The position numbers and the translations under genes are program-made. Source: a virus. Taken from it: DNA of 31,188 nucleotides. Position 1 is the first letter of the stretch. Every line of letters begins with the position of its first letter. The notes under the pieces are model-generated. The model was given only the letters and a program-made list of their open reading frames with translations, was not told the DNA's origin and made no database searches. Location of the stretch: positions 1 through 31,188 of IMG/VR virus record IMGVR_UViG_3300007735_000602; one strand, given 5' to 3'. Shown one piece after another: positions 1 to 31,188 of this stretch.

Positions 1-2
1 CT

Positions 3-1151
3 CTGCCTGGTGAGACTAAGCAGGCGCTGGAGCGTGCTATCCGCGAGCGCCAGGCAGGACGTGCAGGGCGCTTGGTATCTGCCGCTGACGAGGCTATGGG
101 TACGCAAGGCGCTCAGTTCCAGCAGAGCCTGGACGCATTCAACACATTGCGCAAGACTGAGTCTCAACCTTTCTACCAACGCATTGAAAACGCAAGTGTG
201 CTGGTTGATGACAATCTACTCAATCTTCTGCAAAAGTCTAAGGACTTGCAGGGTGGCGCGGAGACTTTGTTCCGCAGGAAGACAGGCCAAGAGATCAACC
301 TTGGCAACCTAAAAAAAGGCGATGTCGTACCCATGACGGTGCTGGACTCTGTCAAGCAGTCGCTGTACGACGCGGCACAAACAGCCAAGCAATCAGGCAG
401 CGGGAATCAGGCAAAGGCCATTGACGATATCCGCGTCAACCTGACTAGTTTTCTGGTTGAGAAGTCGCCTAGGTTGGGCGGCAAGTCAGCGTACAAGCAG
501 GCGCTGGATAAGTGGGCAGGCCCGTCTCAAATGATGGACGCCGCCGAATTGGGCCGCAAAGCTATGACGGGTGACATTGTCAACTTCAAACAGGAACTGA
601 GTGCGTTGTCTGGATCAGAGATTGATGCATTCCGCATTGGAGCGTTGCAGTCCCTACGCCAGAAGACAGGCACAGAGGCAGGCCAAACGTCACTGCTGAA
701 GATGTGGAAGGAACCAGCTACCCAGGAACGTCTCAAAGCTGTATTTGATGGCGACTACCGCAAGTTCGCTGCTGCTGTAGCGCAAGAGGCGCGACTGAAG
801 GGATTGGAGTCTGCTGGACGTGGATCGCAGACAGCGGCACGCTTGGCTGGTATGACTGACCTGGATATCGCACCAGCTATGGCTGCCGGTCAGTCTGTCA
901 TGAGTGGCAATGTGCCTGGCATGATTACCTCGGCAGCTAACCTGGCAAGCAGAGTCAGCACGCCGGAGCCTGTACGCAACCAGATGGGACAGATTCTGCT
1001 ATCGCGTGAGCAGCAGCGTCTCAACGACCTTATGATGGAGTTACGCCGCCAAGGTGAGGCTCGATCACGGGCCGCTGGTTTAGGTGGATTCACTGGTGGC
1101 GCTATCGGTAGCAATGTGCAACCGTATGCTGCTGGACTACTTGGGGATTGA
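3..1151 (+). CDS. Large virion or ejection protein, C-terminal part (5' truncated)
   Basis: The reading frame is open from the window edge, so the true start lies upstream; the TTG near 72 is internal. About 382 residues are visible. They are rich in Ala, Gln, Lys and Glu, mostly predicted helical, with no Cys, membrane span or catalytic motif that I recognise. The end is Gly/Ala-rich (LGGFTGGAIGSNVQPYAAG). Long helical proteins with Gly/Ala-rich tails near the end of a podovirus structural block are often internal core or DNA-ejection proteins, and the gene leaving the other end of the window is also virion-like. That role is inference; no specific family was recognised. Its stop overlaps the convergent gene behind it by 15 bp. 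Confidence 0.8.
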   Translation: MPGETKQALERAIRERQAGRAGRLVSAADEAMGTQGAQFQQSLDAFNTLRKTESQPFYQRIENASVLVDDNLLNLLQKSKDLQGGAETLFRRKTGQEINLGNLKKGDVVPMTVLDSVKQSLYDAAQTAKQSGSGNQAKAIDDIRVNLTSFLVEKSPRLGGKSAYKQALDKWAGPSQMMDAAELGRKAMTGDIVNFKQELSALSGSEIDAFRIGALQSLRQKTGTEAGQTSLLKMWKEPATQERLKAVFDGDYRKFAAAVAQEARLKGLESAGRGSQTAARLAGMTDLDIAPAMAAGQSVMSGNVPGMITSAANLASRVSTPEPVRNQMGQILLSREQQRLNDLMMELRRQGEARSRAAGLGGFTGGAIGSNVQPYAAGLLGD

Positions 1152-1508
1152 GTAAAAAGCCGCCATCAGCGGATCAACCTTGATCTTCCTGCGCTTGCCA
1201 CGCTCACGCGCCAGCCGGAAATCCTTGTCCTCCTGGGACTCACGCTCACGCACCCGCTGCACGCGCTCATACCCTGAGTAGGCAGCAGGACGTGGAGCGT
1301 CAGTACCTATCCCCCAGGCGTAGACCCTGGCAATCGTCCCCTTGGTGCGGGACCAGCCTGCGACGTAGACCTGGCCGCGCTCATGCATCTTCTTCATGTT
1401 GTTCTCAACCGCACGCTCGGACAGGAACACCGTGGCCGCCAACTCCTTGCGCGTCATGGGGCGCTTTCTGAGAGCGCTCTCAATCTGCTTTAGACGGGTT
1501 GGGGTCAT
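1137..1508 (-). CDS. Small winged-helix-like DNA-binding protein
   Basis: This 123-residue protein lies on the strand opposite to its neighbours. The first 60 residues read as a helix-turn-helix or winged-helix domain: IESALRKRPMTRKELAAT, then LSERAVENNMKKMHERGQ as the likely recognition region, then a short strand-rich wing (YVAGW). The remainder is basic and Arg/Lys/Glu-rich (RERESQEDKDFRLARERGKR), a probable nucleic-acid-binding tail. No Shine-Dalgarno precedes the ATG, and a TATTAA lies almost directly before it, so the message may be nearly leaderless. It is divergent from the phosphoesterase gene and could regulate the shared spacer. The DNA-binding role is inferred from the fold pattern. 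Confidence 0.7.
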   Translation of the reverse strand: MTPTRLKQIESALRKRPMTRKELAATVFLSERAVENNMKKMHERGQVYVAGWSRTKGTIARVYAWGIGTDAPRPAAYSGYERVQRVRERESQEDKDFRLARERGKRRKIKVDPLMAAFYSIPK

Positions 1509-1558
1509 GCTTAATACATCAATTAGTGTTAGATTCCGAGCAACTTTGTGGAGTTATC

Positions 1559-2527
1559 ATGCAACCTAAAGTTTCCCGAGAAGAGTTTATCAATATTTGG
1601 AACCGTCATGGTTCTGCTGGATTAGTAGCAAAGCACTTAGATGTTTCTGAACGCTCTGTCCTTAATCGTAGGCGCAGAATTGAAAAAGACACAAACCAGC
1701 CATTGATTAGTTTTGACGATAGAACAAAGAAATACTCTCAGCTTCAGCCAATCCAGACCTCTCTGAATAAAGTTGAACTTGGCGTACTTGACCAGACCAT
1801 AATCGTTTTCAGTGACGCGCACTTCTGGCCTGGAGAGTACACCACCGCCTACAAGGGGCTGCTGTGGGCAATCAAGGAACTGAAACCGCACGCCGTAATC
1901 AGCAACGGTGACGCATTTGACGGGGCCACTATCAGCAGGCACGATCCGCTGGGCTGGTCTAAGACTCCAAGCGTGATTGAAGAACTGAAAGCTGTTCAAG
2001 CCCATCTCGGCGAGATTGAGGAAACGGCCAAAGCTGCACGACACAATTGCAAGCTGCTGTTTACCTGGGGGAACCACGATTCGCGCTTTGCTAATAAGCT
2101 GGCATCCCAGGCTCCGCAGTACAAGGAAGTGCATGGATTCAAGCTGCAGGATCATCTGCCAGCCTGGGAGTTTGCCTGGTCTGTCTGGCCTACCAAAGAA
2201 TGCATTATCAAACACAGATTCCGATCTGGCATCCACGCCGCGCACAACAATACTGTCAACGCTGGCATATCCATTGTTACAGGGCATTTGCATTCTTTGA
2301 AAGTTACGCCATTTGCTGATTACACGGGCAATAGGTACGGGGTAGACACTGGAACACTTGCCGAACCTTATGGACCGCAATTTGATTATGGGGAAGGAAA
2401 TCCTGTTAATCACCGTTCTGGATTTGCAGTCCTGACATTCAAAGATGGTAGGATTTTGTGGCCTGAGTTGGTTCATAAGTGGGCTGACGGACAGGTAGAG
2501 TTTCGCGGTCAGATCATCAACGTATAG
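1559..2527 (+). CDS. Calcineurin-like metallophosphoesterase with N-terminal HTH
   Basis: The 322-residue protein has the metallophosphoesterase motif set in order: D86-x-H88 (FSDAHFW), G117-D118 (SNGDAFDGA), G171-N172-H173-D174 (WGNHDSR), and G242-H243-L-H245 (TGHLHSL), which together bind two metal ions. Residues 5-45 look like a helix-turn-helix (GSAGLVAKHLDVSERSV), so the enzyme may be directed to DNA. Family members hydrolyse phosphomonoesters or phosphodiesters; the substrate cannot be read here. I chose ATG 1559 because GGAG ends five bases upstream; the open frame begins earlier at a TTG without such a site. It ends 8 bp before the acidic-protein gene, so the two are probably co-transcribed. 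Confidence 0.9.
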   Translation: MQPKVSREEFINIWNRHGSAGLVAKHLDVSERSVLNRRRRIEKDTNQPLISFDDRTKKYSQLQPIQTSLNKVELGVLDQTIIVFSDAHFWPGEYTTAYKGLLWAIKELKPHAVISNGDAFDGATISRHDPLGWSKTPSVIEELKAVQAHLGEIEETAKAARHNCKLLFTWGNHDSRFANKLASQAPQYKEVHGFKLQDHLPAWEFAWSVWPTKECIIKHRFRSGIHAAHNNTVNAGISIVTGHLHSLKVTPFADYTGNRYGVDTGTLAEPYGPQFDYGEGNPVNHRSGFAVLTFKDGRILWPELVHKWADGQVEFRGQIINV

Positions 2528-2535
2528 GAGTTTTT

Positions 2536-2799
2536 ATGTTTCATCTCACATTCATTGTCAACAACTCTGTCGAAGTAGAAAGCGACGAGGAATTTGATTC
2601 GGTTTTTGATTACTTTGAAGAAGGCGAAGAGTACGAGTACGACGAGGACTACGATTGCTACTGCTGGTACGACTGCGAATATGACGCCTGGTACTGGCTC
2701 AACGAAGACACCGGCGAATGGTTGCTGGTTGAAGACGACGAGGCTGACTGGGGCGACGATGAGGAAGAGTACGACGACGAAGAACTGGAAGCTGCCTAA
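2536..2799 (+). CDS. Extremely acidic, aromatic-rich small protein (candidate DNA mimic)
   Basis: This is an 87-residue protein with 37 Asp/Glu, no Lys or Arg, one His, and 19 Phe/Tyr/Trp. Three Cys lie in a Tyr/Trp-rich core (CYCWYDC, residues 41-47). Its net charge is about -37. Phage proteins this acidic include anti-restriction DNA mimics such as Ocr, but I see no sequence match to any; mimicry is an inference from composition alone. Alternatives are a metal-binding protein or a chaperone-like accessory protein. AGGAG lies five bases before the ATG. It follows the phosphoesterase by 8 bp, and its last 4 bases overlap the convergent gene on the other strand. Confidence 0.85.
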   Translation: MFHLTFIVNNSVEVESDEEFDSVFDYFEEGEEYEYDEDYDCYCWYDCEYDAWYWLNEDTGEWLLVEDDEADWGDDEEEYDDEELEAA

Positions 2800-2990
2800 T
2801 CTGGGTAGATCATTGCCAGCGCATCGTTTACCGATGCCTGTATTTGGAACACGGCATCCTCACAAGGGAGACCGTGTTTTCTATTTTGACGCAGCAATTC
2901 ATTGATCTCGCGCAGAGCCTGCCAGGCGTACTCCGAGTGAATTGCCTTGATGGCCTCCTCTTCGTCCTGGAATGTCGCTGTTATCTGCAT
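2796..2990 (-). CDS. Small helical protein of unknown function
   Basis: It encodes 64 residues, mixed charge and mostly predicted helical (DEEEAIKAIHSEYAWQAL and REINELLRQNRK), without a membrane segment. I do not recognise a family. The start is supported by AGAGG about seven bases before the ATG. It is the last gene of the reverse-strand micro-gene operon and overlaps the 3' end of the zinc-ribbon gene by 92 bp in another frame, an unusually long overlap. It is convergent with the acidic-protein gene, overlapping by 4 bp. Confidence 0.65.
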   Translation of the reverse strand: MQITATFQDEEEAIKAIHSEYAWQALREINELLRQNRKHGLPCEDAVFQIQASVNDALAMIYPD

Positions 2991-3132
2991 TTTTAACCTC
3001 TTTTAGTTTCACTCTTTCCATCGTTGAAAATCGGTGGCCGTTGGCGCACTCATATCGGCGGTAAACTTCGTTGTCGTATTTGTGCCGCGTCTCCAGCACG
3101 CGAGTCCATGCGTTGCAAGTGTCGCAAATCAT
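2899..3132 (-). CDS. NrdR-like zinc-ribbon small protein
   Basis: It encodes 77 residues. The first 45 resemble a zinc ribbon of the NrdR type: CDTC (C3, C6), a basic strand-rich middle (VYRRYECANGHRFSTMERV) with one Cys and one His as the likely other ligands in place of a second CxxC. NrdR itself is a transcription regulator with an ATP-cone domain, absent here, so function is not implied beyond zinc and probably nucleic-acid binding. The last 30 residues overlap the next gene in another frame and look like unconstrained sequence. The ATG overlaps the stop of the 20-codon ORF upstream (ATGA), suggesting translational coupling. Confidence 0.65.
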   Translation of the reverse strand: MICDTCNAWTRVLETRHKYDNEVYRRYECANGHRFSTMERVKLKEVKNADNSDIPGRRGGHQGNSLGVRLAGSARDQ

Positions 3133-3191
3133 TTGGTAGGCTTTCTCTGTTTGTCACGCGCCTGCTTGCGTTTAGATTGGAATCCACTCAT
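3129..3191 (-). CDS. 20-residue basic micro-protein
   Basis: This is a 20-codon ORF: M-S-G-F-Q-S, then a Lys/Arg/Gln-rich stretch ending KPTK. Both ends are ATGA overlaps: its ATG overlaps the stop of the 69-residue gene upstream and its stop overlaps the ATG of the zinc-ribbon gene. AAAGGA lies about ten bases upstream. The double overlap fills an interval that would otherwise break a tightly coupled operon, which is the main argument that it is translated. It is too short for fold prediction, and it could also act simply as a coupling relay for the gene after it. Confidence 0.5.
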   Translation of the reverse strand: MSGFQSKRKQARDKQRKPTK

Positions 3192-3397
3192 AGCATTCCA
3201 TCCTTTGCAGTTATGCAGGTTCCCTGGATCAAGATGACCATCTGCCCTGCCTTTAAAGACATCTCTTGCATACGTTTCTTCTGAGCCTCTACCACGGCAC
3301 GGCACTCTATTTCACGTGTGTAATGAGTACCCTGCATGAAGTTGCACTGGTCACCAATACAAACAAATAGCACGGGTATATAAATAATGTTAATCAT
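3188..3397 (-). CDS. Small protein with hydrophobic N-terminus and four Cys
   Basis: It encodes 69 residues. The N-terminus (INIIYIPVLFVCIGDQC) is hydrophobic and may be a signal peptide or anchor. Four Cys are present (about residues 13, 18, 32 and 60), compatible with disulfides if the rest is outside the cytoplasm, followed by a charged helix (EAQKKRMQEMSLKAG). I chose the ATG at 3397 because it overlaps the stop of the upstream membrane-protein gene as ATGA; a GTG four codons earlier has no usable ribosome-binding spacing. No family was recognised. Confidence 0.7.
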   Translation of the reverse strand: MINIIYIPVLFVCIGDQCNFMQGTHYTREIECRAVVEAQKKRMQEMSLKAGQMVILIQGTCITAKDGML

Positions 3398-3582
3398 GGC
3401 AATCTGCACTCCTCAGTAAATCGTGAAACTACGCTACCGCAGACAGGCTCATAGGTGTAGTAGCCCCAGGCCATGCAGATGGCGACTGCTACGGCCACTA
3501 TGCCAATTACGAAGAATATCCACGCTATCAGTCCCAGGACCAGGCTGGCCCAGGACTCTATTTCATCATCATCGTTATCCAT
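3394..3582 (-). CDS. Single-span small membrane protein
   Basis: It encodes 62 residues: an acidic start (MDNDDDEIES), one strong membrane helix at about residues 13-39 (LVLGLIAWIFFVIGIVAVAV), then a short Tyr/Cys-containing tail. GGAG lies eight bases before the ATG. By the positive-inside rule the acidic N-terminus would tend to face the periplasm, though there are few basic residues to judge. It could be a lysis accessory or superinfection-exclusion peptide; this is speculation from size and topology. Its start overlaps the 33-residue ORF, and its stop overlaps the next start as ATGA. Confidence 0.7.
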   Translation of the reverse strand: MDNDDDEIESWASLVLGLIAWIFFVIGIVAVAVAICMAWGYYTYEPVCGSVVSRFTEECRLP

Positions 3583-3659
3583 TGTTGGTACTCCGGTGAA
3601 TCAAACACAAACAGCATGGCGCACAGCGCCAGCACGAGTAGGCTAATTGGCCTTTGCAT
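3558..3659 (-). CDS. 33-residue hydrophobic micro-protein
   Basis: It encodes 33 residues. After MQRP comes a hydrophobic helix (ISLLVLALCAMLFVF), then a short amphipathic end (DSPEYQQWITMMMK). The profile is a typical membrane micro-protein or signal-anchor peptide. It overlaps the end of the 82-residue gene by 17 bp and the start of the 62-residue membrane gene by 25 bp, and otherwise fills the gap between them. No strong Shine-Dalgarno is visible, so translation may depend on coupling to the gene before it. Confidence 0.55.
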   Translation of the reverse strand: MQRPISLLVLALCAMLFVFDSPEYQQWITMMMK

Positions 3660-3891
3660 ACGCCAATTCGGTTTGCAGGGACTTCAGTTCACCGCGCAGA
3701 ATCTCCAACTCGGCCACCAAGCGTTTCTCAGCGGTCTCAGTGCCACGCGCCCAGCCTGCGAGTGCCGCCTCAGTGCAAGCTGTATGGAGGACGGTGGCCA
3801 GGTCACCGCGTGACAGGATGCCAAAGTCACCAACGGCGGGAAGGTGCGCGAACACGGTTTTCTTAATCTCGATTTCTAAAGGATTCATCAT
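3643..3891 (-). CDS. Small helical protein with C-terminal coiled coil
   Basis: It encodes 82 residues from the chosen ATG. The middle resembles a helical bundle (KKTVFAHLPAVGDFG) and the last 30 residues are heptad-like (ELEILRGELKSLQTELAYAK), suggesting an oligomerising coiled coil. I chose the ATG at 3891 because it overlaps the stop of the 28-residue ORF (ATGATGA); an in-frame ATG at 3903 and another at 3888 are alternatives. No family was recognised and there is no membrane helix. Confidence 0.7.
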   Translation of the reverse strand: MMNPLEIEIKKTVFAHLPAVGDFGILSRGDLATVLHTACTEAALAGWARGTETAEKRLVAELEILRGELKSLQTELAYAKAN

Positions 3892-3974
3892 AGGAACCAC
3901 CATTGTGTAATAACGTAAGCTAGGCCGGAGAGGATTGCAGCAGAGAGTGCCGCGTCAAGGATTAAGGATTTCAT
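3888..3974 (-). CDS. 28-residue membrane micro-protein
   Basis: It encodes 28 residues, nearly all of it one hydrophobic helix (LILDAALSAAILSGLAYVIT) ending in WWFL. GGAG lies seven bases upstream of the ATG, and the gene is joined at both ends by ATGA overlaps: to the stop of the 100-residue gene and to the start of the 82-residue gene. The ribosome-binding site, membrane profile and double overlap make translation likely. The function cannot be read from sequence. Confidence 0.62.
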   Translation of the reverse strand: MKSLILDAALSAAILSGLAYVITQWWFL

Positions 3975-4273
3975 TCTCCAACTCCGATCTGGCGGGTGAT
4001 GGTGAGGTGATGGTTCTGCGCCATGATCTGACGCTGCTCCAGACCGTACTCAGCCTTACGGCCAGGCACATACTTATGGACAAATGAACGGTGCGGGATG
4101 GTGAAACCGTAGGACATCGGCTCATGCCAGAAGTTGCGATGGTGCAGTTCACGCTCCTGCCAAAACGCCTCGGGGTTCTCTAATTGCAAGGCGGCGGCGA
4201 CTTTGCTGACGTGATCGCCTCCAAAGATGGCAGCAGCGCGTAGCTGGCTGCGTTGACGGTCTGTGAGTCTCAT
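3971..4273 (-). CDS. First gene of the reverse operon, unknown function
   Basis: It encodes 100 residues, the first gene of the reverse-strand operon. The start has a clear AGGAG six bases upstream. The first 40 residues are helical and could be helix-turn-helix-like (RQRSQLRAAAIFGGDHVSKV); the rest is rich in His, Trp and aromatics (HHRNFWHEPMSYGF, HRSFVHKYVPG). Clustered His suggests a possible metal site, but no known motif matches. The stop overlaps the next start as ATGA. Confidence 0.75.
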   Translation of the reverse strand: MRLTDRQRSQLRAAAIFGGDHVSKVAAALQLENPEAFWQERELHHRNFWHEPMSYGFTIPHRSFVHKYVPGRKAEYGLEQRQIMAQNHHLTITRQIGVGE

Positions 4274-4414
4274 TACGTTCTCCTAGTGGTTGATGACAGT
4301 CGCATCATATAATAGATGACACATACATCACAAACATCAGTTGCGAAATGCATTAGGGAAAACACCTAGACATTTTGGTGTAGAATGCGTCAACAAGGAG
4401 ATGATAATCTAATC
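4274..4414. promoter_or_regulatory. Divergent control region with two GATG-N7-CATC dyads
   Basis: This 141-bp spacer separates the reverse operon from the forward early genes. Two copies of the dyad GATG-N7-CATC occur at 4292-4306 and 4315-4329, their centres 23 bp apart, about two helical turns. The first is extended by one more pair (TGATG/CATCA). Between them, on the reverse strand, lies a weak -10-like TATATG (4311-4306) preceded at 17 bp by TTTGTG. For the forward direction TAGAAT (4381-4386) could be a -10 without a good -35. The small HTH protein just downstream is an obvious candidate ligand (inference). Confidence 0.5.
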
Positions 4415-4645
4415 ATGGAAACGACCACACAGCAAGCAATTCGAGTCATCCGCGAGAAAGCGGAGAGGTCAGGCTTTACGCTTTCGGATGTCGCCTACGC
4501 GGCAAACATTGACAAGGCCCAGGTGAGCCGCTGGAGCACCGGCAAGGTGATTCCCTTGTACAGCGCAGTCATCAATCTGCAAGAGGCTTGCGATGCTTTG
4601 GTGGAAGCTAGGCTCCTGATGCTACAGAAGGAGCGTAAGCAGTGA
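4415..4645 (+). CDS. Small Cro/XRE-like HTH regulator
   Basis: It encodes 76 residues with one helix-turn-helix: FTLSDVAYAANIDKAQVSRW at about residues 21-40, followed by STGKVIPLYSAV, the usual order in Cro or XRE-type repressors. It probably binds the dyad-containing spacer just upstream. Start choice is uncertain: the ATG at 4415 gives the best-conserved-looking N-terminus but AAGGAG is 14 bases away; an ATG at 4385 would add ten residues and has no ribosome site. Its stop overlaps the GTG of the resolvase gene (GTGA), so it heads the early operon. Confidence 0.8.
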   Translation: METTTQQAIRVIREKAERSGFTLSDVAYAANIDKAQVSRWSTGKVIPLYSAVINLQEACDALVEARLLMLQKERKQ

Positions 4646-5115
4646 GTTACACCATTGGGATTGACCCAGGCATCAGTGGCGCAATTGCCATATTTAAAGA
4701 TAACGTATTGCACAGCGTAGTGGATATGCCTACGCTGGAAGTGGACTCAGGTAAGACAAAGAAGCGCCACATTAGCGCCGTTACCTTACGCGACATCTTG
4801 GAACTGTATCCAACCGCGCACGTTGTGGTGGAGAAGGTTGGCGCGATGCCAGGTCAGGGTGTCAGCAGTATGTTCAACTTTGGGCGGTCAGCAGGCATCA
4901 TAGAGGGCGTTGTAGCCGCTTTGCGGATGCCAAGCACTTACGTCACCCCTGCCACTTGGACGAAGGCTGTAGGCCGCGCTGCGGGGAAGGATGCCAGCCG
5001 TATGCGTGCGATGGAATTGTTCCCTACACGCGCCGAACTGTTCAAGCGTGCGAAGGACGATGGCCGCGCAGATGCTGCCCTGATCGCTTACTGGTACATC
5101 ACTCGCCATGCTTGA
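4642..5115 (+). CDS. RuvC-like Holliday junction resolvase
   Basis: It encodes 157 residues with the RuvC/RNase H fold signature: GIDPGISGA (D8) on the first strand, VVVEKV (E64), and DDGRADAALIAYW (D140, D144) in the last helix, giving the acidic residues that bind two metal ions and cut branched DNA. Length agrees with RuvC enzymes. It would resolve recombination or replication intermediates before packaging. The GTG start overlaps the preceding stop and has AAGGAG eight bases upstream. The neighbours (Fe-S nuclease, SSB) support a recombination role. Confidence 0.9.
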   Translation: MSYTIGIDPGISGAIAIFKDNVLHSVVDMPTLEVDSGKTKKRHISAVTLRDILELYPTAHVVVEKVGAMPGQGVSSMFNFGRSAGIIEGVVAALRMPSTYVTPATWTKAVGRAAGKDASRMRAMELFPTRAELFKRAKDDGRADAALIAYWYITRHA

Positions 5116-5329
5116 CCAACTACGCACCATGCGCGAGCACATCATCTACCTGGGAACCCAGTTGGAGAAGGAGCGCGAATCCTCAAAAGAAAAGACTGTC
5201 CTGCTCAAGCGCCTGCTGGACCCTGATGACCTTGGTCACGCAGTCACCAACGAAGTACGCAAACAAGCCTACGCAATCATTTCAAACGAGCATGAAAGAG
5301 AGAGAGAAAAATGGAACGGATCAAACTAA
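5108..5329 (+). CDS. Short coiled-coil protein
   Basis: It encodes 73 residues, almost entirely charged helix with heptad character (EHIIYLGTQLEKERESSKEK), a short break (DPDDLGHAV), then a second charged helix (EVRKQAYAIISNEHERERE). It overlaps the resolvase stop by 8 bp and the nuclease start by 19 bp, so the three are translated together. It may be an accessory subunit of one of these DNA enzymes, an inference from position only. The family is not recognised. Confidence 0.75.
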   Translation: MLDQLRTMREHIIYLGTQLEKERESSKEKTVLLKRLLDPDDLGHAVTNEVRKQAYAIISNEHEREREKWNGSN

Positions 5330-6366
5330 GGCCGAGTGCAGCGTCACGCTGGATGGCGTGCCCCGCAAGTGTCCACCTGTCAGTTGGCATCCCTGACTCG
5401 CCTAGTGGTGAGGCTGCGCAGATAGGCACTTCCATCCACGCGCTGGCTGAGATGTGCTGGCAGACAGAGGACGACCCGAAGAACTACATTGACAAGCTGG
5501 TGGAGGGTATCCGCATCACCGAGCAGAACGCCGAGTTCGCGCAGTTGCACCTGGACACCATCAAGCGCCTGGAGACTGAGCTAGGACGGGTGCTGGTGGA
5601 GCAACACGGGACGGTGCTTAACACCATGCAAGTGTCACTATCTGGGACGTGCGACGTTGTCGGCTACAGCGTCAAGGACTCCATTATCGAGATCGTGGAC
5701 CTGAAGACGGGCCGCAACTACGTTGACGCCGACTCTGCGCAACTCAAGATTTACGCTTTGGCGATGATGAAGGCACTTGGAGACTTCAAGACGATTCGCT
5801 TAACGATTGTCCAGCCACAGATAGGCGCTAACCGAACTCACCAGATGACGCTGGCAGAACTGCACGAGTGGCGCGATAGCGAACTCATGACCGCGGTCAA
5901 CGAGATTGCGACCATGAATGCCTACCCGACACCTAGCAAGGACGCCTGCAAGTATTGCCCTGCCAAGTTACACTGCCCAGCCCTGCGCGAGAAGGCTTAC
6001 GAGTTGCCACTAGCGCCTACCAAGGAACTCAGCGAGAGCGAGATTGCTACCTGGCTTGAGCAGGGTGAGCTTGTGGAGGCTTTCTATGAGGAACTGAAGA
6101 AGGTGGCGACCAAGCGTCTGGAGGACGGAGCTGCAGTGCCAGGCTGGAACCTGGTTCCGAAACGTGCCATCCGCAAGTGGAAGGCAGACATTGACATCAG
6201 CGACTTGCCGATTGAGACTTCTAAGCTATACAAAAGCGAGCCAATCACGCCAGCGCAAGCTGAGAAATTACTGAGCAAAGATGACAGGCATCTGCTCGAC
6301 GATTTGACAGAGAAGGTCTCAAGTGGACTGACTCTGGCAAAGATGACGGAATCCTCCGACATCTAA
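5311..6366 (+). CDS. PD-(D/E)XK exonuclease with Fe-S cluster (DUF2800-like)
   Basis: It encodes 351 residues. The RecB/Cas4-type nuclease motifs are in order: H43 (GTSIHALAE), D115 (SGTCDVVGY), D130-x-K132 (EIVDLKTG) and Q144/Y148 (DSAQLKIYAL). One Cys near the N-terminus (C17) and three late Cys (C213-x2-C216-x5-C222) match the four-ligand 4Fe-4S arrangement of AddB and Cas4 nucleases. DUF2800 is my best family guess from recall. The likely role is resection of DNA ends to single strands for the SSB-like protein encoded next. The ATG overlaps the previous gene; a GA-rich stretch serves as ribosome site. Confidence 0.88.
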   Translation: MERIKLRPSAASRWMACPASVHLSVGIPDSPSGEAAQIGTSIHALAEMCWQTEDDPKNYIDKLVEGIRITEQNAEFAQLHLDTIKRLETELGRVLVEQHGTVLNTMQVSLSGTCDVVGYSVKDSIIEIVDLKTGRNYVDADSAQLKIYALAMMKALGDFKTIRLTIVQPQIGANRTHQMTLAELHEWRDSELMTAVNEIATMNAYPTPSKDACKYCPAKLHCPALREKAYELPLAPTKELSESEIATWLEQGELVEAFYEELKKVATKRLEDGAAVPGWNLVPKRAIRKWKADIDISDLPIETSKLYKSEPITPAQAEKLLSKDDRHLLDDLTEKVSSGLTLAKMTESSDI

Positions 6367-6401
6367 CATTGTGCTAACGCACGCAACTTAGGAAACTGAA
6401 A

Positions 6402-6974
6402 ATGCTGAATCTTTCAAACAACAATGGATCGGGTAACTCTTACATCCGCTTTGCACCACAAGCTAATGCTTGGACTAACCGCGATGGCGAGGAAATCCAA
6501 CTCAAGAAAGTGGTGATGGACTTGGACTCGGTGCAGACAGGCTGGCTGATGATTGGTACTGGTGTACGCGACTGGCAGCCGGATGAGGTGCTGGGCGCTA
6601 AGAGCCAGTCGCCTGGTGAGGGATACAAGCGTGGGTTTGTCGTGACTCTGTACTCGAAGGAACTCGGCCTGGTGGATTGGAGCGCCAACGCCTACGGGCC
6701 ATGCAAGGGCTTCGAGAAGATTTACAACGAGTGCGACAAGGCTGCTGGTGACTTTGGTGGAAAGCTGCCGGTCATCGAATACGTTAACTCGACAGCCGAG
6801 AAGGTAGGCAAGGGCAACACGCGAGTGCCGAACTTCAAGCTGGTGTCATGGGTGGCGCGTCCCGCTGGGATGAACGCGGACGGCGCTGACGAGTTTGAGC
6901 CGGAGCCAGCGCCTGTACGCAAGGCTGCCAAGCCAGCGCCTGCTCCCGTGATGGACGACGAAGAGTTTTTCTAA
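6402..6974 (+). CDS. Single-stranded DNA-binding protein (SSB-like)
   Basis: It encodes 190 residues. The first 150 are strand-rich with regularly spaced aromatics, consistent with an OB fold. A flexible Pro/Ala/Lys linker follows, and the protein ends in an acidic, aromatic tip (MDDEEFF, residues 184-190). That end is the hallmark of SSB and T7 gp2.5-type proteins, where it recruits partner enzymes. It lies between the exonuclease and the primase-helicase. AGGAA precedes the ATG by about eight bases. The OB-fold family is inferred; the tail is the strongest evidence. Confidence 0.8.
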   Translation: MLNLSNNNGSGNSYIRFAPQANAWTNRDGEEIQLKKVVMDLDSVQTGWLMIGTGVRDWQPDEVLGAKSQSPGEGYKRGFVVTLYSKELGLVDWSANAYGPCKGFEKIYNECDKAAGDFGGKLPVIEYVNSTAEKVGKGNTRVPNFKLVSWVARPAGMNADGADEFEPEPAPVRKAAKPAPAPVMDDEEFF

Positions 6975-6988
6975 CCAGTAGTCTGGTG

Positions 6989-7020
6989 GCCGGTGGGTTG
7001 ATCTCCACCGGCTTTTTTTT
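6989..7020 (+). terminator. Rho-independent terminator after the SSB gene
   Basis: A perfect 8-bp stem (GCCGGTGG / CCACCGGC) with an 8-base loop is followed by eight T. It lies 14 bp after the SSB stop and 19 bp before the cytosine methyltransferase start, so the early recombination operon ends here and the methyltransferase must have its own promoter or depend on readthrough. Confidence 0.92.
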
Positions 7021-7038
7021 CCTCTAAAAAGTACAAGT

Positions 7039-8202
7039 ATGAAATTTCTATCAGTTTGCAGTGGGATTGAGGCGGCAAGTGTCGCCTGGCATCCATTGGG
7101 CTGGGAATCGGTGGCTTATTCGGAGATTGAGCCGTTCCCTTGCAAGGTGTTGCAGCACCATTACCCAACCGTGCCCAACTTGGGCGACATGACCAAATTT
7201 AAGGAGTGGCCTGATGCAGATGTCGATGTTTTCGTTGGAGGAACACCATGCCAGTCATTCTCAGTCGCAGGACTCAGAAAAGGATTGGATGACCCGCGTG
7301 GCAACCTCATGCTTACCTATCTTGCCATTGCTAAACGATACCGCCCCAACTGGCTGGTCTGGGAAAACGTCCCCGGCGTTCTGTCCTCCGCTGGAGGACG
7401 GGACTTTGGTTCCTTCCTCGGAGGGTTGGCAGAACTCGGGTATGGGTTCGCATACAGGGTGCTTGACGCTCAATACTTCGGAGTGGCCCAGCGACGCCGC
7501 CGTGTGTTCGTTGTCGGATACCTTGGAGACTGGCGACCTGCCGCAGCGGTTCTTTTTGAGCGCCACAGCCTGCAAGGGCATCCTGCGCCGAGCCGAGAAA
7601 AGGGGCAAGAAGTTACCGCCAGCACTAGCGCAAGCCCTGTCTACGGCGGCTCAGACCCAAACACTTCCGACACCGTGACAAGCAAGTGGGCTAAAGGTAG
7701 CGGCGGGCCATTTGGTAATGAGTGCGGATTATTTGTGGCGCAAGTCATCCCCATTGACTCCATGAACCATATTGGCAGGGGCGATAAGCACAGCATGCGT
7801 GACTTTGTACCCGGCGCACCTAGCTACACATTGACCAAGGGACATAGCCATGCGGTGGCGCAACCAATCTCTTACGGCATCCCTGGCAATTGGATTGGAC
7901 GCAAGCCTGAGAACGGCGGCAACGCCACGGAGCCAATGTATGACATTTCGCCATGTCTTACCAGCGCAGATCAGCATGGTGTCGCGCAAGCAATGGCAGT
8001 ACGCCGCCTGACTCCTTTTGAGTGTGAGCGCCTGCAAGGGTTCCCTGACAAATACACCGACATCCAGCCCAAGGGCAAAGCAACTCCTGACGGGCCACGC
8101 TACAAGGCGCTAGGCAACTCAATGGCCGTCCCGGTGATGGCATGGATTGGCAAAAGAATTCAAGAGGTGGATGCGATATGCAAGACTCAACAGAAGAAAT
8201 AG
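7039..8202 (+). CDS. C5-cytosine DNA methyltransferase (orphan)
   Basis: It encodes 387 residues with the conserved C5 methyltransferase motifs in order: SAM-binding LSVCSGIEAAS, catalytic GGTPCQSFS (C71), E109-N110-V111 (WENVPG), Q151-RRRR, a variable target-recognition region at roughly 190-310, then FECERLQGFPDKYT and GNSMAVPVMAWIG (motifs IX and X). It transfers a methyl group from SAM to C5 of cytosine in a specific duplex sequence, which is not readable here. No restriction gene is nearby, so protection of phage DNA from host restriction is the likely role. It follows the terminator, has no strong Shine-Dalgarno, and overlaps the primase gene by 25 bp. Confidence 0.95.
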   Translation: MKFLSVCSGIEAASVAWHPLGWESVAYSEIEPFPCKVLQHHYPTVPNLGDMTKFKEWPDADVDVFVGGTPCQSFSVAGLRKGLDDPRGNLMLTYLAIAKRYRPNWLVWENVPGVLSSAGGRDFGSFLGGLAELGYGFAYRVLDAQYFGVAQRRRRVFVVGYLGDWRPAAAVLFERHSLQGHPAPSREKGQEVTASTSASPVYGGSDPNTSDTVTSKWAKGSGGPFGNECGLFVAQVIPIDSMNHIGRGDKHSMRDFVPGAPSYTLTKGHSHAVAQPISYGIPGNWIGRKPENGGNATEPMYDISPCLTSADQHGVAQAMAVRRLTPFECERLQGFPDKYTDIQPKGKATPDGPRYKALGNSMAVPVMAWIGKRIQEVDAICKTQQKK

Positions 8203-10247
8203 CCAAGGCCCTTGGCAACGCCAAAAAGGTGAACGGGAACTGGCTTGCAAGCTGCCCTGTTCCTGGGCATGGCCGAGGTAACGGGGATAAGAACCCGTCG
8301 CTATCCATCAAGGAAGACAATGGCAAGTACCTGTTCCACTGCCACGGTGGCTGCGACCAGAACTCTGTATTCGATGCTGTCAGGGAGCGCAACCTATTGC
8401 CAGCACTTCAGCGCCAGGAGTACAGTCTCGCGCTCATTAAAGGTGAATTGATGACTATGCCAACGCTGGAGCAGGAGTGGGAGTACAAGGATGAGCAAGG
8501 CGAGACGCTGTTCGTCAAGCGCCGGTTCAAGACCAACACCGAGAAGGGTAAGACGTACTCGCTGCACAAGGTGGATGCCGCTGGCAACCGCAAGGGCAGC
8601 ATGACAGGTGCGCGGATAGTGCCATACCGGCTGCCTGAATTGCTGAACGCCAAGGAAGCTGGACGCGCCATCTACCTGGTTGAGGGTGAGAAGGCAGCGG
8701 ATGCCTTGGTCAGCATAGGAGCCATTGCCACAACGTCACACGCCGGTGCTGGGCACTGGCCGGAGGACATTACCCAATACTTTGTCGGCGCGGTAGTGAT
8801 AGTGGTTCCGGACTGCGATGCGCCAGGCTGGAAGTACGCCAAGCGGGTGGTGGAGGCGTTGCTACCTGTAGCTAAGGCGGTGCGCGTCCTAGACTTCAAT
8901 CTGCCAGAGTTAGGTGACGATGCCTACGAGTGGGTGCAGGATGGAGGGGACAGGGCCAAGTTGGCAGAACTAGCCAAGGCGCTGCCCGTCATCACCGACA
9001 TCAACCAGGTGCAGACACCCGAATGGATTGTTCCACGGGAAACGGTTGAGGAAGTGCAGGCGCTACCCGAGGAAGAATTACCCATCCTAATCCCGCGCCA
9101 GCTTCTCAACATCGAGCCGTGGGACTCGATTGAGGATGAGCCGGTAGAGTGGCTGATTCAGGATGTTCTACCTAAAAAGGCATTCGCCGCCCTATACGGG
9201 CCGCCAGGCAGTTACAAGTCATTCGTGGCCTTGGACATTGCCGAGGCGGTGGCGACGGGCAGGACGTGGATGGGGAGGGAGGTGCAGTCGGCAGGTGCGG
9301 TGCTATATATCTGCGGGGAGGGATTCGGCGGCATCGGCGCACGCATCAAAGCCTGCAAAATGCACAACGCCACGCAAGCTGGTGCTGAAATCTACGTCAT
9401 CAGGGCGGCCATCAACATGAGATCGAGCGCCGAGGATTTCGAACTGCTGGTGGCCTCGATCAAGGACCTGATGGACAGGACGGGCGTGCAGTTTGAGCTG
9501 GTGCAGATTGACACCTTAGCTAGAGCGTTTGGCGGTGGCAACGAGAACAACAGTGAGGACATGGGAGCGTTTATCCACAACGCGGGACGTATTCAGCGGA
9601 TGCTGGGATGCGCCATGATGGTGCTGCATCACAGTGGCAAAGACGCCACCAAGGGATTGCGGGGACATAGTTCTCTCCTCGGAGCCGTGGACACTCAACT
9701 CGAGCTGCTGAAGATTGACGCGCAACCAAACCCGTCCAGCCCGATAGCTGGCAGTGGAATCCTGACCATTAGTAAGCAGAAGGACGGCCAGGACGGGCTG
9801 AAGATAGGCTTTGAGATGGTCAAGGTGGAGATTAAGGGAAGCGCACTAGGCATCAGCGACGCGCAGATTAGCTTGGCCGTGAGGGCAAGTGACGAGGCGA
9901 TGCAGCAGCAGGCGCAGGCCGATGCAGTGCAAAGACAAGACAAACCACGCAAGCTGCAGGAAAACCAGCAGGTCGCCCTGAACGCTATCCACAAGGCACT
10001 GGAAAAGAATGGGCACATGACAAACGTTGGGAACGAGCGCCACAAGACAGTGTCTATTGCCGAGTGGAAGGAGGAGTTCGTTAAGCTGAAGGGTGACAGC
10101 CAGAGCATTAACACGGACTTTTACAAGGGCAAGAAGTCGATGTTCGCCAAGGAATTGGTGGGATACCACAAGACGGATGTGGCGGAATACGTCTGGGTGA
10201 TCTACCCCGACAAGGATAAAGATGAGCCGTTTGTGGCCTCATTCTGA
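8178..10247 (+). CDS. Primase-helicase (zinc finger, Toprim, RecA-like ATPase)
   Basis: It encodes 689 residues. A primase zinc motif comes first (C26, H31, C55, C59: SCPVPGH and FHCHGGC), then a Toprim domain with E169 (VEGEKAADAL) and D212-x-D214 (PDCDAPGWKYA), then a RecA/RepA-type ATPase with Walker A GPPGSYKS (341-348) and a hydrophobic-Asp strand (ELVQIDTLARAFG). It would prime and unwind phage DNA at the fork. The start ATG 8178 is preceded by GAGGTGG; an upstream ATG at 8142 adds 12 residues out of keeping with the fold. It ends immediately before the repeat array, consistent with acting there. Confidence 0.92.
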   Translation: MQDSTEEIAKALGNAKKVNGNWLASCPVPGHGRGNGDKNPSLSIKEDNGKYLFHCHGGCDQNSVFDAVRERNLLPALQRQEYSLALIKGELMTMPTLEQEWEYKDEQGETLFVKRRFKTNTEKGKTYSLHKVDAAGNRKGSMTGARIVPYRLPELLNAKEAGRAIYLVEGEKAADALVSIGAIATTSHAGAGHWPEDITQYFVGAVVIVVPDCDAPGWKYAKRVVEALLPVAKAVRVLDFNLPELGDDAYEWVQDGGDRAKLAELAKALPVITDINQVQTPEWIVPRETVEEVQALPEEELPILIPRQLLNIEPWDSIEDEPVEWLIQDVLPKKAFAALYGPPGSYKSFVALDIAEAVATGRTWMGREVQSAGAVLYICGEGFGGIGARIKACKMHNATQAGAEIYVIRAAINMRSSAEDFELLVASIKDLMDRTGVQFELVQIDTLARAFGGGNENNSEDMGAFIHNAGRIQRMLGCAMMVLHHSGKDATKGLRGHSSLLGAVDTQLELLKIDAQPNPSSPIAGSGILTISKQKDGQDGLKIGFEMVKVEIKGSALGISDAQISLAVRASDEAMQQQAQADAVQRQDKPRKLQENQQVALNAIHKALEKNGHMTNVGNERHKTVSIAEWKEEFVKLKGDSQSINTDFYKGKKSMFAKELVGYHKTDVAEYVWVIYPDKDKDEPFVASF

Positions 10248-10470
10248 TAGCCGACTTGTGAAGTTGGCTATGAAAACATGGCAAGCTGGCTATGTAATAT
10301 TGTTTGAAAAACATAGCCGACTTGTAAAAACATGGCAAGCTGGCTATGTGCAAGTCGGCCAGAAATAGGTAGTCGGATAGCCGACTTTCATAATATTGCT
10401 TAATGCAATATGAAGTCGGCTAGTCGGCTATCTCGGAATTTTGGAAGTTGGCTATGTTGGAAGTCGGCTA
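10248..10470. repeat. Array of 12 copies of a 10-bp motif, candidate origin or iteron region
   Basis: Twelve copies of AAGTCGGCTA or its reverse complement TAGCCGACTT, with up to two changes, fill the space between two genes. Forward-type TAGCCGACTT: 10248, 10314, 10378. Reverse-type: 10261 (AAGTTGGCTA), 10283 and 10337 (AAGCTGGCTA), 10352 (AAGTCGGCCA), 10370 (TAGTCGGATA), 10413 (exact), 10421 (TAGTCGGCTA), 10445 (AAGTTGGCTA), 10461 (exact). Many are followed by TG, giving a 12-bp unit. AT-rich stretches lie between copies. Such arrays usually bind a replication initiator or regulator; the nearby primase-helicase favours an origin. Function is inferred. Confidence 0.85.
10378..10422. repeat. 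Imperfect cruciform inside the array
   Basis: The exact motif TAGCCGACTT (10378-10387) pairs over 10 bp with AAGTCGGCTA (10413-10422). Inside, ATATTGC (10393-10399) pairs with GCAATAT (10405-10411) around a 5-base loop (TTAAT), with a small bulge on the left arm. This makes the longest inverted repeat of the array, AT-rich at its centre. Confidence 0.75.
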
Positions 10471-10485
10471 TGGAAAGGTTTAGAG

Positions 10486-11133
10486 ATGGCAACGAAGAAA
10501 CTTACGGATAGGGACGTTTTCCCGTCGGACCTTTTCAAGGTCTTTGAGCATTCGCTAATGGTCGAGATGGAGACGGAGAAGATGGAGCATGAGAGGGTAT
10601 GGGGAATAGACCGAGTGATTGACCTGGTGGATGCAGAGTTCCGCAGGAAGTTCAACGCGCAGCGGGAGCGCATCTGGGAGGCCAGCAGGGCGAGGGACGA
10701 GGAACGGCTAGAAAAGGCCATCAGGGGGATGATCGCGGCCTACAAGGCGCTCACCAGGTGGGCGACTGAGGCAGACATAGAGCAGATGCCTAAAATCGAT
10801 TGCATGGAGTACCGGATGGGTGACGGAAGCCTGATGGTCATCGTCAGGAATAAACAGATGGCGACCTGGTACGAGCAGTTCCGCAAGGAGCCAAACCCGA
10901 GATCGGTTTGGACACTCGCGGAACTCGAGGTGGTGATGAACGGTCCGACTCTGAAACAGGTGAGGGAGATCAAGGCAGCATTACCTGGTTCGACGATGGT
11001 TCCCGTTGAGGCGCAAGGCTCCAGCGGGTTTGAGGACATGGAGAACGACATTGACATCAGCAAGCCGTTCAAGGGCGGGAAGATGTTTGATACGAAGGCA
11101 GCAGAAAGGGATAAGAATGAGCGCAGGAAGTGA
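10486..11133 (+). CDS. Conserved-looking phage protein of unknown function
   Basis: It encodes 215 residues, hydrophilic and mostly helical, with a charged N-terminal half (DAEFRRKFNAQRERIWEASR) and a middle strand region (YRMGDGSLMVIVRNKQMATW). No catalytic motif or membrane helix was seen. The start at 10486 lies just after the last array repeat (16 bp) and is preceded by GGAAAGG; the open frame extends back through the repeats from a TTG, which I consider non-coding. Being directly behind the array it could be the protein that binds it, which is only a positional idea. It overlaps the following 26-residue ORF by 17 bp. Confidence 0.8.
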   Translation: MATKKLTDRDVFPSDLFKVFEHSLMVEMETEKMEHERVWGIDRVIDLVDAEFRRKFNAQRERIWEASRARDEERLEKAIRGMIAAYKALTRWATEADIEQMPKIDCMEYRMGDGSLMVIVRNKQMATWYEQFRKEPNPRSVWTLAELEVVMNGPTLKQVREIKAALPGSTMVPVEAQGSSGFEDMENDIDISKPFKGGKMFDTKAAERDKNERRK

Positions 11134-11197
11134 TTTGTGGGATGCGGTGGTGCGTAGGGTGCTTGAGACTACAAAAAACGCTTGGAGGGTCGCGTAA
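11117..11197 (+). CDS. 26-residue micro-protein before the terminase
   Basis: It encodes 26 residues (M-S-A-G-S-D-L-W-D, then an amphipathic helix ending WRVA). AAAGGG lies about seven bases upstream of the ATG. The stop overlaps the terminase small-subunit ATG as TAATG, so it fits the coupled-gene pattern of this genome. It may serve only to pass ribosomes to the terminase gene. Confidence 0.5.
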   Translation: MSAGSDLWDAVVRRVLETTKNAWRVA

Positions 11198-11643
11198 TGC
11201 CAGGGAATCCGAAGGTGAGAGCAGACCTAGCGCTGCTGGAGGACATCGACGACGAGTTAATCCTTTCGATGTTTGAGGATGGGCGTAGCAAGGCAGACAT
11301 ATGCCGCGGCCTGGGCATCGGACGGCGTGCGCTTGAGACGTGGATAGCGGATAACGACTACGAACCTATAATTACGCGCGCGCGGGTGGAAGCTGCCTCG
11401 CATCTCGCTTGCGAGACACTCGCCATCGCTGACGGCATGGACATCGACAACGCGCAGCGCGACGTGCAGCGCATCCGGACGCGCCAGTGGCTGGCGGAAC
11501 GCTGGGATCGCAAGACTTATGGCACTGAAAAGGCGCAGGCGGTGAACATCAGCATCCAAGGATTGCGGATGGAGGCTCTGCGCCACGTCGAGGTAGTTGA
11601 GCAGTTATCCACAGACCGGATGCCAAAGTTGTCCACAGAATGA
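11197..11643 (+). CDS. Terminase small subunit
   Basis: It encodes 148 residues. The N-terminal half is a helix-turn-helix (MFEDGRSKADICRGLGIGRR then LETWIADN) typical of small terminase subunits that recognise the packaging site; the C-terminal half is helical (VQRIRTRQWLAERWDRKTYG), as in oligomerising small terminases. It would bind phage DNA and recruit the large subunit encoded next. I chose the ATG at 11197 because GGAGG lies eight bases upstream and the codon overlaps the preceding stop. Its last 40 bp contain two DnaA-box-like 9-mers. Confidence 0.85.
   Translation: MPGNPKVRADLALLEDIDDELILSMFEDGRSKADICRGLGIGRRALETWIADNDYEPIITRARVEAASHLACETLAIADGMDIDNAQRDVQRIRTRQWLAERWDRKTYGTEKAQAVNISIQGLRMEALRHVEVVEQLSTDRMPKLSTE
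11605..11637 (+). promoter_or_regulatory. Pair of DnaA-box-like sites
   Basis: TTATCCACA at 11605-11613 is a perfect consensus DnaA box and TTGTCCACA at 11629-11637 differs at one base; they are 24 bp apart in the same orientation. A weaker TTATCAACA follows at 11824-11832. They sit in the end of the terminase small-subunit gene, where both encode Leu-Ser-Thr, so coincidence is possible. A single perfect box also occurs inside the primase gene (9571-9579). Confidence 0.35.
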
Positions 11644-11974
11644 GCAACTTTGCTCAAGTATTAAGCAGAAACACGCATAACGAGGGTGTTTTACTTCACA
11701 TAATGGACACTGTGTTAAGTAGTCTGCCCGAACTAAATGCAGACGCGCAGCGGAATACTCAATCAAATCAACAGGTTACGCGCACCATATCCCAGCGTCA
11801 GAGGGAGCGCAGCCAGTGCCGAGTTATCAACAGGCCGCGCCCTGGCCACGGGCCGCTCCGACCCCCCCCCGTGGGGCGCTGGCGGCGGGGCGGTTGTGGC
11901 TGCACCCAAACACCTACCGAACCCACGAATCCACGATCCCACTGACCCCCCTCCCACCCCACGCCTAACGCCCT
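11644..11974. other. 331-bp spacer between terminase genes, GC- and C-rich
   Basis: There is no convincing gene. An open frame starting at 11640 (ATGA overlap with the small-subunit stop, 101 codons) becomes Pro/Arg-rich and lacks a ribosome site. The first 120 bp are ordinary composition. From about 11830 the DNA becomes strongly GC-rich, with a run of nine C at 11862-11870 next to GTGGGG, and the last 35 bp before the large-terminase ATG are C-rich with no Shine-Dalgarno. Arms GCGCCC (11837-11842) and GGGCGC (11874-11879) could pair. Possible roles are a packaging recognition site or a transcription control region. Confidence 0.5.
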
Positions 11975-13402
11975 ATGTCTTCCAAAAAAAATTTTGAGAA
12001 TCCCGAGAACCCGTTTATCGAGTTCGCCCTACGCTACCGGAACGACCCCGTGCTGTTCGTGAAAGAGGTGCTGAACACCGAACCGGATACTTGGCAAGTA
12101 GAGTTCCTGAATCACATCGCGGCAGGAAACCGACGCATTAGCGTACGCTCCGGCCACGGCGTGGGCAAGTCAACGGCCAGCGCCTGGGCGATGCTGTGGT
12201 ATCTGTTCCTGCGCTTCCCTGTCAAGATTGTCGTTACAGCGCCAACGTCAAGCCAACTTTACGACGCGCTGTTCGCGGAACTGAAGCGGTGGGTTAAGCA
12301 GTTGCCGCCGATGCTGCAAGATCAGTTGGACGTGAAGCAGGACAGGGTCGAGGTCAAGGAAGCGCCCAACGAGGCGTTCATCTCGGCCAGGACCAGCCGA
12401 GCAGAGCAACCCGAAGCACTCCAAGGCGTCCACAGCGACAACGTGATGCTGGTGGCCGACGAGGCATCTGGTATCCCCGAGGCGGTGTTTGAAGCCGCCG
12501 CAGGCTCGATGTCGGGTCACAAGGCGGTCACCCTGCTGCTGGGTAATCCGGTGCGCTCCACGGGTTTCTTCTACGACACCCACAACAGGCTGAAGGATGA
12601 CTGGGTGACGATGAAGGTGTCCTGCGCCGACTCGCCACGGGTAAGCCAGGCGTACCTGGAGGAGATGAAAGCGCGTTACGGGGAAGAGTCCAACGCCTAC
12701 CGGATCAGGGTATTGGGAGAGTTCCCGCGCTCAGATGACGATACTGTCATCCCGATGGAGCTACTGGAGATGGCGCAGCAGCGAGATGTCCAGCCCAGCG
12801 AGTCAGCGCCAATGGTCTGGGGTCTGGACGTTGCGCGGTTTGGCAGTGACAGGTCGGCACTCTGCAAGCGCAAGGGGAACGCCGTGACCGAGCCAATCAA
12901 GACATGGAAGAACTTGGACCTGATGCAGCTAACAGGCGCGGTGGTCTCCGAGTACGAGTCCCTACCGCCATCCGAGCGACCTACAGAGATTCTGGTGGAC
13001 AGCATCGGCTTGGGCGCGGGAGTGGTTGACCGGCTGCGGGAACTGAATCTCCCCTGTCGCGGCATCAATGTCTCCGAGTCACCCGCGATGGGAGCGACGT
13101 ATCGGAATCTGAAGGCCGAGTTATGGCACAAAGCCAAAGCCTGGCTGGAGGGTCGGGACTGCAAGATGCCAAAGGATGAGGCGCTGGTGTCCGAGTTGGC
13201 TATCGTGCGATATTCGTTCACCAGTTCGGGGAAGATTCAGATTGAGGGCAAGGACGAGATCAGGAAGCGCGGTTTCCCGAGTCCTGATAGGGCAGACGCC
13301 TTTTGCCTTACGTTTGCAAGTGACGCGGTGATCGGAGCGTTTGGCGGGGCTAAAGTGTCCTGGAACAAGCCACTGCGCAGGAATCTGCCTCGCGTAGCAT
13401 AA
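11975..13402 (+). CDS. Terminase large subunit
   Basis: It encodes 475 residues. The ATPase part has Walker A SGHGVGKS (59-66) and Walker B VMLVADEAS (D162, E163). The RNase H-like nuclease part has WGLDVARFGSDRSAL (D285), ILVDSIGLGAGV (D342) and a late SPDRADAFCL acidic motif. It cuts concatemeric DNA and pumps it through the portal. An in-frame stop lies three codons upstream, so ATG 11975 is the first possible start, although no Shine-Dalgarno precedes it. It resembles terminases of podovirus-like and marine or freshwater phages. Confidence 0.95.
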   Translation: MSSKKNFENPENPFIEFALRYRNDPVLFVKEVLNTEPDTWQVEFLNHIAAGNRRISVRSGHGVGKSTASAWAMLWYLFLRFPVKIVVTAPTSSQLYDALFAELKRWVKQLPPMLQDQLDVKQDRVEVKEAPNEAFISARTSRAEQPEALQGVHSDNVMLVADEASGIPEAVFEAAAGSMSGHKAVTLLLGNPVRSTGFFYDTHNRLKDDWVTMKVSCADSPRVSQAYLEEMKARYGEESNAYRIRVLGEFPRSDDDTVIPMELLEMAQQRDVQPSESAPMVWGLDVARFGSDRSALCKRKGNAVTEPIKTWKNLDLMQLTGAVVSEYESLPPSERPTEILVDSIGLGAGVVDRLRELNLPCRGINVSESPAMGATYRNLKAELWHKAKAWLEGRDCKMPKDEALVSELAIVRYSFTSSGKIQIEGKDEIRKRGFPSPDRADAFCLTFASDAVIGAFGGAKVSWNKPLRRNLPRVA

Positions 13403-13429
13403 TTGCGCATCCAACCAAAGGGGTGATCT

Positions 13430-13594
13430 ATGAAGATTGACAAGGCCGCGAAGAAGATTGCGAAGGTGATGGGCGAGTACAAGTCTGGGAAATTGCACTC
13501 GGGCATGACCAAGCGCGTCGTGAAGAATCCCAAGCAGGCGATTGCTATCGCGTTGTCCGAGGCTGGCAAGTCCAAACCGAAGGGGAAGATGTAA
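13430..13594 (+). CDS. Small basic protein, DUF6496-like
   Basis: It encodes 54 residues, about a quarter Lys, with the pattern GKLHSG then KNPKQAIAIALSEAG and a Lys-rich end. This matches my recollection of the DUF6496 family of short phage and bacterial proteins, whose role is unknown. AAAGGGG lies about seven bases before the ATG, and the stop overlaps the next ATG (TAATG). A basic DNA-associated packaging accessory role is a guess from charge and position after the terminase. Confidence 0.8.
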   Translation: MKIDKAAKKIAKVMGEYKSGKLHSGMTKRVVKNPKQAIAIALSEAGKSKPKGKM

Positions 13595-14079
13595 TGGCTA
13601 CACGCGACGTTCCTGCAAAGTACCAGGCTGCGATGAATCAGATGATGACGCCAGCCAAGGACGTGGCGAAGTGTCCTATGCCTACCCAGGACGTGGTGCT
13701 GAATCTGAAGAATCGGGCGAAGGCGATTACCACTGCCGCCTATGGCCCTGAGAATCCCGCGCTGCCGAATACGGCCTACTGGAAGAAGAAGGCTGACACC
13801 TGGGACGTGAGCGTGGAAGACGCGAAGAAGAGCGTATGCGGTAACTGTGCGGCATTCAACGTGCAGGACTCAATCAAGCAGTGCATTGCGAAAGGAATTG
13901 GGAATGAAGCAGACCCTTGGGGAACTATACGACTCGCTGACCTCGGCTATTGCGAGATTTTTGACTTCAAGTGCGCGGCTACTCGAACGTGCGATGCTTG
14001 GGTTACGGGCGGCCCTAACGATGGCCGTGGAGACGGTGAAGAGTCTGTGGACACGGAACTAGAGGGAGAGGGCGAATGA
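13594..14079 (+). CDS. Cysteine-rich phage protein
   Basis: It encodes 161 residues. Seven Cys are present, six of them in C82-x2-C85-x11-C97-x22-C120-x6-C127-x5-C133, with conserved-looking segments (CGNCAAFN, ADLGYCEIFDFKC, CDAWVTGG). This spacing could bind zinc or an iron-sulfur cluster, somewhat like small high-potential iron-sulfur proteins, but no specific family is certain. The tail (DGRGDGEESVDTELEGEGE) is acidic and disordered. It lies among genes between terminase and portal and starts by TAATG overlap with the preceding gene. Confidence 0.8.
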   Translation: MATRDVPAKYQAAMNQMMTPAKDVAKCPMPTQDVVLNLKNRAKAITTAAYGPENPALPNTAYWKKKADTWDVSVEDAKKSVCGNCAAFNVQDSIKQCIAKGIGNEADPWGTIRLADLGYCEIFDFKCAATRTCDAWVTGGPNDGRGDGEESVDTELEGEGE

Positions 14080-14228
14080 AACCAGGTCTCTACGCCAACA
14101 TCCACGCCAAGCAGAAGCGCATCAAGGCTGGCTCTGGCGAGAAGATGAACAAGCCTGGCACAAAGGCAGCGCCCAGCGCAGCCGACTTCCGCAAGGCGGC
14201 CAAGACAGCCAAGCCGGTGAAGAAGTGA
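14076..14228 (+). CDS. Small basic protein
   Basis: It encodes 50 residues and is Lys/Ala-rich (LYANIHAKQKRIKAGSGEKM, then a Lys/Ala tail ending KPVKK). It belongs to a recurring type of short basic protein found near phage packaging genes; function unknown. The ATG overlaps the previous stop as ATGA, and its own stop overlaps the next GTG as GTGA. The preceding GAGGGAGAGGG supplies a strong ribosome site. Confidence 0.75.
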   Translation: MKPGLYANIHAKQKRIKAGSGEKMNKPGTKAAPSAADFRKAAKTAKPVKK

Positions 14229-14515
14229 CAGCGGCCTGGACACGCAAGGAGGGCAAGAGTCCTACTGGCGGACTGAATGCCAAGGGACGCGCCAGCGCGA
14301 AAGCAGAGGGAATGAACCTGAAGCCTCCGGTGAAGTCAGGCGACAACCCGCGTCGGGCGTCATTCCTGGCGCGGATGGGGAATATGCCTGGCCCTGAGAT
14401 GAAGGACGGGAAGCCGACCCGACTGCTACTGAGTCTGAACGCTTGGGGCGCGTCATCCAAGGCAGACGCCAAGGCCAAGGCGAAGGCCATCTCCGCGAGG
14501 AACAAGTCGAAGTGA
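14225..14515 (+). CDS. Small basic protein, DUF6321-like
   Basis: It encodes 96 residues beginning with GTG. The motif AWTRKEGKSPTGGLNAKGR, then MNLKPPVKSGDNPRRASFLA and RMGNMPG, resembles the DUF6321 family by recollection: short, basic, of unknown function, common in phage genomes near structural genes. The C-terminus is a Lys/Ala helix. Both ends are coupled by GTGA overlaps, to the gene before and the glycosyltransferase after. Confidence 0.8.
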   Translation: MTAAWTRKEGKSPTGGLNAKGRASAKAEGMNLKPPVKSGDNPRRASFLARMGNMPGPEMKDGKPTRLLLSLNAWGASSKADAKAKAKAISARNKSK

Positions 14516-15204
14516 TAAGCCCCATCGCCATCAGCACCGTCCACGGCAAGAACCTGGCGGTGATGCTGGCGTCTATCCGCGAGTACTGCCCAGAGATTCC
14601 GGTTTATCTGCGTGGTCCGGCGTCTGTCCTGGATCGATTCGATGTTGACGTGAAGATGGTCGGGACACCGAGAAATTTTGGCGAGGACTACAACGACATC
14701 GTGAACCGAGTCCTGCAAGACTTTGACTCTGTTGTGGTGGCGAACGACGATATTGTTTTGACACCTACCAGCTACCGCGTACTGCTGGATGATGTGGACA
14801 TCATCAGCGACCTGACGCTGAACCCTGGGTGGGTGGCTGCACGTTGCGACTCTGCGCGTGCTGTGCAGAACATCCGCTGGAATCCAGAGGGCGAGGCCAT
14901 CGATATGTGCCGGTTCACGTCAGAGTCTAAGATTCGACGCGCTGATGTGATCTCGCCCATATTTGCCTGGATTTGTGCAGATGCCTTTGCGAAATGCCCA
15001 TTTCCACCCCTAAATTGGTTTTCTGACGACGTGCAGTGCAGCGACCTGGAGGCTCTCGGGTACGAGAATTTTGTGAGCGCGTCCTACGTCCACCACGTCG
15101 GGAGCCAGACTGTGGGCGTAAACGCCGAGATGCTGACCAACCAGGCGCTGCCATGGCTAATGAAACACCGACCCAAGTATGTCCAACAGTGGTTTAACTC
15201 TTAA
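14512..15204 (+). CDS. GT-A-like glycosyltransferase
   Basis: It encodes 230 residues from GTG 14512. The N-terminus (ISPIAISTVHGKNLAVMLAS) and the ANDDIVL segment (78-83) with adjacent Asp give the nucleotide-sugar-binding layout of GT-A glycosyltransferases; a late acidic stretch (WFSDDVQCSDLEALGY) and YVHHVGSQT fit the acceptor side. It would transfer a sugar to phage or host surface components; the substrate is unknown. The GTG overlaps the previous stop (GTGA); an in-frame ATG upstream would overlap the previous gene by 70 bp. It overlaps the methyltransferase gene by 26 bp. Confidence 0.75.
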   Translation: MISPIAISTVHGKNLAVMLASIREYCPEIPVYLRGPASVLDRFDVDVKMVGTPRNFGEDYNDIVNRVLQDFDSVVVANDDIVLTPTSYRVLLDDVDIISDLTLNPGWVAARCDSARAVQNIRWNPEGEAIDMCRFTSESKIRRADVISPIFAWICADAFAKCPFPPLNWFSDDVQCSDLEALGYENFVSASYVHHVGSQTVGVNAEMLTNQALPWLMKHRPKYVQQWFNS

Positions 15205-15715
15205 CCTTGGCTCCGGCAAAGACCGGAGAGATGACTGCATCAACGCTGACATTCGGCCAGACGTAGGAGCCGATTGGGTGATGGACATTTCAGACATCCA
15301 CATCAACGGCATCGTGCGCTGGAAGAATAGATTTGTAACCATCAAGCGCGGCGGCTTTGAGCGAATCATTGCCTTTGACGTTTTGGAACACATCCCGAAC
15401 CTGGTCCAGGCGATGACCAACTGCCGCGACCTGTTGGCCGAAGGCGGTGAGATGCACATTGTCGTGCCCTACGAATTGAGCCTCGGCGCGTGGCAGGATC
15501 CGACCCACGTCCGAGCATTTAATGAGAACTCCTGGGTCTACTACTGCGCCTGGCACTGGTATTTGGGCTGGAAGGATTACCGCTTTGAGATGACGCATCT
15601 GGATTTTCGTCTCTCAGAGTATGGGAAAACCCTAGAATTGGAAGAAGACGAGTTGTTGCGCACGCCTCGGGCGGTGGACTCCATGTACGTCGTACTACGA
15701 AAGATACCCGTATGA
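15179..15715 (+). CDS. SAM-dependent methyltransferase
   Basis: It encodes 178 residues with a class I methyltransferase layout: LNLGSGKD (8-15) for SAM binding, NADIRPDVGADWVMDI with the acidic residues that contact the ribose, IIAFDVLEHIPN as motif IV, and a GGEMHIVVPYE strand. The target (small molecule, sugar or protein) is not readable. Next to a glycosyltransferase gene, modification of a glycan is a reasonable inference. Its stop overlaps the portal start as ATGA. Confidence 0.82.
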   Translation: MSNSGLTLNLGSGKDRRDDCINADIRPDVGADWVMDISDIHINGIVRWKNRFVTIKRGGFERIIAFDVLEHIPNLVQAMTNCRDLLAEGGEMHIVVPYELSLGAWQDPTHVRAFNENSWVYYCAWHWYLGWKDYRFEMTHLDFRLSEYGKTLELEEDELLRTPRAVDSMYVVLRKIPV

Positions 15716-17832
15716 ACATGAACGATATGCCAGTGACCACCGACGTGGCGGCACAAGAACCGATGGACGCCACCGAACTGGAGGCCATCATCGGGCAGGA
15801 CCTGACCGACGCAGTCAGTTATATCGATTCCGATATATCTCCTATCCGAGCGATGGGCACAGCCTACTACCGCGGCGACCCGTTTGGAAACGAGGAAGAT
15901 GGGTGCTCCCAGGTGGTTGCGATGGAGGTGCGCGACACCGTCTCGGCCATGATGCCAAGCCTGATGCGGGTGTTTTTCTCTAGCGAGAACACCGTCGAGT
16001 ACGTCCCAGAGACACCGGCAGACGTGGAACACGCCAAGCAGGCCACCGACTACGCGAATTTCGTCTTTAACCGTGACAACAACGGGTTTATGACCACCTA
16101 CGCCATCTTCAAGGACTCGCTGGTCAGGAAGTGCGGCATTGCAAAATTCTGGTGGGAGGACACCGAAAAGGTGGAAATCACCGACTTCAGCGGCCTGGAT
16201 GACCAGACCCTGCAAGTGCTGATGCAGGAAGAGGCCGAGGTCAAGATTGTGGTCTCCTACCCTGACCCCGACGCGCCTCCGATGCAACCAATGCTGGACC
16301 CGATGACGGGTCAGATGGTAGTGCCACCGACTCCTATGTTGCATGACGTGCAGATCAAGCGTGTCACCAAGGACGGGCGCATCAAGATCATGGCAGTGCC
16401 TCCCGAGGAGTTGCTGATTGACCGACGTGCGCGGTCCTTTGACGATTGCAGCCTGATCGCGCACCGCAAGATGGCGACAGTCGCCGAACTGATTGCGATG
16501 GGCTACGACGAGGATGAGGTACTGGACAACGTCACCGCCTCCGATCTTGACGATAACGAAGAGTACCTAGCACGCCAGCCGCTGGCAACTGCCATCGGGC
16601 AGACAGACAGTGCAAACCCCATGCAGCGTCGCGTCCTGTACATCGAGGCATATGAACGCATTGACTACGACGGTGATGGAATCCCCGAGCTGCGGAAAAT
16701 CTGCTGCATGGGTTCCGGATACAAGGTCGTGCGCAACCTACCGGCATCCTACATCCCGTTCGTGGACTTCCCCTGCGACCCCGAGCCACACACCAGCCCC
16801 ATCGAGGCGATGTCCATTTTCGACATCACGCACGACATCCAGGAGATCAAGTCCGAAATTCTGCGCAATACGTTGGACTCATTGGCGCAGTCAATCCACC
16901 CCCGCACCGCGGTGGTCGAGGGCCAGGTCAACATGGACGACGTGCTGAACAATGAGACCGGAGCCGTGATTCGTATGCGTGCCCCTGGCATGGTGCAGCC
17001 GTTCTCCAGCCCATTTGTCGGGCAGGCAGCTTTCCCCATGCTGGACTACATCGACCAGATCAAGGAAGACCGCACCGGCATGAGCAAGGCCGCGATGGGC
17101 CTGAACGCCGACGCCTTGCAGTCCAGCACCAAGGCAGCAGTCAACGCCACCATCAGCGCGTCCCAGGGCCGAATCGAACTCACGGCGCGGATGATGGCCG
17201 AGGGTATGAAGAAGCTGTTCAAGGGCATCCTGTTTCTGATAGTGACCCATCAGGACAAGCCCCGCATCATTCGCCTGCGCGACCAGTTCGTGGAGATCGA
17301 TCCCCGCGCCTGGAACGCCAACATGGACGTGAGCATCAACATCGGCCTGGGCAACGGCGACACCAACGAGCGACTCCAGGCTCTGATGATGATTAGCGCC
17401 AAGCAGCAGGAGGCGCTGACGCAACTCGGCGCTCAGAACCCGCTGGTGACCCCGTCCATGTACGCATCAACCCTGCGCAAGATTGTCGAACTCAGCGGCT
17501 TCAAGGACTCCAGCCAGTTCTTCAACGACATCCCCGCAGACTACCAGCCGCCAGCGCCACCGCCTCCCAAGCCGACTCCGGAAGAGGTGTTGGCCGAGGT
17601 CCAGGCCAAGTCCATTGAGGCCGACATCCAGAAGAAGGCGGCAGAGTTGGAACTCAAGCGCGAGCAGATGATTCGTGACGATGACTTCCGGCGCGACCAA
17701 CTGGCACAGGATGGACTACTAAAGAAATACGAAATTGAGTTAAAGTACAACGCACAGATTAGCAACGCTGAGATTCAGGCCGCAACAAGCATGAATCGAG
17801 AGGCAACCATCAACCAACCTGGAATGGCATGA
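15712..17832 (+). CDS. Portal protein
   Basis: It encodes 706 residues, the length of P22-type portals. It starts with helical segments (ATELEAIIGQDLTDAV), has the typical portal body (YYRGDPFGN, VRDTVSAMMPSLMRVFF, FVDFPCDPEPH, IKEDRTGMSKAAMGLNADAL) and ends in a long charged helical barrel with a Pro stretch near residue 615. A ring of twelve such subunits forms the DNA channel of the head. The position between terminase and scaffold is canonical. The ATG overlaps the previous stop as ATGA. Confidence 0.92.
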   Translation: MNMNDMPVTTDVAAQEPMDATELEAIIGQDLTDAVSYIDSDISPIRAMGTAYYRGDPFGNEEDGCSQVVAMEVRDTVSAMMPSLMRVFFSSENTVEYVPETPADVEHAKQATDYANFVFNRDNNGFMTTYAIFKDSLVRKCGIAKFWWEDTEKVEITDFSGLDDQTLQVLMQEEAEVKIVVSYPDPDAPPMQPMLDPMTGQMVVPPTPMLHDVQIKRVTKDGRIKIMAVPPEELLIDRRARSFDDCSLIAHRKMATVAELIAMGYDEDEVLDNVTASDLDDNEEYLARQPLATAIGQTDSANPMQRRVLYIEAYERIDYDGDGIPELRKICCMGSGYKVVRNLPASYIPFVDFPCDPEPHTSPIEAMSIFDITHDIQEIKSEILRNTLDSLAQSIHPRTAVVEGQVNMDDVLNNETGAVIRMRAPGMVQPFSSPFVGQAAFPMLDYIDQIKEDRTGMSKAAMGLNADALQSSTKAAVNATISASQGRIELTARMMAEGMKKLFKGILFLIVTHQDKPRIIRLRDQFVEIDPRAWNANMDVSINIGLGNGDTNERLQALMMISAKQQEALTQLGAQNPLVTPSMYASTLRKIVELSGFKDSSQFFNDIPADYQPPAPPPPKPTPEEVLAEVQAKSIEADIQKKAAELELKREQMIRDDDFRRDQLAQDGLLKKYEIELKYNAQISNAEIQAATSMNREATINQPGMA

Positions 17833-18080
17833 CAGAAACAGCAATACGCGCTGGCCGCAAGGCACAGGAACTCTTAGAGGACGATACGTTCAACACGGCA
17901 ATCACCAAGATTGAGAACGACCAACTCTGGATTTTCAAGAGCAGCAAACCCGAAGAAACACAAAAGCGTGAGATGGCCTGGTCAATGATTCGGGCTATCG
18001 AGAATCTCAAGACCGAATTGGTCAAGACCATCGACAACGCAAAAGTGGCGCAACGTGCGCTGGAACGGGCAAGTAAATGA
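17829..18080 (+). CDS. Small helical protein between portal and scaffold
   Basis: It encodes 83 residues, mostly charged helices (RKAQELLEDDTFNTAITKIE, RAIENLKTELVKTIDNAKVA). No membrane or catalytic feature is present. It is coupled by ATGA overlaps to both the portal and scaffold genes, so it is probably made in comparable amounts and may be an assembly factor. The family was not recognised. Confidence 0.8.
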   Translation: MTETAIRAGRKAQELLEDDTFNTAITKIENDQLWIFKSSKPEETQKREMAWSMIRAIENLKTELVKTIDNAKVAQRALERASK

Positions 18081-19033
18081 CAGAATCACTCAATATGGAC
18101 GCAGCAGTCCAGGCACTCACGGCGATACTTCCCGAAGAGGGAGAAAAGTTACCTGATGAGGCGTTAACTCAGGAAACTGAGGCGGCGGTAGATGAAGAAT
18201 TGTCCGGTGATGCAGACGCATCGGACGATGAAACACCTACCGAACAGTCAGAGGAAGATGAGGAATCTGAGGAAAAAGAAGAGCCACAGACTTTCACCGT
18301 CAAAGTAGACGGCAAGGAAGTCGCTGTAACGCTTGACGAACTCCAACAAGGTTATTCACGAACTCAGGACTACACGCGGAAGACGCAGCAGATTGCCGAG
18401 GTGCGCAAGCAAATCGAGCAAGAAGCCCAAGCTATCCGCGCCGAGCGTGCGCAGTACGCTCAATTGTTAGGTGCATTGGAACAACAGGTTCAGCAGGCGG
18501 CACAGCCTCAAGTCGATTGGGACAAACTCTACCAAGAGGACCCCATCGAGTGGGTGAGGCAGAAAGAGTTAGTGCGTGAGAACCAGGCCAAGTACGAGGC
18601 TATTCAGAGCGAACAGCAGCGACTTGCAGAAATCTCACGCCAGGAACAGGCGCAGTCTATGCAGGCATTTCTTGCTCAAGAGCAGGAACGATTGATGGAA
18701 GTCCTACCCGAGTGGAAGGATCCCGCCAAGGCCAAGGCAGAGAAGGCGCTACTCATTGAATTCGGGCAAAAAGCCGGATTCCAACCTGATGAACTGAAGA
18801 ACATTTTTGACCATCGCGTCGTGAAGGTGCTGCGTAATGCGGCTCTGTACGAGCAGATGATGTCCAAGCGGGGCAACATCAAGCCGGTAGTCAACAATGG
18901 CCCAAGACCAGCCAAGCCAGGGGCAGCCGGTCGCGTATCCACGACAAGCGAGTCAATGCGTGCAAAACAACGTCTTGCAAAAACTGGCCGCGTACAAGAC
19001 GCGGTTTCCGCAATTGAACTTTTATTGAAGTGA
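18077..19033 (+). CDS. Capsid scaffolding protein
   Basis: It encodes 318 residues: an acidic, low-complexity first quarter (residues 25-70, Glu/Asp-rich), a small strand-rich segment (TFTVKVDGKEVAVTLDELQQ), long coiled-coil helices with many Gln/Glu (about 105-230), and a basic C-terminus (PGAAGRVSTTSESMRAKQRL). That order, acid and coil then basic tail, is typical of phage scaffolds, and the gene sits just before the major capsid gene. The scaffold guides shell assembly and then leaves. Confidence 0.87.
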   Translation: MTESLNMDAAVQALTAILPEEGEKLPDEALTQETEAAVDEELSGDADASDDETPTEQSEEDEESEEKEEPQTFTVKVDGKEVAVTLDELQQGYSRTQDYTRKTQQIAEVRKQIEQEAQAIRAERAQYAQLLGALEQQVQQAAQPQVDWDKLYQEDPIEWVRQKELVRENQAKYEAIQSEQQRLAEISRQEQAQSMQAFLAQEQERLMEVLPEWKDPAKAKAEKALLIEFGQKAGFQPDELKNIFDHRVVKVLRNAALYEQMMSKRGNIKPVVNNGPRPAKPGAAGRVSTTSESMRAKQRLAKTGRVQDAVSAIELLLK

Positions 19034-19040
19034 GAACACC

Positions 19041-20003
19041 ATGAGTATCGTTACCAATACCTTCACCACCTTTGACGCCAAAGGTATTCGTGAAGACCTG
19101 TCCAACATTATCACCAACATCGCTCCCGAAGAAACTCCTTACATGAGCAACATCGGACGCGAATCGGTCAGCAACTCCCTGTTCGAGTGGCAAACCGACA
19201 CGCTGGCAAGCGCAGCGGCTAACAAGCAGATCGAGGGTGACGACGTCTCCTCTTTCGACGCTGTTACCGCAACCGTTCGCCTGCAAAACTACGCTCAGAT
19301 TTCGCGCAAGACCATCATCTTGTCCGCGACTGAAGAGGTGGTTAACAAGGCTGGCCGTCGCAGCGAACTGGCTTACCAGATCGCCAAGCGCAGCGCAGAA
19401 CTGAAACGCGACCAAGAGTTCACCATGCTGAACGGCGCTGTGGCTGCTGCTGGTAATACCAGCACCGCACGCGGTACTGCATCCCTGGGCGCTTTCATCA
19501 AGACCAACGTCGATATGCAGACCAACGGCGCAAACCCGTCGTACACCACGCTGCCAAACAGCGCCCGTACCGATGGCAACGTCCGCACTTTCACTGAGAC
19601 CATTCTCAAGAATGTGATTCAGCAAGTGTGGACTTCTGGCGGCACTCCCAAGATTCTGATGACCGGCCCTGTTAACAAGCAGCGCGTCAGCGGTTTCTCT
19701 GGTATCGCCTCCAGCCGTTACAACATCAACGGTGGTGATCGTCCCGCAACCTTGATCGGCGCAGTTGATCTTTACGTCAGCGACTTCGGTCAAGTGGCCG
19801 TTATAGCGAACAGGTTCCAACGTGAGCGTGATGCATGGGTGCTGGATCCCGAATACGCCAAGATGACTGTGCTGCGTCCTTACCAGCAAGTTGAACTCGC
19901 TAAGACCGGCGACGCTGAGAAGCGTATGCTGTTGGTCGAGTGGGGTCACAAGGTGCTGGCCGAGAACGCACACGGCCTGGCTGCTGACCTGGTTACATCG
20001 TAA
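19041..20003 (+). CDS. Major capsid protein (SU10/DUF5309-like)
   Basis: It encodes 320 residues with the pattern of the SU10-like capsid family (DUF5309 by recall): NIITNIAPEETPYMSNIGR, LFEWQTDTLASA, AQISRKTIILSATEEVVNKA and FGQVAVIANRFQRERDAWVL. This is an HK97-type fold forming the head shell. Codons match strong expression (AAC, CGT, CTG preferred). It starts 7 bp after the scaffold stop and is followed by a strong terminator, as usual for the most abundant virion protein. Confidence 0.93.
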   Translation: MSIVTNTFTTFDAKGIREDLSNIITNIAPEETPYMSNIGRESVSNSLFEWQTDTLASAAANKQIEGDDVSSFDAVTATVRLQNYAQISRKTIILSATEEVVNKAGRRSELAYQIAKRSAELKRDQEFTMLNGAVAAAGNTSTARGTASLGAFIKTNVDMQTNGANPSYTTLPNSARTDGNVRTFTETILKNVIQQVWTSGGTPKILMTGPVNKQRVSGFSGIASSRYNINGGDRPATLIGAVDLYVSDFGQVAVIANRFQRERDAWVLDPEYAKMTVLRPYQQVELAKTGDAEKRMLLVEWGHKVLAENAHGLAADLVTS

Positions 20004-20010
20004 TCAAGTG

Positions 20011-20042
20011 AAAGGGATCAGGGCAACCTGGTCCCTTTTTTT
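20011..20042 (+). terminator. Rho-independent terminator after the capsid gene
   Basis: A 12-bp stem, AAAGGGATCAGG / CCTGGTCCCTTT, has one G-T wobble, a GCAA tetraloop and a run of seven T. It lies 8 bp after the capsid stop and overlaps the leader of the following gene (ATG at 20048). It probably sets capsid mRNA above downstream genes. Confidence 0.92.
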
Positions 20043-20047
20043 AACGC

Positions 20048-20362
20048 ATGAACAATCAAGTATTTGACAAAAACGAAGAAGCGGGAATCACCCGCTTTTG
20101 GCATTTCAATGATGAAACTGGCCAGGCAACGATTCAGACTCAGCAGGATGTCACAGCAGTCGTTGAAGCAAACAAGGCGGATTTCAACAAGGTAGACGAG
20201 CGCGCAAACTGGAAGGGTGAATGGCATCACGTCGCCAGTATCCCAGAGGCTGTTTACTACCAACTCAAGGCCGAGGGCAAGCTGGACGATCAGGCGTATA
20301 TGAAACGCTGGCTCAATGACCCCGACAACAGATTTTTCAGAACGAGACCTGGACAAGTATGA
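20048..20362 (+). CDS. Small post-capsid protein of unknown function
   Basis: It encodes 104 residues with strands at the start (RFWHFNDETGQATIQTQQDV) and a helical second half ending in a segment (KRWLNDPDNRFFRTRPG) that recurs in small phage proteins encoded just after the capsid gene. The function is unknown; a head-completion or minor structural role is possible by position. It starts right after the terminator and overlaps the glycosyltransferase start by ATGA. Confidence 0.8.
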   Translation: MNNQVFDKNEEAGITRFWHFNDETGQATIQTQQDVTAVVEANKADFNKVDERANWKGEWHHVASIPEAVYYQLKAEGKLDDQAYMKRWLNDPDNRFFRTRPGQV

Positions 20363-21024
20363 ATAACTACATTGCAGTCTGCACCCCAGCGCGTGACATG
20401 GTACATGCCAATTTCACCTACTGCCTGGTGAACATGGTCTGCTACCACACGCTGAACACGACAGACGCAGTGTCTCTCAAGATCATGCAGGGAACTCTCA
20501 TCCAGAACCAGCGAGCCGACCTGGCGCTGGACGCGATGGGAGAAGGCTGCACCCACATCCTTTTCATTGACTCCGACATGACGTTCCCGCAGGACATGGT
20601 CGAGCGCCTGCTCAAGCATGACCTTGACATCGTGGCAACCAACTGCGCACGCCGACGCATTCCTACCGGACCCACTGCGCAGAAATATGGACCTGATGGA
20701 GAGCGCGAACTGGTCTACACCATGCCGGAGTCAACCGGCATCGAGGAAGTTGGCAGCATCGGGATGGGTGTGATGCTCATCAAGCGCAACGTCTTTGAGA
20801 AGCTGACAGAGCCGTGGTTCGAGACTCCCTGGCGCACCGACAAGCGAGGCTACATCGGTGAGGACATCTTCTTCTGCCGGAAGGCGCAGGCGGCAGGGTT
20901 TAGAATCTACATAGACCACGACGTGAGCAAAGAGATCGGCCACATCGGGACGTTTGAATTCAAGCACGACCACACCTGGATGATGCGGGACATCGAGAAG
21001 GAAAAGGCAGAGCATGGCACTTAG
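20359..21024 (+). CDS. GT-A-like glycosyltransferase
   Basis: It encodes 221 residues: an opening strand (IAVCTPARDMVH), QGTLIQNQRADLALDAM typical of GT-A-like phage enzymes, the DxD motif FIDSDMTFP (D71-S-D73), and later GSIGMGVMLIKRNVFEKL and GEDIFFCRKAQAAGFRIY. It transfers a sugar from a nucleotide donor using a metal ion bound to DxD. The target could be a virion protein or a host envelope molecule; the sequence does not say. It is coupled by ATGA to the gene before and overlaps the adaptor by 11 bp. Confidence 0.83.
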   Translation: MNNYIAVCTPARDMVHANFTYCLVNMVCYHTLNTTDAVSLKIMQGTLIQNQRADLALDAMGEGCTHILFIDSDMTFPQDMVERLLKHDLDIVATNCARRRIPTGPTAQKYGPDGERELVYTMPESTGIEEVGSIGMGVMLIKRNVFEKLTEPWFETPWRTDKRGYIGEDIFFCRKAQAAGFRIYIDHDVSKEIGHIGTFEFKHDHTWMMRDIEKEKAEHGT

Positions 21025-21634
21025 CACCTACGCTGAACTGAAAGCCTCGGTGGCCGACTGGCTCAACCGTAGCGATCTCACGTCTGCCATCACCGACTTT
21101 GTCTCTCTGGCCGAGGCTCAGATGGAGCGTACCCTGCGCACCACCCAGATGATTACCCGCGCCACGGCAACCATAGACGCTGAGTACAACGCAGCGCCAG
21201 GCGACTTCCTAGAGGCGCGGACGTTCAAGATGGACACCAATCCAGTAACGCCTCTGCAATTTGAGACCATTGACAGTCTGGACAATCTGCTTACGCAATA
21301 CACCTCTAGCGGGAAACCTAAATTCTTTGGCGTAGTCGGGTCACAGATTCGCGTTGTTCCTATCCCTGACTCCAGCTACACGGGCGAGTTGATCTACTAC
21401 AGCAAACTGAGCAAGCTATCCGACTCCAACACCACCAACTGGCTGCTGACAAAAGCGCCTGATGTGTACCTATATGGATCTTTGCTGCAAGCTGCGCCCT
21501 ACTTACAGGATGATGCAAGAATTCAAACGTGGGCCAGTTTGTACAAAGCAGGCATCGAGGAATTACAAATTGCGGATGAGCGCGGTGCTACAAGTGGTGG
21601 AGTTTTGAAATCACGCGCAAGGTCTTTCGGTTAA
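21014..21634 (+). CDS. Head-tail adaptor (gp4/gp6-like)
   Basis: It encodes 206 residues: YAELKASVADWLNRSDLTSA, then ITDFVSLAEAQMERTLR, then mixed strands and a C-terminal helical bundle (LYGSLLQAAPYLQDDAR). This matches adaptor proteins that dock under the portal in podoviruses and siphoviruses. It would close the head and connect the tail. AAGGCAGAG precedes the start inside the previous gene. Confidence 0.85.
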   Translation: MALSTYAELKASVADWLNRSDLTSAITDFVSLAEAQMERTLRTTQMITRATATIDAEYNAAPGDFLEARTFKMDTNPVTPLQFETIDSLDNLLTQYTSSGKPKFFGVVGSQIRVVPIPDSSYTGELIYYSKLSKLSDSNTTNWLLTKAPDVYLYGSLLQAAPYLQDDARIQTWASLYKAGIEELQIADERGATSGGVLKSRARSFG

Positions 21635-21662
21635 ACTTTTCCCAGTATTGGAGAAACAAAAA

Positions 21663-22217
21663 ATGCATTCTGAACGGGTCAACAGTAAAGATACATTAAG
21701 CGCAGCCATTTCACGCCAATCTGATATGCAGGAAAACATTGGTGCAACTGGTTTTTATTCGGTTACCTGTTTGGATGCTGATGGAAAAATCAAGTGGGAA
21801 GAACCTATCGAAAATCTGGTTGTGACTGTAGGAAAAAATCTTCTTCTGGATAATTTCTTTGCTGGTAGTGCATACACCGCAGCTTTCTATCTAGGTCTGG
21901 TTGATGGAGCATCTACCCCAACTTATGCAGCAGGTGACACCATGTCATCCCATGCTGGGTGGAGCGAAAGCGTTGCGTATTCCAATTCCACTCGCCCGTC
22001 TGTTGGATGGAATTCAGCATCTGCTGGATCAAAAGCATCAACATCAACATCTTTTACTGTCAACGCAAGTGCAACCATTGCAGGATGTTTTTTGACTACC
22101 AGCAGCACAAAAAGCGGGACTACCGGAACCTTGTATTCTGCCGGTAGTTTTACGGGTGGGAATCGCGGAGTTCAGTCTGGTGACACACTGAATGTGACTT
22201 ACACTGGATCGGTCTAA
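21663..22217 (+). CDS. Virion or tail structural protein
   Basis: It encodes 184 residues from ATG 21663 (GGAG about nine bases upstream; a TTG at 21648 is also possible). After a short charged start it is rich in Ser, Thr, Gly and Ala and strand-forming (YLGLVDGASTPTYAAGDTMS, GWSESVAYSNSTRPSVGW), as in phage tail or decoration proteins. The gene is more AT-rich than its structural neighbours, which suggests exchange of this region between phages. No catalytic motif was seen. Confidence 0.75.
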   Translation: MHSERVNSKDTLSAAISRQSDMQENIGATGFYSVTCLDADGKIKWEEPIENLVVTVGKNLLLDNFFAGSAYTAAFYLGLVDGASTPTYAAGDTMSSHAGWSESVAYSNSTRPSVGWNSASAGSKASTSTSFTVNASATIAGCFLTTSSTKSGTTGTLYSAGSFTGGNRGVQSGDTLNVTYTGSV

Positions 22218-22219
22218 TC

Positions 22220-22390
22220 ATGTCATTCAAAACTGGCGACCAGGTAATCATCAAGGGCACGTCTATGGCTGGAGTAGTGAAAGGCGCGACTGTAGATAAC
22301 GATTGCACCCTATTGCTACTTGTCGCCTATACAGATACCAATGGTGACAGCCAGGAGCGTTTTTTCAAAGCTGAAGAACTGACAACTTAA
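22220..22390 (+). CDS. 56-residue SH3-like small protein
   Basis: It encodes 56 residues, mainly strands with a KTGDQVIIKGTSMAGVV opening that looks like a small SH3 or KOW-type barrel, then a Leu-rich strand (CTLLLLVAYTDT) and an acidic end. It lies 2 bp after the preceding stop and 12 bp before the next gene. It is probably a minor virion component. Confidence 0.7.
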   Translation: MSFKTGDQVIIKGTSMAGVVKGATVDNDCTLLLLVAYTDTNGDSQERFFKAEELTT

Positions 22391-22402
22391 GGTTTTGTCG
22401 CT

Positions 22403-22753
22403 ATGGCACTTGTACTTGCCGACCGTGTCAAAGAGACTACCACCACAACAGGAACGGGCACTGTAACCCTGGCTGGTGCTACGTCAGGATTCCAATCATT
22501 TTCTGCTGTTGGCGATGGGAACTCCACCTATTACACAATTGCTGGTCAAAGCAGTTCTGAGTGGGAGATTGGGATTGGGACATACACATCATCCGGTACA
22601 ACACTTTCGCGTACCACTGTTTTGTCTTCTAGCAATGCTGGGTCACTAGTGAATTTTTCAGCGGGCACAAAAGACGTGTTCGTGACCTACCCAGCCAGCG
22701 CATCGGCTACAGAAGGCAAGGCCATCATCATGTCGATGGTGTTTGGAATCTAA
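22403..22753 (+). CDS. Virion structural protein
   Basis: It encodes 116 residues, Thr/Ser/Gly-rich with repeated strands: LADRVKETTTTTGTGTVTLA, FQSFSAVGDGNSTYYTI, SGTTLSRTTVLSSSN and AGTKDVFVTYPA. This kind of sequence is common in phage tail or fibre proteins. It is preceded by AAGG about ten bases upstream. The exact position in the particle is not readable. Confidence 0.8.
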   Translation: MALVLADRVKETTTTTGTGTVTLAGATSGFQSFSAVGDGNSTYYTIAGQSSSEWEIGIGTYTSSGTTLSRTTVLSSSNAGSLVNFSAGTKDVFVTYPASASATEGKAIIMSMVFGI

Positions 22754-22762
22754 AGGAACCCT

Positions 22763-23134
22763 ATGGCAAACCCGAATATGGTCAATGTGTCCTCCATCCT
22801 TGGAGCGACCACCTACCTTGTGCCGACCACCACAACCGCCACCACTTGGACTGCACTGACCCCATCAGCGGGAACCGTCAATAAGATTGCCTCCATGACA
22901 GCGGCAAACGTAACGGCTACTGCCGCAAGTATCACGGTATCTATCAACAGCGCGACTGGTGGCGGTGGCACTGCGTACCGGCTTGCATATCAAATCAGCG
23001 TACCGGGCAATTCATCTTTGGTGGTCGTGGATAAGAGCACCATGATTTATGTCGGTGAAGCCCAGTCTATTGTGGTCACATCGGGAACCACTAATGCAAT
23101 CGAGATGGTTGCTACCTACGAGGCGATTAGCTGA
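22763..23134 (+). CDS. Virion structural protein
   Basis: It encodes 123 residues, Thr/Ala/Ser-rich and strand-forming throughout ([54 protein letters not shown]). It probably forms a beta-sandwich subunit of the tail or decoration. AAAGGA is six bases before the ATG, and the stop overlaps the next ATG (TGATG). Confidence 0.78.
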
Positions 23135-24300
23135 TGAATCGGTACAAGGGTTCCGTCCGGTCTGCAACGGCTGCGCCTACCAGCGGCACTGCTGCGGTAG
23201 GGATATGGACTTTGACGGAACAAATGCAAGCTAAACAAGCTGGGGCTTGGCCTAATGCGCTATTATTGTTTGACTATTTTATAGTCGGGGCAGGAGGTGG
23301 CGGTGGCGGTGGTGGTGACAACGGGAATACAGGTTCACGCGCTGCTGGAGGTGGTGGTGGTGGGTATTTGACTGCTACAAATGTTGCATATGTTACGGGG
23401 ACAGCATACACCGTAACAGTTGGAGCCGGAGGTACGTCTCCAACTACTACAGGCACTGTTGGAAACCAAGGCGGTACATCTTCTATTACTGGTGGTTCTT
23501 TGTCAGGAATCACTATTGCTGGCGGTGGGGGAGGCGGCACACAATCTACTACAGATGCAGGCGCTGTAGGCGGCAATGGTGCAAATGGCGGTGGTGGCGG
23601 ATGGAATATCAATGCGATTTCTGGTGCTACTCGTACATATGCTGGCGGCACAGGCACTTTTGCTGGCGGTTTAGGGGCGCACAATCCCGGTGTTTTTGCA
23701 GCATCTGGCGGCGGTGCTGGTGCTGGTGCAGTAGGCGGTAGTTATTCTGGAACTGCTGGCGGTAATGGTGGGGCCGGTATCACATCAACTTTTTTTACTT
23801 CTTTTGTTGGTACAGCAAGTATTGCATCAACTGCTACTCTTACTATTACAGCAGTAACATCTGGAGCAATACAGATTGGTACACAGATAACAGGCACAAA
23901 CATACCAGCAAATACTTACATAACAGCATTTGGTACTGGCACTGGGGGTGTCGGAACGTATACCATGAGTGCTGCCGCAACAGCTACAACAACAGGCGTT
24001 GCTATAACAAGTAGTGGTGTTTATTACGCTGGGGGTGGCAGTGGTAGAGGTGATGGAGGTGCTGGAACGGCATCTTACGGCGGCGCTGTTGCTGGTTCTG
24101 CTGGAGTAGTGAATTTAGGTGGCGGGGGAGGCGGTGGTGGCGGGGTTGCTACATCTACCCGCGCTGGTGGGTCAGGCGTTGTAATTATTAGGGTTCCAGT
24201 TGCTATAACCGCAGCTTCTACCACTGGAAGTCCAACGGTCACAACAGATGCAACTTACCGTTTTTACAAATTTACCGGAAACGGAAGCATTACATTCTAA
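23134..24300 (+). CDS. Glycine-rich tail adhesin with an inserted repeat domain
   Basis: It encodes 388 residues, dominated by glycine, including a run of eight Gly at about residues 53-60 and many GGGGG blocks. Such sequences form polyglycine-helix sandwiches in receptor-binding adhesins such as that of phage S16 (knowledge of that family). Residues 225-293 differ: a Thr/Ile strand domain ([34 protein letters not shown]) that recurs as a mobile module in phage tail proteins. The N-terminal 45 residues are ordinary and may attach to the tail. It is a likely receptor-binding determinant. Confidence 0.82.
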
Positions 24301-24302
24301 TC

Positions 24303-24665
24303 ATGGCACATTTTGCAAAACTTGATGAGAACAACGTAGTGTTGGAAGTGCATTGCGTCCACAATAACGAACTGATGGTCAACGGAGTTGAGATGGAAGC
24401 CAAAGGAGTTGCGTTTTTGGTTCAGTGGAGTGGTGGCTATCCTTTTTGGAAGCAAACTTCCTATAACGGAACATTCCGCAAAAACTACGCTGGCATCGGC
24501 TACACCTACGATGCCCAAAGGGATGCGTTTATACCGCCAAAGCCCTACAATAGCTGGACGCTGGACGAAGATACCTGCTTGTGGCAACCTCCCGTAGCGC
24601 GACCTGTGGATGACAATATGTATGACTGGGACGAATCAACATTGTCCTGGCGGCTTATAGAGTAG
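24303..24665 (+). CDS. Conserved virion-associated phage protein
   Basis: It encodes 120 residues, aromatic-rich: HFAKLDENNVVLEVH, QTSYNGTFRKNYAGIGYTYD, DAFIPPKPYNSWTLDEDT and CLWQPPVARP. I recall this pattern from many environmental phage genomes, where it accompanies tail genes; its function is unknown. The start is ATG after TAATC, a junction also seen before two other tail genes here. Confidence 0.83.
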   Translation: MAHFAKLDENNVVLEVHCVHNNELMVNGVEMEAKGVAFLVQWSGGYPFWKQTSYNGTFRKNYAGIGYTYDAQRDAFIPPKPYNSWTLDEDTCLWQPPVARPVDDNMYDWDESTLSWRLIE

Positions 24666-24672
24666 GCATGAA

Positions 24673-25479
24673 ATGTTTGGCATCTCAGCTATTAGTCAGG
24701 CTCCGTTTGGTTCGCTGGGAAGTTCAATCTATTCCGTATCAATTGGTGAAGGTGGATACGGATCCAATACATACGGAACTGGAGCATATGGATACTCTGG
24801 CACTGCATTGGACTCATCCATTGCAGGATATGCGTATCCCATAAATCAATCTGAATCTGTTGCAGTCGTTGATTCCCAGACCTATGCTCTTACAGTAGGA
24901 GTATCAATTCAAGAGTCAGGTATCGCCTCTGACTCTTTAGTGAATGCTGCCAGCTTGGTTGCGCAAATACTTGAGTCTGGAACAGCTACAGATTCCGCTG
25001 ACCAAAACATCGTTGCAGTAGCATTTGCTGCCGAATCAGGTAGCGCAGCAGATTCTCAAATCTCCGTTTATGTAGTCTCAAAATCGATAAGCGAATCGGG
25101 TTCTGCTGCTGATGCGTCCGTCATGCTGATGGTAATGGAGACACCAATATCAGAAAACGTAAGCATTGATGATGCATTGACCGCTGCATTGGAGGCAGTT
25201 GCTTTTCAGTCTGAAGATTTAACAGCATCTGATGAAGTGATTGGTGGCCTAAATTACGTTGCCGCTATTGCGGAATATCTTGACGCGATGGACTACATCA
25301 CGCAGCGACTGAAATGGGAGCCTGAGCCAACTGCTGGAGAGACATGGACAGACTCAGGAACACCAACCACGACATGGACAACACAGTCACCAAATACAGG
25401 TAGCTGGTCTATAATTTCTGGCAACACCAACCCCTGGACGGCAGTAGGCGCAACGTCTAAGGATTGGACAACGCAATGA
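24673..25479 (+). CDS. Tail protein with eight exact 20-residue repeats
   Basis: It encodes 268 residues. Gly/Ser/Tyr-rich N-terminal 45 residues are followed by eight repeats with a period of exactly 20 residues: Glu at 61, 81, 101, 121, 141, 161, 181 and 201, each with Asp six residues later (67, 87 ... 207). The middle units read ES-G-x-A-x-DS plus a hydrophobic strand or helix. The C-terminus has WT repeats (WTDSGTPTTTWTTQ, WTAVG, DWTTQ). It is probably a fibrous or solenoid spacer of the tail. The family was not recognised. Confidence 0.78.
   Translation: MFGISAISQAPFGSLGSSIYSVSIGEGGYGSNTYGTGAYGYSGTALDSSIAGYAYPINQSESVAVVDSQTYALTVGVSIQESGIASDSLVNAASLVAQILESGTATDSADQNIVAVAFAAESGSAADSQISVYVVSKSISESGSAADASVMLMVMETPISENVSIDDALTAALEAVAFQSEDLTASDEVIGGLNYVAAIAEYLDAMDYITQRLKWEPEPTAGETWTDSGTPTTTWTTQSPNTGSWSIISGNTNPWTAVGATSKDWTTQ
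24853..25332 (+). repeat. Eight in-frame 60-bp coding repeats
   Basis: The stretch encodes residues 61-220 of the tail protein. The unit is 60 bp, without a single insertion or deletion over eight copies. Protein similarity is high in the first five units and drops in the last three, so the copies are old but length-constrained. The Glu and Asp of each unit are invariant. Confidence 0.75.
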
Positions 25480-25487
25480 GGTAAATC

Positions 25488-26753
25488 ATGGCAGACACTA
25501 CCACCACAAACCTACTTCTGACCAAACCAGAGGTTGGAGCCAGCACAGACACCTGGGGAACCAAGATCAACACCGACTTGGACACCATTGACGCATTGTT
25601 CAAGTCTGACGGCACAGGAACCAGCACAGGCCTCAATGTCGGTTCTGGCAAGACGTTGTCGGTGGCTGGTACGTTGGCTGTAACAGGTTCATCCAGTTTT
25701 GTACTCCCATCAATTGACAATCCAAAACTTGGATATGCGACAACAGCAACAGCAGCTGGAACTACCACACTGACTTCTGCAAGCGCATATCAACAGTATT
25801 TCACTGGTACAACAACGCAAACTGTTGTTCTTCCAGTGACATCGACTCTAGCATTGGGTCTTAGCTATTTCATCAGAAACAATAGCACCGGAATTGTGAC
25901 GGTTCAGTCTTCTGGTGGTAATGTGGTTAAAGCAATACAACCAGGAAGTTACGTTAATTTCACTTGTATCTTGACTTCTGGAACGACTGCTGCATCTTGG
26001 GACTATCAAGAAGTATTAGTTATTCCGCAAATTCAATCTATATCAGCATCCATCGCCACCAACGCCATCACAATTTCTTCTTCTGCGCTGACGTTGGATT
26101 TTCGCTCCACAACGTTGACAACTGGTACGGCAACAACGGTATCTGGAACTCCATCAAGTCTGACCATTGCGTCAACCGACAGTTTTGGATTGGTAACCGC
26201 GTATGGAAAACAGCGAATTGCAATCCTCGCTATCAACAACGCAGGAACGATTGAACTTGCGGCATCCGCTCTTTATGGGGGCGTGTCTCTTGATGAAACA
26301 GGGGTTATCACCACCGCCACCACTGCGACTACGGCTACCGCAATCAAAGCCGCAAACGTGCGAACCAGCGTTGCGTACCGCGTAATTGGGTTCGTGGACG
26401 CTACATTCACCACGGCTACCGGCTGGGGGTCGCTGGCGCTGGTGCAGGGCCAAGGCGGGGAAGCGTTGTCTGCCATGAGTTCGTTGGGGTATGGGCAGAC
26501 TTGGCAAAGCGTTACACGTACTTCTGCCACCACTTACTACAACACCACGGGAAAGCCCATCATATTGACTTTTTATTCAACCAGCACTGGCGGTGGCGGA
26601 GAGTGTTCCATTACAGTAAATACCGTTTATGCAGCAAGGCAGAATCAAACGACAGGTGCGGGGGGCACTATTACTGCGGTGATACCCCCCGGTGCGGCAT
26701 ACGTTTTGACCTACGCTACCTATACAAGCGTATTTGTATCTGAACTTCGTTAA
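25488..26753 (+). CDS. Tail fibre protein
   Basis: It encodes 421 residues. The N-terminus ([34 protein letters not shown]) is the usual tail-fibre attachment segment, followed by a Gly/Ser/Thr strand region and a C-terminal domain ([30 protein letters not shown]) resembling fibre-tip or receptor-binding domains. It probably trimerises and binds the host surface. AGGT lies eight bases before the ATG. The next gene looks like its accessory. Confidence 0.88.
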
Positions 26754-26762
26754 GGATTAAAA

Positions 26763-27035
26763 ATGCAATACTATAAAGACACCGAAAACAATTTGCACTG
26801 GCTGGAATCAACTGATTTTGAGCACCTCCTGCCAAGAGGCTGTGTTCCCATTACCGACGAAGAAGCCGATGCATTGCGGCCCAAACCGCCCGAACCTACC
26901 TACGCCCAAAAACGCGCAGCCGAGTACCCGCCCATGACCGACTACCTTGACGGTGTGGTTAAGGGTGACCAAGCGCAGATTGACAAGTACATCGCAGACT
27001 GCTTGGCAGTCAAAGCAAAATACCCGAAGGTGTAA
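26763..27035 (+). CDS. XkdW-like tail accessory protein
   Basis: It encodes 90 residues. The C-terminal half (PPMTDYLDGVVKGDQAQIDK then YIADCLAVKAKYPK) matches the short XkdW-like family found beside fibre genes, by recollection. It is hydrophilic and mainly helical. Its position right behind the fibre gene suggests a fibre-assembly or tail-accessory role. AAGGA precedes the ATG by seven bases. Confidence 0.78.
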   Translation: MQYYKDTENNLHWLESTDFEHLLPRGCVPITDEEADALRPKPPEPTYAQKRAAEYPPMTDYLDGVVKGDQAQIDKYIADCLAVKAKYPKV

Positions 27036-27038
27036 ATT

Positions 27039-27272
27039 ATGGAATTCCAGCCAATGTTTAACTTCATCGGCGGCGCAATCCTGGTCGCCATTGGCTGGTG
27101 GTGTAAGGAGATATGGGACTCTGTCAAAACCTTGAAAGAAGACATCAAGTCCATCGAGATTGACCTGCCAAAGAACTACGTCAGCAAGGTAGACATAGAA
27201 AGCCGCTTAGACAAGATTGACGCGACATTGGAGCGCATCTTTGACAAACTGGAACACAAGGTTGACAAGTGA
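27039..27272 (+). CDS. Membrane-anchored coiled-coil protein, possible spanin-type lysis accessory
   Basis: It encodes 77 residues: one membrane helix (FIGGAILVAIGWW, about 7-22) and then a charged coiled coil (KTLKEDIKSIEIDLPKNYVS, DIESRLDKIDATLERIFDKL). This layout fits an inner-membrane spanin or another lysis accessory, and it opens the block that leads to the holin and endolysin. The C-terminal side would face the periplasm if so. No outer-membrane partner with a lipobox was found. Its stop overlaps the next ATG (TGATG). Confidence 0.75.
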   Translation: MEFQPMFNFIGGAILVAIGWWCKEIWDSVKTLKEDIKSIEIDLPKNYVSKVDIESRLDKIDATLERIFDKLEHKVDK

Positions 27273-27436
27273 TGGATCAGATTGTTTCAGCGGAAAGCCC
27301 GTGGCCTGGGACTGAGACAAAAACGGTTTTGGTTTGTCGTATCCCTAAGAAGGAGGAGGACAAAAAAATGGGCGCAAATGAATTCACTGACAAAGATGGA
27401 CGCATCTGCCGCTGGGTGGTGGTGAATAAAAAATGA
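27272..27436 (+). CDS. 54-residue protein in the lysis block
   Basis: It encodes 54 residues: SAESPWPGTETKTVLVCRIP, a Lys/Glu-rich link (KKEEDKKMGANE), and FTDKDGRICRWVVV. It is coupled at both ends (TGATG at the start, ATGA at the stop). An internal AGGAGG with an in-frame ATG at residue 33 could yield a shorter second product. Two Cys are present and no membrane helix. Function unknown. Confidence 0.7.
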   Translation: MDQIVSAESPWPGTETKTVLVCRIPKKEEDKKMGANEFTDKDGRICRWVVVNKK

Positions 27437-27903
27437 TAGATCCTTTCACCGCTTTCGCGGCAGCGCAGGCAGCGGTGAAGGGTATCCAAGCCGCCATCAA
27501 ACTCGGCAAGGATGTGCAAGGAATCGCGGCTGACTTGGGCAAGTTTTTCGAGGCCAAGGACATTGTCCAGCAGGCCGCAAACAATCCTAAGAAGTTCAAG
27601 AGCGACACTGCGCAGGCACTAGAGACAGTCATGCAAGCCAAGCAACTTGCGGAAGCCGAGTTGCAGTTGAAGAACACGCTCATCTGGTCGGGCAACGCCG
27701 ACGTTTGGGAAGGCGTGCTGCTGGAGCGCAACAACATCATCCAGAAGCGCAAGAAAGCAGAGATGGAAGCGGCGCTAGCCAAAGCCAAGAAACGCCAGCA
27801 GATAATGGAAGCGCTCAGTATGGCTTTTTGGGTGTCAGTGTTTTTGTCTGCCATTGGCCTGAGTTATTTTTTCACGACCTTATTTTTGGAGAGACGCACA
27901 TGA
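27433..27903 (+). CDS. Helical protein with C-terminal membrane helix
   Basis: It encodes 156 residues. The first 125 are Ala/Lys/Gln-rich helices (AFAAAQAAVKGIQAAIKLGK, ALETVMQAKQLAEAELQLKN) and the end is a single membrane helix (AFWVSVFLSAIGLSYFFTTL, about 131-150). I recall similar proteins beginning MIDPFTAF in marine phages, where the gene lies near the holin; its function is not established. ATGA overlaps tie it to the genes on either side. Confidence 0.8.
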   Translation: MIDPFTAFAAAQAAVKGIQAAIKLGKDVQGIAADLGKFFEAKDIVQQAANNPKKFKSDTAQALETVMQAKQLAEAELQLKNTLIWSGNADVWEGVLLERNNIIQKRKKAEMEAALAKAKKRQQIMEALSMAFWVSVFLSAIGLSYFFTTLFLERRT

Positions 27904-28412
27904 TTCCAATCCTCGGTGCATTGCTAGGCACGCTGGCTGAAAACGGGCTGGGACTCCTATCTAGCGCCATCCAGGCCAAGGGCAAAGAGATGGTAGAAAA
28001 CACGCTTGGCGTGAAGATCCCAGACAATCCAACGCCAGAGGATGTCGCCAAGCTGCGTCAACTCCAATACGACCATGAGGAACGCCTGATTGAGTTGGGC
28101 ATCGAGAAGGCCAAGATGGAGTTGGCCGAGATGCAGATGTACGCAGAGGCCGCAAAGAATGAGGACAACAACGTCAGCGACCGCTGGAAAGCTGATATGT
28201 CATCTGATTCGTGGCTGTCAAAGAACATTCGTCCCATGAGTCTGATTGCGATATTCGTGGGCTATTTCCTGTTTGCAATGATGAGCGCCTATGGCCTCAA
28301 CGCCAATGAGTCCTATGTCAATTTGCTTGGCCAGTGGGGAATGCTAATCATGGGTGCATATTTTGGTGGCCGGACAATTGAAAAACTTGCGGACATGAGG
28401 AGCAAGAAATGA
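27900..28412 (+). CDS. Holin of the 3TM superfamily
   Basis: It encodes 170 residues. A hydrophobic N-terminal stretch (ILGALLGTLAENGLGLLSSA), a charged middle (EERLIELGIEKAKMELAEMQ), and two strong membrane helices (about 113-131 and 139-157, after RPMSL) match the Holin_3TMs family known from phages and gene-transfer agents. It opens the inner membrane so the endolysin encoded next can act. I chose the ATG at 27900 because it overlaps the previous stop and has GGAG eight bases upstream. Confidence 0.87.
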   Translation: MIPILGALLGTLAENGLGLLSSAIQAKGKEMVENTLGVKIPDNPTPEDVAKLRQLQYDHEERLIELGIEKAKMELAEMQMYAEAAKNEDNNVSDRWKADMSSDSWLSKNIRPMSLIAIFVGYFLFAMMSAYGLNANESYVNLLGQWGMLIMGAYFGGRTIEKLADMRSKK

Positions 28413-28780
28413 GTCTCAATCAAGAGCAAGCAGCTTTCCTTCTGGATATGTGCAAGCTGATTCAGTACGCTACCGAGCAGGGATTCATGGTCACTGGCGG
28501 CGAGTTGGCGCGGACACCAGAGCAGCAGGCCATCTACTTCAAGACGGGTCGGTCTAAGACCATGAACAGCATCCACCTGAAACGGTGCGCCATCGATCTC
28601 AACTTTTTCAAGGACGGCAAAATTATCTGGGACAAAGCAGCATTGGCTCCGCTTGGCGCTTACTGGGAAAGCCTAAATAAAGCCAACTCATGGGGAGGCA
28701 ATGGTATAAAGATAGTGGATGCGCCACACTTCTCCAGAGTCCCAGATGGAAAACCAGAATTTAGACGAGTCACTGATTGA
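28409..28780 (+). CDS. M15-type endolysin (D-Ala-D-Ala carboxypeptidase/L-alanoyl-D-glutamate peptidase family)
   Basis: It encodes 123 residues with the metallopeptidase M15 signature: SIHLKRCAIDLNFF (zinc ligands H56 and D63) and DAPHFSR (H107), plus a conserved GGELARTPEQQ segment. It cleaves peptidoglycan peptides to lyse the cell. It has no signal peptide, so release depends on the holin upstream, to which it is coupled by ATGA. It is short but complete for this family. Confidence 0.9.
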   Translation: MSLNQEQAAFLLDMCKLIQYATEQGFMVTGGELARTPEQQAIYFKTGRSKTMNSIHLKRCAIDLNFFKDGKIIWDKAALAPLGAYWESLNKANSWGGNGIKIVDAPHFSRVPDGKPEFRRVTD

Positions 28781-28789
28781 ACGCAACAT

Positions 28790-29449
28790 ATGACCGACTA
28801 CACAAGCCAGATTACAACGCCAGCGCAGCCGAATCTCGGCAACCCTGGCGAGGTGTATGACCGCTTGTTTTTCAGTCAGACACTCAGCAATGTAGGAAAC
28901 TACGCCAAGCGCGTCACAAACGTCCTGGGAGCGTTATTCGGGCCTCGCGGTGGTAAGTACCTAAACGCTCCATACGGCGCGTTCCAGGACACTACAACGC
29001 AGACAGCATCAGCCAATACGGCCACCGCGCTCAAATTTAACACGACAGACTTCAGCAACGGCATCGTGGTGGACAGCACCACCAAGTTGCGGGTGTCGCA
29101 AAGTGGCATCTACAACCTCCAATTTAGCGTGCAGACACAAAACACAGATACGCAGTTGCATGACATGAGCATCTGGCTACGCCAAGATGCAGCGGGTACT
29201 GGGACTGATATTGCAGGATCTGCTGGACTCATAAGCGTCCCCAACTCTCACGGTGGAGTTGACGGTCACAGCATCGTCGGGTGGAACTACTTTATTAGCC
29301 TCAACGCAAATGATTTCGTGGAGATATGGTGGTCTACAACAAGCACATTAGTTTCAATCCCAGCGTATGCTGCTGGAACATCACCCACTAGACCAACAAC
29401 TGCATCTGCTGTAGCAACGATGTCGTTCGTCTCAAACCTATCGGTGTAA
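28790..29449 (+). CDS. Virion structural protein with jelly-roll-like domain
   Basis: It encodes 219 residues. The N-terminus (DYTSQITTPAQPNLGNPGEV) and linker precede a strand-rich domain (STTKLRVSQSGIYNLQFSVQ, GGVDGHSIVGWNYFISLNAN, NDFVEIWWST) that looks like a TNF/C1q-type jelly roll, common in phage structural proteins. There is no catalytic motif. It follows the endolysin gene by 9 bp. Its place in the particle is unknown. Confidence 0.82.
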   Translation: MTDYTSQITTPAQPNLGNPGEVYDRLFFSQTLSNVGNYAKRVTNVLGALFGPRGGKYLNAPYGAFQDTTTQTASANTATALKFNTTDFSNGIVVDSTTKLRVSQSGIYNLQFSVQTQNTDTQLHDMSIWLRQDAAGTGTDIAGSAGLISVPNSHGGVDGHSIVGWNYFISLNANDFVEIWWSTTSTLVSIPAYAAGTSPTRPTTASAVATMSFVSNLSV

Positions 29450-29451
29450 TC

Positions 29452-30933
29452 ATGGCACTCATTCCTCTGAAAATTCCCCCAGGCGTGTACCGCAATGGAA
29501 CCGAGTACCAGTCGGCTGGCCGCTGGTACGACTCCAACTTGGTGCGCTGGTTTGAAAATACCTTGCGTCCCATTGGCGGTTGGCAAAAGCATTCAGCGTC
29601 TCAGATGACGGGTATGTGCCGAGGTCTTATAACTTGGCGTGATAACGGTGGAGACCGATGGATTGGCGCCGGTACGCACTCCAAGCTGTACGTCATGTCT
29701 GCCGCCGGAGTTTTGAAGGACATCACGCCGACAGGATTTACAGCAGGCAGCGCAGACTCTGTTGTAAAAACTGGTTACGGGAATGCGGCTTATGGGTACT
29801 ACGCATACGGTACGCAGCGCCCTGACACTGGCGCTGCTACGCCAGCCACGACATGGAGTCTTGATACATGGGGCGAGTACCTGGTCGGATGCAGCAGCAG
29901 CGACGGCAAACTGTACGAGTGGCAGCTAGGATTTTCCACGCCTACGCTGGCGGCTGCAATCACCAATGCCCCAACAAGCTGCGCGGCTGTAATGGTCACC
30001 AGCGAACGCATCATGTTTGCTCTGGGCGCATCGGGTAACCCGCGATTGGTGAAGTGGTCGGATCAGGAGAACAACACAACCTGGACGGCTGCTGCCACCA
30101 ACCAGGCTGGTGATTTTGAAGTGGCTACTGTTGGTGCACTGAAGTGCGGCAAGCGCGTGCGCGGTGTCAACATCCTGTTCACAGACGTGGACGCGCACGT
30201 TGCTACCTACATCGGCCTGCCCTACGTCTACAGTTTCGAGAAGGTTGGCAGCGGGTGCGGAGTCATCTCAGCGCAGGCGGTGGCGGCCATCGACACCTCC
30301 GCGATGTGGATGTCGAAATCAGGATTCTGGTCTTACGATGGATTTGTCAAGCCTATGACGTGTGATGTTGGTGACTATGTATTCAACAACATCAATCTGT
30401 CTCAAGCGTCCAAGGTCTACGCAGTCCACAATTCTCAATTTGGCGAGGTGACCTGGTTCTACCCGTCTCTTTCTTCAAATGAGAATGACTCATATGTCAC
30501 CTTCAACTACCGTGAAGGCCACTGGTCGATTGGAATGATGGCGCGTACCGCAGGAACAGATAGAGCGGTTTTCACGAATCCCATGATGGTCAGCACCGAC
30601 GGCTACATCTACGACCATGAGATTGGATTCACCTACGACTCGGTTTCACCATACGCCCAATCAGGCCCAATTGAACTTGGGAACGGCGACAACGTGATGG
30701 CCGTCAGGTCAGTAATCCCTGACGAGCAGACTCTGGGCGAAGTCGCCATCTCATTCACGGCCAGGATGTACCCGACATCGGCAGAGTCCAGCTACGGCCC
30801 GTACAGTGCGAAAGCACCGACAGACGCTAGGTTCTCAGGTCGGTCAGTCAAGATGAAGGTCACAGGAGCCGTGCTGCAAGATTGGCGGGTTGGCGTGATG
30901 CGGCTGGAGGCTACGTCGGCAGGGAAACGGTAA
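29452..30933 (+). CDS. Tail protein resembling P22 gp10 (packaged-DNA stabilisation)
   Basis: It encodes 493 residues rich in strands with repeated W-x-aromatic patterns (IPPGVYRNGTEYQSAGRWYD, WFENTLRPIGGWQKHS, TWSLDTWGEYLVGCSSSDGK, YEWQLGF), consistent with a beta-propeller. P22 gp10-like proteins plug the tail after packaging and match the size and position. The end (RVGVMRLEATSAG) is a strand motif common in this family. The stop overlaps the next ATG (TAATG). The identification is by fold pattern and context. Confidence 0.82.
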   Translation: MALIPLKIPPGVYRNGTEYQSAGRWYDSNLVRWFENTLRPIGGWQKHSASQMTGMCRGLITWRDNGGDRWIGAGTHSKLYVMSAAGVLKDITPTGFTAGSADSVVKTGYGNAAYGYYAYGTQRPDTGAATPATTWSLDTWGEYLVGCSSSDGKLYEWQLGFSTPTLAAAITNAPTSCAAVMVTSERIMFALGASGNPRLVKWSDQENNTTWTAAATNQAGDFEVATVGALKCGKRVRGVNILFTDVDAHVATYIGLPYVYSFEKVGSGCGVISAQAVAAIDTSAMWMSKSGFWSYDGFVKPMTCDVGDYVFNNINLSQASKVYAVHNSQFGEVTWFYPSLSSNENDSYVTFNYREGHWSIGMMARTAGTDRAVFTNPMMVSTDGYIYDHEIGFTYDSVSPYAQSGPIELGNGDNVMAVRSVIPDEQTLGEVAISFTARMYPTSAESSYGPYSAKAPTDARFSGRSVKMKVTGAVLQDWRVGVMRLEATSAGKR

Positions 30934-31188
30934 TGGAGGATTTCTGGAGGTTGGCACAACACATCGAAGCCGCCTTAGAATACTCAGCAGGAACCCACAC
31001 CCTTGAAGATGTTGCGCAGGGTGTAGAGGAGAACAGATTCCAGCTATGGCCTGGGATAAATAGCGCAGTCATCACAGAGATCATTGTCTACCCGCGACTC
31101 AAGAATCTGCACTATTTTCTTGCTGGCGGCGACCTAGATGAACTCAAGCGGATGCGACCACACATCGAGGCTTGGGGTAAGCAGAGTG
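30933..31188 (+). CDS. Putative acetyltransferase-like virion protein, 3' truncated
   Basis: It is open to the window edge: 85 residues visible. The start (DFWRLAQHIEAALEYSAGTH) and HYFLAGGDLDELKRMRPHIE resemble small GNAT-like proteins encoded beside tail and internal virion genes of podoviruses, a comparison from recollection. The ATG overlaps the previous stop by one base. The C-terminal half, needed to settle the family, lies beyond the window. Confidence 0.75.
   Translation, partial: MEDFWRLAQHIEAALEYSAGTHTLEDVAQGVEENRFQLWPGINSAVITEIIVYPRLKNLHYFLAGGDLDELKRMRPHIEAWGKQS

Follow-up and report, generated by a model that had tools for sequence, protein, structure and literature searches.

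A probable phage replication origin whose iterons change together with the C-terminal domain of the adjacent primase-helicase

Positions 10248–10485 of the window (the whole stretch of DNA that was analysed, 31 188 nucleotides of IMG/VR virus record IMGVR_UViG_3300007735_000602) are, with a probability of about 0.8, the replication origin of the phage, comprising iterons that would be read by the winged-helix tail of its own primase-helicase and a hairpin that would serve in priming, with tail and array forming a swappable module. The repeat array keeps its architecture among relatives while its sequence turns over, nearly exclusively in step with the C-terminal domain of the primase-helicase; swaps of domain and array between protein backbones were observed, and the inner stem of a long hairpin covaries between motif classes.

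Twelve copies of TAGCCGACTT, counted on either strand with at most two mismatches, lie at positions 10248–10470; this array and the hairpin elements described below were annotated without a strand. Copies start at 10248, 10314 and 10378 in forward orientation (three) and, as AAGTCGGCTA, at 10261, 10283, 10337, 10352, 10370, 10413, 10421, 10445 and 10461 in reverse orientation (nine), those at 10248, 10314, 10378, 10413 and 10461 being exact. In the whole 31 kb window 38 matches were observed against 19.9 ± 4.4 in shuffled sequences, so about 0.14 copies are expected per 223 bp; by our own arithmetic, the Poisson probability of at least 12 copies in such a stretch is about 1e-19. The dense array of twelve copies given in the preliminary description was therefore confirmed, as was the statement that it fills the intergenic stretch, since it begins directly after the primase-helicase stop codon (10245–10247) and stops 15 bases short of the ATG (10486) of a gene for a 215-aa protein. 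The AT content is 58% (window about 46%), with AT-rich spacers and no single distinct tract. Most reverse copies had been said to extend to AAGTCGGCTATG; five of the nine run on into CTATG, and just one is exactly AAGTCGGCTATG. The earlier remark on irregular spacing unlike that of CRISPR stood: copies occur in both orientations, and regular repeats with unique spacers were not found in the array. Missing from it was that the copies are largely paired as inverted repeats, not merely scattered, and that hairpins are present at 10247–10271 and 10378–10422. The former is an inverted iteron pair, ATAGCCGACTT-GTG-AAGTTGGCTAT, with a 3-nt spacer. A near-palindromic element, ACATGGCAAGCTGGCTATGT (repeat family D1), lies at 10276–10295, with a second copy at 10330–10349.

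The palindrome TAGCCGACTT..AAGTCGGCTA (22 bp) was also seen on well over ten contigs of one Acidobacteria MAG (JABFSD01; L159, L161, L163, L165, L170, L177 and others), which suggests an unrelated, abundant REP-like repeat; several cyanobacterial (Nostoc-like) genomes share a version of 27 bp.

The primase-helicase gene (8178–10247, + strand, ATG at 8178) encodes a protein of 688 residues, numbered here from the codon at 8181, with an N-terminal primase part, a RecA-type AAA_25 helicase like RSF1010 RepA, and a predicted C-terminal winged helix. Its body matches phage DNA primase/helicase families and AAA_25, and among solved structures only the RSF1010 helicase RepA (1g8y, E 1.2e-4) is related to it by sequence. 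The linker between the primase and helicase parts (9036–9100, residues ~286–305) is hypervariable and indel-rich and does not follow array class. A cytosine DNA methyltransferase gene (7039–8202) lies directly upstream and was matched in only 27 of the loci examined, many of these matches being partial. To the right of the array lie the 215-aa gene (10486–11133, + strand), terS (11191–11643, ~700 bp downstream of the array) and terL (11975–13402). The 215-aa protein has no Pfam or PHROGs match; it is kept beside the array in relatives and occurs in two N-terminal versions, mixed among array classes.

Relatives were collected by a primase-helicase search of viral contigs, which gave 71 loci, and by a profile search, which added a second group at ~60% identity. 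The array set comprised 82 loci (the window and 81 with the same gene order), each taken from the primase stop to the 215-aa homologue; the relatives' contigs are metagenomic. No near relatives of the primase-helicase were found in bacterial or archaeal genomes or isolated phages in the collections searched, and none of the prophages or host genomes encodes a relative. Isolated phages gave no DNA match and only ~25–40% identical helicases, and four such distant relatives that were inspected have no array of this kind directly after the gene. In Vibrio phage 1.210.O, a RepA-like helicase gene is followed, one gene further downstream, by an intergenic stretch (L207 5400–5600) with several TGTCCG repeats, distributed over both strands, and a CCCCTATATATAGGGG hairpin; this stretch is possibly an analogous origin. 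The ~36-kb relative contigs (L199–L202; records G001 and G007) have direct repeats of ~125 bp at their ends, as circular assemblies should; because long relatives measure ~35–36 kb, the window (31 188 bp) is probably incomplete. Contig IMGVR_UViG_3300020042_003659 carries the primase/array/215-aa region twice, the two copies being inverted (L150 1976–2022 and 6749–6795), which reflects either an assembly chimera or a duplication.

An array adjoined the primase-helicase in 81 of 81 usable relatives, in agreement with the earlier suggestion of clustered initiator-binding repeats (iterons) beside a replication gene. The repeat sequence differs by lineage, and the 82 loci fell into 12 motif classes, all copies in an array having changed together: A, the class of the window (TAGCCGACTT); B (TAGGCAACTT/TAGTCAACTT); C (TGGTCAACTT/TACCCAACTT); D (CTAGGCAACTT); E (GCGTATAGTTTT); F1 (GTATGCA) and F2 (GTATGTA); G (TACGCAACT); and, in the more distant group, H1–H4 (TCAACGAATGG, TAAACAAATGG, CCTACAAATGG and CGACAAATGG), whose arrays consist mostly of direct repeats (in H2 with a period of 11 bp). 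The commonest 7-mer of each class is enriched 87- to ~1,900-fold in the array relative to flanking DNA. The exact TAGCCGACTT 10-mer occurs five times per record in six long type-A relative records (35–44 kb), always within the array, and was absent from eight long relative records of other types. A search of relatives for the motif, as had been proposed, accordingly found the array still beside the primase-helicase but the motif itself absent from most close relatives. To read this absence as a refutation, as the preliminary description had done in advance, is misleading, since the motif is replaced in register together with its probable reader. Twelve metagenomes hold at least two array classes each, so that classes coexist within one sample. 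Hybrid arrays were also seen, with TAAACAAATGG and CCTACAAATGG copies mixed in L117 and TACCCAACTT copies mixed with TGGTCA copies in L024, L026 being listed with them; these arrays (L117, L024/L026) look like intermediates in motif turnover. Satellites sharing the array were rejected after scans for class A and class G inverted pairs, which returned almost only primase-carrying contigs, the other inspected hits being single terminator-like inverted repeats.

Coupling was assessed by Mantel tests of pairwise array distances (alignment-free, both strands) against the distances of each protein. For classes A–G, rho was 0.82 with the C-terminal domain (last ~100 residues) and 0.78 in a partial test given the helicase (P 0.002, the floor of 500 permutations); it was 0.16 with the primase part and 0.43 with the helicase part (301–594), whose end reaches into the coupled region. 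No coupling was found in these classes for the 215-aa protein (0.14), TerS (−0.01), TerL (0.05), the HTH protein (0.05) or the SSB-like protein (−0.08). The 215-residue and HTH proteins, which had been put forward as binders, were therefore rejected as readers of the array in favour of the C-terminal domain. In 50-residue windows, the correlation with the array lay at 0.05–0.22 up to residue 550 (0.22 at 501–550), rose to 0.81 at 551–600 (0.81–0.84 over 551–650) and was 0.75 beyond. Over the first 40 residues of the right-hand neighbour it fell to 0.13; because the gene of this 215-aa protein starts 15 bp from the array, it served as a control for simple linkage. Residues 595–688 contained 34 of the 40 columns most informative on array class. 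In the H group the order was unchanged and the contrast less marked (C-terminus 0.84, helicase 0.69, others 0.34–0.52).

Pairwise identities followed the same division. A class A and a class F2 phage were 96.3% identical over residues 1–550 and 31.9% over residues 595–688, and their arrays differ; two class A phages were 84.6% identical over residues 1–550 and 93.6% in the tail, with the same array class. The same crossing of backbone and tail identity was seen in A/G, B/E and others, and within most classes the tail is ~90–100% identical while the rest of the protein drops to as low as ~85%. These crossings show the C-terminal domain and the array travelling together between backbones; as judged from sequence comparison, they are exchanged as one module, unlike the remainder of the protein or the genes nearby. 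The coupling is correlational and partly aided by adjacency, the C-terminal domain abutting the array so that linkage contributes to the association; the right-hand neighbour is uncoupled, but is one control only.

The coupled domain (residues 584–688; 9930–10244, + strand) is predicted to be a winged helix. The C-terminal 105 residues of the window protein were modelled by AlphaFold2 with a mean pLDDT of 83.6 as helix-strand-strand-helix-helix-strand-strand (helix 11–27, strands 29–33 and 36–42, helices 43–54 and 60–73, strands 77–81 and 86–90). The class F2 domain, 37% identical, gave a pLDDT of 80.0 and the same element boundaries, the two models not being independent because most of the alignment is shared. 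The best solved Foldseek matches were largely winged helices (MukE/MukF, F93, MecI, ORC) and weak (best E 0.03), the best viral matches were parts of primase/AAA proteins of other uncultured phages, and a sequence-based family search with the domain returned chance-level hits only. The predicted recognition helix (residues 643–656; 10107–10148, + strand) holds array-linked residues: N644, T645, F647, Y648, K649, K652, S653 and A656 are within the 40 most array-class-linked columns. This coevolution strongly supports the step in which the winged-helix tail would bind the iterons.

The long nested hairpin at 10378–10422 has as outer arms the inverted iteron pair 10378–10387/10413–10422, and its inner stem pairs 10393–10399 with 10405–10411 around the loop TTAAT (10400–10404), with an asymmetric 5' bulge at 10388–10392. 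A recognisable long hairpin is present at the array core in nearly all of the 82 loci, three (L059, L129 and L134) falling outside the loop patterns used. In the inner stem, outside the iterons, compensatory changes between motif classes keep Watson–Crick pairs through double changes, with A-T, T-A and C-G all seen at several positions. The loop is TTAAT or near it across classes, and the bulge recurs with 2–5 nt (3–4 nt in most classes), often with CA. The covarying inner stem and kept loop argue for a single-stranded or cruciform form in use. Folded as single-stranded DNA, the array stretch gave z = −8.6.

So stable a fold, together with the compensatory changes in the stem, might also be expected if the array were transcribed and its + strand folded as a functional RNA. 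The raw fold energy favours the + strand (−101.6 vs −69.3 for the − strand), but this advantage is gone under dinucleotide control, where the strands fold about equally (+ vs −: window −8.6 vs −8.2; class B −6.1 vs −9.7) and no special + strand signal is left, and the RNA element was rejected on this ground. Stem mismatches are not mainly G-U, an Rfam search gave no match to the array, and an RNA need neither change all copies together nor track a winged-helix domain; such an element is very unlikely. A packaging (pac) site read by the small terminase is even harder to maintain: terS and terL are close by, but neither TerS (rho −0.01) nor TerL (rho 0.05) follows array class, and the absence of TerS coupling led to its rejection.

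Regulation was also considered, with the tail or another phage protein binding the repeats as an operator array for the 215-aa gene, terS, terL or its own gene, and replication starting elsewhere. The array does occupy the place of a promoter for the gene that follows, winged helices often act as regulators, and the C-terminal coupling reveals a reader, not the process served. This account is nevertheless unlikely, as the putative reader is fused to a primase-helicase, twelve sites and a long conserved hairpin exceed the usual operator, and a hairpin with a covarying stem and conserved loop is given no role. Scarcely credible is a mobile recombination block that spans the C-terminal codons and the array with no functional coupling between them. 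One crossover can carry both, since they adjoin, yet the gene on the right, just as close to the array, has been reshuffled against it, the pair is kept within most classes while the rest of the protein diverges, and many array-linked residues lie on the predicted recognition helix.

The reading as an origin is preferred, and origin activity of the array is probable from what the fused primase-helicase does. The winged-helix C-terminus would bind the 10-bp iterons, mostly as inverted pairs, and this binding would load the RecA-type (RSF1010 RepA-like) helicase and open the DNA beside its own gene. Unwinding would bare the long hairpin with its conserved TTAA(T) loop, which by analogy would most likely give the fused primase a structural, ssi-like site at which to start or prime. 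Recognition domain and array would constitute one specificity module swapped between phages by recombination. A GC-skew switch at the array, proposed earlier as a check, was found neither in the window nor in three 36-kb relative records, so that GC skew is uninformative on the origin, for or against. With at least 12 motif classes on closely related replisomes, diversification may keep coexisting phages independent of one another, or let them escape parasites or nucleases directed at the origin. More tentatively, and with rather more doubt than belief, the system may be a previously undescribed initiation type in freshwater phages (primase, RepA-type helicase and winged helix with iterons and an ssi-like hairpin) that has been swapped into many mutually independent coexisting types, driven by origin-directed competition or parasitism between phages.

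A probable origin, and the exact domain that would read it, can thus be named in a phage group known only from metagenomes. The 12 natural pairs of DNA motif and putative winged helix on one replisome scaffold are a ready set for work on the evolution of origin specificity, and can be used to ask whether origin diversity lets phages evade each other, satellites or nucleases that target origins. They are also a warning that an origin with its architecture kept and its sequence changed can be overlooked when relatives are searched for a conserved motif.

Several known systems share features with the present one. As in iteron origins, short repeats are clustered beside the gene of the putative initiator and change with its predicted DNA-binding domain. 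P4 alpha is a single protein made up of primase, helicase and a winged helix at the C-terminus; it binds origin repeats and then unwinds and primes (PMC4234260). The same three parts are joined here, the winged helix being predicted. The P4 alpha helicase is of SF3 type; that of the window is RecA-type AAA_25 and RSF1010 RepA-like. A long covarying hairpin is present here and is not described for P4 in the part of PMC4234260 used, and a second repeat region (crr) was not found, the exact motif occurring in only one array in the six type-A records of 35–44 kb. At RSF1010 oriV, RepC acts at iterons, RepA unwinds and RepB' primes at the ssi stem-loops ssiA/ssiB (PMC4234260). The RepA-type hexameric helicase (1g8y, E 1.2e-4) and iterons of this IncQ system recur here, and the conserved hairpin may be the counterpart of its ssi stem-loops, but its three separate proteins correspond to initiator domain, helicase and primase fused in 688 residues, and the primase part is of another type. 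In Sulfolobus pRN1, the primase-helicase ORF904 has a C-terminal winged helix, and an essential stem-loop kept in structure but not in sequence lies directly downstream of its gene, a similar arrangement having been proposed for Bordetella phage BIP-1; no iterons were found for pRN1, and the authors detected no specific binding (PMC4234260). A primase-helicase with a (predicted) C-terminal winged helix, and a stem-loop just after the gene with structure kept without sequence, were likewise found here, but prim-pol and SF3 helicase are lacking and iterons are present. The present system therefore shares features with P4 alpha, RSF1010 and pRN1, and lacks a defining feature of each.

For the turnover of the array, the best precedent, by analogy, would be the V. 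cholerae PLE, in which an iteron origin covaries with the DNA-binding domain of its initiator, the remaining protein is conserved, initiator and origin must be cognate, and coupled swapping was shown experimentally and attributed to pressure from an origin-directed nuclease (PMC8263062). Here too, the predicted DNA-binding domain and putative ori swap together between otherwise conserved proteins. The PLE modules are of two types and belong to a satellite whose RepA_N initiator is a protein of its own, in contrast to 12 classes on the phage's own fused primase-helicase, whose predicted fold is unrelated to RepA_N. Lambdoid phages have type-specific O/ori pairs; lambda iterons lie inside the O gene, and O is without primase or helicase. 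Lambdoid O is a phage initiator acting on iterons beside an AT-rich region (PMC7466680). A phage initiator would likewise be paired with iterons here, but the array lies outside the gene and its putative reader is fused to the primase-helicase. Coupling of initiator and origin thus has precedents in PLE RepA_N/ori and lambda O, and what looks new is that primase, RSF1010 RepA-type helicase, winged helix, iterons and hairpin are combined, and that 12 specificities coexist.
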